Positions 1 through 64,000 of a stretch of 64,000 nt of DNA are shown here, one piece after another. The stretch lies in assembly GCF_007751035.1 (NCBI RefSeq), contig NZ_CP036433.1, forward strand, positions 4,383,001 to 4,447,000, in the 5' to 3' direction. Both the position numbers and the translations under genes were made by a program. Within the stretch, counting starts at the first letter, position 1. Each line of letters starts with the position of its first letter. The notes beneath the pieces were generated by a model. The model did not search any database, was not told where the DNA came from, and saw only the letters and a list, made by a program, of their open reading frames with translations. Source of the stretch: Lignipirellula cremea. GTDB taxonomy: Bacteria; Planctomycetota; Planctomycetia; Pirellulales; Pirellulaceae.

Positions 1-1547
1 ATCCTGGCCAGCGGGTCGCCGGACATCCGGTAAAAGGTGTCGCCGGGCGCGATCACCAGCAGGGCGCCGCCCGGTTCCTGGAACAGATGCTGGGCTCCGT
101 CGGGAGCGCCGGCCGCTTCCAGGTACGATGATTCGCCCTTGGTCGAACTGGCGATCAGTAGAGAGCGGTAATCGAGGCCCGGTCGGTCAAAAACCCCCTT
201 GGGGCGCAGACGCACCGCCAGCAGGAGATTCTCCTTCTTGTCGTAAACCGGCCCCAGGAAGATCGCATGCAGATTGGCTTCGGCGCCCTGCTCCGTCTGC
301 AGCGGCGAGAGCAACGTTGGCTTCCAGTCGCCGTCGGACCAGACCCGCGGGTATTTCGCCGCATCCAGATAGACGATCGCATCGCCAACGGCTTCGATCC
401 GGGCCGGGCGTTCCATATCGAGCGCCAGCTGAATACCCCAGTCGGCTAAACCCAGTCCCCAGCAGAGTCCCCACAGCAGCACGGTCGCCAGCACGGCGAC
501 AATTGTGTTCCGCCACAAAACAGCCGCCAATACGGAAACGCTGTAGTAGATCATGAAGACAAACGTATAAATGGGAATGCAGACCAGGAACCCGGTATGC
601 CAGAAGCCGAACCGCAGGCCCATGATCAGCCAGCAACCGACGAACAGGTACGTCGCACAGAGCAGCACAAACGCACAACCGCCGCAGAACCGGGCCAGCA
701 GCAGTCCCGTCCGGGAGATCGGTTTGCTCAGCAGCAAGTGGAGCGAGCCCGGCTCAAACATTTGTGGCAGGATTGGCGCCGTGACAAAAATGGCGACGAC
801 CAGGCCGATCGACAGGACAAACTTGTCGAGCAGCCAGGGCAGCTCACTGCGGAGCCAGTCATCGAGATCTTTCTTGCGCACCGGCACTGTGGGAATCTCC
901 ATGCCAGCATAAGTCAGCTGCAGCTCTGTCCGGCTGGCCGGCTGCACCAGCGCAGGAAAAGCCGCATCAAACGCCAGACGATTGAAATGCTTTTGCTGCT
1001 CTGAAGTCAGGCTTTCCAGCCCGGCCTTTTGCATCTCCTGGGCTTCCGCCGGCAAGGGGAGCCCGGTCCAGGCTTTCTCGTCAAAGAAGTCGGGCTTGTC
1101 GAGCTGCTGGTTCAAGACCTCGACCAGCTCGACGGTCGCCGCCATCTGGGCAAGGATGGCCGTGCGGTATTCCTGTTCGTCCAGGTCGGTCTTTTGCATC
1201 CGTTGATGGACGTCCCGCAGGTGATCCTGCACCAGGGCCGGCAGGCGGGACCAGATCAACGCGACGGCCTGGGGTTCTGCGGTGACCTGCCTGGCGCCGT
1301 CATCGGGAGATTGCGCGGAGCCGTCTTTCTTCTCTGCTGCCTGCGGGCCGGCCGTCACCAGGCGTTCGATTAAAGGAGCCGGATCCGGCACTTCTTCGCG
1401 CAGCAGACCGGTGGCGACTTTGTCCTGGATGCTCAGCGGCAACAGAGCGATGAAAACGATCGTAATGCAGCCCAGGCAAATGTAGAGCACCCACGACGCC
1501 ATCGCCGCGCGGAAGGAGTCTTTTACAATGGCGAGGTAAGGTCTCAT
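1..1547 (-). CDS. ABC-2 type transporter permease, C-terminus beyond window edge
   Basis: This is the membrane subunit of an ABC-2 exporter, partner of the ATPase just upstream. The frame opens with MRPYLAIVKDSF and stays open to base 1 (about 515 codons), so the stop lies outside the window. The N-terminus has one hydrophobic segment (about residues 15-38), then a long soluble, presumably extracytoplasmic, stretch, then a cluster of hydrophobic segments between about 250 and 370, followed by another soluble stretch. Its ATG overlaps the ATPase stop as ATGA (1544-1547), implying translational coupling. The exported substrate is unknown. The domain layout resembles NatB-like or large ABC-2 permeases with an extracellular insert, which is an inference. 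Confidence 0.85.
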   Translation of the reverse strand, partial: MRPYLAIVKDSFRAAMASWVLYICLGCITIVFIALLPLSIQDKVATGLLREEVPDPAPLIERLVTAGPQAAEKKDGSAQSPDDGARQVTAEPQAVALIWSRLPALVQDHLRDVHQRMQKTDLDEQEYRTAILAQMAATVELVEVLNQQLDKPDFFDEKAWTGLPLPAEAQEMQKAGLESLTSEQQKHFNRLAFDAAFPALVQPASRTELQLTYAGMEIPTVPVRKKDLDDWLRSELPWLLDKFVLSIGLVVAIFVTAPILPQMFEPGSLHLLLSKPISRTGLLLARFCGGCAFVLLCATYLFVGCWLIMGLRFGFWHTGFLVCIPIYTFVFMIYYSVSVLAAVLWRNTIVAVLATVLLWGLCWGLGLADWGIQLALDMERPARIEAVGDAIVYLDAAKYPRVWSDGDWKPTLLSPLQTEQGAEANLHAIFLGPVYDKKENLLLAVRLRPKGVFDRPGLDYRSLLIASSTKGESSYLEAAGAPDGAQHLFQEPGGALLVIAPGDTFYRMSGDPLAR

Positions 1548-2566
1548 GTGGGGTCGCTGGCTGGGGTTGTGAGCTGAAGAAAGGCGTCTTCCAGAGTGGA
1601 CTTGCGGCGTGACAGCCCGACGATGCTGGCCCCGGCGCTGCGGAGCCGATCGACCTGTGCGTCGACCGCTGCCTGGTCCGCAAAATGGGCCGTGATGCGC
1701 CACTCTTTGTCGCGGGTCGCTTCTTTCCGCAGCACGCTGGCCCCGGTAAACAGACGCTCGACTACCTCGGCGCCTGCCAACAGTTCCAGGGTGACTTCAA
1801 GGCGGCCGCCGCCCTGGGCGGAGCTTTCCAGCAGCTCTCCGATCTCGCGGACCGATCCGACAAAACGCAGCTCGCCCCGGTCCAGCACGGCGACTCGGTC
1901 GCAGATCAGCTCGACTTCCTGCAGCAGGTGGCTGTTGAGGAAAACGGTGACGCCTTGCTCTTTGAGGTCGGTCAGAATCTTGCGGACCTGGCTTCTGGCG
2001 CCGGGATCCAGGCCGTCGGTCGGTTCGTCGAGGACGAGAATCCGGGGATCGTGGAGCAGGGCCTGGGCGAGTCCCAGTCGCTGCCGCATCCCTTTGGAAT
2101 AAGTGCCAACTGCGTCGCCGGCCCGGTCGGCGATTCCAACCAGTTCCAGCAGGCCTTGGCGTTTCTCCTGGATCTTGCGGGTCGGCACGTTATTGAGGTT
2201 GCCGTAGTATTCCAGGGCCGTGTTGGCCGTTAAATGGCGCGGCAGGGACAGGTTTTCTGGCAAGTAACCGACCAGCCGCCGGGATGCGTTGCTGCCGGCG
2301 GGCAGATCAAAAAGCGAGGCCGAGCCGGCCGTCGCCCTGACGATGCCGAGCAAGACTTTGATGAAGGTCGTTTTGCCGGCTCCGTTGGGACCGAGCAGGC
2401 CGAAAATCTCGCCCTGGTTCACCCGGAAGGAGATACCTCGCAGCGCGACAAAAGCGTGCTGGTTTAACAGACCGGTGTGGTAGGTTTTTTTGAGATCGTT
2501 AACGCAGATCGCAACAGGCCCGACGGGCGATCCGGGGGCGTTTTCTCGACGGGATTCCACAACCAT
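1544..2566 (-). CDS. ABC transporter ATP-binding protein (ABC-2 / NatA-like)
   Basis: Nucleotide-binding subunit that powers the adjacent permease. In the 340-residue form, Walker A GPNGAGKT is at about 59-66, the signature YSKGMRQRL at about 156, Walker B ILVLDE at about 176-181 and the H-loop His at about 213. All are intact, so it should be an active ATPase. The open frame runs upstream to 2836, but that extension has no homology-like features; I chose ATG 2566 because the conserved domain begins soon after it. The Shine-Dalgarno there is weak (AGGGTCC). The C-terminal 100 residues resemble the extra domain of CcmA/NatA-type exporters. It forms a two-gene operon with the permease. Confidence 0.9.
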   Translation of the reverse strand: MVVESRRENAPGSPVGPVAICVNDLKKTYHTGLLNQHAFVALRGISFRVNQGEIFGLLGPNGAGKTTFIKVLLGIVRATAGSASLFDLPAGSNASRRLVGYLPENLSLPRHLTANTALEYYGNLNNVPTRKIQEKRQGLLELVGIADRAGDAVGTYSKGMRQRLGLAQALLHDPRILVLDEPTDGLDPGARSQVRKILTDLKEQGVTVFLNSHLLQEVELICDRVAVLDRGELRFVGSVREIGELLESSAQGGGRLEVTLELLAGAEVVERLFTGASVLRKEATRDKEWRITAHFADQAAVDAQVDRLRSAGASIVGLSRRKSTLEDAFLQLTTPASDPT

Positions 2567-2979
2567 AGGACCCTGGGCTGAAAGCGTTGCTGCACTCGTG
2601 CGGCCGATGCCATGATCGCTGGGAAAGCGCCATGAATATACCGGCCGATTGCCGCAGAGTGCTGGTGGCGACCGACAAATCCCTCGCAATTGTCGCATCA
2701 GCAGACCGATCGCGAAACCTGGCCCGGCGGTTTTCTCAAGGGGCGCGGCCTCCACGTGCGATACCTGCCGAGAGAAGCGCCACGTAGCCTGCCGCCCGCC
2801 TGCATCCGTGCAGCCAGTCGCCGCTTCCCCATCCACCTGGCGTCTTGCGACCAGGAGACATCGCGCCGTGGAATTGCGGTCCCGATGTTTGCATCGCGAC
2901 AGAGCATGCTTTCTAATTACCGTTAGAGCTCGTCGCCGCTTTGGCCCAGACCCGTCCTTTCCCTTGAATGAGGCTATCC
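2567..2979. other. Intergenic region between divergent genes
   Basis: About 410 bases separate the start of the ABC ATPase (minus strand) from the DUF3500 gene (plus strand), so promoters for both must lie here. I see no convincing -35/-10 pair, repeat or RNA structure. Confidence 0.5.
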
Positions 2980-4011
2980 ATGCACGATCCGTCCCGCACG
3001 CCTTCTGTTAGCAATCCGTCGTCCGTTTCTCGCCGCACCTTTCTGGGCGCCGCAGGAGCCGCCGGAGCGGTCCTGGCCGCCTCGCCGGTTGTGGCAGCGC
3101 CCGCCAAGGCGCCGGAGAAAACCCCGGAGACGCTGGTTTCGCTGCTGTACGATTCGCTCACGCCGGAGCAGCGGGGCGAAGTCTGCTTTGACTGGGACCA
3201 CCAGGACAAGAGTCGCGGCCTGCTGCGCACGCGGATCTCCAACAACTGGCACATCACCAAGCCAACGATCAACAGCGAGTTCTATAACCGCGACCAGCGG
3301 CAAATGGTCCGCGAGATTTTTGAAGGCCTGATCCAGCCCGAGTGGCACGCCAGGGTGGACAAGCAATTGCAGGACGACGCCGGTGGTTTTGGCAAAAGCA
3401 ATAACATCGCCATCTTTGGCAAGCCGGGTCAGGACAAGTTTGAGCTGGTTTTGACGGGTCGCCACATGACGCTACGTTGCGACGGCAACACGACCGAGCA
3501 TGTCGCCTTTGGCGGGCCCATTTTCTACGGCCACGCCGCCAGTGGTTTTGATGAGAAGCCGGGCCATCCGGGCAACGTCTATTGGGAACAGGCCCTCGAA
3601 GCGAACAAAGTGTACGCCATGCTCGACGGTCGCCAGCGTCGCCTGGCGGAGGTCGCCAAATCCACGGCCGAAGAAAAAGCGGGCTTCCAGGGACCCAAAG
3701 GCGATTTCACCGGCATCCCCGTGACGGAGCTTTCCGCGGACCAGAAAGAGCAGGTCCAGAAAACGCTGCAGAAGCTCATCGAACCGTATCGCCATAGCGA
3801 TCGCGATGAAGTCGTCGCCTGTCTGAAAGCCCAGGGCGGACTCGATAACTGCCACCTGTCGTTCTTTACCGACGAAGACCTGGGTAACGACAAGGTCTGG
3901 GATAACTGGCGTCTGGAGGGGCCTTCGTTTGTCTGGCACTTCCGCGGCGTGCCCCACGTGCATGTATGGGTCAATATCGCCGACAGCCCCGATGTCAAAC
4001 TGAATGCCTGA
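2980..4011 (+). CDS. DUF3500 family protein with Tat signal
   Basis: Secreted protein of the DUF3500 family, whose function is unknown. The N-terminus carries a twin-arginine signal (SRRTFLG at about residues 17-23) followed by an Ala/Gly-rich hydrophobic stretch, so export in folded form is expected. The body has the family's Trp/His/Gly-rich segments, including a C-terminal WHFRGVPHVHVWV stretch with closely spaced histidines that could bind metal (inference). ATG 2980 is preferred over ATG 2968 because GAGG sits 6 bases before it. A stem-loop follows the stop. It appears monocistronic. Confidence 0.8.
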   Translation: MHDPSRTPSVSNPSSVSRRTFLGAAGAAGAVLAASPVVAAPAKAPEKTPETLVSLLYDSLTPEQRGEVCFDWDHQDKSRGLLRTRISNNWHITKPTINSEFYNRDQRQMVREIFEGLIQPEWHARVDKQLQDDAGGFGKSNNIAIFGKPGQDKFELVLTGRHMTLRCDGNTTEHVAFGGPIFYGHAASGFDEKPGHPGNVYWEQALEANKVYAMLDGRQRRLAEVAKSTAEEKAGFQGPKGDFTGIPVTELSADQKEQVQKTLQKLIEPYRHSDRDEVVACLKAQGGLDNCHLSFFTDEDLGNDKVWDNWRLEGPSFVWHFRGVPHVHVWVNIADSPDVKLNA

Positions 4012-4033
4012 TCGCAGGGTAAAAAGGTTACCT

Positions 4034-4057
4034 CCAGGCGGTCGCTCGGCCGCCTGG
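4034..4057. terminator. Stem-loop between convergent genes
   Basis: A perfect 8-bp stem (CCAGGCGG / CCGCCTGG) with an 8-base loop lies between two convergent stops. There is no T-run directly after it on the plus strand, so terminator activity is only suggested. Confidence 0.35.
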
Positions 4058-4066
4058 CTTGGGGAA

Positions 4067-4324
4067 TCAGCCCATCTGCTCGGTGGAATGGTGTAGCGCG
4101 TTGCTGGCGGTCATCCGCCCGGCGCGTCCCGGCATGTGTGGGCGTTTAGGGCCGGGCTCGGCCGCATGGAAATTCTGGAAGGTCTCGCCGACCTGGCGGC
4201 GCGGACGCGGCCACGGGTTGCGGTGCTCATGCAGTTTTTCCTGCAGGTAGGGCCACACACGCAGCAGCCCAAACACGGCCGAGAAAACCATCAAATGAAC
4301 AGCCAGAATCCATAAGAACTGCAT
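4067..4324 (-). CDS. Small membrane protein, unknown
   Basis: An 85-residue protein with one hydrophobic helix at residues 2-25, then a soluble tail rich in Arg, Pro and His (about 30-85). ATG 4324 has AGGAAG about 8 bases upstream, which supports a real gene. It starts 31 bases after the stop of the TPR gene on the same strand, so the two may form an operon. I do not recognise the family. The charged tail probably faces the cytoplasm; this is inference. Confidence 0.55.
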   Translation of the reverse strand: MQFLWILAVHLMVFSAVFGLLRVWPYLQEKLHEHRNPWPRPRRQVGETFQNFHAAEPGPKRPHMPGRAGRMTASNALHHSTEQMG

Positions 4325-4355
4325 CGGTTCGCTTCCTGAAAACAGGCGTTCGACG

Positions 4356-5111
4356 TTAGTCGCATCCAGATTGAATGTCTTCTTCGGTCAGCCAGTCCAC
4401 CTGCTGGCGACTTTGTTCTGCACGGGTCGCATCCCCCGACTGCTCAAACAGGGAGACCAGCCGCACCAGGCAACAACGGCACCGCACGCTGCGGATCTGT
4501 TCCTGGCTGATATGGCTGACGACTTCGTACGCTTCCTCAAACCGTTCGTGCTTGAGCATCAGGGCGGCCAGACCGACTCGGTAACTGACCCGATCCGGAT
4601 CCAGCGAGATCGCCTTCCGGGCCAGCGATTCCACCACCTGAGGCGGTCTTCCGCAGCGGGCTGCGTAATAGCCCATGTCGTAATAGGGCTGCGACGCTAA
4701 CGGGTCAAGCTCAATTGCATTCTGGCAGGCCCGCATGGCGAGCGCGGGCTGGTCGATTGCATCCAGTCCGACCGCCGTCTGCAGCAGCAAGGCGACCGTC
4801 ATGTCGCTGGCGTGGAACAACTCCCGATACAGATCTCGGGCCAGTTCCCGGCGGTTGAGCTGGCCGTACGCTTCGGCCAAACAGACCCGGGCCAGCGGCT
4901 GCAGCGGCGTAAGCAGGCTGGCCCTTTCGATAGCGTCGGCGCACTGGTGCGGTTCGCCCCGGTCGCGATGAATGAGGCCGCGGAGCTCCCACAGCCGGCC
5001 GTTATCTTCGTCCTTGCTCAGGGCGGTGTAAGAGATGTGCAGAGCGCGATCGAGATCGCCTGCATGCCAGGCGTTGCAAGCACGCGAATAATCGTCGGTC
5101 GATACGAACAT
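4356..5111 (-). CDS. TPR-repeat protein, cytoplasmic
   Basis: A 251-residue protein made largely of degenerate tetratricopeptide repeats from residue 1 to about 215. Typical TPR helices are visible, for example the segment RACQNAIELDPLASQPYYD near residues 130-148. There is no signal peptide or membrane helix, so a cytoplasmic scaffold role is likely; the partner is unknown. The start is supported by AGGAGA about 10 bases upstream of ATG 5111. A strong AT-rich palindrome lies about 90-120 bases upstream of the start. The small membrane protein follows 31 bases downstream. Confidence 0.75.
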   Translation of the reverse strand: MFVSTDDYSRACNAWHAGDLDRALHISYTALSKDEDNGRLWELRGLIHRDRGEPHQCADAIERASLLTPLQPLARVCLAEAYGQLNRRELARDLYRELFHASDMTVALLLQTAVGLDAIDQPALAMRACQNAIELDPLASQPYYDMGYYAARCGRPPQVVESLARKAISLDPDRVSYRVGLAALMLKHERFEEAYEVVSHISQEQIRSVRCRCCLVRLVSLFEQSGDATRAEQSRQQVDWLTEEDIQSGCD

Positions 5112-5200
5112 CGGCGGAGTCTCCTCTTAGCGTTCAAGAACGGTCCGCGGGGAAAGCCAGCAGCCAGGAAACAAGTCCAGCCAGCCCCTCTCCTGCTGAA

Positions 5201-5231
5201 TTTAATGATACTGAATCTCAGTTCCATTAAA
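5201..5231. promoter_or_regulatory. 31-bp AT-rich palindrome upstream of the TPR gene
   Basis: Arms TTTAATG and CATTAAA plus inner arms ACTGA and TCAGT give 12 of 14 matched pairs around ATC. It sits 90-120 bases before ATG 5111 and stands out from the GC-rich surroundings. The shape fits a dimeric repressor site, loosely Fur-like, but the regulator is unknown. The rest of the 5112-5533 gap shows no gene or RNA that I can recognise. Confidence 0.45.
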
Positions 5232-5533
5232 GATAGCCGGCTGGCCGAGTCGCTGTCAATACGGATTGGGAAAGAGGCGCCGGCAGCGGCCGTTCTGGTG
5301 TTCGCCCGAATCTCGTAGCCGAACGCGCCAGAGGTAGCTGAGCTCGCCAGAGTTTGGCCGCTGTTGAAAGAGCACTCTCTCCCAAAACTGGCGGCTTCGG
5401 CTAAATGCTGGTGATGAGAGTTAGCGCAGCCTTGAGCCCGCGCGCAGCTTCCTCTGGGGAAGGACGGACCAAAAGGAAAATAGAAGCAGGCGCCCCGCGT
5501 GAAATGTTATCGCCGCGCGCCAAATGCCAGCGC

Positions 5534-6796
5534 TCAGCCGCGCATTTCCAGGCCGCGCATGGTCGTCTTGCCGGAGGCAAAGGCGTCGTATTCCAGCCCC
5601 AGTCCCTGCAGCATGCTGACGAACAGATTGGGCAGCGGGTAATTGTGCCGGTTGTCGAACGCCAGGTGCTGGCCATGCCTGAAAGGGCCGCCGGCCAGCA
5701 CGATCGGCAGGTTGGTCGTCAGGTGGCCGCTGCCGCTGCCCAGGTTGCTGCCCAAAAGCACCTGGGTCTGGTCGAGCAGGTTCGAGGAGCCGTCGGGCGT
5801 CGCCTTAAGGCTGGCGAGGAACTCGGCCCACACGCGGATCGTCTCCTGTTCAATTCTTTCCAGCTGGGCGATCATCTCCGGGTTCTTCCCGTGATGGGAC
5901 AGACCGTGGTAGCCCTGGTCGACGCCAGGCAGGGGGGAGACTTCGCTGCCGCCGTTGCCGCCCAGCGTGACGACCCGGGTGGAGTCCGTCTGCAGGGCCA
6001 GGCGGATCACATCGAAATGCCCTTTGAGCCGCGCGGTGAAGTCGGCGCCGGGGATCAGGCCGGGCGACTCTGCTTCCACAACCGGCTTGGGCGTTTTGGC
6101 CCAGGCTTCCGCCTTGACCAGTCGCTGCTCTGTCTCCCGCACCGCAGTGAAATACTGGTCCAGCTTCTGGCGGTCGGCCGGGCCAATGTGGCGCTGCATC
6201 GCCTGGGCGTCGGCCAGCACGGTGTCCATGATGCTCTGGCCGTCCTGCAGGCGTTGCTCCTGCACGGCGATCTCCTCGCGGCTGCCGCTAAGAAACAACT
6301 GGGCGTACGCCTTGGCGGGAGTTCTTTCCGAGGGAATGGAAACGCCGTTGGCGGACCAGGACAGGCTATGATCGCCCAGGGTGAGGGAAGCGAAGCGGGT
6401 TTGCCGGCCGATCTCTCTGGCGACCAGCTGATCGAGCGAAATGGTGTTCTTGAAGCTGCGCGAGCCCGGGTGGGGCGCCGCTGTCAGAAAGGACTTTTCC
6501 GCCGAGTGACCGCCGTCGACATCGGGGTGGCTGGTTCCCGAGAAGATCGTAAAGTCGTTCCGCATCGGCTCGGCCGACTGCAGGTAGTCGCTGGTCGCGT
6601 AATCGCGGCCGGCCTGTTCGGGGAAGAAGCTGGGGCCGTAAAAGCCAAGCGGAATGTTGATCGCCACCATCCGCCGCGGCGGCGTTCCGGTCTGCGCGAA
6701 CACCCCGCGCGGCTGCATCGCATCAAGCAACGGCAGCGACAGGCTAACGCCTGCGCCTCGCAAAAAGGTACGTCGCGACAGAGAGGAAGGTTTCAC
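5534..6796 (-). CDS. DUF1552 family exported protein
   Basis: A 420-residue member of the DUF1552 family, which in planctomycetes is almost always encoded next to a DUF1592 cytochrome-type protein, as here. The biochemical role is unknown. The N-terminus has a Tat signal (SRRTFLRG at residues 7-14 followed by a Leu-rich stretch). Family-like segments include FSGTSHPDVDGGHS and the Gly-rich LGGNGGSEVSPLPGVDQG. The chosen start is GTG at 6796, the only one that keeps the Tat signal complete; its Shine-Dalgarno is poor. It begins 48 bases after the DUF1592 stop, so co-transcription is likely. Confidence 0.85.
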   Translation of the reverse strand: MKPSSLSRRTFLRGAGVSLSLPLLDAMQPRGVFAQTGTPPRRMVAINIPLGFYGPSFFPEQAGRDYATSDYLQSAEPMRNDFTIFSGTSHPDVDGGHSAEKSFLTAAPHPGSRSFKNTISLDQLVAREIGRQTRFASLTLGDHSLSWSANGVSIPSERTPAKAYAQLFLSGSREEIAVQEQRLQDGQSIMDTVLADAQAMQRHIGPADRQKLDQYFTAVRETEQRLVKAEAWAKTPKPVVEAESPGLIPGADFTARLKGHFDVIRLALQTDSTRVVTLGGNGGSEVSPLPGVDQGYHGLSHHGKNPEMIAQLERIEQETIRVWAEFLASLKATPDGSSNLLDQTQVLLGSNLGSGSGHLTTNLPIVLAGGPFRHGQHLAFDNRHNYPLPNLFVSMLQGLGLEYDAFASGKTTMRGLEMRG

Positions 6797-6844
6797 AGGA
6801 ATCGGCTCGCAAAAAAGAAGGGCCAGGGCGACGTGGGACAGGGA

Positions 6845-9310
6845 TTACGGCTGCTGGAACGCGGGACTTTGCACAATGGCGTGCACCAGCGACCGCAGGC
6901 CGTTGCCGTGCCGGAGGGTGTGTTCAACGATCGAACGAATCGCTTCCCGGTCGGAGAAACCCAACTCCCGCCCCAGGGCGTAGGTGGTGAGTTTTTCGGC
7001 CAGGCAGCGACTGAACGGCTCACGCTGCGTCAGCAGCAGGCGTTTGAATTCACGAATGTCGGCAAACGTTTCACCCGACGACAGCACGCCGGAAGCGTCG
7101 ACTTCCGCCGTATCTTTCACGCGGCCCCAGCCTTTGTCGGCATGGTCGGGATTGACAATAAAGTGGCGATAGTGGGATCGCAGTTTGCCGACAGGATCGA
7201 AGCTTTCCAGGGCGAAGCCCGGCGGGTCGATGTGACGATGGCAGCTGCTGCAGGTCGCCACATCGCGATGCTTTGCCAGCTGTTCGCGGATGGTGGTGGC
7301 GCCGCGGATGTCGGGTTCAATCCCGCCCACATTCGGCGGAGGCGGCGGGGTCGGATGGCCCAGGATGTTCTCCAGCACCCACACGCCGCGGGTCACCGGC
7401 GAGGTGGTCGTGCCGTTAGCCGTCACCTTCAGCACGCCGCCCTGGGTGAGCACGCCGCCGCGGACGCTTTCTGCCGGCAGTTCGACGGCGCGGATCTGCA
7501 GGCCCTGGACCCCTTCGATGCCATAGTGCTCGGCCAGTCGCTGGTTGAGCATGGCGAAATCAGAGTCCAGGAAATTCGCCACGTCGAGATCCTCGTCGAG
7601 CAGCTTGCGGAAGAACGCCTCTCCTTCGCCGACCATGCTGATTTTCAGCAGCTCTTCAAACTCGGGATAGAGCTTTTTGTCGGGCGACGTGTCGTCGATT
7701 TTGCGCAGCTGCAGCCACTGGCCGACAAAGTCCGTGATGAACTGCTCCCGGCGGGGACTGCTGAGCAATCGTTCCACCTGGGCCCGCAGGACGGCCGGTT
7801 CGTGCAACTGGTCGGCGGCGGCCAACTGCAGCAGCTGTGCGTCGGGCGTGGAGCGATGCAAAAAGTAGGACAGCCGCGAGGCCAGCTCGTAGTCGTTGAT
7901 GCGCGTCGTGCCGGGACGGACGTCTTCACGCAGGTAGAGGAAATTGGGAGAGCAAAGCACGGCGACCAGGCCGATTTTCAGGCTCTGTTCGAACGAACGT
8001 CCCGTTTCCAGTCGATTTTTGACCAGCGACAGATACCGCTGCACTTCGTCCTCGCTGGCTGGACGCCGGAACGCCCTGGGCAGGAAATCGCGCAGGATGC
8101 GTTCCGCATCGTCGAGGCTCCCCTGGGACAGATCGACATCCCCCAGCAAGCGCGTGTGTGAGGCGGGCGGCCACTGGTCGGTCAGGGGGCCGGTGATTTC
8201 GACCGGGCTGAAACCGATGCCAGGGTGATCGCCGTCGATCGGGTCTTTAAGCCAGGTGGGCAGGCCCAGCACGAAGAACTGGATCGCAAACTTTTTGTCG
8301 AGTTCGGCTTCGATCTCAAAGACTTCCGGCTCCGGGCCGACTTCAAAGTAACCCAGGTTTTTGAACACGGCGCCGACGCTGGCGAAGTCCGACGCCACCA
8401 CGGTGAAGACCTGCTTCTCCTGGCTGCGGTGGGTCGCGGCCGTGAACCGGAAGCGATACCGGCCGGCCTCGGGTAAGCGTTTGCCGCGGGTGGAGACCTT
8501 GCTGTACTGTGTGTTGGTGCTGGTGTAGCTGACGATCCGGTCGTCGACCAGGGCGAACGACTGGCCCAGGTATCGCTCGACTTCGTGCATGGCGCTGACG
8601 GTGAAGGTTTGTTCCTCAGGCCGCGGGCCGTGCACCATGGCGGCATCGATCGCCAGCTGGGCCGCAGCCAGGTAGCCGCCCATTTGTTCGGTCGAGATCG
8701 CCAGTGCTTCGCCGTTATTATCAAAGCCGCCGGCCTGCTGGTCCTCCGGCAGCAGGTCCTCAACGGGAACCTCGACCAGCAGCAGATCGCGAATCGTGTT
8801 CTGGTACTCGCGACGGTTCAGGCGACGCTGGATTACTTGCCGCTCCGTCCGATCGGCCGTTTCCAGGCGAGGCTGGAGCCAGCGGAGCAGGGCGTCCCGC
8901 TCGGCCGGCGAAGGCTGGGCGGCGTCGGCTGGCGGCATTTCGCGATGGTCGATGCGATCGAAAATCTGCGTCCAGCGATCCCGCTCTTCCCGCGTGGCAA
9001 AGGCGCCGGAGAACTGTTCCAGGTCCAGCCCGCCGCCAGTTTCGCCTGCGCTATGGCAGTCATAGCAATGCGCCGCAAAGAACGCCTGGGGTCCTGCGTC
9101 GTGCGTGGAAGCGGTGTCCTCGGCCGCACAGATCGCGGAAGCAAATCCCGCCAGACAGCCGGCAATCGCAACGGTGAGCGTCAGAGGAACCGCAAGGCTG
9201 CAAAACACTGGGCGGAGTGAGAAAATCAAAGTCAACGCACCGATCCGAGCGAAACAGAAGGGACAGGAAAGAAGAGCGGCCGGGGCTTTACGTGGGGAAG
9301 GAGGTGCCAC
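6845..9310 (-). CDS. DUF1592-type exported c-heme protein (DUF1587/1592/1588/1585)
   Basis: A large exported protein (up to 821 residues) with the planctomycete multi-domain layout: a cytochrome c motif CYDCH at about 82-86, the DUF1587 segment RRLNRREYQNTIRDLL near 175, a DUF1592 core, a DUF1588 segment with CSSCHRHIDPPGFALESFDP, and a C-terminal DUF1585 ending in a LxxLVHAIVQSPAF helix. It is probably periplasmic and bears one or two hemes; the substrate is unknown. The start is uncertain: GTG 9310 is the first possible codon, and a hydrophobic signal follows at about 25-60, where a later TTG or GTG is possible. The DUF1552 partner is 48 bases downstream. Confidence 0.85.
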   Translation of the reverse strand: MAPPSPRKAPAALLSCPFCFARIGALTLIFSLRPVFCSLAVPLTLTVAIAGCLAGFASAICAAEDTASTHDAGPQAFFAAHCYDCHSAGETGGGLDLEQFSGAFATREERDRWTQIFDRIDHREMPPADAAQPSPAERDALLRWLQPRLETADRTERQVIQRRLNRREYQNTIRDLLLVEVPVEDLLPEDQQAGGFDNNGEALAISTEQMGGYLAAAQLAIDAAMVHGPRPEEQTFTVSAMHEVERYLGQSFALVDDRIVSYTSTNTQYSKVSTRGKRLPEAGRYRFRFTAATHRSQEKQVFTVVASDFASVGAVFKNLGYFEVGPEPEVFEIEAELDKKFAIQFFVLGLPTWLKDPIDGDHPGIGFSPVEITGPLTDQWPPASHTRLLGDVDLSQGSLDDAERILRDFLPRAFRRPASEDEVQRYLSLVKNRLETGRSFEQSLKIGLVAVLCSPNFLYLREDVRPGTTRINDYELASRLSYFLHRSTPDAQLLQLAAADQLHEPAVLRAQVERLLSSPRREQFITDFVGQWLQLRKIDDTSPDKKLYPEFEELLKISMVGEGEAFFRKLLDEDLDVANFLDSDFAMLNQRLAEHYGIEGVQGLQIRAVELPAESVRGGVLTQGGVLKVTANGTTTSPVTRGVWVLENILGHPTPPPPPNVGGIEPDIRGATTIREQLAKHRDVATCSSCHRHIDPPGFALESFDPVGKLRSHYRHFIVNPDHADKGWGRVKDTAEVDASGVLSSGETFADIREFKRLLLTQREPFSRCLAEKLTTYALGRELGFSDREAIRSIVEHTLRHGNGLRSLVHAIVQSPAFQQP

Positions 9311-9568
9311 GAGATTCGCGTGACGACCGCGCCCCGGGGGTAGGAACGGGACGGGTTGACCGTCGCAATCGCTCTAACGCAATTTTACCCGCCGGTCCCT
9401 GGAATGCAATGCAAAACGGGCCAGGGGAAAGCTCCCAACCCGTGCGTTCGCAGGCATTTAGGCCCAGACCTGCCAGTTTTTCTCCCACTGTCGACGATCC
9501 GCCCGGCCCCCGTCGGAACGGCCTGCCCGGGGAGACGATTTGGCCCTGATCAGCCAAACGAGGGCGGG

Positions 9569-9622
9569 TTATTTCTTCTTCTGGCGGTTCGTCGAGCCTA
9601 TGTATCCAAGGCGGGACGACCA
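9569..9622 (-). pseudogene. Remnant of a sulfatase C-terminus
   Basis: Read on the minus strand, these 18 codons give WSSRLGYIGSTNRQKKK and a stop. The intact sulfatase downstream (11310-12734) ends [17 protein letters not shown], so 11 of 17 residues and, by eye, about 42 of 54 bases match. Nothing sulfatase-like continues above 9622. This is a broken copy left by duplication or deletion. The rest of 9311-9682 shows no gene. Confidence 0.6.
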
Positions 9623-9682
9623 CGGGGCAAATGGGGCGGCCTCAAATCCTGAGAACCCGATTACTGCAGCGGTCGTGCTTGA

Positions 9683-10156
9683 TTACCGTGTCGCCCAGAT
9701 CAATAGGATATGCGTCCGCTTCCCGGTTTGGGTGCGGCTGAGGACAACGGTCGACACGTACTTTTCATCGACATTGGTAAAGGTAACCAGTTTAACGCTC
9801 CGAGGATTCAAATTCGTTTCGGCGTCGGGTGTCGTTTTGGTCGAATCGTCGAACGACCTGAACGCTTTTACCGTCTTTCCTGTGCGAAGGCTTGAAGAGC
9901 CACTCGAACTTCCCTTCGGGCCTAATTTCTTTTCGTAAAATTCAAGAACCTCTTCAAAAGAGTCTTTGGTCGAGTGCAATTCCGTCCCGGACATGCCGGG
10001 GTCGTAACTACGGATGACTAGATCGGCATCGGGATAAAGGTACGCATCTGAGACCGCTGGCTTGCGCTCGTTGTCATCCGCGCGGGCAACAGAAATTGAA
10101 ATTGTAGCGAACACCAAAAGCAACGTGATCGCAACGTATGGGGACCGGATTAACAT
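9683..10156 (-). CDS. Exported protein, unknown
   Basis: A 157-residue protein with a clear Sec signal peptide (MLIRSPYVAITLLLVFATIS, cleavage probably after VARA near residue 26). The mature part is Ser/Thr/Lys-rich and contains a YEKKLGPK segment and a Gly/Ser run near 85-95; I do not recognise the family. The open frame extends to 10462, but that extension translates the 69-bp repeat and is spurious. ATG 10156 has AGAGGAA about 8 bases upstream. The gene is visibly AT-richer than its neighbours, which fits recent acquisition together with the remnants on both sides. Confidence 0.65.
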   Translation of the reverse strand: MLIRSPYVAITLLLVFATISISVARADDNERKPAVSDAYLYPDADLVIRSYDPGMSGTELHSTKDSFEEVLEFYEKKLGPKGSSSGSSSLRTGKTVKAFRSFDDSTKTTPDAETNLNPRSVKLVTFTNVDEKYVSTVVLSRTQTGKRTHILLIWATR

Positions 10157-10334
10157 TCTTGAATTCCTCTTGTCGAGTTGGGAAAATTCGAGCACCAGGT
10201 CGCAACCTGCTTGTTTACCAGACGAAAAACTGCTCTTGGTGAAAACGTGGTGATTCGAGAACAATTTTACAGCTTTCAAGAAAGCTGAAACTGATTGCGG
10301 TTCGTAAACCGTCACGAGAAAGGCCAAATGGGGG

Positions 10335-10403
10335 CCAAATGGGGCCACCCAAATTTCTCCGGAATTGGCGGGTTTTGGCAAAGCAAATCGCTTTGCCCTG
10401 TCA
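10335..10403. repeat. 69-bp direct repeat, copy A, with hairpin
   Basis: Nearly identical (68 of 69 bases) to 11123-11191 and in the same orientation. It ends with a perfect 8-bp stem, GGCAAAGC / GCTTTGCC, around AAATC. It resembles a REP-type element. Its translation on the minus strand gives a spurious upstream extension to the 9683-10156 gene. Confidence 0.8.
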
Positions 10404-10426
10404 ATAGTTAATGAGTGGCCCCATTC

Positions 10427-10537
10427 TCGACCACTTTCCGCACTCTCAAACTGCGCGGCCATCAGCCGCTAGAGACCATCCTCAACGCCCTCGCCCAAAC
10501 CGGAAAACTCCCGCCGCTGCCTCAGAAGGCTGAATAG
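10427..10537 (+). pseudogene. Transposase-like C-terminal remnant
   Basis: A plus-strand frame ending in TAG at 10535-10537 reads LKLRGHQPLETILNAL then AQTGKLPPLPQKAE. This style of ending (LRG..PLETI..AL...GKLPPLP) resembles C-termini of IS66-type transposases. The frame is closed by a stop at 10412-10414 and no start or catalytic region is present, so it is a fragment. Family assignment is tentative. It lies 24 bases past repeat A. Confidence 0.4.
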
Positions 10538-10603
10538 TTACCCGATCCCTTGGTGGAAGGCTCCGGCAAACATATTTGGATCCCTGAATGAAAGGAAGTG
10601 GAT

Positions 10604-11020
10604 ATGGAAGTCTGGCAACATCGTTTCGAAAATCACATGTCTGACGGTGAGATGCGCTTTGGAGGTCAAGACTACGAAGGAGCACGTCTCTATTTTCAAG
10701 ACGCCTTCAAAATTGTTCCAGAACCGAAGCGGGAATACCATGAAACCACGAGAGCGATCACAGCATTGGCCGACTGTTTCTACCATTTGAAGGACTATAG
10801 CAAAGCACAGGCAGCACTAGATGACGTAGAAGCGTGTCCTGGAGGAGCGGCAAATCCGTTTGTTCAACTTCGTCGTGGGCAAGTGGCCCAACTCCTCGGA
10901 AATACCGAACAAGCTCGAATTGAATTGACGACGGCCTATCTGAACGGTGGCAGGGAATTGTTCGAGGGAGAAGATGAATACCTTGATTTGATTGCAGATG
11001 TTGTGGCTGAATTAGAGTAA
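10604..11020 (+). CDS. Small TPR-like protein, orphan, between direct repeats
   Basis: A 138-residue soluble protein with about three helical TPR-like units (for example YEGARLYFQDAFKIV near 24-38 and ALADCFYHLKDYSKAQAAL near 55-73). ATG 10604 has AAAGGAAG ending 5 bases upstream and is preferred over GTG 10598. It is AT-richer than the flanking genes and sits alone between two direct repeats, so it is likely an acquired cargo gene. Small TPR proteins of this kind can be immunity or adaptor proteins, but nothing here proves that. No signal peptide. Confidence 0.65.
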   Translation: MEVWQHRFENHMSDGEMRFGGQDYEGARLYFQDAFKIVPEPKREYHETTRAITALADCFYHLKDYSKAQAALDDVEACPGGAANPFVQLRRGQVAQLLGNTEQARIELTTAYLNGGRELFEGEDEYLDLIADVVAELE

Positions 11021-11122
11021 ACCAGGAGCGTGACTGACGATCTCCTTCCTCACCGAGGGGAAAAAGGTACGAGGGGAAAAAGTACCATCCAAACTTTGGC
11101 GGTAACCCAAGCCAGTCGGCGC

Positions 11123-11191
11123 CCAAATAGGGCCACCCAAATTTCTCCGGAATTGGCGGGTTTTGGCAAAGCAAATCGCTTTGCCCTGTCA
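11123..11191. repeat. 69-bp direct repeat, copy B, with hairpin
   Basis: Same sequence as 10335-10403 apart from one G-to-A change at 11129, same orientation, 788 bases apart. It ends in the same GGCAAAGC / GCTTTGCC hairpin. Together the copies bracket the transposase-like remnant and the orphan TPR gene. Confidence 0.8.
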
Positions 11192-11309
11192 GCAATTCAT
11201 GGATGCGCCAGTTGAAAAGAGCGATTGATCGATAACGCTGTGGAAAAAAGGGGCGGATGTCTGCCGTGTGGCGCCCTGGCTTTTATGCTGATGTAGGCCC
11301 CGAAAAAGG

Positions 11310-12734
11310 TTACTTTTTTGCCTTGCGGTTCGTCCATCCTTTGTATTCAGGGCGGGTCGACCAGGCTTTGAGATAGGGCTGGTATTCGGGAATGGCGTAC
11401 CAGAAGCGACCGTGCGGGCCTTCCTGGGTGACTTTCTTCTCGGGGTAGTCGGCCCCTTCCTGGCTGGCTTCAATGGAGGCGATGGCCGCTTCCAGGGCGA
11501 TTCGCAGTCGGGCCGCGTCCTCTGGTCGATCGGCGGCGATGTCGGTGGTTTCCGCCTTGTCGGCGACCAGGTCGTACAGTTGATACTGGCCGCTGCCGAT
11601 CCGCTCGGTAATGATTTTCAGGTCGTTATCAATGAGAGCCGCTTTCCCCTGGTAGTGGAACGGCATCGGCTTTTTCCGGGGGCCGATCTCCGCGGACAGC
11701 AGCGGGCGAATGCTCACGCCGTCGATCTGATCCAGCAGGGAGTCGGCTGGCAGTTCCAGCACGTCGACCAGCGTCGGGAAGATATCGAATGTCGCCGCCG
11801 GATGGGAGGTCACCCGAGGCTTCACCTGCGCGGGCCATTCAATAATACACGGCACGCGCACGCCGCCTTCCCAGAGCGATCCCTTGTTGCCGCGCAGGCC
11901 GCCGACCGAATCATGGCCGACTCCCGCCAGGCCGCCGTTATCGCTGCAGTACCAGATGAGGGTGTTCTGTTCGAGGCCGCGTTCCTTCAGTCCGGCGCGC
12001 AGCGCGCCGATGCTGCGATCCATCGCCACCAGCTCGCCATGGTGATGGGCCGAGACGCCGCTTTCGCCGTCGACCTGATCCTCGGGGCTGGCGGTCCATG
12101 GGCTATGCGGCGAGCCGTACCAGATTACCGTGAAGGACGGCTTTTTCTCGTCGGCGGCATGATTGATGAACTTCAATGCTTCGGCGACGACGATGTCGGA
12201 CGAGTCGCCCCGGAACTCCTCGAACTGGCCCTTGCGGCTCATGATCGGGTTGCGGTCGAAAAAGTTGGTGACCGTCAGCCATTCCTCAAAACCGAAGTGG
12301 CCCGGATGGTTCGCGTCGGATTCCAGCACCGGCACGCCGGGTCCGCGAACGCCGTTTAAATGCCATTTGCCAAAATGGCCTGTGGCGTAACCGGCCTTTT
12401 GCATGGCCCTGGCCAGGGATCGCTCCTGCAGGTGCAAGGCAAAGCCGTGCGACCGCACGCCGGTGCGGTCGTGGGTGCGGCCCGTCAAAACGCTCGCCCG
12501 GGTGGGGGAACAGACGGGACCGGCCGCGTAAAAGCGATCCATCCGCAAGCCGTTGGCGGCCATGGCGTCGAGATTGGGCGTTTTCAGAATGGGGTGGCCG
12601 TAGTAGCCCGTCTGTCCCCAGCCCTGGTCGTCGGCCATGACCAGCACCACGTTGGGGCGTTCGCTTGCCAGAGACAGGGAGCTGGCCAGCAATGCCAGGG
12701 CCCCCAGAAACATTGCCGCGCGATTGATGTTCAT
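11310..12734 (-). CDS. Secreted sulfatase (formylglycine-dependent)
   Basis: A 474-residue type I sulfatase that should hydrolyse sulfate esters, typically on sulfated polysaccharides, outside the cytoplasm. A Sec signal peptide covers residues 1-23. The active-site motif CSPTR is at about 75-79 with the Cys that is converted to formylglycine, and metal ligands include the DD pair at about 35-36. The C-terminal part has the usual sulfatase folds ([13 protein letters not shown]-like [11 protein letters not shown]). The true activating enzyme is not in this window; the FGE-like protein at 24785-25939 lacks the cysteine pair. A tail remnant of a related gene lies at 9569-9622. Confidence 0.9.
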
Positions 12735-13046
12735 TGCCTGCTTTCCAACGTAAGAAAATCTGGGAGCTGGTCCCGTCGGACCGGGCAGCCGAACGCCTGC
12801 CGCGATCGCCCCACTTTAAACCGTCTCAACGCAGCGGGCAAATCATCCGGGGAACGTGTGAAATTAACTTCGGTTTTTGCATGACAGGGAAAACCCAAAG
12901 GGGAGCGGCAAGTGCTCGGCTCCGGCGGGGGCAATTCGTCTTTCCGATATTGCAGAAACGCCGTCGGCAGGTTTGAATGCGGTCAGGCGTTCCCTGGTGG
13001 GAGCGGGAAGAGAAGAGTTCGCGATGCCGAAACGCAAGGTCCGCTG
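12735..13046. other. Intergenic region between divergent genes
   Basis: About 310 bases between the sulfatase start (minus) and a small membrane protein (plus). No repeat, hairpin or recognisable promoter seen. Confidence 0.5.
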
Positions 13047-13517
13047 ATGATCGGAAAGTTGCTGCGCAGTACGGGGGCGATCGTCGCCGCTCTGGTCCTG
13101 GCTTTGGCGGGAGTGATTGCCGTGGAAGGCTTTAGTGCGGTCGTGCATCCCTTCCCGCCGGGAGTGGACGCGACGGACTTGGAAGCCTGCATTGCCCATG
13201 TGGCCCGTTATCCGCACTGGGTGCTGGGCGTCGTAGTCGGGTTGTGGGGCGGCATCGTCCTGGGGAGCGTCTGGCTGGCGACCCGTCTGGGAACGGGCCG
13301 GCATCCGGCGCACGGCGTAGCGATTGGAGTGTTGTTGTGCATGGCCGTTGCGTTCAACTGCTGGATGCTGCCGTATCCGCTTTGGTTTGAGCTGGCGCTG
13401 CTGTTGACGCTGCCAGTCTGTGTCGTTCTGGGCTCCCTTTGGGGAACCGGCGGACCATCCGACCCGCACCCACACAAGCCCCAGCAGTTAACGCCCCTCG
13501 ACGGCGCCAGCGGCTAA
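13047..13517 (+). CDS. Small multi-pass membrane protein, unknown
   Basis: A 156-residue protein with about four hydrophobic helices (about residues 8-28, 57-78, 90-108 and 112-132) and a short His/Pro-rich cytoplasmic tail. The frame is open upstream to 12912, but that part is not membrane-like, so ATG 13047 is taken as the start; the Shine-Dalgarno (AAGG) is weak. The family is not recognised. It stands alone, divergent from the sulfatase and convergent with the cytochrome gene. Confidence 0.6.
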   Translation: MIGKLLRSTGAIVAALVLALAGVIAVEGFSAVVHPFPPGVDATDLEACIAHVARYPHWVLGVVVGLWGGIVLGSVWLATRLGTGRHPAHGVAIGVLLCMAVAFNCWMLPYPLWFELALLLTLPVCVVLGSLWGTGGPSDPHPHKPQQLTPLDGASG

Positions 13518-13567
13518 CCACGAACCAATCACCATGAACGAAGAACGAAGAACGACAAACCTCTCCC

Positions 13568-14986
13568 CTACAACGTTTTCAAATATTCCAGCAGGGCCTG
13601 TTTTTGCGGTTCGGTGAGTTCATCCGGAAAGCGGTGTCCGGCGGCGCTTTTGCCGCGGTCCTGGGTGGAATAGAACTCGCGGCGTTCGATGCCGTTTTTG
13701 ATCCCTTCGGGCAGTTTGTCGAACGTATCGACCGCGAGACCGATTCGCTGCTGGTCAAAGGGAGCATCAGTCTGCCGGCGCCAGACGGCCGGGCGGCTGT
13801 CTGGGTGCAGAACGTGCCAGAGCGTCGGTACGCTCCCGTTGTGGAAGTACGGAGCCGACGCCCAGACGCCGTCGAGCGGAGGCGCCACATACCCGCCGGG
13901 ATCGGCGATGACGGGCTTCTTTCCCAGATCGCTAAACCAGCTTGCGCCGTAAAGCTCCCGATGTTTGGGCGTGAGCGCCTGGAGCCGCACCGGATCGGTG
14001 CCCACTTCCTCCAGCGGAATGATCTTTTCGGGATACGTTTCTTTGGCGCCATACGTGCCGTGGCATTGCGCGCAGTTCTGGGTAAAGACCTGCCGGCCCT
14101 GGGCGGCCAGTTCCTGATCCACGGCGAGCGGATACTCGGGCGGCTGCACCGTCTGCAGCCAGGCTTCGACATCGCGGTAGTCGTCTTCCCACTGGCGAAA
14201 CTTCTCCGGCCCGTTCTGTTTGATCAGCATGAACTGCATCAGGGGCCGGTGGCCGGTGGCGGCGAAACCGTCGATGTAAAGACGTTTTTTCTTCTGGAAG
14301 TGCCACCAGGGCGGCGGATCCATGTCGTGGTGGACGAGCTTCGGCAACGGCGCATCAAGCAGGTTCAGTTCGGCGTCGCGGTACGCCAGTAGAATCACGC
14401 CGAACATCACCGCGTTGGTCACGCCGCGGGATTCGCCCAGCGGCATGAACAGCGAACCGACATCCATCCGTGATAGCTTCTGCTGACGCATGGCTTTCGA
14501 CAGCCGCATTTCTTCGGTCAGCGTCTGCAGGGCAAAATTGGAATTTGGCAGGCCGGGCGTCGGCTGGCCCAGCAGGCTGCCGCCATGACAGGCGAAGCAG
14601 TTCATCGTCCAGTCGCCCCGGTCGTCAACCACATACTGCAGCGGCTTGCCGGAATCGTCGTCGGGCCGCAGGGTCAGTCCATAACGCGCGAACGCCAGGC
14701 GACGGCGTTCAGCGGCCGATGCCTTTTCGGCGGCGGTGCGCAGCGGCTCCGGCCAGACTTTCCAGACTTCGGCCAGATCACTGTCGTTGAAGTCGGGCGT
14801 TAAATACTTCTTTTCGGTCAGAAACCGATAGCCACGCTCGGCAGCCTCGGGATCCGGAGAGCCAGTTGACTCCGGCGACGGCGGTTCCGGGAATGTCGGC
14901 TCCACCGCCGGAGTAACGCCGCAGGGAACAACGTGTGTGGCCAGACAGGCGATCAGGCAGAAACAGAATGTACGAAACAGCTTCAT
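13568..14986 (-). CDS. Exported di-heme c-type cytochrome
   Basis: A 472-residue exported protein with two heme-attachment motifs, CFACH at about 130-134 and CAQCH at about 305-309, the second inside a classic cytochrome c domain that ends with a PYFHNGSVPTL segment. It should transfer electrons in the periplasm. The N-terminal signal is MKLFRTFCFCLIACLATHVV. ATG 14986 gives a 6-base spacing from GGAGGT and is preferred over ATG 14989; the frame open to 15349 is not part of the gene. It follows panB by 113 bases on the same strand, though the functions are unrelated. Confidence 0.8.
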   Translation of the reverse strand: MKLFRTFCFCLIACLATHVVPCGVTPAVEPTFPEPPSPESTGSPDPEAAERGYRFLTEKKYLTPDFNDSDLAEVWKVWPEPLRTAAEKASAAERRRLAFARYGLTLRPDDDSGKPLQYVVDDRGDWTMNCFACHGGSLLGQPTPGLPNSNFALQTLTEEMRLSKAMRQQKLSRMDVGSLFMPLGESRGVTNAVMFGVILLAYRDAELNLLDAPLPKLVHHDMDPPPWWHFQKKKRLYIDGFAATGHRPLMQFMLIKQNGPEKFRQWEDDYRDVEAWLQTVQPPEYPLAVDQELAAQGRQVFTQNCAQCHGTYGAKETYPEKIIPLEEVGTDPVRLQALTPKHRELYGASWFSDLGKKPVIADPGGYVAPPLDGVWASAPYFHNGSVPTLWHVLHPDSRPAVWRRQTDAPFDQQRIGLAVDTFDKLPEGIKNGIERREFYSTQDRGKSAAGHRFPDELTEPQKQALLEYLKTL

Positions 14987-15099
14987 CATGGGACCTCCGC
15001 TTCCATGGTAACGCGCGATTGCCTTTTGAGAATCCGCCTGTTTTCGGTGTCGGGCTTCCCCGATTCGACAGGCAGGTTCGGATGCTCGGCCCTCCCATC

Positions 15100-15897
15100 T
15101 TACCGGTAAGCGTGTTTCGCCGTGGGAAATTCGCCGTTGCGGACCTCCTTGCAATACTGGGCGGCCGCTTTTTGAATGGCGCTGCCCAGGTCGGCATACT
15201 GCTTGACGAAGCGGGGCGGCGCGTCGGTCAGGCCCAGCATGTCGTGCAGCACCAGCACTTGCCCGTCGCAGTCGACGCCGGCGCCAATGCCGATCGTGGG
15301 GATGGTCAGTTCTTTCGTGATTTTTGCCGCAATGGCGGACGGCAGGCACTCCAGCACAATCGAAAAGGCGCCGGCCTGTTCCGCGCTATGGGCGTCGATC
15401 AACAACTGGCTTTCATCGCGCTGGACTTTGTAGCCGCCCATTTGATGCACGCTCTGGGGACGCACGCCCACATGCGCCATGACGGGGATTCCGGCCCCGG
15501 TCAGTCCGGCGATGACGGCGGCCTGTTCGGTTCCGCCTTCGAGCTTCACGGCCTGGCAAGCGGTTTCTTTCAGAATGCGCGAAGCACTTTCGATCGCCTG
15601 GGAAACGCCCAGCTGATAAGAGCCGAAGGGCAAGTCGCCAATCAGCAGGGCGGACTTTGTCGCGCGGCCGACCATTTCGGCGTGATAAATGATTTCATCC
15701 AGCGTCACGGGCAGCGTGTTCTCTCGTCCCTGAACGACCACCCCGACGGTATCGCCGACCAGGATGGCATCGACTCCGGCCGCATCAATCAGCTGGGCTG
15801 TCGGGTAGTCGTAACCGGTCAGCATGGCGATTTTCTTGCCTTGCGACTTCAGGGCGACGAACTGGGGAACCGTAAGCCGACGGGGAGAACTCGACAT
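15100..15897 (-). CDS. panB: 3-methyl-2-oxobutanoate hydroxymethyltransferase
   Basis: First enzyme of pantothenate biosynthesis: it transfers a hydroxymethyl group from methylene-tetrahydrofolate to 3-methyl-2-oxobutanoate to give ketopantoate (EC 2.1.2.11). At 265 residues it matches the family's usual length. Family segments are intact: KIAMLTGYDYPTAQLIDAAG near the start, DAILVGDTVGVVVQGRENTL, MAHVGVRPQSV, and IPTIGIGAGVDCDGQVLVLHD. Cytoplasmic. ATG 15897 is the first codon of the conserved N-terminus; there is no clear Shine-Dalgarno, only a G-rich stretch. No other pan genes are nearby. Confidence 0.95.
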   Translation of the reverse strand: MSSSPRRLTVPQFVALKSQGKKIAMLTGYDYPTAQLIDAAGVDAILVGDTVGVVVQGRENTLPVTLDEIIYHAEMVGRATKSALLIGDLPFGSYQLGVSQAIESASRILKETACQAVKLEGGTEQAAVIAGLTGAGIPVMAHVGVRPQSVHQMGGYKVQRDESQLLIDAHSAEQAGAFSIVLECLPSAIAAKITKELTIPTIGIGAGVDCDGQVLVLHDMLGLTDAPPRFVKQYADLGSAIQKAAAQYCKEVRNGEFPTAKHAYR

Positions 15898-16432
15898 CGT
15901 GGGGGGGCCGTTGAAACGGAGAGAACCTGGGAAATGGCAATCGAAACAGGAGCGGACGAAAAATAAACGCCGGGATTAAGCCCGCTCAGGCAGAGCCGTC
16001 GGCCAGTTTGAATGTCGCCTGGCTCTGGCGCATTGGGAGTCAGGGATCCTGCGGCAGGCGGCTGCTTCTGCTTGAATTGTGACGGCCTGGCGTACACCCG
16101 GCAACCGGACACCCTTTGGCGGGAAAGCCTGGGAAGCGGAATTCGGGAGTCCGGCAGGCGGCGGATTCCTTCAGCAGAAGGTCCCGGGGCTCAGCGCGTC
16201 GGCCTCGGGAGCACGTATTTGCTGCCGGCAACCGTCGGTTGCCAGCGGCTGAGGCGAAATACCGTTGGAAACGACATTTTCGTTAGAATCCTCAAAGTTG
16301 GCGCCACCAGAGTCCGATACCTGATAATGATCATAGAATCGCCTGTTGGCGAGAGTACGCTCAATGAATGAGCGCTCGCCCACGAAAGGCTGCGTTGATG
16401 CCAGCGATTGGACACGCCTGGGAGTGGATGCA
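15898..16432. other. Intergenic region with one perfect hairpin
   Basis: No gene is supported in these 535 bases. A perfect palindrome GGCAACC-GTC-GGTTGCC lies at 16227-16243. TTGGCG at 16298 and GATAAT at 16323 look promoter-like, but the 19-base spacing is too long for comfort. Confidence 0.45.
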
Positions 16433-16774
16433 ATGACGACGAACATTTCGACCGACTGGCAGCAACGTCGAGGGGGCTTAGCGCAGAACGGTTCGGCGCG
16501 ATCCAATGCCCCTGGGCGAAGCGCAAAGGCCAGAGCGACGCAGATTGCGGGCGTTTTAGGGCTTCTTTTTTCGATGTCGGCCGTTGGCTGCCAGGTGGAA
16601 ATTGGCGGCCAGACTCTGCCCAGCGGTTACTACATTCAGGACGATGTGCAGTACTTTGCACCGGGCCCTGAATTTGTTTTGTCGCAAGAGGCCGCGCAGC
16701 AGAAAGCGTTTAAAGCCGAAACGGAATTAAGCGACGGCCCGCTTGCAGACCGTAACGACAAAACGCGCCGGTAG
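16433..16774 (+). CDS. Small planctomycete lipoprotein-like protein
   Basis: A 113-residue protein with a basic N-terminus, a hydrophobic helix at about 34-51 and a lipobox-like SAVGC, so it may be lipid-anchored. The following segment GQTLPSGYYIQDDVQYFAPG is one I associate with short, uncharacterised planctomycete proteins. ATG 16433 has GGAG 8 bases upstream; the frame open to 16346 lacks such support. Function unknown. If the Cys is lipidated the mature part is about 60 residues, mostly polar. Confidence 0.6.
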   Translation: MTTNISTDWQQRRGGLAQNGSARSNAPGRSAKARATQIAGVLGLLFSMSAVGCQVEIGGQTLPSGYYIQDDVQYFAPGPEFVLSQEAAQQKAFKAETELSDGPLADRNDKTRR

Positions 16775-16966
16775 GCTGCCGACCCTGGAAAACCCGCTGA
16801 AAATCCCGGCTGGACCTGGAACAGGTCTGGCGGGGAAGTCGGGCGGAAAGTAGTACGGCGGGCGACAGAACGCCTGCCGTTTTCGGGAGTCGCGTGAGGT
16901 GATCCGGCCGCGATCGCAAGGAAGGAAACTTCCCCGCTTATTCGTTCGCGGCCAATGCAGAAGCGA

Positions 16967-17599
16967 TCAAACGACGCCTTTTTTCACGGCGAGTACGGCT
17001 GCCTGCGTGCGGTCGTTGACATCGAGCTTTCGCAGAATATTCTGCACGTGCTCTTTGACCGTTTCTATGCTGATGCCCAGCGAACGACCGATTTCCCGGT
17101 TGCTGAGACCAAGCGCCACATGCCGCAGAACCTGGGTTTCGCGGTTGGTCAGCGGAATATCTTCTTCCGATTCGGAACGACGCTTGCTCATGGTCGTTCG
17201 CACGCGCTCCAGCAGGCTATCGCTGGCGGGGCCTTCGCCTTCAGCCGCCCTGCGGATGGCGTTGACGAGCGACTGCTTCGACGAACCCTTCAGCAAGTAA
17301 TCATTGGCGCCCAGCGCCACACTTCTTGCGACGTAAGTCGGGTTATCGTATGTGGATAGCATCAGGACGCGGGTGTCGGGCGATTCGGCCCGAATCTTTT
17401 CTAACGCGCTCAGGCCGTCGGTATTCGGCATGCGGATATCCATCAGCAGCACGTCAGGCTGTAATTTCAGGGTTTCTGCGAGTGCTTCGTCTCCATCGGA
17501 TGCTTCGCCAACAATTTCAATGATGGTGTCGCGAAACAGGCACTCTAAACCACTACGAACGACCTCGTGATCGTCAGCAACTAAAACCTTTATGGTCAT
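16967..17599 (-). CDS. NarL/FixJ-type response regulator
   Basis: A 210-residue transcription regulator: receiver domain (1-120) with acidic D9/D10, phosphoacceptor D54 in LLMDIRMP and K104, and a LuxR-type helix-turn-helix (about 148-205) with LTNRETQVLRHVALGLSNRE. It should bind DNA as a dimer when phosphorylated. AAGGAG 7 bases before ATG 17599 supports the start. No histidine kinase is adjacent, so it is an orphan regulator. It is divergent from the NtrC-type regulator at 18213, with a hairpin-rich intergenic region between. Confidence 0.9.
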   Translation of the reverse strand: MTIKVLVADDHEVVRSGLECLFRDTIIEIVGEASDGDEALAETLKLQPDVLLMDIRMPNTDGLSALEKIRAESPDTRVLMLSTYDNPTYVARSVALGANDYLLKGSSKQSLVNAIRRAAEGEGPASDSLLERVRTTMSKRRSESEEDIPLTNRETQVLRHVALGLSNREIGRSLGISIETVKEHVQNILRKLDVNDRTQAAVLAVKKGVV

Positions 17600-17639
17600 G
17601 CCAAGGCTCCTTAAAAAACAGTGATTTTTGATAACGTAT

Positions 17640-17775
17640 GCGATACGCAGCGGGGCGTTGACCGAACGGAGTCAACGGGATCGAGGCGAGCACGGCCTCA
17701 GCTTCGCTTAAAAAGCGATGACAATTGACGGTGACATTCGCACGGAATGTCTCAAGGCGTTTACAAACGCCTGCG
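17640..17775. promoter_or_regulatory. Cluster of short hairpins between two regulators
   Basis: Three perfect stems occur in series: CGTTGAC/GTCAACG (17656-17677), TCGCTT/AAGCGA (17704-17718) and AGGCGTTT/AAACGCCT (17755-17772). They lie between the divergent genes at 17599 and 18213. They may be operators or parts of a structured RNA; I cannot tell which. The remaining 17776-18212 holds nothing I can support. Confidence 0.4.
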
Positions 17776-18212
17776 AGTCACTGTCCCAAAAAAAACTCGT
17801 TGTTAGAACAGGCCATTATATCCAGTCAGGAAAATTCCTACCCCTGAAAGGTCGGCGATTGCGCTAACCCGTAGTTCGGGGGTAGAGGGGCCATGAGCTT
17901 TCTTCAGGGTAGCAACGCCACCCACCAATATGACCAGGGGAATGATAACAAAATGCCCGGACCAGGCAAGAGGGAAGGATTAGCCCCCTGCCCTTTTGAG
18001 TGGAACACCCCCCGCCAGGAGCCCGGCCACTCCGGTTGTGAGGAACAGAAGGCTAAGTTTTTCCGCAAATGACACGGCGCTTTGACGCGACGTCGAGGGT
18101 GACCTAAATAACCTTGTGGACAAAACTAAACAGGCTGGAACGGAAGGCCTTTGTTTGCGCGAAGCCTGCGCCGGAGGTGCATCAGGGCGACGCGGCAACC
18201 TGCAGAGAACCG

Positions 18213-19580
18213 ATGGTATCTACTAAAGGCCGTTTACTGCTCGTCGACGACGATCGACATCTGCTGGAATCCATGGCCTCCTGGCTGCGTGATCTGCAGT
18301 ACGAGGTCGATACGGCGGCCGGACTGCATGCCGCGATTCCCCTGGTCGATGGTCGTAAATACGACCTTGTGCTCGCGGACATTCGCCTGGGCGATGGCGA
18401 TGGGTTCGACTTGCTGGCCCATTGTCGCCAGAAAGGCGCGGATCCGCCCGTCATTCTGATGAGCGGTTACGCCACCGTCGACACCGGCGTCGAAGCGATC
18501 CGCCAGGGAGCGTTCGATCTGCTCACCAAGCCGTTGATCGACGACGAGCTGGAGCTGGCCATCGATCGCGCCCTGTCGCAGCAGAAGGTGCTGGAAGAGA
18601 ACCAGCATCTCAAGGCGCAACTGGATCAGCGCTACGGCATCGATAGCGTGATCGGCAGCGATCATCGGATGCAGAAGATTTACGACATCATCCACAGCGT
18701 CGCCGACACCCGGGCCACCGTGCTGATCACCGGCGAAAGCGGCACCGGCAAGTCCCTGATCGCCCGGGCGTTGCATCGCCTGAGCGACCGCCGGGACAAG
18801 TCGTTTGTCGAAGTCGCCTGTGGAGCTTTGCCGGAGAATCTCCTGGAAAGCGAACTCTTCGGCCATGTGGCGGGCGCATTCACCGGCGCCGTGAGCGACA
18901 AAACAGGTAAATTCCTGCAGGCGGACCGGGGAACGATCTTTCTCGATGAAATCGGCACTGCGTCGCCAGGCATGCAGGTCAAACTGCTGCGGGTGCTGCA
19001 GGAGTTTGAGTTTGAGCCAGTCGGCGGCTCGCAAACCCATCGGGTTAATTCCCGCGTGGTGCTGGCGACGAATGAGAACCTGACCCGCGCCGTCGCGGAG
19101 GGCCGCTTTCGCCAGGATCTTTACTACCGGATCCACGTGATTACGGTCGAAGTTCCGCCGCTGCGTGAACGGTTGTCGGATATTCCCACCCTGGCGACGC
19201 ATTTTCTGAAACGGATCTGCGACGATACGGGCAAGAAGGTCGAAGGGTTCTCGGACTCGGCCTTGGCCGCCATGCAACGCCACAACTGGCCCGGTAATGT
19301 TCGCGAACTGCAGAACGTGGTGGAACGCGCCGTGCTGCTGGGGAAAAACTCAGAAGTCGGCGTCGATGACCTGCCCACCGAATGGGGCGCGCTCGAACAT
19401 GTGGGCGCCTCTTCGATCGGCAGCCGCACGCTGAAGGAAGCGCTGGAAGGTCCAGAGCGACAGATCATTCGCGACGCCCTGGAGCGTTACGAATGGAATC
19501 GCAACGTCACCGCCGACATCCTGGGCATCAACCGCACGACCCTTTATAAAAAGATGAAGCGTCTGGGCCTCGAGAAATAA
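18213..19580 (+). CDS. NtrC-type sigma-54-dependent response regulator
   Basis: A 455-residue activator of sigma-54 RNA polymerase. Receiver domain with D12/D13, phosphoacceptor D56 and K106; AAA+ domain with Walker A GESGTGKS (about 174-181), the sigma-54-contacting GAFTGA loop (221-226) and Walker B FLDE (243-246); C-terminal Fis-type helix-turn-helix ending NRTTLYKKMKRLGLEK. All key motifs are intact. ATG 18213 is chosen because the receiver fold starts just after it; the frame open to 18114 is not supported. No cognate kinase is adjacent. A sigma-54 promoter candidate lies at 21470-21488, a plausible target. Confidence 0.92.
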   Translation: MVSTKGRLLLVDDDRHLLESMASWLRDLQYEVDTAAGLHAAIPLVDGRKYDLVLADIRLGDGDGFDLLAHCRQKGADPPVILMSGYATVDTGVEAIRQGAFDLLTKPLIDDELELAIDRALSQQKVLEENQHLKAQLDQRYGIDSVIGSDHRMQKIYDIIHSVADTRATVLITGESGTGKSLIARALHRLSDRRDKSFVEVACGALPENLLESELFGHVAGAFTGAVSDKTGKFLQADRGTIFLDEIGTASPGMQVKLLRVLQEFEFEPVGGSQTHRVNSRVVLATNENLTRAVAEGRFRQDLYYRIHVITVEVPPLRERLSDIPTLATHFLKRICDDTGKKVEGFSDSALAAMQRHNWPGNVRELQNVVERAVLLGKNSEVGVDDLPTEWGALEHVGASSIGSRTLKEALEGPERQIIRDALERYEWNRNVTADILGINRTTLYKKMKRLGLEK

Positions 19581-19754
19581 CGCCCAGATAATGCGGAGTT
19601 CATGCAGCGGGAATCCCGGCAGGAACGGCCCGGTTGCTAACCCAACCGCTGGCGGCGTGGGCGAACGTCGCCCCCTGGAGATTGGCAAAGCCTACTCGCT
19701 TTCGAATCCTTTCCTTTGCATACTGAAGGCGGAAGGAACTTCGTTGAGGCTTGC

Positions 19755-21278
19755 ATGTCGGATTCGTCTACACCTACGGAACGCTCCGCGCCGCCCGACC
19801 CGGATTTGTCGGGACGCAGGATCGGCGATTATCAGTTGCTGCGCCGTCTGGGACGCGGCGGCATGGCCGACGTTTACCTGGCCGAGCAGGTCTCGCTGGC
19901 CCGCAAGGTCGCTCTGAAAGTGCTGCGGCACAGCCTGTCGACCGATGCGACCTACGTGCATCGCTTTGCAAAGGAAGCCCGGGCCGCCGCCAATCTGATT
20001 CATCCGGGAATCGTGCAGATTTACGAAGTCGGCTGCATCGACGGCGTGCATTTCATTGCGCAGGAGTACGTGCCGGGGTTGAACCTGGGCGAACTGCTTA
20101 AACGCCGCGGCCCGCTGGCCGCCAGTCAGGCCGTGAGTATTTTGCGGCAAGTGGGAGCCGCCCTGCATCGGGCGGCCGAACAGGGGGTGGTGCATCGGGA
20201 TATCAAGCCGGACAACATCATGCTGTCGCAGCAGGGAGAGGTAAAAGTCGCCGACTTTGGCCTGGCCCGCGTCGCCGACGATGTGAACCTGACCCAGGCC
20301 GGCGTGACAATGGGGACGCCCCTTTATATGAGTCCTGAGCAGGTCGAAGGCAAGCAGCTGGACGCCCGCAGCGATCTCTATTCGTTTGGCGTCACCTGCT
20401 ACCACTTGCTGGCGGGAAGGCCGCCGTTTGAAGGCGACACGGCGCTGGCCGTTGCGGTGCAGCACCTGCACAACGAAGCGGCCCGGCTGGACTCCTTTCG
20501 TCCCGACTTGCCCGACGATTTGTGTCGCATCGTCCATCGCCTGATGACCCGGTCCATCAAGAGCCGCTACCAGTCCGCCTCGGAAATGCTCCGCGAACTG
20601 CGTGCCCTGCCGATCGCCGAAGAAGAATCGGAATGGCCCAATCTGCTCGACGGCTGGAACTCCAGCGAACTGCAGGCCGTCGCGGACGCCAGGCGCCAGG
20701 CGACGCAGCAACTGGCCGCGGTAATGAAGACAAATCCCAACCGGCGTTCCGCCATGGTCGCCGGCGGTCTGGCTCTGGCGGCGGCGATTGCGGCCGTGGT
20801 GATCGGCGGCCTGATTGCCTGGTCCCAGCGGCCCGACTCGTTGCTGGCGTATGACCCTAACGATCTGCCCAAAATTGAGCGTCAAAGTAATGCGCAGGAC
20901 CAGTACTATTACGCCACGCTGATCGGCACCGAGGAAGCACTGCTGAGCGTGTCCCGCTTTTTTCCCCCGGAAGCCAACGCGACCAATCAGTATTACAGCC
21001 GGCGAGCGACCCAGCGTCTGGCGGAGCTCTATCTGCAGGCCGATCAAACGACGGCCGCCCTGCAGTCGTTCCAGGTGCTGGCCCGGCTCTCCGCCACCGA
21101 AGAAGAGTTTCGCGCCTATGGCCTGGCCGGCGAGGCGGTGGTTTACGATCGCCTGGGCAAGGCGGAACAGGTCAACGAAAAACTGCGCGAGCTGATCCCC
21201 CTGCGGCGACGGCTGGAAGGGCCCATGTCGGACGAAGTGACCCGGCTGATTACCAAATACAACGGTTCTAGCAGTTGA
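19755..21278 (+). CDS. Membrane-anchored Ser/Thr protein kinase
   Basis: A 507-residue Hanks-type kinase. The kinase domain (about 24-285) has the glycine loop LGRGGMADV (32-40), ATP-binding K55, the catalytic loop HRDIKPDN (147-154), DFG (167-169) and an MSPEQVEG activation-segment end. A single membrane helix at about 333-356 is followed by a 150-residue extracytoplasmic domain with TPR-like helices (YLQADQTTAALQSFQVLARL). Substrates are unknown. ATG 19755 has GAGG 6 bases upstream. It lies 174 bases after the NtrC-type regulator, so the two may share a transcript. Confidence 0.92.
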   Translation: MSDSSTPTERSAPPDPDLSGRRIGDYQLLRRLGRGGMADVYLAEQVSLARKVALKVLRHSLSTDATYVHRFAKEARAAANLIHPGIVQIYEVGCIDGVHFIAQEYVPGLNLGELLKRRGPLAASQAVSILRQVGAALHRAAEQGVVHRDIKPDNIMLSQQGEVKVADFGLARVADDVNLTQAGVTMGTPLYMSPEQVEGKQLDARSDLYSFGVTCYHLLAGRPPFEGDTALAVAVQHLHNEAARLDSFRPDLPDDLCRIVHRLMTRSIKSRYQSASEMLRELRALPIAEEESEWPNLLDGWNSSELQAVADARRQATQQLAAVMKTNPNRRSAMVAGGLALAAAIAAVVIGGLIAWSQRPDSLLAYDPNDLPKIERQSNAQDQYYYATLIGTEEALLSVSRFFPPEANATNQYYSRRATQRLAELYLQADQTTAALQSFQVLARLSATEEEFRAYGLAGEAVVYDRLGKAEQVNEKLRELIPLRRRLEGPMSDEVTRLITKYNGSSS

Positions 21279-21469
21279 GCGGGCGGCGTTCAGGGGTTGA
21301 TCGAAAAAGCTACGCGCCTGTTTGAAAATCTTGCCTCAGGAATGCGGCCTGCGTTGCGTCCAGGGCGGAATCCGGGCGACGAAAGCAACGCTGGCGTTTT
21401 ACGCAAGTGTTTGACGTCATTCCGTTTGCTTCTTCTTTACAGGGACGATTCGGGCCGGTCCCTCGCGCT

Positions 21470-21488
21470 TTGGCATTCGGTTTGCTTT
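21470..21488 (+). promoter_or_regulatory. Candidate sigma-54 promoter
   Basis: TTGGCATTCGGTTTGCTTT places GG (21472-21473) and GC (21484-21485) exactly 10 bases apart and matches the TTGGCA...TTTGC consensus well. It is about 100 bases upstream of the small gene at 21586. An NtrC-type activator is encoded at 18213. The remaining bases of 21279-21585 show nothing else. Confidence 0.5.
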
Positions 21489-21585
21489 AATCCTCAGGCA
21501 ATCAACCGGCTCTATGTGGATCCCTGCGAGCCAGAGAGTGAACCTTGTCGCCGCCAAAACCCTCTCTATCCGTATGGAGGACATC

Positions 21586-21834
21586 ATGATTAATCTCGCC
21601 CCTTTCCGTCCGACCGTTGCCCCGGCCCGTTGTGATGATCCTTATCTGGCCGGCCTGCTCTGCTCGCTGGAAGAAGAAATTTCCGCCCAGCAGGGCGTTG
21701 CCGTTGACGCCATGCAGCACGACTTGCGGGGCAGTCGCGGGGCCGATGACCTGCCGACTCTTCGCGGATCCGACGATCAATTCGTGATCATGTGGACCGC
21801 CGAACAAGCCCGCAATCCCTGGGCCGGGCGCTAG
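21586..21834 (+). CDS. Small protein, unknown
   Basis: An 82-residue soluble, acidic protein with two cysteines (about 16 and 26). ATG 21586 is preceded by GGAGG at an ideal 5-base spacing, one of the best ribosome binding sites in the window, so the gene is probably real although I do not recognise the family. It is the first gene after the sigma-54 promoter candidate at 21470-21488. No signal peptide or membrane helix. Confidence 0.6.
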   Translation: MINLAPFRPTVAPARCDDPYLAGLLCSLEEEISAQQGVAVDAMQHDLRGSRGADDLPTLRGSDDQFVIMWTAEQARNPWAGR

Positions 21835-22039
21835 TCGCCACATGATTTCCGGCACTGGACCTGGGCGCCAGTTCTTTTGACATCGCCGAGCCATCCGTTC
21901 GGCGTCAGCGGGGAAGAGTGACCTGTGGCCAAGTTCACTACATCTCGCCCTGGGCTGCCGGGAACGGTATTCTGGACGCAGGCCGCGCAGCACCGCGGGG
22001 TCCCAGAAAGCTTCCTTAAAAAACGGTCGAAGTGGTTTT

Positions 22040-22267
22040 ATGCCTCGTGAACAGATCGTGGTGGGAGATTGCCCTCAGTGCCAGGGCGTGAACACCACTT
22101 GCAAGTACAACCGCTTTGAAAGCGAAGATCTGCGCATTGATTCCTGGGAGCACAAATGCCCTGACTGCGGTCATCGCTTGACAACCGCCTATCGGTCCGA
22201 CGATGAGGACACCCTCGTCGAGGAACCGATGCTTTGCCCCTATTGTGGCCGACGAGCCGGCGTTTAA
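22040..22267 (+). CDS. Small zinc-ribbon protein
   Basis: A 75-residue protein with three CxxC pairs: CPQC at 11-14, CPDC at about 40-43 and CPYC at about 67-70, the layout of a small zinc ribbon. It could bind nucleic acid or act as an adaptor; nothing shows a specific role. The Shine-Dalgarno is weak. The 205-base gap before it holds nothing clear. The product has many acidic residues between the second and third pairs. Confidence 0.6.
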   Translation: MPREQIVVGDCPQCQGVNTTCKYNRFESEDLRIDSWEHKCPDCGHRLTTAYRSDDEDTLVEEPMLCPYCGRRAGV

Positions 22268-22406
22268 TCGCCGTTTCTATCCCTCGTCGCTATTGCCGCC
22301 GCTTGCTCTCTGCCTGTGAGGCGTGCATTGTCTGAATGCCGTTTCTTCCTGCCTGCGCCGGAAGCAAGGTTTCCCTGTTCCGGACAGGCTTTCCGGAACC
22401 GGGCTG

Positions 22407-22595
22407 CTACTTGGACTTGTCGCGCAGCTGCGGTTCGATCTTTTGGCCGCAATGTCTGCAGTCAACGGCGTGCGGACTGACGGCGTAATGGCAGTGGGGA
22501 CAATTGGGTCGTCGACTCGCCCAGACCAGGTAAGCGCCCAGTAGTAGCAGCGGGGTGATACAGATAAAAAGGCCGATGAGTTCTTGGATTCCCAT
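22407..22595 (-). CDS. Membrane-anchored zinc-ribbon microprotein
   Basis: A 62-residue protein with one membrane helix (about 5-25) followed by a zinc-ribbon CPHC...CRHC (about 32-52) and a basic tail. This matches the general pattern of small membrane zinc ribbons of unknown role. It is convergent with the other zinc-ribbon gene. There is no strong Shine-Dalgarno, but the motif pattern makes chance unlikely. Confidence 0.55.
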   Translation of the reverse strand: MGIQELIGLFICITPLLLLGAYLVWASRRPNCPHCHYAVSPHAVDCRHCGQKIEPQLRDKSK

Positions 22596-23016
22596 GTGTA
22601 ACTTTCGTCCCCGAACCGAAAACTTCGCGTGTGGGAATTCCCAGGCAGTACGGCCGCGCTCCCGGCGGCGCTGACTTCAACCCTGGTACTCCCGCCGATA
22701 TCCATGAACCTATCATTGTCTGGCAAACCTCGGCTCCCGACCACCACCCCCCTTTGGAAGCATGTGGTTTGAGTTGGTGGACGCGATTGCTGGCCCGGAT
22801 CGCAGCTGACGGCGATGATCGCGGTTCTCTTCCTGGTAGCGGAAAGGCCAGTCGCAACGAAGGCGCGCAATGCGCCAGGAGGTGCGGAATTCTTCATCCT
22901 GGGCACTGGCGAGGACGAAAAAGGAAGACAGATTGAGGTCTGTCGCGGAAGGATCGCACCTCAATGCTCGAGCCGAAGGAGCGGCCGCCCTGCCCCTCTT
23001 GCCCTCGGTTCGCAAC
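22596..23016. other. Intergenic region between divergent genes
   Basis: About 420 bases without a supported gene. Open frames here are shadows with no conserved features, and I see no repeat or hairpin of note. Confidence 0.45.
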
Positions 23017-23511
23017 ATGAGATTCGATCAACAAGCCGCCGCCGTTATTCTGGTCGTCGATAGTGACGCACTCACTCTCACCGGCGTCGCTGCCGCCCTG
23101 CACCTGACCGGCCACGAAGCGCATTGCGCCCGCGATCGCGAAGCCGCCCTGAAAGCCGTTCGCGCACTGTCGCTGGATCTGGTGATTTGCGATATCGACA
23201 TGCCGGGTCCCAGCGGCAAGGAACTTTGGCGCGAGCTGCAGTCGGAGCCGAACATGGCGGATACGCCCGTCATCTTTGTGACGGACTCGCCCAGCCAGGA
23301 CATCATGGAACGGGTGCAGATTGCTGGCGGTTGCTACTATCTGCGCAAGCCGTACGATCCCAACGTTCTGCTGGAACTGGTCGACAAAGCGCTCTGGCTG
23401 CCCCACCTGGTCAGCAACCATCTGTCCAGTGGTCGTATGGAATCGATACCCCGACCGAATGCAATTGCTGCTGCAAATCGCGACGCCGCAACGCTGCCTG
23501 TTAACTCCTAG
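23017..23511 (+). CDS. CheY-like receiver-only response regulator
   Basis: A 164-residue protein with a receiver domain (about 8-125): acidic D15/D17, phosphoacceptor Asp in LVICDIDMPGPSG and the conserved Lys-Pro in YYLRKPYDP. A 40-residue low-complexity tail follows; there is no output domain, so it should act by protein-protein contact. ATG 23017 is chosen because the receiver begins right after it. No kinase is adjacent. The frame is open further upstream but without recognisable sequence. Confidence 0.85.
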   Translation: MRFDQQAAAVILVVDSDALTLTGVAAALHLTGHEAHCARDREAALKAVRALSLDLVICDIDMPGPSGKELWRELQSEPNMADTPVIFVTDSPSQDIMERVQIAGGCYYLRKPYDPNVLLELVDKALWLPHLVSNHLSSGRMESIPRPNAIAAANRDAATLPVNS

Positions 23512-23676
23512 AAACGCGCTCGCTCGCGTGTCCCGTGGTGATTACGCTCGTCCGAGTCGACAGGCGTTCCTCCAGGGGATACGGTAGAGAAGACATTCGC
23601 AGGTCGCCGGTTCGGGCCGACCCCTGGCCTGAATTGCCGGGCCAGGTTCACGAGCGTTTTCTCCAAAGGGGATTGG

Positions 23677-24720
23677 ATGGAACTGCCGCGATATGATCGG
23701 CGGGAAACCTACGCGTGGAACTACGAACAGGCGCCCGCCCCCCTCAGCCTTGCCGAGGCGCCGGTCCCGGGCGACTGGCGTTTCTGTGGGCGTCCGGCTG
23801 CTTCCCCTTTGGGCGTCGCGGCCGGTCCGTTGTTGAACGGCCGCTGGTGTTTGTATTACGCCAGCCTGGGGTTTGATGTGCTGACCTATAAAACGGTGCG
23901 CAGCGTCGCTCGGGATTGCTACCCGTTGCCGAACCTGGCGCCTGTTGCGGTGCAGCAGATGCACGGTGGTGAGACGAGCGTGGCGACCTCTGCCGCCATG
24001 CATGGCAGCTGGGCCGTGTCATTTGGCATGCCGTCGCAAGCGCCCGAAGTTTGGCGTCGGGATGTGGAACAGACGAAAGCCCAGTTACCACCGGGCAAGC
24101 TGCTTTCTGTTTCCGTCGTCGGCTCGATCGAGCCGGGCTGGTCGCGGGAGCAACTGGCCGATGACTACGCCCAGTGCGCCGCCTGGGCGGCAGAGAGCGG
24201 GGCCGATCTGGTGGAGATGAACTTCTCTTGTCCCAATGTGTCCACCTGTGACGGCCAGCTTTACCAGCAGCCGGCTGACGCCGCCCTGGTTGCAGCCGCC
24301 GCCCGGAAGCGAGTCGGCTCCTTGCCGCTGGCGGTCAAAATTGGCCATCTGCCCGACAAGGCGACTGCCGCCGCTTTGCTGCGCGCGCTGGCCCCGCACA
24401 TTGACGCCGTAGCGATGACCAACAGCCTGGCGTCAACGGTTCGCGACGGCGACCGGCTGCTCTTTAACGGTCAGCCCCGCGGCATTTGCGGCGACGCCAT
24501 TCGCACCGCGTCGCTGGCGCAGGTCGCCTGCTGCCGGCGGATCTGCGACGAGGATGCTCTGGCGCTGCAGTTGATTGGGGTAGGCGGGGCGTCGACTGCC
24601 GAGCATGTCCAGGCTTACCTGCAGGCTGGGGCCAACGCCGTCCACCTGGCAACGGCCGCGATGGTCGAACCGCAGGTCGCCCTGCACATTCGCAAACAAT
24701 GGCAAGCGAGCGCAGGGTAG
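23677..24720 (+). CDS. Dihydroorotate dehydrogenase-like flavoprotein
   Basis: A 347-residue TIM-barrel flavoenzyme related to dihydroorotate dehydrogenases. LGVAAGPLLNG near 48, the substrate-loop NFSCPNVS near 188 (its Cys corresponds to the catalytic Cys of class 1 enzymes) and a C-terminal IGVGGASTAEHV phosphate-binding segment are visible. It would oxidise dihydroorotate to orotate in pyrimidine synthesis if it is the real PyrD, but it is longer than class 1A enzymes and no other pyr genes are near, so another dihydropyrimidine-type substrate is possible. The start is ATG 23677, shortly after AAAGGGGA. Cytoplasmic. Confidence 0.75.
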   Translation: MELPRYDRRETYAWNYEQAPAPLSLAEAPVPGDWRFCGRPAASPLGVAAGPLLNGRWCLYYASLGFDVLTYKTVRSVARDCYPLPNLAPVAVQQMHGGETSVATSAAMHGSWAVSFGMPSQAPEVWRRDVEQTKAQLPPGKLLSVSVVGSIEPGWSREQLADDYAQCAAWAAESGADLVEMNFSCPNVSTCDGQLYQQPADAALVAAAARKRVGSLPLAVKIGHLPDKATAAALLRALAPHIDAVAMTNSLASTVRDGDRLLFNGQPRGICGDAIRTASLAQVACCRRICDEDALALQLIGVGGASTAEHVQAYLQAGANAVHLATAAMVEPQVALHIRKQWQASAG

Positions 24721-24784
24721 TGGACTTGGGTGGCAGGCGGTTGGTGTTGAACAGGCCTGATAACGTTCGTCAGTCTGCTTTTGA

Positions 24785-25939
24785 CTAGGGACCGATGGCT
24801 GCTGCAGGGGTTCTCGCCAGGCGGAAACCGAGGTCGTCGCTCCGGTTGACCTGGTCGCCATAGCCGCGGAAGGCGGACCGGCAGCGGATGGCGGTTGTCC
24901 ACCAGTCGCCGCCGCGGATAGCGCGTCGGGTGTCGCCCGCTTCGCCGAGCGGCCGATTCAAGGCATGCTTGGGATACGAAGTGGGTTCGTAAAAGTCCTG
25001 GCACCATTCCCCCATGTTGCCGTGCATGTCGAACAGCCCAAAGGCGTTCGGCCGTTTGGCGCCCACGTGCCGCTCGGGCGTGCTGCCCGACTTGGATCCA
25101 AACCAGGCGTAGTCCGACAGCATGCGGGCGTCGTCGCCAAAATGGTACTGCGAGGTCGTTCCCGCCCGGGCAGCGTATTCCCACTCTGTTTCGGTCGGCA
25201 AGCGGTAGCCGACGCCCTGGGGCAACAGTTCCCAGCCGATAACCGGGTGCGCCTTGTAGCTGGGCGGCAGATCTTCCTGTTCGCTAAGCCAGTTACAGAA
25301 GACAACGGCGTCGTTCCAGCTGACCTGCGAGACGGCCGCATCTTCTGGCTCGACAAAGCCCGGCGCTCTCCAGGTGAAGCCGTTCTCCTCGCCGGGGGCC
25401 GCTTTCTTCGGCGTGGCGGAGTTGCCGGCGCCCAGCCGTTCGGCGTCGGTCTGGTAGCCGGTTGCTTTGACAAACTGGCGGAATTGTTCGATGGTGACTT
25501 CGGTCGCCGCCATCAGGAAGGGGCGATTGACAGTGCGGGGGTGCTGCGGGACTTCGGCCTGGCGGATCCGGTCCTGCGTGCGCTCGTCGATTTTGGCGTC
25601 GACCGCCATTGAGATCGCCTGCGCCACTTGCTCGGGCGAGCTGCCCATCAGGAACTTGCCGGGCGGAATCAGGACCATGGGTGTCTGGAACGAGTTCTTC
25701 GTCTCCACCGCGATGCCCAGATGCTTCGCCCAGGCGGCCTGGATTTTTTTAGCCTGCTCTGCGTCAAAGGGGGCTTTCGCGATGGCGGGCTGGCTTTTAC
25801 TCCCTTTGGTTGCGCTTTTGACGACAGCTCCGGGGCCCTGGCTGTCGGGCGGTTGTTGCCAGGCGGAGGAGCGGCTGACCGGCTGCATGAGCAGGAAAAG
25901 TGTCAGATAAAGCAGACGGTTCGCGAGCAAGCGATGCAT
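24785..25939 (-). CDS. Exported FGE-sulfatase (SUMF1) domain protein, catalytic Cys pair missing
   Basis: A 384-residue exported protein with a signal peptide (1-26) and a C-lectin-like SUMF1 domain: MVLIPPGKFLMGS, ATEVTIEQFRQFVKATGY, YRLPTETEWEYAARAG, GLFDMHGNMGEWCQDFY. In true formylglycine-generating enzymes two cysteines lie in the segment after the RGG motif. Here that segment reads RAIRGGDWWTTAIRCRSAFR with only one Cys, so sulfatase activation is unlikely; a binding or structural role is more plausible. ATG 25939 is chosen for the signal peptide; GGAGA lies about 9 bases upstream. Confidence 0.85.
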   Translation of the reverse strand: MHRLLANRLLYLTLFLLMQPVSRSSAWQQPPDSQGPGAVVKSATKGSKSQPAIAKAPFDAEQAKKIQAAWAKHLGIAVETKNSFQTPMVLIPPGKFLMGSSPEQVAQAISMAVDAKIDERTQDRIRQAEVPQHPRTVNRPFLMAATEVTIEQFRQFVKATGYQTDAERLGAGNSATPKKAAPGEENGFTWRAPGFVEPEDAAVSQVSWNDAVVFCNWLSEQEDLPPSYKAHPVIGWELLPQGVGYRLPTETEWEYAARAGTTSQYHFGDDARMLSDYAWFGSKSGSTPERHVGAKRPNAFGLFDMHGNMGEWCQDFYEPTSYPKHALNRPLGEAGDTRRAIRGGDWWTTAIRCRSAFRGYGDQVNRSDDLGFRLARTPAAAIGP

Positions 25940-26242
25940 CAGGTGGGTCTCCCTGTGCCGACCGGCGCAAGCGGTCGGCGGTAGTGGGTCGGTAGTCAAG
26001 GGATCACGAGGGGCGACTGTTCCCCTGGTCGGATAATCGCCCCCTTTTACCGCTGCAGTGCGGGCAAGGCAAGCGTCGGCGGGAACCGCCCTGGACGTTC
26101 CCGCCCCGATTCGACTATAAGCGGCCTCCCGGCCAAGTCTGTCTGGTAGCCGGGCGCCCCCTGAACGATGTGCCGGAGCATGTTGTCCATCGGGTGGATC
26201 GTGAAGGGAAAGGTTGGGCTCGTACCCTGTGAGCATTGCTGG

Positions 26243-26932
26243 ATGAAACCTGTCGCCTTGCTGCTGCTTTTGCTGGCGGTCGTTGTCTCAACGGCCCTGT
26301 CGGGCTGCGCGACGCCGGGCAGCGCACCGAACCTGGGGCCGGCGCTGGAGAACCCACTGTTTGTGGCGGTCAGCGATGCGGAGTTTGTCCACAATCAAAC
26401 GGTCGACGCTCTGGATAACTATTTTCGGATTCGTTACGAGCAGCGCGTACGGTCTTTCGACGGCGTGCAGGCCGAGGGAAACATCACCACTTTCCCGCTG
26501 ATCGGATCGACCTATCTGGAGCCCTGGCGAAGCGACTCGACCGTCGGTTATGAGCGTCTGCAGGCGACCCTGCAGACAATTCGTCGCCGCTGCGAGGCCC
26601 GCATCATTCCCACGGGCGGCGGTTTTGCGATTGAGATCGCGGTTTACAAGGACCTGGAAGATCTGCTGCAGCCCGAAGGGTCCACAGCGGGCGGGGCGAC
26701 GCTGCGGTACGATACCTCGATTGTGCAGAACGATGAGAATTACGAAGTGTTGCCCCCTGGATCACTGGGCTGGATCCCCCTGGGCCGTGACATCACCCTG
26801 GAGCAGCGGATCCTGAACGATCTGCGAGAACGCCTGGTCAACGGGGTGCCTTCCGTGCTGCCCCAGGCGCCAGCAGCGGCGCCAATGCAGGGGGTGCAAG
26901 GCGAGCTGATCCCGGCTCCTGCAGGCTATTAA
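26243..26932 (+). CDS. Lipoprotein, unknown
   Basis: A 229-residue protein with a lipoprotein signal peptide (MKPVALLLLLLAVVVSTALS, lipobox LSGC with Cys at 22). The mature part is soluble, with an ARIIPTGGGFAIEIAVYKDL segment, and ends in a Pro/Ala-rich tail. The family is not recognised. It starts 303 bases from the divergent FGE-like gene. The start follows from the signal peptide; the Shine-Dalgarno is poor. Confidence 0.75.
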   Translation: MKPVALLLLLLAVVVSTALSGCATPGSAPNLGPALENPLFVAVSDAEFVHNQTVDALDNYFRIRYEQRVRSFDGVQAEGNITTFPLIGSTYLEPWRSDSTVGYERLQATLQTIRRRCEARIIPTGGGFAIEIAVYKDLEDLLQPEGSTAGGATLRYDTSIVQNDENYEVLPPGSLGWIPLGRDITLEQRILNDLRERLVNGVPSVLPQAPAAAPMQGVQGELIPAPAGY

Positions 26933-28012
26933 CTGGCGCCGGTTTCGCATAGAAACGGGCGTATCGGGCTGTTCTAATTCTAACTCTTGCGCGGCGCCGC
27001 AGTTACTACATTCCGTGCCGCCGCGGGCGCCAGCTAGCAGGCGATTTCCGTTTTGCACAACTGTCGAATCAGGAAATTCAACAAATAAAATTGCGTCGCG
27101 CGGAAATCGAAGATGGCTGGCGAAAGTGTTTGCCTGGTAACGTGTTCTGGCAGCGAGCTGCGGTTACAGTCTGCCGTGCTTCTGAAAAACTTAACGTAAC
27201 GCTGTTGCCGTTTTTTAGAACAGGAAACATACTTACCATGTTAAGCAAGTGGGTGTGAATCCAGGCAACGGACGGCCTTTTGATATTGATTGATACAAAG
27301 AGCTCCGACGGATAACACAGCAGTCCCCCCTGTTCTTTTCACGATTGCCCGCTTGTCGGTTCTTTCGCAAGTTCTCTTTACTCGCCGCGAAATCTGCGTC
27401 GTTTTCAAGCCCCATTGAAAACGCAGCCCAGGCGGGCTCCCTGCAAATCAAGGTGTGTCGCCTGCTGCGCGGACTGTTTGCGCTGATGCCTTTTCCCATG
27501 TTTTACGGTTTGCCGTCAGGCGGTCGTGAACCTGGGAACCCCGTTTTGATCTTTATCAACAAGACTCGACGCGCCCTTGGCGGCGTCCCGTACGTGAGCT
27601 GTTTTCGCGTCGGCGGCGGTCTTCGTGGGGGCGTCTCCTGCGTCGGACAGACAGGATCAGGACGCCGCGATCGCCGGGCTGGGAAGTACTCCCCACCCTG
27701 CATCGCGGCGCCATCGGTTCCCCTGGATCGACGGAATGTGTGAAGCGGGCCCTGCGTCGCCGGCCGCTATCACTCCCTGCGGAACCTGGCGACGCGCCTA
27801 CCTTCGTTGCTGTAATGAGCGTTCCCCACTGTGTCCTGCGCACCCGTTTTGCGCGGCGCAGCGGATCGCCGTACAGTCGACGGCATTCATTCCCCTTTGC
27901 AGCGGTCGCCAATTTGCGCCAGCGCAGCAACAAGCGAAGGCCGAGGTTGTCACCGTCTGCTTCTTCACATGCGTACGACCGGGACGCCCTGTGAAGGATT
28001 AAGGAGAGGCCC
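26933..28012. other. 1.08-kb non-coding region upstream of prkA
   Basis: The longest gene-free stretch of the window. Possible open frames (for example 27345-27743) lack a Shine-Dalgarno and any recognisable composition. Two near-misses to sigma-54 promoters (GG-N11-GC at 27125, GG-N9-GC near 27148) have wrong spacing. It may hold a long 5' leader, distant promoter or unannotated RNA for the downstream operon. A good Shine-Dalgarno (AAGGAG) ends it. Confidence 0.5.
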
Positions 28013-30055
<2,043 letters not shown>

Positions 30056-30195
30056 CGTCGATCCGGGCGCGGGCCTGCCTGCCCGTTCTGCTCTGGCCCC
30101 CGTCGGCCGGAGCCTGCCTCAGGGCGAAACCTTGCCGCCGCGTCGCGGCAAGCGAACTTCGCGATCCGTCGACGCCCAGCAGGGAGCCCACGATT

Positions 30196-31299
30196 ATGGT
30201 GATGAAAATTGATCGCGATGCCAATCGCTTCAGGGAGATCGTCCGCGGGAAGATCCGCGAGAATCTTCGCAAGTACATTACCCACACCGAAATGATCGGT
30301 CGCAAAGGCCGCGATCTGGTCAGCATTCCCGTCCCCCAGCTGGATGTGCCCCACTTCCGCTATGGCAAAAACCAGGGCGGCGTGGGGCAGGGCGACGGCG
30401 AACCGGGCCAGCCGATCGGTCGCGGCGACGAAGAAGGCGAAGGCGGCCAGGCCGGCAGTGATCCCGGCCAGCACATTCTGGAAGTCGACGTCACCCTGAC
30501 GGAACTGGCGGAAATGCTCGCCTCGGAGCTGGAACTCCCGCGGATCGAACCGAAGGGCCAGGCGAAAATCTCGGAAGAGAAAGCTCGCTACAACAGCATC
30601 CGTCGCGTCGGGCCGGAGTCGCTGCGTCATTTCAAACGCACCTACATCCAGGCGCTGCAGCGGCAGGTGGCCGAAGGCGTCTACAACCCCCGCAAACCGA
30701 TCGTCGTCCCCGTAAAAGAGGACCGGCGGTATCGCTCCTGGCAGACCACGACCGAGCCGCAGGCGAACGCCGTGATTGTTTACATCATGGATGTTTCCGG
30801 CAGCATGACCGATGACCAGAAAGAGATCGTCCGCACGGAATCCTTCTGGATCGATACCTGGCTCAAAAGCCAGTACGACGGCGTCGAACGGCGGTACATC
30901 ATCCACGATGCGGCCGCACGGGAAGTCGATGAACATACCTTTTACCACACACGGGAAAGCGGCGGCACGCGGATCAGCTCTGCCTATGAGGCGGCCGTCC
31001 AGCTGTTGGAACGGAATTTCCCCAACGACGAATGGAACACCTACTGCTTCCAGTTTTCCGATGGCGATAACTGGGGCGAAGATAACCGCCGGGCGTTGCA
31101 GTTGCTGCGTGAGAAACTGCTCAGCCGTTGCAACCTGTTCTGTTACGGACAAGTCGAAAGTCCCTACGGATCAGGCGATTACATCCACGCCCTGGAAGCG
31201 GCCTTCGAGCCGTTTTTTGAGAACCTGGTGCTGTCCGAAATTGAAGACCGCGATGCGATCTTTGACTCCATTAAAAAGTTCCTTGGGAAGGGAAAGTAA
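30196..31299 (+). CDS. yeaH: DUF444 / YeaH family protein
   Basis: A 367-residue protein of the DUF444 family, the regular partner of PrkA. After a basic N-terminus and a Gly-rich linker (about 60-92), the C-terminal half is a von Willebrand A-like fold with a complete metal-site motif DVSGSM at about 199-204. Such domains bind partners through a divalent metal. The role is thought to be in the same stress response as PrkA, with no defined reaction. Start ATG 30196 has AGGGAG 9 bases upstream; ATG 30202 is an alternative. It is 140 bases after prkA. Confidence 0.93.
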
Positions 31300-31300
31300 G

Positions 31301-31624
31301 ATGGTCAAACCCGAACCGGCCCCGCAGATAATCAGCTTTCGCGTGCAAGTCGGGCATACGGCCGTAACGGTCAACGGCGACTCTCGCGAAGCGGCGATCG
31401 CGGCCGCCCGCACCCAGCTGTGCGACGAACTGCCCCGCTTGTGGGACGTCATCCTTCACCTGGACGCCGACCGTTTTCAAGTGACGCCCGTGCCGAGCGA
31501 TCCGCTCGCCGAAACTCCGCTGCGTACACAACCGCTGCCAGCCGCTCCTTTGCCGCCCTTGCCGTTGCCCTGTGATTCTTTGCCTGGCGTGGTAGATGCT
31601 GCGCCGCCGTTTCCCGTGGGATAG
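31301..31624 (+). CDS. Small unknown protein inside the prkA operon
   Basis: A 107-residue protein beginning MVKPEPAPQIISFRVQVGH, with a folded-looking first 65 residues (beta strand, Ala-rich helix, second strand) and a tail of Pro/Leu repeats from about 66 on. It starts 1 base after the yeaH stop (TAAG-ATG), so it is translationally linked to YeaH. I do not recognise a family. Position suggests an accessory protein for PrkA/YeaH/SpoVR, which is inference. It has no membrane helix or signal. Confidence 0.65.
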   Translation: MVKPEPAPQIISFRVQVGHTAVTVNGDSREAAIAAARTQLCDELPRLWDVILHLDADRFQVTPVPSDPLAETPLRTQPLPAAPLPPLPLPCDSLPGVVDAAPPFPVG

Positions 31625-31719
31625 TTTTCCGCCCGGGTTCCGGTTTGGGTGAGGTGGTTTGCTCTCGCCCTGGAGACCAGGGATCCGCGCCGCTCCCTCA
31701 TTTTTCATGAGTTGCCGTT

Positions 31720-33261
31720 ATGACTGCCGTACATAATTTCCGGCCGCTGCCGCCCGAACTGGCGGAGATCCAGGTCCAGATGGAAGGGCATGCGGCCTCG
31801 TATGGTCTCGACTTTTTCCCGACCATCTTCGAAGTGGTCGACCACGACCAGTTGAACGCGGTCGCCGCGTACGGCGGCTTCCCCACCCGCTACCCGCACT
31901 GGCGGTTCGGCATGGAGTACGCCCAGCTTTCCAAGAGCTATTCGTACGGACTGTCCAAGATCTATGAGTTGGTGATCAACAACAATCCGTGCTACGCCTA
32001 CCTGCTGGCCAGCAACGGAATCACCGATCACAAGCTGGTCATGGCGCACGTTTACGGCCATTGCGACTTCTTCAAAAACAACGAATGGTTCCGCCAGACC
32101 AATCGCAAAATGATCGATGAAATGGCCAACCACGGCAACCGCATCCGGCGATACATGGATCGCTTTGGGGTGGAAGAAGTCGAAAATTTCATCGACCTGT
32201 GCCTCAGTATTGAAGACCTGATCGACATCCACGCCCCTTTTATCAGGCGGCGCGATGCGACCCAGAAATACGACTTCCGCGCGAACACCGACGAGCAGCG
32301 ATCGCCCCAGCCGCAGCGGTTCCAGTCCAAGTCCTACATGGACTCCTTTGTGAATCCGCCGGCCGCCCTGAAGAAAGAAGCCGAACGTCTGCAGGAGCAG
32401 GATCGCCAACGGGAAGGCTTTCCCGCCGAACCGACGCGCGATGTCATGCTGTTCATTTTAGAGAACGCGCCGCTGAAGCCCTGGCAGGCCGATGTGCTGG
32501 CTATCATTCGCGACGAAGCGTACTACTTCGCCCCCCAGGCGCAAACCAAAATCATGAACGAAGGCTGGGCCACTTACTGGCACTCCACCATCATGACGCG
32601 GCACGGCATCGAACCGAACGACCTGATCTGCTACGCAGATCACTGCGCCGGTACGCTCGCTGGCTCCCGCACCCGGCTGAACCCGTACAAGCTGGGAGTG
32701 GAGCTGTTTCGCGATATCGAGGATCGCTGGAACCGAGGCTGTTATGGCGAAGACTACGAGCGCTGCGACGACATGCGGGCCAAACAGGAATGGAACACTC
32801 ATGCCGGGCTCGGCCGCGAAAAGATTTTTGAAGTCCGCCGCATCCATAACGACCTGACTTTCATCGACGAATTCCTCACGCTGGAGTTCTGCCGGCGGCA
32901 TCAGCTGTTCCAGTTTGGCTTCAACGACGACTCTGGCTATTACGAAATCGAAAGCCGCAAGTTCGACGAGGTGAAGCAGCAACTGCTGTTCAACCTGACC
33001 AATCGCGGCCGGCCGCAGATTTCCGTCGTCGACGGCAACTTCCGCAATCGGGGCGAACTGCTGCTCGAACATACATTTGTTGGCGTAGAACTGAAAATGA
33101 GCTACGCCCATGACACGCTCAAAAACATGTACTCGCTGTGGGGCCGGCCCGTCTCCATTCGCACCGTGCTCGACGATACGGTCACTCTGCTGGGCTTCGA
33201 CGGTGCGGAGAATTCCCTGCAGCAGATGGATGAACTTCTTCCCGAAGATGATGTCGCTTGA
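31720..33261 (+). CDS. SpoVR family protein
   Basis: A 513-residue member of the SpoVR/YcgB family. The name comes from a Bacillus sporulation gene, but the family occurs widely with PrkA and DUF444 in non-sporulating bacteria and its reaction is unknown. Family-like segments include YPHWRFGMEYAQLSKSYSYG near 66, the histidine cluster around HVYGHCDFFKNNEWF near 110 and MNEGWATYWHSTIM near 280. It starts 95 bases after the small unknown gene. The product is soluble with no signal peptide. Confidence 0.93.
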   Translation: MTAVHNFRPLPPELAEIQVQMEGHAASYGLDFFPTIFEVVDHDQLNAVAAYGGFPTRYPHWRFGMEYAQLSKSYSYGLSKIYELVINNNPCYAYLLASNGITDHKLVMAHVYGHCDFFKNNEWFRQTNRKMIDEMANHGNRIRRYMDRFGVEEVENFIDLCLSIEDLIDIHAPFIRRRDATQKYDFRANTDEQRSPQPQRFQSKSYMDSFVNPPAALKKEAERLQEQDRQREGFPAEPTRDVMLFILENAPLKPWQADVLAIIRDEAYYFAPQAQTKIMNEGWATYWHSTIMTRHGIEPNDLICYADHCAGTLAGSRTRLNPYKLGVELFRDIEDRWNRGCYGEDYERCDDMRAKQEWNTHAGLGREKIFEVRRIHNDLTFIDEFLTLEFCRRHQLFQFGFNDDSGYYEIESRKFDEVKQQLLFNLTNRGRPQISVVDGNFRNRGELLLEHTFVGVELKMSYAHDTLKNMYSLWGRPVSIRTVLDDTVTLLGFDGAENSLQQMDELLPEDDVA

Positions 33262-33279
33262 ATCAACCAGGGTGCTTTC

Positions 33280-33759
33280 ATGACGCTAAAAACTGATCTC
33301 GAACGTGAACTCACGGCGCTTGCCGCCCAGGGCGACCTGCCTGCCGGATCGGCCTTCCGGGTGGATACCGATGTTGGCTGTCTCACGGGCGAAATGACGG
33401 CTGTCGATACGCTGGCGTGCGCCTTTCTGAGGTTCGCCCTGGAGACGTCCCGACTGCACACGGCCACGATCGACGAGCTGAAAACCGTCAGCGAGTCGTT
33501 GTCGCAGCGGCTGACCTATCTGCTGGAGCCGATCAGCGCGATCGAGATCGACGCAGCCGGTTGCACGGTCCAGATGCGCTCGACCCCGCCGCAAAAGGAA
33601 GAAAACGGTCCGACTTACTACGAACTTACCGTGCATCGCGACGGGCTCTCGCTCTGCCGCTATCAAAAAGGCTCCGGCCCCCGCCAGCGAATTCCCGCCC
33701 AGGTCACCCGCGAAGTGCTCGCCCGGCTGGCGAGCGATTTCATCGGCGTGATCGCCTGA
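33280..33759 (+). CDS. Unknown protein at the end of the prkA operon
   Basis: A 159-residue soluble protein with an alpha/beta composition: a helical N-terminal half and a beta-rich C-terminal half with a YYELTVHRDGLSLCRYQK segment. It starts 18 bases after spoVR, so it should be co-transcribed. I do not recognise a family. Like the other small gene of this operon, it may be a planctomycete-specific partner of the PrkA/SpoVR module. Confidence 0.65.
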   Translation: MTLKTDLERELTALAAQGDLPAGSAFRVDTDVGCLTGEMTAVDTLACAFLRFALETSRLHTATIDELKTVSESLSQRLTYLLEPISAIEIDAAGCTVQMRSTPPQKEENGPTYYELTVHRDGLSLCRYQKGSGPRQRIPAQVTREVLARLASDFIGVIA

Positions 33760-34080
33760 TCGTCGCGCCACCGCTTTGCGCCGATCGCTTCTCCTTGCCC
33801 GGGTCCGTTTCCAGGTAACTCCTCGGACCGGAATCCCGTCAGGCTACCGTCGTTCTCCGGGAGCGACGGCCCCGGGGCCTGGCGCATGACGCCGCACCTC
33901 GTGCAATCCTGATTTCTTGGAGGCGGATTGGGCTATAAGTCGCTGTCCCTCGGCGAACCCGTCCGCACTCGTGGCCAAGTCCTCCGCTGCGCTCTGAATT
34001 TTACCAGTGATACCGCACGATCAGCGGCATCGGGAAATTGCCTTCCGGTGTGCAGGCGATTCCCCTTTCGGTTGGCTCCT

Positions 34081-34155
34081 GCCAACTTTGCCGCGCCTTT
34101 TCTTCCTCATGGGAGGGAAAGTTGGCGAAAATTCATGCTTGTGGAAAACTTTCCC
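34081..34155 (+). promoter_or_regulatory. Two overlapping alternative hairpins in a leader
   Basis: GCCAACTTT (34081-34089) can pair with AAAGTTGGC (34118-34126), and GGGAAAGTT (34115-34123) can pair with AACTTTCCC (34147-34155). The pairings share bases and exclude each other, as in attenuators. No T-run follows. The rest of the 33760-34284 gap shows no gene. Confidence 0.35.
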
Positions 34156-34284
34156 GGTCGGCGGCGAGTAGATGCTAGTGGAGGCCGTACGGCCGTCCTG
34201 ACGGGGTAGTCTTCGCAAAGCGTGTGGATTGCCCAGCCCTTCAGTTTTTCGCAAATTCGAACGCACTCAGATGGAGTTCCGGTA

Positions 34285-35934
34285 GTGAAACGTTTGATTC
34301 AAAGCTTTGCCGTTCTGCTTTCGCTGGCGATTGCTGCGCCAGTCGCCTCGGCCGCTGACCAGCAGCCCGCCTTCCAGCCAGCGGTGGTCGTCTCGGTCGC
34401 CAGCGCGAACAAGATCCTCAAAGACATCGCCTATCTGGCCGAAGCGGTCGGCCAGCCCGACATGGGCAACCTGGTCGTGTTTCTGTCTTCCGGCTACACG
34501 GTCGGCGTCGACAAAGCGAAACCGGCCGGCGTTTTTCTGACCTTTGTGGAAGGGCAGCCGGCTCCGGTTACGTTCATTCCGGTCACCGACCTGAAGAAGC
34601 TGATGTCGACCCATCGCACCGTGATCGGGGAAGCGAAGGATATCGGCGGAGGCGTCTGGGAACTGGAAGGCGACGCCAGCACGCTCTACATCAAAGAGCA
34701 GGACGGCTACGCCTATGCGGCCCAGCAGAAAGAATTCCTGGCGACCTTGCCCCCCGCCGCTACGGTTCTGGGCGATCTGCCCACCCGTTACAGCCTGGGC
34801 GTGCACGTCAATATGCAGGCAATTCCCGCCGACATGCGTAAAATGGCCGTCACCCAGATCAAGAGTGCGTTCGAAGCACAAATGGAGAAGCAGGTCGAAG
34901 AGTTCAAAGACGAAGAAGAACGCGCGGTGCAGGAAAAACTCAGCCGGAACACGCTGGAAGAAATCACCCAGATGATCGAAGAGGCCCAGTCCTATACGCT
35001 GGGCTGGGAAATCGATTCCCCGGGCCGCCAGACCTACCTCGACTTTGAAATCACTGCGATCGAAGGCACCGCCCTCGCTCGCCAGATGGCGACACTGCAG
35101 GATCCCAAAACCCGCTTCGGCGGTTTCCGCCTCGACGATTCGGCCATCAATCTGGCCCTGACCGGCAATATGTCAGAACATCAGATTGAGAAAGCGATGC
35201 TCATGCTGCAGCTGGCCCGCATGAAAGCCTTCAAAAAGATCGAAGAAGACAAAGACCTGCAGGATCCCCAGAAGCAGACGGCCGCCAAAGGCGTGCTGGT
35301 CTCGCTGCTGGACGTGCTGGAAAGCTCGATCAAGTCGGGCGAACTCGATGGCGGCGCCGTGCTGCTGCTCGATGACGACCAGTTGCGTTTCGCCGCCGGC
35401 GGTCGCCTGAATGATGGCGCCAAGCTCGACGAAACCTTCCGCAATCTGGTCGCCCTGGCCAAAGACGATCCCGAATTCCCCCCGACCAAACTGAATGTCG
35501 CCGAATACGAAGGTGTCGCCTTCCACCAGATGGACATCAAAATCCCCGACAAAGAAGCCGACGCCCAGAAGGTCTTTGGCGAACGCCTGCAGGTCACCCT
35601 TGGCATCAAAGACGACAGCTTCTACCTGGCCTTTGGCCAGGGCGGGCTTGATCTGGTCAAACGGGTGATCGACAAGTCGATCGCCGGCCAGGCCGTTGTG
35701 GAGCCGGTTCGTCTGAAAATTGCGATGGGGGCGATCCTCGCCTTCGCCAGCAAGTTCGATGAAAACGGCTTCGCCAAAGGCGCCCTGGAAGCGATGCCCG
35801 AAGCGATGGGCCGCGACAACATTTTCATCACCGGCAAGCCAAAAGCGAACGGCAGCCTGACTCGCCTGCAGATTGAAGAAGGCGTGCTGAAACTCATCAG
35901 CAAAGGCGTCGAATCGCTGCAGGGCGGCCTCTAA
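34285..35934 (+). CDS. Large exported protein, unknown
   Basis: A 549-residue exported protein with a Sec signal peptide (residues 1-23 to ASAA). The mature protein is rich in Lys/Glu, has a central helical stretch (about 200-250, EAQMEKQVEEFKDEEERAVQ) and alternating beta segments. It is probably periplasmic. GTG 34285 is the start: GGAG lies 8-9 bases upstream and it gives a clean signal peptide, while the ATG at 34271 is in another frame. A strong intrinsic terminator follows. The family is not recognised. Confidence 0.75.
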   Translation: MKRLIQSFAVLLSLAIAAPVASAADQQPAFQPAVVVSVASANKILKDIAYLAEAVGQPDMGNLVVFLSSGYTVGVDKAKPAGVFLTFVEGQPAPVTFIPVTDLKKLMSTHRTVIGEAKDIGGGVWELEGDASTLYIKEQDGYAYAAQQKEFLATLPPAATVLGDLPTRYSLGVHVNMQAIPADMRKMAVTQIKSAFEAQMEKQVEEFKDEEERAVQEKLSRNTLEEITQMIEEAQSYTLGWEIDSPGRQTYLDFEITAIEGTALARQMATLQDPKTRFGGFRLDDSAINLALTGNMSEHQIEKAMLMLQLARMKAFKKIEEDKDLQDPQKQTAAKGVLVSLLDVLESSIKSGELDGGAVLLLDDDQLRFAAGGRLNDGAKLDETFRNLVALAKDDPEFPPTKLNVAEYEGVAFHQMDIKIPDKEADAQKVFGERLQVTLGIKDDSFYLAFGQGGLDLVKRVIDKSIAGQAVVEPVRLKIAMGAILAFASKFDENGFAKGALEAMPEAMGRDNIFITGKPKANGSLTRLQIEEGVLKLISKGVESLQGGL

Positions 35935-35986
35935 GCCGGACCCGGATCCACGTCGGAACTCGTCCGTTTGACGCTCCGGCCGAATC

Positions 35987-36023
35987 AAGCCCGCCCGCCC
36001 TTACAGGTCGGGCGGGCTTTTTT
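35987..36023 (+). terminator. Intrinsic terminator
   Basis: An 11-bp perfect stem AAGCCCGCCCG / CGGGCGGGCTT with an 11-base loop is followed by a T-run (36018-36023). It ends the transcript of the exported-protein gene. Confidence 0.9.
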
Positions 36024-36136
36024 ATGGTCGCTCTGCTGTCAATTCTCCCGTCCCGAAAGACAGCCGGAACGCTTCCGGCAGTATCGGTCGGTGCGGCGGA
36101 ATGGCCTGTCACATTCTCTTTTCGGAGGCTGCTCCG

Positions 36137-36505
36137 ATGACCCTGCCTGAACCTTCGCCCGCCGACTCGCAGGCCTCGCCAAAACGCGCCAGCGGCCCGC
36201 CTTTGGTTCCCAATTCCTTGGGGAAAGCCAGTTTGACGTTGGGAATTGTGTCCATCATCCTGTTGTTCAGCGTTGGCCTCTGTGCAGGCGTGGCGAAAGA
36301 ACAAGGCTGGCTGCCGGCGGTGGGAGTGCTGTTGTTCCTGGCCGGCGGGACGCTGGCTTTTGCCGGCGCGATTGGCGGTCTACTCGGCTTTCTGGGACTC
36401 TTTGGGCGGAACCGTTCCCGGGCGGCCGCCATTGCCGGACTGCTGTTGAGCGTACTGACGGTACTGCTCTTTGCCGCCATCGTGCAGAACGCCCAGGCTC
36501 CCTGA
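36137..36505 (+). CDS. Small membrane protein (DUF4190-like)
   Basis: A 122-residue protein: a Pro/Ser-rich N-terminus of about 35 residues, then three hydrophobic helices (about 36-55, 64-88 and 99-117) with Gly-rich turns. The layout resembles small DUF4190-type membrane proteins. ATG 36137 has GGAGG 9 bases upstream; the frame open to 36101 does not. No functional link to its neighbours is visible. Confidence 0.6.
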   Translation: MTLPEPSPADSQASPKRASGPPLVPNSLGKASLTLGIVSIILLFSVGLCAGVAKEQGWLPAVGVLLFLAGGTLAFAGAIGGLLGFLGLFGRNRSRAAAIAGLLLSVLTVLLFAAIVQNAQAP

Positions 36506-36586
36506 GCGCTTGGGGCGCTATTCCACCAACGGATCTTGCGCGGGCGAGAAGCTTGGGCTGGAATGCCGGGCGCGACAATCGCCTGA

Positions 36587-37591
36587 CTACACGCGGCCCG
36601 TATCGATATCGCCCAGGGCGGCCAGCGCCTGGTCGCGTTCGTCGAGGGCGGCCTGGACTTCGACGATCTCGTCGTTGCTCAGCACCCAGTCGCCGCCGGG
36701 AGCCACGCCGGCAATCTGATCAGGACGCCGGGCGCCCACAATCGCCGCGGTGACTTCTTCCCGTCGCAGCACCCAGGCGACCGCCAGTTGCGGCAGCGTC
36801 TGGCCGGCCCGATCGGCGATCGGTTTCAGACGCTCAACCATCAGCAGGTTGATGCCCAGCAGCGGTTCGGCAAATTTGGGATCGCGCGAACGATGGTCGT
36901 CTTCCGGCAGTGACTCGGCCCGTTCCCGCGTAAAGGCGCCGGTGAGCAGTCCCTTCCCCATCGGGCTGTAACAGATCACGCCAATCTGGTTCTCGCCGCA
37001 GAACTCCAGGATCTCCTCTTCGACGCCGCGGGCGATCATGCTGTACGGAGGCTGCAGCGAGGCGATCGGGTGCAGCGGCTGAAGGCGTTTCATCTGCTCC
37101 ACGTTAAAGTTGGAAACGCCCAGGTGGCGGATCTTTCCCTGCTGTTTCAGATCGATGAGCGTCTGCCAGCCTTCTTCGATATCGGCTTCCGGATCGGGCC
37201 AGTGCAACTGGTAGAGGTCGATCGTCTCCACGCCCAGTCGCTGCAGGCTGGCTTCGCACTCGGCGATCACGCTTTCCCGCTTCAGGTTGCCAACGATCGA
37301 GCCATCGGGATTCTCGACGCGCGAGCACTTGGTGGCGACCAGCGGCCGCTGCGAGGGGCTGATCTCTTTGAGGGCCCGACCGACCAGCACTTCGGCATGG
37401 CCCAGCCCGTAGACGGCGGCCGTGTCGACCCAGTTGACGCCCAGATCGACTGCTTTGACGATTGCGGCGACCGACTCATTGTCGTCCTGCGGACCCCAGG
37501 CAAATCGCCAGCCGCTGCCGCCGATCGCCCAGGTGCCCAGGCCAACTGTGGTGAACTCAAGATCCGTATATCCCAGTTTGCGTTGCCGCAT
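36587..37591 (-). CDS. Aldo/keto reductase
   Basis: A 334-residue NAD(P)H-dependent oxidoreductase with the aldo/keto reductase barrel. DTAAVYGLGHAE carries the catalytic Asp and Tyr, ATKCS the Lys, and LYQLHWPDP the His; the C-terminal IVGARRPDQI binds the cofactor phosphate. The substrate is unknown; many such enzymes reduce sugar-derived aldehydes. ATG 37591 has GGAG 6 bases upstream, and the frame open to 37873 overlaps the anti-sigma gene. It follows the sigma/anti-sigma pair by 41 bases and could be part of that transcript. Confidence 0.9.
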   Translation of the reverse strand: MRQRKLGYTDLEFTTVGLGTWAIGGSGWRFAWGPQDDNESVAAIVKAVDLGVNWVDTAAVYGLGHAEVLVGRALKEISPSQRPLVATKCSRVENPDGSIVGNLKRESVIAECEASLQRLGVETIDLYQLHWPDPEADIEEGWQTLIDLKQQGKIRHLGVSNFNVEQMKRLQPLHPIASLQPPYSMIARGVEEEILEFCGENQIGVICYSPMGKGLLTGAFTRERAESLPEDDHRSRDPKFAEPLLGINLLMVERLKPIADRAGQTLPQLAVAWVLRREEVTAAIVGARRPDQIAGVAPGGDWVLSNDEIVEVQAALDERDQALAALGDIDTGRV

Positions 37592-37632
37592 GTGCCACTC
37601 CAGAAAGAAAATCAAGCAGGGAGGAAGCGGAA

Positions 37633-37878
37633 CTAACTTTCGTTCCGTTTCCGAATCGCAGCCAGAACGGCGTTGACGAGTTGTTCCGGTGGTTCCGGCA
37701 GCGGATGCTCCGACGCACAGGCGGATCGTCCGAGCCGGACAGAAATCTCGTAATGACGCAGATAAGCCACGCAGGGCGGGCAGCAGTTCATGTGCTTTTC
37801 GAATTCCTCGCGCACTTCCGCCGCCAGCTCCTGGTCTACGTAGTCGATCAGAAAGTCGACAAAGTCCTGGCACCTCAT
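37633..37878 (-). CDS. Zinc-finger anti-sigma factor (zf-HC2)
   Basis: An 81-residue protein with the HxxxCxxC zinc motif HMNCCPPC at about 29-36, hallmark of ZAS-type anti-sigma factors. It should bind and inhibit the ECF sigma factor encoded immediately upstream; the start codon overlaps the sigma stop (ATGA, 37875-37878). No membrane helix is present, so it is a soluble anti-sigma that could respond to redox or zinc state (inference). Confidence 0.85.
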   Translation of the reverse strand: MRCQDFVDFLIDYVDQELAAEVREEFEKHMNCCPPCVAYLRHYEISVRLGRSACASEHPLPEPPEQLVNAVLAAIRKRNES

Positions 37879-38504
37879 GAGGGGGCTCCGCTCATATAAG
37901 GGTGCAACAGCGTTCGCAACGCTTGCCGGGCGCGATGCAATCGCGTTTTAACGGCGCCGGGCGTTACGCCCAGCAGTTCGGCCGTTTCTTCGGTGCTCTG
38001 GCCTTCGATATCGCGCAGTAGCAACACCGAGCGATAGCTGTCAGGCAGTCGGGCAATGCTGGCCTGCACCGCTTCCCGCATTTCGCGATCCGCAACGGCC
38101 GAGTCATGCGTGACGGCCCATTCCTGGAAGGAGTCGGCCATCCGTCCGTCGGTAGAGAACCGCGGCAACAGGTCGTCGATCGACTGCTCTGGCTTGCGGC
38201 GCCGGGACCGTAATTTCATCAGTGCGTTGTTCACCACAATCTTGTACAGCCAGGTCGAAAACCGGGCCTGTCCGGCGAACGAGTCGAGGTTCTCAAAAGC
38301 GCGGACGAACCCTTCTTGCACGGCGTCCTGCGCATCTTGTTCCTGACCCAGAAAGCGTTTGGCCACGGCCAGTAACTGCGAACCGTACAGCCGGACCGCC
38401 TCTTCATAGGCCGATTCATCGCCCTCGCGCATGCGCGCCACCAAAGCGGCGTCGTCCGCCGGTGGTATCGCATCGTTGAAAGCTGGGGCCGTATCGCGAC
38501 TCAT
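37875..38504 (-). CDS. ECF RNA polymerase sigma factor
   Basis: A 209-residue sigma-70 family ECF factor: region 2 (about 38-105) with QDAVQEGFVRAFENLDSF, then region 4 (about 140-200) with LPDSYRSVLLLRDIEGQST and a helix-turn-helix GVTPGAVKTRLHRAR. ATG 38504 begins just after an upstream spurious frame. It is paired with the zf-HC2 anti-sigma and may control the three repeated sites in its own upstream region. The signal sensed is unknown. Confidence 0.92.
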   Translation of the reverse strand: MSRDTAPAFNDAIPPADDAALVARMREGDESAYEEAVRLYGSQLLAVAKRFLGQEQDAQDAVQEGFVRAFENLDSFAGQARFSTWLYKIVVNNALMKLRSRRRKPEQSIDDLLPRFSTDGRMADSFQEWAVTHDSAVADREMREAVQASIARLPDSYRSVLLLRDIEGQSTEETAELLGVTPGAVKTRLHRARQALRTLLHPYMSGAPS

Positions 38505-38554
38505 GGCTGCAGGGTAACAAACCAGGCGTGCGCCGGAAAGCAGGCGTTCAGGCA

Positions 38555-38653
38555 GTGGACCTGGCCACAAATGCCTCTCGCAATTCCCGTAGTGGACCTG
38601 GCCACAGGTCCCTCTTCTTGTCTCAGGCCGAAGAGAGCCGTGGCCAGGTCCAC
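38555..38653. repeat. Three copies of a 14-bp near-palindrome upstream of the sigma gene
   Basis: GTGGACCTGGCCAC at 38555-38568 and 38592-38605, and its exact reverse complement GTGGCCAGGTCCAC at 38640-38653. The last two copies can also form a 14-bp stem. They lie between the alpha/beta hydrolase stop and the sigma-factor start, so they may be operators or a terminator-like structure. Confidence 0.7.
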
Positions 38654-38689
38654 GATGTTGCAATCAAACGGTATAAAAGCGCTTGCCGA

Positions 38690-39952
38690 CTACCGGGAAC
38701 CGGCGGGGACGGCGGCAGGCCGGCCGATCATGGGCTCGCTGCTGGCGACTACACCGCGGTCGTCTTTCACGCTCACATACCACGCGGTCGCCGCGGCTGG
38801 AGGGACGGCGCCGGTCAGGGTTTTGCCGTTGATCTCCAGCGGTTTTTCGGCCCAGTCCCGTTCTTTGTTCTGCGGATGCGGGCCCAGCGTGTAGTACAGA
38901 TGGGCTTCCACTAGCTTCGTCGGGCTATCGACCGTGGCGGTCAGCTTGTCCCCCTGGATTTGCGGACGACCGACGTGCGGCAGGGGTTTGCCGTTTTTCA
39001 AATGGTGGTCGATGTTCACAAAGAACTCGGGGAAGTCAAAGATATGGCCGTGCCGCATCCGGAGCTGGATGCTGTAGTTCTTCTCTCCCTGGACCAGGGC
39101 GCACGTCTTGGCGTAGCTGTCGAGCGGGTACGCAAAGTCGTTGGTGCCATTGACGAACAGCACCGGCATGGTCGCCGAACCGATATACTGCGACGGGTCC
39201 CAGAGGGTCGTCCAGCGGGCCTGCTGGGCGGGTGTCATTTTGGGAAAGCTGGAATTGCTCCAGGCGCTGTTCTCCGCGAGAAAGCCGCAGCCATAGACGG
39301 GCATCGCCGCCTGGAAACGCTGATCCAGTCCGGCGACGATGCAGGTCAGGTACCCGCCCCAGCTGATGCCGGTGACGGCCGTGCGATCGGCGTCGACCTC
39401 GGGAAAGCTTCGCAGCAGCGAATGGCCGCTGATCACATTCGCCACGGCGTGATACGTCCACTGGTCGCCAACGGGGCCGTCGATCGCTTCAAACTTGGCG
39501 GCGTTTCCCTGGTCGGGGCCGCCCTGCTCTAACGGCTTGCGATCCTTGCCGCGGCCGGCCAGGTCCATCGCCAGCGCCGCGTAACCGCGGCTCGCCCACA
39601 GCCTGGCCCACTCTTCAAACGCCGTCCCACCGCCGCCATGCACCAGCACGACCGCCGGGAACTTCGCATCGGCCGGAGCCTTCCCCAGCGTGGCCGGCGA
39701 CGCGTACCAGGCGAATACCTTCGTTGGATGGCCCTGGTACGGCTGGCCCGCATACAACAGCGAGCGGACCTCGCCCTGCTCGTCAAGCCATTCCATTTCC
39801 GGCGCCTGCTGCAGGGCCTGCAGGTCCCACGGCGTTGTTTTGGGCAACGGTTTGGGCGCTGGCTTGGACGCTGGCTTGGGCGATTCGGCCGCGACAGGAC
39901 CGACGAGCAGCAGCAGCAAGGTCAGAGAACCGAGTAGCGTTCGTAACATCAT
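38690..39952 (-). CDS. Exported alpha/beta hydrolase (dienelactone/acetyl-xylan-esterase type)
   Basis: A 420-residue exported hydrolase. Signal peptide 1-22, then a Pro/Lys-rich linker (about 24-40). The alpha/beta hydrolase core has the oxyanion segment VVLVHGGGGTAFEEW, nucleophile elbow GISWGGYL, Asp in NGTNDFAYPLD and His in RMRHGHIFDF. A C-terminal beta domain follows. It probably acts on an ester or peptide outside the cytoplasm; the substrate is unknown. ATG 39952 is 7 bases after GAGG; the frame open to 39994 adds nothing. Confidence 0.85.
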   Translation of the reverse strand: MMLRTLLGSLTLLLLLVGPVAAESPKPASKPAPKPLPKTTPWDLQALQQAPEMEWLDEQGEVRSLLYAGQPYQGHPTKVFAWYASPATLGKAPADAKFPAVVLVHGGGGTAFEEWARLWASRGYAALAMDLAGRGKDRKPLEQGGPDQGNAAKFEAIDGPVGDQWTYHAVANVISGHSLLRSFPEVDADRTAVTGISWGGYLTCIVAGLDQRFQAAMPVYGCGFLAENSAWSNSSFPKMTPAQQARWTTLWDPSQYIGSATMPVLFVNGTNDFAYPLDSYAKTCALVQGEKNYSIQLRMRHGHIFDFPEFFVNIDHHLKNGKPLPHVGRPQIQGDKLTATVDSPTKLVEAHLYYTLGPHPQNKERDWAEKPLEINGKTLTGAVPPAAATAWYVSVKDDRGVVASSEPMIGRPAAVPAGSR

Positions 39953-40020
39953 CTGTATGCCTCGGGATGTCATATTGGAAAGGGATGTCAGCAAGACAGG
40001 ATAGCAGGACGACGTCCTCC

Positions 40021-40785
40021 CTACCGCAGAAATCGTCCGCCGTTGATATCGATCAGGGCGCCGTTGACGAACTTCGCGGCGTCGCTGGCCAGGAAGCGGA
40101 CGACGGCGGCGACCTCTTCCGCCAGTCCGTTGCGGCCGAGCGGCGTTTCACGGCGGTACTGCTCCATTCGCTCCGGCGTGGTGAACTCTTCATGGTGGCG
40201 CGTTTCAATCACGCCCGGCATGATCGCATTGGTGCGGATCTCCGGCGCCAGTTCCCGGGCCAGGGTGCGCGTCAAGACCTGCAGCCCGCCTTTGGCGGCC
40301 GCATAAGGGCCTGCCCCGTTGGCTCCGCCTGTTTGCACGGCCAGCGACAGGTTGTTGATGATGGCTCCGTTCCCGCTTTGACGCAGGTGGGGAATGGCTG
40401 CCTGGGTCGCCGCCAGGGCGGAAGTCAGGTTGAGGTCCAGCACTTGCCGCCACAGATCCAGCGGGCAATCTTCCAGCCGCGACCGGGCAATAGGCGAACC
40501 GGCATTGTTTACCAGGATGTCCAGGCGACCTGTAAGGGCGACCAATTCCTGCACCAGCGACGCCGCCTGTTCCGGCTGGGCCAGATCCGCCTGCAGCACC
40601 CAGGCCTGGCGGCCCTGCGACCGCAGTTCCTCGACCAGCGCGCCGGCGGCGTCCACACTGCGATGGCAATGCACGCCGATACTGGCGCCGGCCTCGGCGA
40701 GCGACACGGCAATGGCCCGGCCGATGCCCACGCCGGCTCCTGTCACCAGGGCTGCCCGGCCCGCTAACTCTTGTCCGCTTTCCAT
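40021..40785 (-). CDS. SDR family oxidoreductase
   Basis: A 254-residue short-chain dehydrogenase/reductase: cofactor motif TGAGVGIG (15-22), NNAG (93-96), catalytic Ser near 147 and YAAAK (161-165). It resembles 3-oxoacyl-ACP reductases and sugar dehydrogenases; the substrate cannot be told. Cytoplasmic. The Shine-Dalgarno before ATG 40785 is weak, but the Rossmann fold starts soon after. Confidence 0.9.
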   Translation of the reverse strand: MESGQELAGRAALVTGAGVGIGRAIAVSLAEAGASIGVHCHRSVDAAGALVEELRSQGRQAWVLQADLAQPEQAASLVQELVALTGRLDILVNNAGSPIARSRLEDCPLDLWRQVLDLNLTSALAATQAAIPHLRQSGNGAIINNLSLAVQTGGANGAGPYAAAKGGLQVLTRTLARELAPEIRTNAIMPGVIETRHHEEFTTPERMEQYRRETPLGRNGLAEEVAAVVRFLASDAAKFVNGALIDINGGRFLR

Positions 40786-40876
40786 TCGCCAGCCCCAGTC
40801 GCCGTGAAGTCTTCAAAACGGCCGATTATAGTCGGTCCGCTAGCCCGACGCTCCCCAATCGAGCAAGTGGGAATGC

Positions 40877-40912
40877 AAAACTCCTGCCGACGGCTGGCGT
40901 CGTCGGCAGGAG
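40877..40912 (-). terminator. Intrinsic terminator of the PDZ gene
   Basis: Perfect 11-bp stem CTCCTGCCGAC / GTCGGCAGGAG; on the minus strand it is followed by TTTT. It lies about 80 bases after the PDZ-protein stop. Confidence 0.75.
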
Positions 40913-40988
40913 GGTAAGCGAATCTATTGACGGCCTGGCGCGTGGCTGACCAGGGTACGTCAGTGTGTCAGAGTCTGTCTCTCCGAGG

Positions 40989-41987
40989 TTACTCGACCCG
41001 GGCGCGACGCAGGCTGTACTCCAGCACATCGACCGAGCGTTGCAGGTGGTCGATCTGGCTCTTCATCATCTCCAGTTGTCGCAAGGCGTCGTCCAGGTTG
41101 GTAACCGGGGTCGCAGAGTATTCGCACGGCTCCATGGCCACCGTGATGTCGCCGGCCCGGCCGTTCCGTACGACTCGCAGGGTGGCCGTATCACCGCGTT
41201 CGAATCCATGGATGGCGGCGTTAAGCTGGGCGGCGGTGGCGATCCGCGTTTGCCCCAGGCCGACCAGAATGTCGCCTGAGCGCACGCCGGCTTTGTCAGC
41301 GGGACTGCCCGGCATCACATCCAGAACCAGCACGCCGCCGGGCAGATAGTCGCGGACGGCCATGCAGAACACGTTCGTCGGCTCCAGCGTCTGCCGCACC
41401 GATCGCGGTTCCGCCGGGACGGGCGGCAGTGTGGCGTCAACGCCCAGTTGTACGGCGTCGATCGCAGCCAGCGGTTCGGCGGGCGGAGCAGGTCGCGCCG
41501 GGAGACCCGCAGGAGCGACATCAGCCGGCGGACCGGGAACCACCGCGGGCGCGGGCCCGACAGCCGGAAGGCCAGCCGGCGGCAAGTTGTCCACGGTCGA
41601 CGGCGGAATCTGCGCATCAGGATCCACCACCGCCGGTCGCGGACCAATCACGATGGCCAGCGGCATCACGCGATCCTGCCGGGCGACTTCCACGATGGTT
41701 CGCGCGCCGTCCTTCAGGTCGGCCAGCGAGACACGCAGCTGGGCGATGCTGCGGATCGACACGTCATTGCATTTGACGAGAAGGTCGCCGGTCTCCAGTT
41801 GATCGGCGGTAGGACCATTTTTGTCAACACGCACGACTTGCACCTGGTCGCCCCGTTCCAGCACCTGGATACCCAAAGCGGGGACGAAGACGGCTGGCGG
41901 AGCCGCGGCGGGCTGGGCTGACGCGACCGCGCTCAAGGCGAGCAGGATCGCGCTGCAACACGGGAGAAGGTTTCGTACGTTCATCAT
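40989..41987 (-). CDS. Exported protein with two PDZ domains
   Basis: A 332-residue exported protein: signal peptide 1-24, first PDZ-like domain about 33-115, Pro/Ala-rich linker about 118-176, second PDZ domain about 205-290 with the typical VMPGSPADKAGVRSGDILVGL, and a C-terminal helix (about 296-330) suited to coiled-coil pairing. No protease domain is present, so it is likely a periplasmic scaffold or substrate-binding factor. Two adjacent ATGs are possible starts (41987 and 41984); GGAAGG precedes both. Confidence 0.8.
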   Translation of the reverse strand: MMNVRNLLPCCSAILLALSAVASAQPAAAPPAVFVPALGIQVLERGDQVQVVRVDKNGPTADQLETGDLLVKCNDVSIRSIAQLRVSLADLKDGARTIVEVARQDRVMPLAIVIGPRPAVVDPDAQIPPSTVDNLPPAGLPAVGPAPAVVPGPPADVAPAGLPARPAPPAEPLAAIDAVQLGVDATLPPVPAEPRSVRQTLEPTNVFCMAVRDYLPGGVLVLDVMPGSPADKAGVRSGDILVGLGQTRIATAAQLNAAIHGFERGDTATLRVVRNGRAGDITVAMEPCEYSATPVTNLDDALRQLEMMKSQIDHLQRSVDVLEYSLRRARVE

Positions 41988-42021
41988 CTATTCCTTCCAG
42001 AGGAGAAAGCCGCCGTCGGCT

Positions 42022-42064
42022 CAAAAACCAGGCAGCATCAGGACGCATAACAACGCTGCCTGGT
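42022..42064 (-). terminator. Intrinsic terminator between porin and PDZ genes
   Basis: Ten-bp stem ACCAGGCAGC / GCTGCCTGGT with an 18-base loop and, on the minus strand, a following TTTTT. It may end the porin transcript or regulate entry to the PDZ gene 35 bases on. The rest of the 41988-42366 gap is featureless. Confidence 0.75.
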
Positions 42065-42366
42065 ACAAGCGACGCAGGTAACCGCTACGACACGCACAAC
42101 CGTCGCAAAGCATGCGCCAGCCGCCTTGATCGCGGGAAAAATACGGCTGCCCTGGAAAAACCGAACGGGCCTTTGGCCGGAGAAGGTCCGCCTTGCACCA
42201 TTCCGGGCGGAAAGCAGGTCGTTCGTCGACCAGGCCGGCAGCCGACCCGGCGAAGGGGAGCCCGATCCTCGTGAGCGACCGACATCAGGCAGGCCGGGGC
42301 CGCAGCGCACTTCGGCGCGCGTTAGCTTGCGCCGTTCGCTACGCTGCGGGTCGGAATAGAAGTGCT

Positions 42367-43791
42367 CTAGAAGACGAGCTGCGCCCTGGCGGCGAAGATG
42401 CTGGCGTCGCTTCGGTCAAAGACCGGATTGTCGAGAAAGGAATGGATGTAGTTGAACTGGAACTTCGCGCGGGGATTGAGATACCAGTTCACGCCAAAGG
42501 TCAGGTTCGTCAGCCGGCCGCCCTGCACGTTGTCGTCGTTGAGATCAATGTAGGAGTAGCGAGTCGCTACTTCCCAGGCGCCCCAGCCGCAATTCGGCGC
42601 GAAGTCGCAACGTGGATCGACGCCGCCGTAGGCCCCGCCAGCCTTGTTGTATTTGCGCACTTCGCCCGTCAGGATGTAGGCCATTTGCGCGTAGGCGCCA
42701 AAGAAATTCACCGTCGAATCCGCAATCCGATCGACCGTGACGTGATACGCTTCCGACTGGACATGGAACGAACCGTACGAAGCGGCCGCTTCCAGGTTAA
42801 TCATGTGGAAAAAGTTGGTGTCGATGGGGCCCGTGTCGACAAAGGAAGGCGTGCCCAGCGGTACGCCTGAGGGCACGACGTTGGGTCCGCCTGACTCGTT
42901 TAGAAAGAATTCCGGCGTCATCTGGTAGCGCACCAGGTCGTTGGCCGGATCGCCCCCGATGTACCCAAAGCCCAGGTGCACCATCTGGGCGTCGGACTGA
43001 TAGTAGGGCAGCCCGGTGAAACGGGTCGCCATTCCGAAGCCGCCGTTGTCGCCCACATTCCCGCCGTAAAAGTCGACGGGAAAGCGGAAGGTTGACGCCG
43101 CCCAGGTGCCGCGTTCCTCGGGGAACGTGTTGAAGACCCCGACGCCAATCTGTCGGAAAGGGGTCAGCATGAATGGCAGCGAGCGTTCCAGGAACAGGAT
43201 ATCCTTCACGCTGGTCAGTCCGTCCATCCCAAACGGCTGACGCCACTGCCCGATGCGGAGGGTTCCCACCGAGAGTTCCCGGACATCCAGATAGACGTCC
43301 ATGAAACTTGGGCGTCCCGCGAAACCAAAGTCGTATTCCATGAAATAACCGACGTTGCGGGCGACATCGCCCGACGCACTGAGTCGCGCCCGGCGAAAGT
43401 CGGCTCCGTCCTGGGCGTCGCCTACGCTGGCGATGTTGAGCGCACTTTGAGCGAACCAGCCGACGTCTGCATGGAAGAAACCATGCACGTTCACCGTTGG
43501 CCAGGCAGGCTTGCTCTTGGCGCCTGTCGGGGGAGCAGCGGGAGCGGTAGCAGTCACGGCGGGCAGCTGCTCCAGGTAATCCGATACATTCGAGTCGCCC
43601 GTCGGCGTGGCGCGCAGCATGTCATGCTGCCTTTCACGTAGCGAGAGCACCTCGGCCTCGAGCAGCCGCAGCCGCTCGTGTATGTCGGTTTCCGCCGCGC
43701 CCTGGGGCATTGACGGCGATTCCTGGGCCGGTGCATCGGTTGCCAGAAGAAGTACGCAGACTCCCGCTAGCGTCATCCATCTGCGTGACAT
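42367..43791 (-). CDS. Outer-membrane porin, phosphate-selective O/P type
   Basis: A 474-residue outer-membrane protein. Signal peptide 1-23, a periplasmic coiled-coil (about 35-60, [18 protein letters not shown]), then a beta-barrel of the O/P porin family: [54 protein letters not shown], and an aromatic C-terminal residue (ending AQLVF) as expected for barrel insertion. Phosphate or other anion uptake is suggested only by the family. ATG 43791 is preferred over GTG 43800. A set of AATCGG/AAAGTC repeats lies upstream. Confidence 0.88.
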
Positions 43792-43844
43792 ATTCACCAA
43801 TCCCCGTCAAAACCCCCAGCAAGTCAATCCGCAACCCCCCCGGC

Positions 43845-43937
43845 AATCGGTAAAGTCGGCTCTTTCGTTGTAATCGGCAAAGTCTGCGCAGGAGGTAAAG
43901 TCAATCTGGCGACCAGGGCGAAATCGGCGCTAAAGTC
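43845..43937. repeat. AATCGG-AAAGTC direct repeats upstream of the porin
   Basis: AATCGGTAAAGTC at 43845 and AATCGGCAAAGTC at 43872 are 27 bases apart; TAAAGTC recurs at 43896 and AATCGGCGCTAAAGTC at 43922-43937. They lie 55-150 bases before the porin start and may be activator or repressor sites. The remaining 43792-44174 gap also holds the infA promoter, not located precisely. Confidence 0.45.
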
Positions 43938-44174
43938 GCCCTTCCCAGATTTGTCCAGCAGGAAACAGCCTGATCAGGGGTGTCATTGTGGGGGGGTAGT
44001 TGAAAAGCTATCTCCAAGGGGTTGTTTTTCTCGTAGGACGAACCAGCGGTGCTAGCAGGACGAGGCAGGACGAGAAGCTGCCGGGCGGGAATGCCGGCTT
44101 CTGGGGCTAGCCGAAATGGCTATCCGATCGGTATGATGACGAGATTATTGTGTTTTAGATACTCGGAGTAGTGT

Positions 44175-44396
44175 ATGTCGAAGAAAGAAGAGGCGTTTGA
44201 AGTGGAGGGCACGGTGACGCAGGCCCTCGCCAACACGCGGTTTCGGGTGGAGCTGGACACCGGATCGGAAGTCCTGGCCCACGTTGCCGGCCGTATGCGC
44301 AAGCACTTTATTCGTATCGTTCCCGGCGACCGCGTCAGGGTGGAGCTCAGCCCCTACGACCTGACCAAAGGCCGTATTGTCTATCGCGAACGGTAG
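44175..44396 (+). CDS. infA: Translation initiation factor IF-1
   Basis: A 73-residue OB-fold protein that binds the ribosomal A site during initiation. Length and sequence are typical: [36 protein letters not shown] and [23 protein letters not shown] lies 8-9 bases before ATG 44175. It stands alone rather than in a ribosomal-protein operon. A weak 6-bp hairpin with a pyrimidine-rich tail follows at 44418-44434. Confidence 0.97.
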
Positions 44397-45080
44397 ACCC
44401 CTCGGGCGTTTCTCCAGGCCGCATGCTTTGCGGCTCCTTCTCTTTCCGCTCTCTGCCAGCGGAACGTTGCCCGTTGCGCCGGCGCGAATTTCTCGCGACG
44501 CCGAGCGGTTTCCCCCACGCATCTTTCGATCGCATGCGCATTGATCGACGGGTTCTGCCGGCTGGCTTGCCCGTCGACCCGCCAGGCAGGGAGACCGACA
44601 GCTCCTGCTTTGCTCTCGAGGGTGTGCATGCGACGGGAATATCGCATTCCCATTCCTTGACGCACGTTGTCTCGCAAGGATTGCGTCGCAGGGCGCCGGC
44701 GACGGGAGGTTGAGGCCCATCGCCATGCCGTTGGAAGAGGGCGTCGTCAGCAGGCGCTGGTCGCTGCCGGCGAGTGTTGGCCGCCTGGCGTGCTGGCCCA
44801 GGCCATGTCCACTTTCGCTATCGTGTCCAGAAATGGACCAACGGGTGTTGCCGCGATCTACAGCGCGGCCCTGATCGTTCGTCATACGGCCGTGCCCGGC
44901 GTGGGGGCCGCGTCGACCACGGTAGTGCGTTGCCAGCGCATCGCGGCTGAATTAGACTGGTTTTTCCTCCCCTGGTTTTTCTTCCTGCTGCACGCCGCGT
45001 GGTCGCTGGGCGAACGAATGGCTCCCTGGCCGCGACGCCCGACCGGCGGATCTTCTTCATGTCAGATTGAAGGTTTCTCT
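44397..45080. other. Intergenic region
   Basis: About 680 bases with no supported gene. An open frame from 44667 leads into the next gene but its N-terminal 138 codons show no conserved sequence and no signal peptide. Only the weak hairpin at 44418-44434 stands out. Confidence 0.5.
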
Positions 45081-47723
45081 ATGTTGTTGCGGACATCCTG
45101 TGCCTCGCTCCTGTTCCTGCTTCTGGCCATTCCGCCTGCTTTTGCGGGCCCGCCGACTTCGCTGGAACTACAGCAAGGCGATACGATCTGCCTGGTTGGC
45201 AATACGCTGGCGGAACGGGAGCAGTACTTCGGCTATGTCGAGGCGAGGTGGCACGCTCGTTTCCCCCAGATGCAGCTCTCGGTGCGTAACATGGGTTGGT
45301 CGGCCGACGAGCTTGATCTGCGCCCGCGCTCCAAGGACTTTGGCACAAATGATGAGCAGCTGCGGCAGGCGGGCGCCGATGTGGTGCTGGCGTTCTTCGG
45401 TTTCAATGAATCGTTCCAGGGTCCCGACGGCGTCGCCGCTTTCCAGGCCGACCTGGCCGCGTATCTCAAGCATCTCCGCTCGCAGAAGTACAACGGCGAA
45501 ACGGCCCCGCGGATCGCGCTCGTTTCTCCCATCCCGTTTGAGAACCTGGGCGTCGCCAACCTGCCCGACGGCGCTGCGGTCAACGAGAACCTCAAACTTT
45601 ATACGGCCGCCATGGCCGAAACGGCGGCTGCCGAGAACGTGCCGTTTGTCGATCTGTTCACGCCGGTGCTGGCGAAGCTGAAGACGCCGAAAACGCTGGC
45701 GCCGCGGGCCATCCGCAATGCGATTGATCTGGGGGACGGCCACTGGACCTTTAACGGCGTGCACCTGACGGACAACGGCTATCGTCAACTGGCTCCGATT
45801 CTGGATGAAGGGCTTTTCGGCGCCTGGCCAGCCGGGGCGACGGCGCCCAGCGAAGATCTGCTGGCGGCGGTCCAGGAGAAGGACTTCCAGTGGTTCCACA
45901 AGTTCCGCGCGGTGAACGGCTTCTACATTTACGGCGGCCGGAAGAATCCGTTCGGCGTGCGTTCCTTCCCGCAGGAGATGGAGAAGCTGGTCGAGATGAC
46001 GGCGCTTCGCGACCGGCGCATCTGGGACATCGCCCAGGGGAAGGCCGTTCCTGCCGCAATCGACGACGCCGCGACCACGCAGCTGGCGGCGATGGAAACC
46101 AACTACGATTCGCCCATCACGCTGCTTTCGCCTGACGACGCCCTCAAGAGCTTCACCGTGGCCGAAGGGTACGTGGTCGAGTGTTTTGCCTCCGAGGTGG
46201 AGTTCCCCGACCTGCAGAACCCCGTGCAGTTTACCTTCGACGGCCGTGGCCGGTTGTGGGTGTGCACCATGCCCAGCTATCCGCAGTATCTGCCGCCGTA
46301 CAAACCGAACGACAAGCTGCTGATTCTGGAAGACACTGACGGCGACGGCAAAGCGGACAAGCAGACCGTCTTTGCGGACGGACTGCACATTCCAACCGGT
46401 TTTGAATTGGGCGACGGCGGCGTGTATGTGGCCCAGCAGCCGAACCTGGTCTTTCTGCAGGATACCGACGGCGACGACAAAGCGGATCGCCGGGAGATCG
46501 TCCTCGAAGGTTTCGATACGGCCGACAGCCATCACTCGATTAGCGCCTTTACCTGGGGACCGGGCGGCGGCCTTTATTTCCAGGAAGGGACGTTCCACCA
46601 TACCCAGGTCGAAACGCCGTACGGACCGGATCGCTGCGTCAACGCTGGCGTGTTCCGTTACGAACCGACGACGCAGAAGTTTGAGACGTTCGTCTCCTAC
46701 AGCTTCGCCAATCCCTGGGGGCACACCTTTGACAAATGGGGGCAGAACTTTGTCGCCGACGCCTCGCCCGGCTTCAATTATGTCGGCGCCGCTTTCTCGG
46801 GGCATATTGATTACCCGCACAAACACGGCACGCTCAAGCAGTTCCTGGTGAAACGGGTGCGGCCGACTTGCGGCTGCGAGTTTGTCTCCAGTCGTCAGTT
46901 CCCCGCCGAGGCGCAAGGGAACTACCTGCTGAACAACACCATCGGCGTTCAGGGCGTGCTGCAGCACAAGGTGAGCGACGACGGCTCCGGCTTCAAAGCG
47001 GTGGAAATCGAACCGCTGCTGCTTTCCAGCGACCGGAACTTCCGTCCGACCGATCTGCAGTTTGGTCCTGACGGCGCGCTGTATGTGGTGGACTGGTTCA
47101 ATCCGCTGATTGGCCACATGCAACACTCGTTGCGGGATCCCAATCGTGACCACTCTCACGGCCGTATCTGGCGGGTGCGTTACGAGAAAAACGACCTGCT
47201 GCAGACGCCCGAGCTGACCCCGTTGCCGCTTCCGCAGCTGTTGGACCAGTTGAAAGCGTACGAAGACCGCACCCGGTACCGGGCCCGACGGGCCCTGCGT
47301 GAGCGACCGACCGACGACGTCATGGCGGCGCTGGAAGTCTGGCTGGGCGGCCTCGACAAGAACGACGCCGAATACCCGCACCACCAGCTAGAGGCGCTCT
47401 GGGTCTGCCAGCACCATAATGTGGTGCATAAGAAACTGCTGGAGCAGGTGCTGCGTTCGCCCGACTACCGAGCCCGCGCCGCGGCCACACGGGTGCTGTG
47501 CTACTGGCGGGATCAGCTGGAAAATCCGCTGGAGCTGCTCAAGGTCCAGGCGACCGACGAGCATCCCCGCGTACGGCTGGAAGCGGTCAGGGCGTGCAGC
47601 TTTTTCCGTACGCCCGAGGCGCTGGAAGTGGCGCTAGAATCGGCCGCACTGGAGCAGGACGACTACCTTGCGTACACCTTTGAAGAGACGATCAAGCAGC
47701 TCGAACGGGCCCTGGCTGAGTAA
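45081..47723 (+). CDS. Exported SGNH-hydrolase / PVC-type dehydrogenase propeller fusion
   Basis: An 880-residue exported protein. Signal peptide 1-22; SGNH-type hydrolase-like domain about 27-260 (FFGFNESF, and a DGHWTFNGVHLTDNGY block carrying Asp/His); then a beta-propeller of the planctomycete PVC-type membrane-bound dehydrogenase family (LLILEDTDGDGKADKQT and a second TDGDDKADRRE, both calcium-binding-like loops; FGPDGALYVVDWFNPLIGH); then HEAT-like helices. Family members usually end with a cytochrome c CxxCH domain, which is absent here. ATG 45081 has AAGG 8 bases upstream. Substrate unknown. Confidence 0.82.
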   Translation: MLLRTSCASLLFLLLAIPPAFAGPPTSLELQQGDTICLVGNTLAEREQYFGYVEARWHARFPQMQLSVRNMGWSADELDLRPRSKDFGTNDEQLRQAGADVVLAFFGFNESFQGPDGVAAFQADLAAYLKHLRSQKYNGETAPRIALVSPIPFENLGVANLPDGAAVNENLKLYTAAMAETAAAENVPFVDLFTPVLAKLKTPKTLAPRAIRNAIDLGDGHWTFNGVHLTDNGYRQLAPILDEGLFGAWPAGATAPSEDLLAAVQEKDFQWFHKFRAVNGFYIYGGRKNPFGVRSFPQEMEKLVEMTALRDRRIWDIAQGKAVPAAIDDAATTQLAAMETNYDSPITLLSPDDALKSFTVAEGYVVECFASEVEFPDLQNPVQFTFDGRGRLWVCTMPSYPQYLPPYKPNDKLLILEDTDGDGKADKQTVFADGLHIPTGFELGDGGVYVAQQPNLVFLQDTDGDDKADRREIVLEGFDTADSHHSISAFTWGPGGGLYFQEGTFHHTQVETPYGPDRCVNAGVFRYEPTTQKFETFVSYSFANPWGHTFDKWGQNFVADASPGFNYVGAAFSGHIDYPHKHGTLKQFLVKRVRPTCGCEFVSSRQFPAEAQGNYLLNNTIGVQGVLQHKVSDDGSGFKAVEIEPLLLSSDRNFRPTDLQFGPDGALYVVDWFNPLIGHMQHSLRDPNRDHSHGRIWRVRYEKNDLLQTPELTPLPLPQLLDQLKAYEDRTRYRARRALRERPTDDVMAALEVWLGGLDKNDAEYPHHQLEALWVCQHHNVVHKKLLEQVLRSPDYRARAAATRVLCYWRDQLENPLELLKVQATDEHPRVRLEAVRACSFFRTPEALEVALESAALEQDDYLAYTFEETIKQLERALAE

Positions 47724-47787
47724 CGGTTGATCGCCTGGTTTTTGCCGGAACGCGCCGCGGGCGCTTCCGGCAACCGCGAAACAGGGG

Positions 47788-47825
47788 AAATGGGGCCATC
47801 CAACTTTCGCGGTTTGGGGCCAAGC
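47788..47825. repeat. Diverged, shortened relative of the 69-bp repeat
   Basis: AAATGGGGCCATCCAA followed by a shortened GGTTTGGGGCCAAGC resembles both ends of the repeat at 10335 and 11123, with internal deletions. It lies in the 215-base gap between convergent genes. A perfect stem GCAGGTT-TTT-AACCTGC at 47849-47865 is nearby. Confidence 0.35.
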
Positions 47826-47938
47826 ATGGACGGCCCCCTTTTCATGGAGCAGGTTTTTAACCTGCCAATCAACCTGCGCCACAAAGACGGAATGGATGGG
47901 AGCGATGGCAAGTTGCAAAGCTGCCCTGCTTGCGCCTG

Positions 47939-48898
47939 TTAGCGGACCTTGCGGCGGGCCCGGACGATGCGGGGCAGGCCGGCGAGGTCTTTGGTCGTGG
48001 AAGGCGGGTCGAAGTGTCCGTCGGCGGTGATCAGGTTGTGGACGGGCGCTTCAATCATGGGGCTGATCTCCATGATGAGATAGCCGCCGGCCTCCAGGCG
48101 TTCGGCCGCCTGGGGGATTAACCGCTCGATCACTTCGCAGCCGGTCTGCCCGCCCAGCAGGGCGACGGTCGGCTCGTAACCTTTGATCAGGTTCGGCAGT
48201 TCGTCGAACTCGCTCTGGCTGATGTAGGGCGGATTGCTGCAGACGAAATCGAACCGTGCGTTGGCAGGAATCGCCTCCAGCAGATCGGACTCCAGAAAGG
48301 TCATCCGGTCGCTGACCTCTAGATCAACGGCATTCGCTTCCGCCACGACGAGCGCTTTGGCGCTGATATCGACGGCCGTCACTTGTGAGGCGGGCAGGTA
48401 CTTGGCGGCGCAAATGGCGATCGCCCCGCTGCCGGTGCCGACATCGATCACCTTGAAGGCAGGCGCCTTGGCCAGGGCGCCTTTTTTGGCGGCGGTCGCG
48501 GCGACTCCGCCCTCTTCTTCGGGGAGCGGGTTGAGCTCGGCCGTTCGCTTGCCCGCTTCGTCGAGCAGGGCCATCACCAGGTACTCGGTCTCGGGCCGCG
48601 GGATCAGTACGTCGGCTGTCACCCGGAAAGGGAGTGAGTAAAACTCTTTGCGACCCAGCAGATAGGCGGTCGGCTCCCCTTCGGCCCGGCGTTTTACTAG
48701 CGAGCGAAAGCTGGTGCGGATCGCCTCGTCAGGTTCTTCTTTGAAGCGCTGGGTGTACAGCTCGATCCGTTCGCAGCCGCAGGCGTGGGCCAGCAGCAGG
48801 TCAGCCTCCAGGCGCGGCTGCTCCGCCCCCTGTTTTTTGAGGTAATCGGTCGTCCAGCCAAGCAGGCGTTCGACGGTCCAGGGCTCGCTAGTTGCCAT
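47939..48898 (-). CDS. prmC: Release factor glutamine methyltransferase
   Basis: A 319-residue SAM-dependent enzyme that methylates the Gln of the GGQ motif in release factors. The catalytic motif NPPY is present (CSNPPYISQSE) and the SAM-binding segment DVGTGSGAIAICAAK is intact. An insert of about 15 residues (Glu/Gly/Ala/Lys-rich, PEEEGGVAATAAKKGALAKA) precedes the SAM site and is unusual. It lies 44 bases after its substrate gene prfA. ATG 48898 fits the family N-terminus better than 48916. Confidence 0.93.
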   Translation of the reverse strand: MATSEPWTVERLLGWTTDYLKKQGAEQPRLEADLLLAHACGCERIELYTQRFKEEPDEAIRTSFRSLVKRRAEGEPTAYLLGRKEFYSLPFRVTADVLIPRPETEYLVMALLDEAGKRTAELNPLPEEEGGVAATAAKKGALAKAPAFKVIDVGTGSGAIAICAAKYLPASQVTAVDISAKALVVAEANAVDLEVSDRMTFLESDLLEAIPANARFDFVCSNPPYISQSEFDELPNLIKGYEPTVALLGGQTGCEVIERLIPQAAERLEAGGYLIMEISPMIEAPVHNLITADGHFDPPSTTKDLAGLPRIVRARRKVR

Positions 48899-48942
48899 AA
48901 TGAAGCCTGTGGGCAAAGCCGTATCGGCTTGCCCGTTCTCGA

Positions 48943-50016
48943 TTACTCCAGCCCGCCCATCGCTTCGCGCAGCGACTGCCGATCGTGATCGATCAGGCTA
49001 TCGGTGAGCACTTGCATGTCGCCTGCGAGAATTTGATCGAGCTTGTAGATCGTTAAGTTGATGCGGTGGTCGCTCACGCGGTTTTCCGGGAAGTTATAGG
49101 TGCGAATCCGCTGGCTGCGGTCGCCGGACCCGATGAGCGTTTTCCGCTCACTGGACCGTTTTTCCTGTTCTTCCAGCACCTTGCGTTCGTAGATGCGTGT
49201 TTTGAGCACGCGGAGCGCTTTGGCCAGGTTTTTGTGCTGGCTTTTTTCGTCCTGGCATTGCACCACAATGCCCGTTTCATGGTGCGTCAAGCGAACGGCC
49301 GATTCCGTTTTGTTGACATGCTGGCCGCCGGGCCCGCTGGCGTTGAATTTATCCAGGCGGTAGTCGTCGGGGGTGAGGTTCACTTCGACGTCTTCAGGCT
49401 CGGCCATGACCGCGACCGTCGCCGCCGAGGTATGCACGCGGCCTTTGGCTTCGGTTTCCGGCACACGTTGGACGCGATGGCCGCCGCTTTCGTACTGCAG
49501 CTCGCGGAAGGCGCCTTCGCCTTCGATCGCCAGGATGATTTCCTTGAAACCGCCGAGTTCCGTCGGATTGGCGTCGATCAGCTCTATCTTCCAGCCGCGA
49601 TTTTCGGCATGGCGCTTGTACATGTCGTACAAGTTCCGGGCGAACAGGGCCGCTTCATCGCCGCCGGTTCCGGCGCGAATTTCCAGCTGGCAACGGGCTC
49701 GATGGGCGTCGTCGCCGCCGAGCGTTAGCACCAGCAGCTCGTCCCATATTTCTTCCCGCTCTTCGCGGAGCGTTTCGATCTCGGCTTCGGCCATCTCCCG
49801 CTCTTCGGGATCATGGCTGTCGGCCATCACTTTGAGTTCGGTCAGCTGCGTATTCAATTTCTTGAAGCGGCGATACTTGTTCGCCATGCGCGCGATCGAA
49901 CCGTGTTCCCGCGCGACGGCGGCGATTTTGGTCGAGACCGTTTGAATTTCGGGATCGAGCATCATTCGCTCGAGTTCCTCGAAACGCTTTAATTTAGATT
50001 CCAGCATGTCGCGCAT
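48943..50016 (-). CDS. prfA: Peptide chain release factor 1
   Basis: A 357-residue class I release factor. The GGQ peptidyl-hydrolysis motif lies in [18 protein letters not shown], and the PxT-type codon-recognition motif is PETE in [14 protein letters not shown], so it should read UAA and UAG. The N-terminus is the usual coiled coil. ATG 50016 has GGAGGG 7 bases upstream; the longer frame to 50073 is unsupported. It is in a rpmE-prfA-prmC order seen in many bacteria. Confidence 0.96.
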
Positions 50017-50137
50017 AAAAAAACCCTCCGACTCCAGTGCGAACCACCGCTCCGACAGTTTCGGAGCGGCCACCTGCAGCGACGTCGCCCGCTGGATCCA
50101 GCGAGCGACGGCTTACCGCAAACGCAATGAGGGAGAG

Positions 50138-50398
50138 CTAAGATTCGGTCGAAGCCTGCTTTTTCTTCGGCTTCCCTTTTTTCTGCACGCTGGCGTAGTT
50201 GCCAGTCTGGAATTTGCTCTGGAACTTCTCAATACGGCCGGCCGAGTCAACGTATTTCAGCTTGCCCGTATAAAACGGGTGGCACTGGCTGCAGATATCA
50301 ACCTTCAGTTCTTTGCGAGTGCTGCGCGTTTGAAACGCATTGCCGCAACCGCAGGTAACTTCGGTCTCGAAGTACCCAGGATGAATGGAATCTTTCAT
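50138..50398 (-). CDS. rpmE: 50S ribosomal protein L31
   Basis: An 86-residue L31 of the zinc-binding type: CGC at 16-18 and CSQC at about 36-39 form the zinc site, with the family [20 protein letters not shown]. The C-terminal 15 residues are Lys-rich and longer than in many bacteria. ATG 50398 fits the family start [11 protein letters not shown]. It leads the rpmE-prfA-prmC set. Confidence 0.95.
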
Positions 50399-50724
50399 GT
50401 CGCTTACCAATCGAGGCGAGGCAGTCGAAAATAGACTGCTCATGGAACGGTCCGGGAGAAACTTCCCCGAAAGAAGCCGAGTCAATATTATTCGGTCTCT
50501 TGCACCGCAAGGGAAGAAGAAGTTTAGCGATTTCCGAAAAACTCGACAAGCGGGCGGCGGCCCGGTTTGGCGCGATGCCGCCAGCTCTGGCAGGGGGCGA
50601 AAGTCGCGGCGAGATCCAGACGACCGGAATCGCCGCCAGAAAATGCCGAAACCAGCAAAAATCGCCACGTTCCGCGGCATCAGGCCGGGACTCTGGCTTC
50701 TTTCCGCGTGGAGGCTCCTGGCGA

Positions 50725-51855
50725 CTATTTGGCCGGCGGTTTGCAGTAACTCAAGGCGAGCAGGGCAAAGCCGGTCGACAGGTTGGCGTCTCCTTCGAGC
50801 CAGCGTTTGTTGCTGTTGGTGAAGGAGCCGTCCTCGTTCTGGCGTTTGGCCAGTTCCTGGCACAGTTCGGCCCGCCAGTCGTGTTTGTTGCCGGCGGCGT
50901 CGGTGATGGTGTCCTGGCCGGTGACATCGAGGGCTTTGGCGAAGGTCTGGTAGTAGTAGTACAGACCGGCGTCGCCCATGCCGGGATTTGCTTCGACCGT
51001 GTAGTGTTTGCCGATCCAGGTCAGGGCCGCTTTGACACGCGGGTCGTCGGCATCGACGCCGGCGTAAACCATGCTTTTCAGCCCGGCGTAGGTCATGGAG
51101 CCATAACTGCGCAATCCGCCGTTGGCGTCTTCTTTGCCGCCGGCCCCTTCGGCGGCGACCGTGTAGTAAAACCCGCCGTCGTTGACTTTACCGGCCAGGG
51201 GGGTGGTGTTGAATTCCGACTCCAGATTCTGGCAGCGGGAGACAAAAACCAGCGCCTTCTGCAGGGCCTGGTCATCGGCCCCGGCGCCCACGCTTTTTAA
51301 CGCGTCGACCAGGTAGGCCGTGTTGGACAGATCGGGACGGGAGTCGCCGCCGTAGCCGCCGCCGCCGTAATTATAGTCGTCGCCGGCAATGTCATCGTCT
51401 TCGGCCCACTGCAGGTCGCGAACGAACTTTTCGGCCCCTTTGAGCTGCTTGCTGTAGCGGCCGGCCTGGTTCGCTTCGCTGAAGCACATCATGATGATGC
51501 ACGTTTCGTAGTTGGGCAGACGACTGCCTTTGGCGTGGATGCCGCCGTTGGGCTGGACCATGGACTCCAGGTAAGCCAGCGATTTGGCGACGGTGGGATC
51601 GTTGGGGGAAACGCCCGCCTTCATCAGGGCGGTGGCGCACAAGGCCGTTACGCCCGGGCCGGCCGCTTTGGTAAACGTGCCGTCTTCCGCCTGTCCTTTG
51701 GTGCGCAGGTAGGCAATCGCCTTGCTGACGGTCTGATCGTACAGTTTTTGATCGGGCCCCAACTGATCTGCGGCCATCGCAGCTTTTGTCCCGAGCAGCA
51801 GCAAGGGGAAGGCGATCAGGAGAAGCGATCGAAGTCCGGAACAAAGGCAGGGCAT
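50725..51855 (-). CDS. Exported prenyltransferase/squalene-oxidase-repeat protein
   Basis: A 376-residue exported protein with a signal peptide (about 1-27) and alpha-toroid repeats typical of terpenoid cyclases and related proteins: [61 protein letters not shown]. The catalytic DxDD of squalene cyclases is not evident, so an enzyme role is doubtful; similar exported planctomycete proteins are uncharacterised. A Gly/Tyr-rich [15 protein letters not shown] loop lies near 165. ATG 51855 has GGAG 9 bases upstream. Confidence 0.75.
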
Positions 51856-52035
51856 CGGCATGAACTCCAAAAAAAACAAAGATGAACCATGGGCAGGCGG
51901 ATCTCAAGGGGGACCGCCCAGATAGAGCCTATCTGATTCTAACCGCTGCAGAAGTCGCGCCGTTTGCTCAAATTCGACAGAATTCGGTTAAACCAACGCC
52001 CAGAACTCGCCGCTCCGCTTTGCTCTTGGAAAGAT

Positions 52036-52075
52036 GTCGATTAAATCGACTGGCATGTCGGAAATTTCGACATGC
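52036..52075. promoter_or_regulatory. Adjacent palindromes upstream of the sulfite reductase
   Basis: GTCGAT-TAA-ATCGAC (52036-52050) and GCATGTCG-GAAATTT-CGACATGC (52053-52075), both containing TGTCGA-like half-sites. They lie about 280-320 bases before the gene and just past the divergent repeat-protein gene. They look like operator sites; the regulator is unknown. The rest of the 51856-52356 gap holds TATACT near 52242 as a possible -10 box only. Confidence 0.45.
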
Positions 52076-52356
52076 GATTTGACGGTATTGACGAGCTGTC
52101 GGTTAAAGTTACTATTGATTGTAATCTTAGTGAACATTAGGGCTCGTAGAAGAGATGGGGTGTCGCAAACCGCGCGGACCGAAATATTCGGTCGATCCGA
52201 CCTCTTTGCCCGATTGCTCTAACTTCACCAGACAGAAAAAGTTATACTGTGCGGCGATAAGCCCCGAAGAGATATCTGGTCCACGCTGATGGCGTTGAAG
52301 CCGCCCACAAATACGGAGATTTCGACGGCCGCCTGCCCGTCGCGGAGATGAAATCC

Positions 52357-54411
52357 ATGAAGAACGATTCCTTTCAAGAGCTCCTTCGCCGCATGCCCAC
52401 CATCGCCAAAGCGGTGAATGCGTTTGAATCGGAGGACATTCAAAAGCAGGCCTACCAGGAGCTGATCAAGGCTTTCGTCCAGAGCGACGAAGAAGCTGAG
52501 GCTGCCGACACCGCCCGCAAAAGCAAAAAACAGCGATCCAAAAAAGACGCCGCCGCCCAGGGGGAGAAGTCGGGGGATAAACCGACCGGCAATGGCGCTA
52601 AATCCGGCGACTTGAGCACCGCCGACATTCTGGCAGCGGCTCGCGGGAATCAGAAATCGGCTCCCGCCGCCAAGGCATCGCCGGCCGCCGACAAAAAGAA
52701 AGAAGCCAGCCCGCCCAGCGAGCTGGAAGGCATCAAAGAGGCCAGCCTGTACCTGAAGGGCCCCATCCCGCAAGAGCTGGTCGATGGGTCGGACCACTTC
52801 GGCAAAGAGAGCATTCAGCTGCTGAAGCATCACGGCACCTATCAGCAGGACAATCGCGACGAGCGGAAGTCCACCAGCGGCGGCAAATCGGCCAAGTCGT
52901 ACATTTTTATGGTGCGCACCAAGATTCCTTCCGGGATTTTCACCAGCCCGCAACTGCTGGAAGAGCTGGACCTGTGCGACGAAATGGGGAACGGCACGCT
53001 CCGCATCACCAGCCGCCAGGGTCTGCAGTTGCACAGCATTCCCAAAGACAACCTGAAAGATGTGATCGCCCGCATCAACGCCGTCAACTCCAGCACGCTG
53101 GGCGCTTGCGGCGACGTGAACCGTAACGTGATGTGCTGCCCGGCGCCGTATACCGACGAAGTTCACCTGCAGATGCAGGCGCTCTCGAACCAGCTTGCGG
53201 CCCATTTCGCTCCGCGCACCAGCGCCTATCACGAGATCTGGCTCAAAGACACCGAGACCAACGAAAGCGAGCAGATCGCCGGCGCTCCGGCCGAAACGAT
53301 CGAACCGATCTACGGCAAGCACTACCTGCCGCGCAAGTTCAAAATGGGGATCGCCCTGCCGGACGATAATTGCATCGACGTTTACACCCACGACTTGGGC
53401 CTGTTAGCGATCGTCCGCGACGGCAAGATCATCGGTTACAACGTGCTGGTCGGCGGCGGACAGGGTCGTACTCCCACCGCCGAAAAAACCTTCCCCGCCC
53501 TCGGCAAGCGAATGGCGTTCTGCACGCCTGAGCAAGTGCTGGAAGTGGCGACTGCAGTGGTCAAGGTGCAGCGCGACTTCGGTAATCGCGCCGACCGGAA
53601 GATCGCCCGTATGAAGTATTTGATCCATGACTGGGGTTTGGAACGGTTCAAAGCCAAGGTCGAAGAATACTTCGGCTCCGAATTGCCCGGACCGCAGCCC
53701 GACGATGTGACGGCCGTCAACGACCATATGGGCTGGGACGAGCAGGGGGACGGCAAGCTCTTTTATGGGCTCAATGTCGAGAACGGCCGTATCCTGGATA
53801 CCGAATCCATGCAGATGAAAACAGCGTTCCGCGAAATCTGCCGCCAGTTCAACCCCGGCATTCGCTTCACCGCCAACCAGAGTCTGCTGTTTACCGATCT
53901 GGACCCGGCCTGCAAGGATGACTTCACTTCCATCCTTAAAAAACACCATGTGCCGCTATCCGCCGATTTCAGCAACGCCCGGCGCTGGTCGATCGCCTGT
54001 GTCGCCTGGCCGACGTGTGGTTTGTCGATTACGGAATCCGAGCGAGCCCTGCCAGGAATTATGGACGACCTGGAAGTCGAGCTGGCGAAGCTGGGCCTGT
54101 CCAGTGAAGAGTTCGTCGTACGCATGACGGGCTGCCCCAACGGTTGCGCCCGGCCTTACAACTGCGATGTCGGCCTGGTCGGTCGGGCCAAGGACAAGTA
54201 CACCATTTTCCTTGGCGGCCGTATGCAGGGGGACCGCTTGAACTGGGAGTACAAAGACATGGTGCCGCACGATGAGATCGTGCCGGAGCTTGCCAAGGTC
54301 TTTACCTACTTCAAGCAGGATCGCGAAGAAGGGGAGTCCTTCGGCGACTTCTGCGAGCGGAAAGGCCAGGCCGATCTGGTCGCCTGGTCGGAGGTCGCAC
54401 AGCCCGCCTGA
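52357..54411 (+). CDS. Siroheme sulfite/nitrite reductase, N-terminally extended
   Basis: A 684-residue siroheme and [4Fe-4S] reductase. The cluster ligands are intact as C548-x5-C554 and C593-x3-C597, in CVAWPTC and GCPNGC. It reduces sulfite to sulfide or nitrite to ammonia with six electrons. The core (from about 130) matches hemoprotein subunits of assimilatory sulfite reductase. The first 130 residues are extra: a helical segment then Lys/Ala/Ser-rich low complexity. ATG 52357 has GGAG 9 bases upstream; ATG 52348 lacks such a site. No reductase subunit or cys genes are adjacent. Confidence 0.9.
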   Translation: MKNDSFQELLRRMPTIAKAVNAFESEDIQKQAYQELIKAFVQSDEEAEAADTARKSKKQRSKKDAAAQGEKSGDKPTGNGAKSGDLSTADILAAARGNQKSAPAAKASPAADKKKEASPPSELEGIKEASLYLKGPIPQELVDGSDHFGKESIQLLKHHGTYQQDNRDERKSTSGGKSAKSYIFMVRTKIPSGIFTSPQLLEELDLCDEMGNGTLRITSRQGLQLHSIPKDNLKDVIARINAVNSSTLGACGDVNRNVMCCPAPYTDEVHLQMQALSNQLAAHFAPRTSAYHEIWLKDTETNESEQIAGAPAETIEPIYGKHYLPRKFKMGIALPDDNCIDVYTHDLGLLAIVRDGKIIGYNVLVGGGQGRTPTAEKTFPALGKRMAFCTPEQVLEVATAVVKVQRDFGNRADRKIARMKYLIHDWGLERFKAKVEEYFGSELPGPQPDDVTAVNDHMGWDEQGDGKLFYGLNVENGRILDTESMQMKTAFREICRQFNPGIRFTANQSLLFTDLDPACKDDFTSILKKHHVPLSADFSNARRWSIACVAWPTCGLSITESERALPGIMDDLEVELAKLGLSSEEFVVRMTGCPNGCARPYNCDVGLVGRAKDKYTIFLGGRMQGDRLNWEYKDMVPHDEIVPELAKVFTYFKQDREEGESFGDFCERKGQADLVAWSEVAQPA

Positions 54412-54456
54412 GGCGGCAAGATTCACCTGCTTCGCCCAGCAGGGAATTAAAACAAT

Positions 54457-54495
54457 AAAAGGAGGGACTGGCCCCCTGCCCGTCCCTCCTTTTTA
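54457..54495. terminator. Bidirectional intrinsic terminator
   Basis: A 12-bp stem AAAAGGAGGGAC / GTCCCTCCTTTT with T-runs on both strands, between the convergent reductase and YhaM-like genes. Confidence 0.92.
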
Positions 54496-54586
54496 TTTGC
54501 GTCGGATTGATTTACGCCGGACCAATTTGTTCGCCTCTGACGGATCGTGGCTGCTGGGTTGCAACCGCCACGGCAGTGCGAGGGAT

Positions 54587-55588
54587 CTATTCTTCCGTCT
54601 CTGCGTCGCCTGTTTCGTTTTCGACCAGGGCGCCTTTGTATAACTTGCGGCCCAGGGCGGCCTGGTAAGGGGTCCAGTTGCTGTCGGTGTTGGCGTCGTC
54701 GCGAATGATCTGACCCAGTGAGTGGATCTTGGCGTCGAGGTTGTCCAGATGGTGCAGGGCGACCGCCTCGAGCGACATGGGCAGTTTGGGGCTGCCAAAG
54801 GCGTACTCGCCGTGATGGCTCACGATCAGATGTTTCAGGTGCAACGCCAGGGGCCGCGGGAACGGTTCGCCAGCGAGGTTTTCGGCTTCCCGGATCTTGC
54901 CGTTGAGCAGTTCCACGCCAATCACCAGATGGCCGATCAACTGGCCTTCGTCGCTGTAACCCAGGTCGCGTTCGTAGGTGAGTTCGTCGATCTTTCCCAG
55001 GTCGTGCAGGAAGGCGCCCATCAGCAGCAGGTCGGGATCGAGTTCGGGATAACGCGGCGCGACCAGCGTAACCAGTTCCATCAGGCTGGCGACATGCTCC
55101 AGCAGTCCGCCGTGGTATGCGTGGTGATTCTTGACGCCAGCGGGCGCCTTGGTGAAGCGGCTCATAAAGGAGTCGTCCATCAGGAAGCACTCCGCCAGGT
55201 TCCGCAGCGACAGGTTCTGCATGGAGCGGAGCATTTCGCCCACGCGGGAGGCCAGGCGGTCGACTTGCGCCGCGGCCAGCGTGATGAAGTCGGCTTCGTC
55301 GATTTCGGAGGTCGGCTCCTGCTCGAACTTGTTGACGATCATCTGCATGGCGCCGTTGTAAAGCTGCACCGTGCCCTGCACCCGGAGATAGTCGCCGTTA
55401 TCAAACCGGCTGTAGATCTGGTCCGTGGCGTTCCAGAGCATGGCGGTCAGGGAGCCGCTTTTGTCGGACAATCGCATCTGGAGGTAGAGATTGCCATTGC
55501 GATTTGCGCGTAACTGCTTCTCCGCGACCAGGAAAACTTCGTCGACGGCTTCGCGCTCGCCCAGCTGATTAATAAAGCGACGGACCAT
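54587..55588 (-). CDS. HD-domain 3'-5' exoribonuclease, YhaM-like
   Basis: A 333-residue protein with an OB-fold nucleic-acid domain (about 10-90) and an HD metal-dependent hydrolase domain (about 140-310), the layout of YhaM-type exonucleases. HD motif residues are visible in NHHAYHGGLLEHV, GAFLHDLGKIDE and HLIVSHHGEY. It should trim RNA or single-stranded DNA from the 3' end. Cytoplasmic. It is convergent with the sulfite reductase. The acidic tail (VENETGDAETEE) is not conserved-looking. Confidence 0.88.
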   Translation of the reverse strand: MVRRFINQLGEREAVDEVFLVAEKQLRANRNGNLYLQMRLSDKSGSLTAMLWNATDQIYSRFDNGDYLRVQGTVQLYNGAMQMIVNKFEQEPTSEIDEADFITLAAAQVDRLASRVGEMLRSMQNLSLRNLAECFLMDDSFMSRFTKAPAGVKNHHAYHGGLLEHVASLMELVTLVAPRYPELDPDLLLMGAFLHDLGKIDELTYERDLGYSDEGQLIGHLVIGVELLNGKIREAENLAGEPFPRPLALHLKHLIVSHHGEYAFGSPKLPMSLEAVALHHLDNLDAKIHSLGQIIRDDANTDSNWTPYQAALGRKLYKGALVENETGDAETEE

Positions 55589-56077
55589 GAAGTGCAGATT
55601 CCTTCCGGAGAACGGGGCAAACAGCCAAGTGTAGTCAAAATAGTGATCGCGTACAGAAGGTGCTTGCTATCCGGCCCTCATTGGGGGTATAAAGCATTTG
55701 GAAATCCGCATACACGGTGGATCTTCATCTTTTTTCGAGTACTTTCCCCCCATCCGTTCGTTATTCTGGTGGAGGAGTGTTTTGATGGATGGCTTTGCAG
55801 GCCTTCCCAATCGTTTGTGATCTGGTAACGATCCGGGTGAGTCTGGCAGGCGGGTTTATCTCTCTGACGATTGAGAGAAACACGCACCCAGGCTCCTGGT
55901 CGAAATCCTTGTCAAAATTTCCGCACACTTTTCAGCACAGTTCGCCGGCGCGTGGATGCCATGGAGGGGCGATGCGATTGGATCGTATCGACCTTACCCC
56001 TGTTGGCTGCCTCCCGTTGCCGCTGGTCCTTCTCGAAATAGTCCATTCCACAGTGGGATCCCCAGGAGAGCGTTTTG
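55589..56077. other. Intergenic region with a possible leader peptide
   Basis: No real gene seen. A strong GGAGG precedes ATG 55785 of an 11-codon frame (MDGFAGLPNRL, stop at 55818), about 260 bases before the next gene. Its start region resembles that of the next gene (GGAG...GTTTTGATG), so it may be a leader peptide or a decayed copy. Confidence 0.35.
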
Positions 56078-58507
56078 ATGAGATACCTCATAGTCGGGAG
56101 CTTGGCGCTAGCGCTATTCGCCTCCACGGCGGAAGCACGCAAATTCACCAATGCCACAACGGGCGTTTCGATTGAAGCGACCTATCTCGGCGTCAAGGAT
56201 GGGAAAATCATCCTGCAGCTGGAGAGCGGCAAGCTGCACTCGGTCCCAGCCAACGTTTTCACCGCCGAAGATCAGGCCTACTTCAAGGAGATTGGCCCCA
56301 CCGGCGAAAAACTCCTGGCCGCTCCGCCTTCGGATGAACCGGTGAAGCCCGCCACCGCCCCCCTGGGCGATGATCGATTCAGCCAGGCGATCAGTGAAAA
56401 CCCGAACAACGCCAGCGCCTGGATCGCCCGCGGCATGGTGCTGACCAAAGACGGCAAGGCGGAACTCGCTGTCGCCGACTTTAACCGCGCTCTGGAACTG
56501 GAACCGAAGAATCCTTCGGCCTGGAACGGTCGCGGCAAAGCCTACATGACCGGCGGCGATGCGGCCGCTGCCCATCGTGACTTCTCCCAGGCGATCGAAC
56601 TCGACGAAAAATTCGTCCCCGCCTATCGCAACCGGGCCGACAACGCCGTGGCGTACTATAAGACGCCTGCCGGACAGGCGATGATCGAGGAAGAATTGGC
56701 TAAAGCCCGCAAAAAACGGGACGCCATCGAACGCGTGTACCAGCAGAAGTTCCCCTGGCAGCCGCGCCACTCGACCACCGACAAATCGCTGTCCAATGCG
56801 GCGCTGGATAACCTGGTGATGACCGATCGCATGTATGCCGAGCGTTACCAGCGCGACTGGGAACGGAGCCACGATATTGATTATGGCGTCAGCGGCGGCA
56901 TCCACGTTGGCGGCGGAGTCGCCGTCGGCGCAGGCGTTGTTCTGGGACAGGCGGGAACGGTTGTTCTCAATCCGGCCCTGGCCGTCTATCCGCTGAAAGC
57001 CCAGGTGGGCGAAACGATTACCCTTGTCGCCAACCCCAGCCAACTGGCAGCCGGCATGCAGGTGATCGGCAAGGGAGCCAACCCGAATCCGGAAGAAGGC
57101 GCCCAGGCCACGCCCGAGCAGATCGCGGCCGTGAAAATGGTCGACTTTTATCGCGATGTCAACGGTAACGGTCAGCTGGAGAAAGACCAGGATCAGTACC
57201 TCGCGACGGATCCGACCAGCAGCGACGGCTTCTCGACCGAAGTGCCCACCGGCGATTTCAACCCCGGCACGCAGACCTACTTCGCCGTGCCCAAAGGGGA
57301 CGGCACTTCGCCCTCGGGCGAAGGTTCCGCCACGCTGATTCTGTCGCAAAGCCTGCTGGCTGCGGCGGCCAAAGCCGAGCGGAATATCGCCGACCAGGCG
57401 GGCCGTGGAGCCAGCGCTGGTCTGTCGGCCGCCGACGCCGACGCTCTGGGACGTGAGCAGTCCGACGTCGCCAAGATCATCAACGACATCGCCAAAAAGG
57501 TCAAAGGCGAAGCACCCGAACTGGCCCAGCAGCTGCTCGATCTGCGTCCGCAGGTTGGCCAGGCTTCCGGTCAGCTCCGCGCCGCCAAGAACAGCCCTGG
57601 TGATGGCAGCAAAGCAGCCGCCGGCAACGCCGCCACTAGCGCCTCGGGCGTCGCCCAGGCGCTGGAGAATGCTTCGGTCGAACTGGCCAAACTGACCGGC
57701 ACCTACGAAGAACCCGCCAGTCCGGGCGAGGGGGAAGGCGCCGGGGAAGGATCGGGCGAAGGCGAAGGAGCCGGCCCGGGTGAAGGCCAGCCGAAGAAGC
57801 CGCCGACCGATGAACAGTATGCGGGTGCTCCGGGCGCTGCCTCGGGCGAACTGACTCCGGCTCCGGGCAAGCCCGGCGGTCCGGGCGGTCCCGGCGACGG
57901 CGTGGTCATCAATAACAACTATGGTGACGACGACGACAACGGCGGCATTGTCATCAACAACGATCTGTCCGATGACGACGACCTGGCCTATCGGGCCCGT
58001 GGTTACGCCGAAGACGGCGACTACGACGCCGCGCTGCTCGACTACGATCGCGTGCTGGCCCGTCGTCCCGACGACGTTCGCCTGCTCCGTGATCGGGCCG
58101 ATACACTGATCGAACGCGGCAGCTATGATCGGGCCGTTCTCGATTACGATCGCATGATCAAAATGGCGCCGCGTAACGCCGACTTTTATTACAACCGCGG
58201 TTGCGCCCATCTGGCGGCGGGCGACATCGAAGCCGGTATTTCCGACTTCACCATGTCGATCCAGCTCGATGAGCTTGGAAAGCTGGGCAACCTGGCCTAC
58301 AACAATCGGGGCAGTGCCTACGCCCGACTGAGCAAGTTCGAACTGGCGATCGCTGACTTTGACAAGGCGATTGAAATCACGCCGACCGAATCGCTCGCCT
58401 ATCGCAACCGGGCCCTGGCCCTGAAGCTGCTGGGTCGGTCCGATGACTACGAGAAAGCGATCATTCGCTATCGCGAAGTGGAATCCACCCAGGTGGTGCT
58501 GCCGTAA
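56078..58507 (+). CDS. Exported SHD1-domain TPR protein
   Basis: An 809-residue exported protein. Signal peptide 1-20; SHD1 domain about 21-70 (RKFTNATTGVSIEATYLGVK and VPANVFTAEDQAYFKEI); three TPR units about 95-190 (AWIARGMVLTKDGKAELAVAD); a long central region with a Gly-rich VGGGVAVGAGVVLGQAG stretch; a Gly/Glu/Pro low-complexity block about 545-600; Asp-rich segments about 615-650; and four C-terminal TPR units (about 645-790). It is probably a periplasmic scaffold. TTG 56075 precedes ATG 56078; AGGAG supports the latter. A strong terminator follows. Confidence 0.82.
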   Translation: MRYLIVGSLALALFASTAEARKFTNATTGVSIEATYLGVKDGKIILQLESGKLHSVPANVFTAEDQAYFKEIGPTGEKLLAAPPSDEPVKPATAPLGDDRFSQAISENPNNASAWIARGMVLTKDGKAELAVADFNRALELEPKNPSAWNGRGKAYMTGGDAAAAHRDFSQAIELDEKFVPAYRNRADNAVAYYKTPAGQAMIEEELAKARKKRDAIERVYQQKFPWQPRHSTTDKSLSNAALDNLVMTDRMYAERYQRDWERSHDIDYGVSGGIHVGGGVAVGAGVVLGQAGTVVLNPALAVYPLKAQVGETITLVANPSQLAAGMQVIGKGANPNPEEGAQATPEQIAAVKMVDFYRDVNGNGQLEKDQDQYLATDPTSSDGFSTEVPTGDFNPGTQTYFAVPKGDGTSPSGEGSATLILSQSLLAAAAKAERNIADQAGRGASAGLSAADADALGREQSDVAKIINDIAKKVKGEAPELAQQLLDLRPQVGQASGQLRAAKNSPGDGSKAAAGNAATSASGVAQALENASVELAKLTGTYEEPASPGEGEGAGEGSGEGEGAGPGEGQPKKPPTDEQYAGAPGAASGELTPAPGKPGGPGGPGDGVVINNNYGDDDDNGGIVINNDLSDDDDLAYRARGYAEDGDYDAALLDYDRVLARRPDDVRLLRDRADTLIERGSYDRAVLDYDRMIKMAPRNADFYYNRGCAHLAAGDIEAGISDFTMSIQLDELGKLGNLAYNNRGSAYARLSKFELAIADFDKAIEITPTESLAYRNRALALKLLGRSDDYEKAIIRYREVESTQVVLP

Positions 58508-58541
58508 CGGCGGTAGCCCTGACGAGAAAACGCAGCTAATA

Positions 58542-58578
58542 AACAAGGCGACGTCGGACATTCCGGCGTCGCCTTGTT
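58542..58578. terminator. Bidirectional stem-loop terminator
   Basis: A 12-bp perfect stem AACAAGGCGACG / CGTCGCCTTGTT between convergent genes; weak T content follows on each side. Confidence 0.75.
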
Positions 58579-58684
58579 GCATTCTTACAGCGGTTATCCC
58601 CGCCCTGCCATGTCCGCCAGGACGCTCACGTCCTGGTAGGGCGGGATCGTCTGGCGCCATTCGTGCTGGCCAGCCGGGCCGGGC

Positions 58685-60670
58685 TTATTCGTTCTGGTAC
58701 GGCATCATGACTTCTTCAGCGGTGATGCTGGCGATGGAGCTGAAACCGCCATCGACGATCTTTTGTCCCAGCTTCGTCACCTGGCGGAAGTACTTGTCGC
58801 TGGGGCGACGGCCCAGATGCTCGCGAATCAGGTCGCGGCAGATCACGTCGGCTGCTTCGCGAATGACTTCGTCCTGGCTTTCGGCCGCGTACAAGCTTGT
58901 GCACAGCACGACGACCATGTTTTGCACCCGTTTGGAAAGCTCTGACATGCGGCACTGGCGATCGGCCAGCTTGAGTTGATGCTTCCGCATCACGCCGCTG
59001 ATCTCCAGCGGCGCATCCTGCAGGGCGTCGATCGCGTAACGGGCGTGTTCCCGCAGTTTGCCCGGCAAGGGCGGCAGATCGGGCTGGGAGTGCGGCGTGA
59101 TGTACTGCTTGACCAGCCAGGAGCTGTAATGGGCCAGCGGCCCCTTAAGCGCCCAGGCGTGCCGTGGGTTCAGCGGATTGGGCTGTTTGATGCCGGCAGC
59201 CGCCAGCGTTTTTCCGATCGGCTCAAAGTAGGTCACCCCGTGCTGTTTGACGAGCGACTTGAAGAAGGCCATGCCGAGCATTTCCCCTTCGCCTTCATAA
59301 ATGCAGGGCGCCAGGTATTCGTGCACGTTGTCGCCGAATAGGTGTCCGTGCAGGAAGGAGCGGCCGCCGTGCGTTTTCATGAAGAACTCAATGGCGGCTT
59401 CCTTCTGCGCTTCGCTGCCAAAGATTTTAGCGACGATGCACTCCATTTCCCCGCGGTAGCCCTGGTCGATCAGGCTGGAGCACCACGCCGTCATGGCGTC
59501 GCAGGCGACGATCAGCCCCGCCAGCCTGCCCAGACGACGACGGACTAACTCGCGCTGGTCGATACTCTCGCCGTAGGTCTTGCGGAACTTCGACCAGGGA
59601 AGCAGATTGGCCATCATAATGCGCATGGTGCCAGCGGCGTTGGCGCAGAGTGCGATCCGGCCCAGGTTCAGCCCATGGTAGGCGATCGTCAGGCCGTTCC
59701 CTTTGATCGGCTCCAGCAGATTCGCGGCGGGAACCTCGAAGTCCTTGAAAATGATCCCCTGGTTGTAGGTATGCTTCAGGGCGTGCAGGCCGTATTTGCG
59801 TAGCTGGAACTGGTCGTTCTCTTCCGCGGGCAGGTCGCAAATCAGCACGGCCGGCGTATTATCGATCAGGCAGACCAGGCCGATCGTACGACCGGGTCGA
59901 ACATTGGTGATGAAGAGTTTTTCGCCGTTGACCAGGTACTTGTCCCCCCGCAGTTCCGCCGTGGTGCGTAGCGCCGTGAGATCGGAGCCGGCGTTCGGTT
60001 CCGTCAGGGCAAAGGCCGACAGGCTCTCGCCGCTGGCCAGTCGCGGCAGGAAGCGGGCTTTCTGTTCCGCATTGCCAAACGTCCGCACCGGATCGACCGC
60101 GCCGATACAGCCATGCACCGAAGCCAGGCCGGCGATCGTGGGGTCAACCATCGCCATGCGGGTCAGGAAGGGGGCGAAGCTGCGGAACGGAGTCCCCTTG
60201 CCGCCGTATTCCCGGTCGACCAGCAGGCCCCAGTACCCGGCTCCGCCGAGGTCATCGAGCACTTGCTCGGAGATTTTGTTCTCGTCGTTCAGCAGGGTTT
60301 TTTCCTGGCGATGTTTTCGCACGACCGCGAGGGAATCGTCCATCACCTGGGTGATATCGTCGGGCGTTTCGACCGCCAGCGGCCGAAACAGATCAATCTC
60401 GATCTTTTTTTCCCAGATCGCTTTATGGAGTGGACTGTTGACTGTCTGGTATTGCGGCAGAAACAGCGACTCCACCTGGTCATCCGCTTTATCGATCGCG
60501 CCGGTACGACGGGCTTCTTCCGCACTTTTGCCGCCGAGGGTCAGGGCGGTCTCGGCGAAGGAAGCGGTCTCCGGCGTCGGTTCAGGGGCGACTGGCGACG
60601 GCTCCGTGCGGGTTAACGGGCTTCCGGCGACGGTGGACTCTTCCGGGGTGCGGGGGTCGTCATTCGTCAT
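58685..60670 (-). CDS. Acyl-CoA dehydrogenase family protein
   Basis: A 661-residue flavoprotein of the acyl-CoA dehydrogenase family, longer than the usual 380-residue form and closer to FadE-type enzymes with an extra C-terminal domain. ALTEPNAGSDLTALR is the FAD-contacting motif, and CIYEGEGEMLGM contains the position of the catalytic Glu in this class. It should oxidise an acyl-CoA to enoyl-CoA. The first 60 residues are Thr/Pro/Glu-rich and poorly conserved-looking. AAGGAG before ATG 60670 supports the start. No other beta-oxidation genes are adjacent. Confidence 0.9.
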   Translation of the reverse strand: MTNDDPRTPEESTVAGSPLTRTEPSPVAPEPTPETASFAETALTLGGKSAEEARRTGAIDKADDQVESLFLPQYQTVNSPLHKAIWEKKIEIDLFRPLAVETPDDITQVMDDSLAVVRKHRQEKTLLNDENKISEQVLDDLGGAGYWGLLVDREYGGKGTPFRSFAPFLTRMAMVDPTIAGLASVHGCIGAVDPVRTFGNAEQKARFLPRLASGESLSAFALTEPNAGSDLTALRTTAELRGDKYLVNGEKLFITNVRPGRTIGLVCLIDNTPAVLICDLPAEENDQFQLRKYGLHALKHTYNQGIIFKDFEVPAANLLEPIKGNGLTIAYHGLNLGRIALCANAAGTMRIMMANLLPWSKFRKTYGESIDQRELVRRRLGRLAGLIVACDAMTAWCSSLIDQGYRGEMECIVAKIFGSEAQKEAAIEFFMKTHGGRSFLHGHLFGDNVHEYLAPCIYEGEGEMLGMAFFKSLVKQHGVTYFEPIGKTLAAAGIKQPNPLNPRHAWALKGPLAHYSSWLVKQYITPHSQPDLPPLPGKLREHARYAIDALQDAPLEISGVMRKHQLKLADRQCRMSELSKRVQNMVVVLCTSLYAAESQDEVIREAADVICRDLIREHLGRRPSDKYFRQVTKLGQKIVDGGFSSIASITAEEVMMPYQNE

Positions 60671-60816
60671 GGCGGCGGCTCCTTGGGATAGACGCAAAGG
60701 GTTTGGCTGCCGCCAGAAGCTCCAGGAAAGGGCGTTCCTTCCGTTACCAGAAAAGTGTGGACGGACATCAGCCGCTTCTCAAAAGGCGGAAGCGGTTAAT
60801 TCTTTACGCCGGACGA

Positions 60817-62028
60817 CTAGCGGGCAAATTGTTCAAACACTTTTTTATCGGCGGCGGAAAGGGGATAACGCCATTCTCCCGCGATGGACAGATACTCCTG
60901 CGACTTTTTCTGGTTGTCGAGGTTTGTTGTAGCAACTGTAACGCCGTTCTCACTTTGAACGGGGGGATCGGCTTTCACCACAATGTCGAAACCGGTCCTT
61001 TTAGAAGCCAGAATGATGGCGTCAAAATCGTCCGCCTGGAACGGCGCTTGCGCCGGATTGACCATGCGTCCCAGCAGTTCTTCTGGCGTCATTTTCGCCT
61101 TTGTCGCCAGTTCGTTGATCCACGCCCTGGAGGGATCGTCAAGACACTTCAGATAGGCGGGGTAGTTCTGATAGAAGAGAAAACGATTCTGAAAGACGGC
61201 AATCGATGCGGCGTCCCAGCCCATGATTTCCGACGGGTCGCAGGAGTGCACTTCTTCCGGCGAGAGATAGCGGTCGAGCAGGCAGGCGTCGACAAAATTG
61301 CGATACTCGGCAAGATCCTCCATGGTCATGATATAGCGCCAGACGTCGCCTTCGTTGATGTAGTTACAGGTCAATGTCTCGGTTTCGACCGTGAACTTTT
61401 CCTGCAGTGCGGCTAACTCTTTTTCCGTGACGGCCACGTAACTGCCGTCCCGCTGTTTGGCGTAAATGTATTTGACGGTCGCTTCTTTAAGCTCGATCTC
61501 TTCTTCGCCCAGGGCGTTGAGCTGGCGTCGTCCGCCGGCGTATCCCAGACGAATTCGGTAGAGATCCGCGCTGCTCTGCCCTTCGACTTCACGGTAGTCC
61601 GTTTTGACGGGACGAAGTAAATGCTCCGGCGTCTGCTGGTAGCCCCAGATATACTGGGTGCGTTCCTTGATCAGTTCCGGACCAGTCAGACCCGCTTTTT
61701 CGGCAATTTTGTAGAGTTCTTCGCGCGACTCCGTAGCAATGGCCCAGTAGTACCCGTGGTACATCCCGTCCATGCGCATCGGTTCCAGTTTTTGGTCGAC
61801 CTGGGCGGGACCCAGCCCGGCGATCGCGATCGTTTTGCCAAAGCTGGTCCAGGCGGCCACATCGCGGAACACCGTAATCGACAGGATATAGGCCACGGCA
61901 ATCAGCACTGGCAGCGTCACTACCGCGACAGCCAGCACAATCAGTCCGATCGTTTGCGGATCACGTTTCTTCCGTCGTTTGGGCGGCGTTGGCGTGCCCG
62001 CTGCGGGCTGCGGAGCAGGATTATGCAT
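60817..62028 (-). CDS. Single-pass membrane protein, unknown
   Basis: A 403-residue protein with a short basic/Pro-rich cytoplasmic N-terminus (1-25), one membrane helix (about 27-50) and a large extracytoplasmic domain rich in charged residues. I do not recognise the family. GGAGA lies 7 bases before ATG 62028. It starts 35 bases after the Dabb gene, so the two are probably co-transcribed. It may continue into the acyl-CoA dehydrogenase gene, 146 bases on. Confidence 0.75.
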   Translation of the reverse strand: MHNPAPQPAAGTPTPPKRRKKRDPQTIGLIVLAVAVVTLPVLIAVAYILSITVFRDVAAWTSFGKTIAIAGLGPAQVDQKLEPMRMDGMYHGYYWAIATESREELYKIAEKAGLTGPELIKERTQYIWGYQQTPEHLLRPVKTDYREVEGQSSADLYRIRLGYAGGRRQLNALGEEEIELKEATVKYIYAKQRDGSYVAVTEKELAALQEKFTVETETLTCNYINEGDVWRYIMTMEDLAEYRNFVDACLLDRYLSPEEVHSCDPSEIMGWDAASIAVFQNRFLFYQNYPAYLKCLDDPSRAWINELATKAKMTPEELLGRMVNPAQAPFQADDFDAIILASKRTGFDIVVKADPPVQSENGVTVATTNLDNQKKSQEYLSIAGEWRYPLSAADKKVFEQFAR

Positions 62029-62062
62029 AGCGAATTCTCCAAAGCAGGTTCCGACCTGCGCC

Positions 62063-62458
62063 TCAGGGATTCACAAAAAAGTCAAAGACCAGCACGTTAT
62101 CAAGACGCGGTCCTACGAGTTTAACAAACTCCTGGTGCGCCGGATGGGGCAGATACGCATCGCGCCCCGCGGCGTCGCGGAAGCTGACCACAAACGCGTG
62201 CGTAAAGCCGGCTGCCTTGTTCTCCACGCTGACATCGGTTCCCCATTCGAACGCGGTAATCGTGTCGATCTTTCCGGGCAAGGCCGCAAACGCGTCGACG
62301 ACCTCTTTCACTTCCTCGGCGCTAACGGAGTCCTTGAACTTGAAGAGCACCACATGCCGCAGGGTTTTGGAGGATTCGGCGGCGGACAACGACAAAGCGG
62401 CGCCCGGCAACATGACCAGGCCCAGCGACAATACAAGCAGACAGAAAAGCCAGCGCAT
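62063..62458 (-). CDS. Exported Dabb-domain (stress-responsive alpha/beta barrel) protein
   Basis: A 131-residue exported protein with a signal peptide (1-27) and a Dabb ferredoxin-like barrel: LRHVVLFKFKDSVSAEEVKE near 34, FEWGTDVSVENKAAGFTHAF and HPAHQEFVKLV. Dabb domains form dimeric barrels of varied function; none can be assigned. ATG 62458 fits the signal peptide; the frame open to 62695 is not supported. It leads a possible operon with the membrane protein downstream. The 62459-62863 gap holds nothing else I can support. Confidence 0.82.
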   Translation of the reverse strand: MRWLFCLLVLSLGLVMLPGAALSLSAAESSKTLRHVVLFKFKDSVSAEEVKEVVDAFAALPGKIDTITAFEWGTDVSVENKAAGFTHAFVVSFRDAAGRDAYLPHPAHQEFVKLVGPRLDNVLVFDFFVNP

Positions 62459-62863
62459 CAAAACAGTTCCCCGAAACAAGTCAGCAGCAGTCAAAGCGAA
62501 AGAAAAAATGGCCCGCGGGGGGCCAACGGATATCGCCCGAAAAGGCAAAGGGCGAAGAGTGGATCCACCTGTTGTTATCATACCCGACCGCGACATAAAA
62601 TTCTCCCCGCTGCAGCGGGCGATCGCGCCCAGGCTTTTGCGGCCGCCCCGACACATCCTGGCGCCAGCGGCGAGCGGAGCCGGCCTATCGCACAAAGTCA
62701 GGCGATCCCGTTGAAGGCCTGCCGGTTTGGGGCCAAAAGCTGCGGTAACCCCTTTGTGTCACTTGTCGCGGCCCTGGAAATTCTGATAGACTAACGGTTT
62801 GCCAATTTGCAAAGTTAAGTTGCGCGCTAGCGCCGTCAAATTAAACTTTTTGAGGAGGACGCT

Positions 62864-62953
62864 GTGGGAACGAAGAAAACGGGTAAAGGCCGCCGCAAGC
62901 TAGGTCGCAAGAAACGACGCAACCGCGCCAAAATCCGGCATCGCAAGAAATAG
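62864..62953 (+). CDS. AURKAIP1/COX24-type small basic protein
   Basis: A 29-residue, extremely basic protein (GTG start; residues include KKTGKGRRKLGRKKRR and end AKIRHRKK). This is the pattern of bacterial AURKAIP1/COX24-domain proteins, which are small ribosome-associated proteins of the bS22/Thx type. GAGGAGG lies 5 bases before GTG 62864, the strongest ribosome binding site nearby. Two terminator-like hairpins follow. It is too short for most gene finders. Confidence 0.82.
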   Translation: MGTKKTGKGRRKLGRKKRRNRAKIRHRKK

Positions 62954-62971
62954 TCGAATCCCATTGCCGTC

Positions 62972-63004
62972 CTCAAGGCGCAAACTTTTGTTTTGCGCCT
63001 TGAG
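62972..63004. terminator. Stem-loop after the small basic protein
   Basis: A 13-bp perfect stem CTCAAGGCGCAAA / TTTGCGCCTTGAG with a 7-base loop, 18 bases past the stop. No T-run follows directly; it may protect the mRNA end. Confidence 0.6.
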
Positions 63005-63030
63005 AAGATGGTCGTGGTGAGCCAAATGGC

Positions 63031-63056
63031 AGCGGGAAATGCTTCCCGCTTTTTTT
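63031..63056 (+). terminator. Intrinsic terminator
   Basis: Eight-bp stem AGCGGGAA / TTCCCGCT with a four-base loop followed by a run of seven Ts. It ends the transcript of the small basic protein. Confidence 0.93.
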
Positions 63057-63151
63057 ATGCGCCGTCGCTGCAGCGTTCCGGTTCTTCGCTGCGCCGCTTG
63101 TCACGGAGTCAGGGCCTGGCATTGGCTTGCCTGCCGCGGGAGACCGGGCGT

Positions 63152-64000
63152 CTAAATCTCCGCCGACGCCTGCCAGGCCACTTCCGCGGGAGCGGCGGGC
63201 TGCACCTGCTTGACCGGCTGCACGGGGCTGGGTTCCTGGAACTCCATCGGATTGGGCGGAAAGCAGAGCAGGGGAATCGACAGTGAGGCAATTCCCAGCG
63301 CCATCCGCGGCCAGCCCAGTTGCACGTTGTCGTCGCGCGTGGGAGGGTGATCTGACCCCATGAACAGCACCAGGGTAATCATGATCATCCAGGTGCCAAC
63401 GCCGGCGTAGACCACGTAAGCAATCGCGAACACCATGAACCCACGCGCTATCCATTTGGCGTTTCTTCCCAGCAAGCCATGGATCACGTGGCCGCCATCC
63501 AGCTGGCTGACCGGCAGCATGTTCAAGCCCGTAATCAGCAGTCCGATCCAGCCGGCCATGAAAAACGGATTAAGTTGGCTGACCACCACCTGGGCGCCGG
63601 GCGTGTAGCCAGCGGGCTGGATCAGGTCGTACAGAAACTGAATCGCCAATGGGGCGTTGAAGATCATGCCGCCATAAGCGGGCGCATCAAAGTCCAGCCG
63701 GGCCGTTCCAATCCAGATGATCGGAATGGCGACCACCAGGCCGGCCAACGGTCCGGCGATGCCAATGTCAAAGATCTGACGGCGGTCGGCTTTGGAGCCG
63801 TCCATCCCGATCACGGCGCCAAGAGTGCCAATCGCATTGATCGGAATCGGTAAAAAGATCGGGTAACTGGCCGGAATCTTGTACCAGATGGTCGCCAGGA
63901 AATGGCCCATTTCGTGCGTCAGCAGGATCAGCAACACGCAGCCCATATAAATCAGCCCGTCCTGCCAGTGAGTCACCAGCATTTGTCGGGCGGGCATCCA
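63152..64000 (-). CDS. Site-2 protease family membrane protein (M50), 5' end may be cut
   Basis: A membrane metalloprotease of the site-2 type, at least 281 residues. The zinc motif HEMGH lies in a first hydrophobic segment and the second metal-ligand motif is in PVSQLDGGHV; about six hydrophobic segments are visible. Such enzymes cleave transmembrane segments of anti-sigma factors or other membrane proteins. The C-terminal 40 residues are a Pro/Gln/Ala-rich soluble tail. ATG 63997 is a possible start, but the frame reaches the window edge, so more N-terminal sequence may lie outside. Confidence 0.88.
   Translation of the reverse strand, partial: WMPARQMLVTHWQDGLIYMGCVLLILLTHEMGHFLATIWYKIPASYPIFLPIPINAIGTLGAVIGMDGSKADRRQIFDIGIAGPLAGLVVAIPIIWIGTARLDFDAPAYGGMIFNAPLAIQFLYDLIQPAGYTPGAQVVVSQLNPFFMAGWIGLLITGLNMLPVSQLDGGHVIHGLLGRNAKWIARGFMVFAIAYVVYAGVGTWMIMITLVLFMGSDHPPTRDDNVQLGWPRMALGIASLSIPLLCFPPNPMEFQEPSPVQPVKQVQPAAPAEVAWQASAEI

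Follow-up and report, generated by a model that had tools for sequence, protein, structure and literature searches.

Promoters recognized by sigma-54 (RpoN) are of the -24/-12 type, in which a GG and a GC lie ten bases apart within TGGCAY and TTGCW boxes, and glnA, the glutamine synthetase gene, is a sigma-54 target in many bacteria. In the literature that we found, the targets in planctomycetes are mostly predictions. For many classes, Planctomycetia among them, a 2025 study predicted sigma-54 regulons in which genes for chaperones and proteases were enriched (PMC12316311). The window analyzed here is a 64-kb stretch, positions 4383001-4447000 of the single 9,565,229-bp contig of Lignipirellula cremea, and contains a single exact match to TGGCAY-N5-TTGCW, the sequence TGGCATTCGGTTTGCT (Table 1). 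A sequence-only reading of this DNA had drawn attention to the site for its GG/GC pair with a ten-base gap and good flanks, and this description is borne out, with GG at 21472-21473, GC at 21484-21485 and exactly ten bases between them. When up to two mismatches are allowed there are 49 matches in the window against 51 expected, so that only the exact match stands out, and a scan with an approximate sigma-54 matrix, built from a consensus, agrees in giving TGGCATTCGGTTTGCT 16.2 of 18.8 bits and the window's next best site 12.8. The site is like known -24/-12 promoters in its GG-N10-GC core, in both boxes, in its distance to a gene and in the presence of RpoN and activators in the genome; at bases 6 and 7 it has T and T in place of the C and G of the consensus, but nothing essential differs. 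It is intergenic and oriented toward an 82-aa open reading frame that starts 100 nt away, and by the standard -12 convention transcription is predicted to start near 21497, 12 nt past the C of the GC. A site-like stretch at 21415-21430, derived from a direct repeat, was considered as a second promoter and rejected, its first box having no GG.

Table 1. Features of the sigma-54 promoter region in the L. cremea window (window coordinates).
Feature	Position	Strand	Remarks
Divergent LuxR/NarL-type response regulator	16967..17599	-	Conserved neighbor of the NtrC-type gene
Sigma-70-like promoter of the NtrC-type gene	18082..18110	+	TTGACG-N17-TAAATA; counterparts before orthologues
NtrC-type response regulator	18213..19580 (start near 18213)	+	Receiver, sigma-54 activation domain with GAFTGA, Fis-type HTH; PF00072, PF00158, PF25601, PF02954
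Ser/Thr protein kinase	19755..21278	+	Between the activator and the sigma-54 promoter
Tentative activator site, inverted pair GCCTGCGTTGC / GCAACGCTGGC	21347-21357, 21385-21395	.	102-150 nt before the predicted start
Sigma-54 (-24/-12) promoter, TGGCATTCGGTTTGCT	21471..21486	+	0 mismatches to TGGCAY-N5-TTGCW
Shine-Dalgarno sequence GGAGG	21576..21580	+	5 nt before ATG
82-aa ORF, lineage-specific	21586..21834	+	ATG at 21586; no family match
Zinc-ribbon-like 75-aa protein	22040..22267	+	Downstream of the 82-aa ORF; weak zinc-ribbon matches below cut-off

The genome as a whole contains 14 exact sites, compared with six matches to a reversed control pattern and about 28 expected by chance (extrapolated from a Markov mean of 0.185 per 64 kb), and looser boxes with gaps of 4-8 nt give 135 matches against 171 for controls. 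By count alone the exact sites do not exceed chance, and it is only their placement that supports function. Eleven of the 14, the window site counted, are intergenic. As controls we used 20 wrong-spacing sites, with identical boxes and a gap one or two bases shorter or longer, taken from 32 that were counted by hand among the 100 of the 135 matches listed (10 of 10 with one base fewer, 3 of 3 with one more, 4 of 4 with two more and 3 of 15 with two fewer); two of the 20 are identical in sequence and are possibly repeat copies. Genes around all 34 sites were called with one codon-based caller. Among the 13 other exact sites 10 are intergenic, as are 6 of the 20 controls (P = 0.013), and 8 of the 13 have a same-strand called gene no more than 350 nt downstream compared with none of the 20 (Fisher P = 9e-5), the 350-nt limit having been fixed after the distances were seen; with a limit of 130 nt the counts are 5 of 13 and 0 of 20. 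A Pfam scan of six of the eight downstream proteins (L021 and L027 were left out) matched five of them, to glutamine synthetase, CsbD-like, M42-type peptidase, SHD1 and acyl-transferase-like families. The glnA site (L032) is likewise an exact, intergenic TGGCAY-N5-TTGCW match oriented toward its gene, although that gene encodes a conserved enzyme and begins 328 nt past the predicted start, whereas the distance at the window site is 89 nt. From the placement of the 13 other sites relative to the controls, sigma-54 promoters of just this form appear to be in use in the genome, and the window site is to be counted among them. The comparison with wrong-spacing controls also gives a small set of L. 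cremea genes that are probably sigma-54 targets.

There is one rpoN gene in the genome (2.4e-62), its product has the DNA-binding domain, and the C-terminus, ARRTITKYRQ, is close to the RpoN box; 24 proteins match PF00158, 15 of them strongly. Support for a functional promoter comes from the match to the consensus, from the recognizable box of RpoN and from the promoter-like placement of the exact motif elsewhere, and we consider it likely that the site is a genuine sigma-54 promoter, opened by an activator and expressing a lineage-specific 82-aa protein. It is well formed and of ordinary type, and it probably works in front of an orphan gene. The RpoN form of RNA polymerase would bind 21471-21486 as a closed complex, the complex would open on remodeling by an ATP-driven activator that reaches it by looping from an upstream site, and a transcript from about 21497, which perhaps extends into the zinc-ribbon gene, would give the 82-aa protein from its strong ribosome site. 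Three points here are inferred, namely use of the promoter, the position of the transcription start and the identity, among about 15 activators, of the one in control.

An ideal ribosome binding site had also been claimed for the 82-aa gene, which lies 100 bases beyond the promoter, and the GGAGG at the expected distance from its ATG agrees with this. The frame scores 0.25 bits per codon, which is the best of the six frames and toward the low end of 33 training genes (0.15-0.62), and its total codon score of 20 is below the caller's threshold of 25, so the ORF was missed by the caller. The protein matches no family in Pfam or NCBIfam, and its predicted structure is uninformative (mean pLDDT 48.9). 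Among 60 relatives it was found in its own genome only, in one copy; no convincing homologue was seen in 241 family genomes, none in plasmids and none in GTDB contigs, where short exact peptide patterns of limited sensitivity were used. Two weak matches in the family genomes (E = 0.006 and 0.008) resemble parts of other genes or non-coding frames and lie at loci lacking a sigma-54 site of at least 11 bits, and a 33-base DNA match in one genome is antisense to an apparent repeat protein; all three were rejected. The gene is probably young and specific to its lineage. If this is correct, a clean sigma-54 promoter in front of such a gene would illustrate how planctomycetes connect new genes to an old activator system. 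The finding is modest, since the promoter is of an ordinary type and the link to an activator is unproven.

An activator with an intact GAFTGA had been reported two genes upstream, and we find it there with the kinase gene in between. Its product has the receiver, the PF00158 domain with GAFTGA and the HTH_8 that define the NtrC type, and in this it is like the NtrC, AtoC and ZraR regulators, with all domains above the Pfam cut-offs; it differs in falling below the curated cut-off of all 25 NCBIfam models listed and in having a divergent LuxR-type regulator as its conserved partner. Orthologues with E-values of 1e-120 or better are present in 32 of 37 genomes including its own, with 56-71% identity outside its own, and judged by these matches the regulator is conserved across the order. 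The divergent LuxR-type gene is recognized at 13 of 19 orthologue loci, and an apparent succinyl-CoA synthetase beta gene, read without a family search, precedes or follows the regulator at five of the 19. We noticed no histidine kinase alongside this recurrent pair of divergent LuxR- and NtrC-type regulators (16967-17599 and 18213-19580). The regulator has a sigma-70-like promoter of its own, and TTGAC-N16-20-TARATA occurs upstream of it at 12 of the 19 orthologue loci. The pattern GTGACGTAGATAW has 22 matches in 60 genomes compared with two for its reversed control, and 12 of the 19 loci listed (of the 22) have it before the regulator gene. When the DNA before the regulator was searched for dyads and k-mers, this conserved sigma-70-like promoter emerged and no activator site. 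The end of the spacer, GTGACG, is conserved before the -10 box in TTGAC-N17-TAGATA across the order (window 18082-18110; L102-L120 and L142-L160), which suggests that it may be an extra recognition element.

Among the approximately 15 activators that could drive the sigma-54 site, the neighboring NtrC-type regulator is more likely than any other one, though it is not established in this role. A local circuit, in which it would activate the promoter from a position near the inverted repeat at 21347-21395, is a reasonable hypothesis rather than a finding, and one that we regard as possible but rather doubtful; it is a special case of the likely promoter described above, so the two probabilities overlap. 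The window site is the only one of the 14 exact sites with a strong activator gene within less than 5 kb (2.8 kb between listed positions), and 0.13 pairs as close as this are expected per genome by chance, but the adjacency is a single event and was found post hoc. The search for an inverted repeat upstream, which the sequence-only reading had suggested, did turn up an 11-nt pair at a typical enhancer distance from the promoter, and the only exact GCAACGCNGGC matches in the window are the two members of this pair; about 0.2 pairs of this kind are expected by chance (a rough hand estimate), and the pair, with a half-site chosen after seeing it, is not significant. No activator motif common to the upstream regions of the sigma-54 promoter and of the regulator itself was found among 20 regions.

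Comparison with relatives also argues against a local circuit. None of the 19 orthologue loci, two of them shortened by contig ends, has a sigma-54 site of at least 13.5 bits within 1.5 kb, and the one match of 13.4 bits is inside the regulator gene itself. Of 149 family genomes, 115 (the window's own among them) have a kinase related to the one in the window, and in all 20 other genomes examined (stretches of 6.6-11.5 kb) the kinase gene is elsewhere than beside the regulator, one of these loci having a weak receiver-domain match only. A conserved circuit of activator and local target was therefore seen at none of the 19 activator loci and none of the 20 kinase loci, and as neither such a sigma-54 site near orthologues nor a pairing of kinase and regulator was seen elsewhere, only this one of the lineages examined has the arrangement. 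The earlier proposal thus divides into a promoter, which stands with the consensus, RpoN and the genome-wide placement of the exact motif in its favor, and a circuit, which was drawn from adjacency alone and whose arrangement is not conserved. A somewhat less probable account, which we put forward tentatively, is that an old NtrC-type regulator, conserved throughout the order and with its own conserved sigma-70-like promoter, gained a neighboring sigma-54 promoter and a new small gene in one lineage; were it true, a conserved signaling input would drive a protein found nowhere else.

We think it unlikely that the match is due to chance, in which case GG and GC would coincide in intergenic DNA and another promoter would serve the small ORF, supposing it is real. 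In favor of chance, an exact match is present in 35 of 200 simulated windows (first-order Markov; mean 0.185), and three of the 14 genomic sites are inside genes. The motif alone is thus not rare, and what is notable at the window site is its intergenic position and correct orientation, with a strong ribosome site 100 nt further on; other copies of the motif in the genome are also placed like promoters. A simple sigma-70 scan of the plus strand from 17600 to 23700 found no promoter, which is weak evidence of absence since the same scan missed the conserved promoter at 18082. The window has no Rfam match and no tRNA, and neither the leader nor the DNA that follows the 82-aa gene nor a hairpin before the promoter folds any better than shuffled sequences do.

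The preferred reading, a sigma-54 promoter expressing the 82-aa protein, leaves room for the zinc-ribbon gene, which is possibly co-transcribed with the 82-aa gene and has a terminator-like hairpin at its end (z = -2.0 versus shuffles); relatives of the 75-aa protein are present in 17 of 60 genomes including its own, in varying neighborhoods. That the promoter instead serves the zinc-ribbon gene or a short RNA, with the 82-aa ORF untranslated, is quite improbable, for although the ORF has no relatives and a low codon score and the zinc-ribbon protein is conserved, the ORF has a strong ribosome site and the best-scoring of the six frames, and at the 16 loci that carry a zinc-ribbon homologue no sigma-54 site within 1.5 kb reaches 13.5 bits. 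Finally, tiny ORFs of 57 and 37 aa, each with a ribosome site, follow two of the other exact sites (L022 and L027, near position 1501), and small proteins may therefore be frequent among the sigma-54 targets of this genome.
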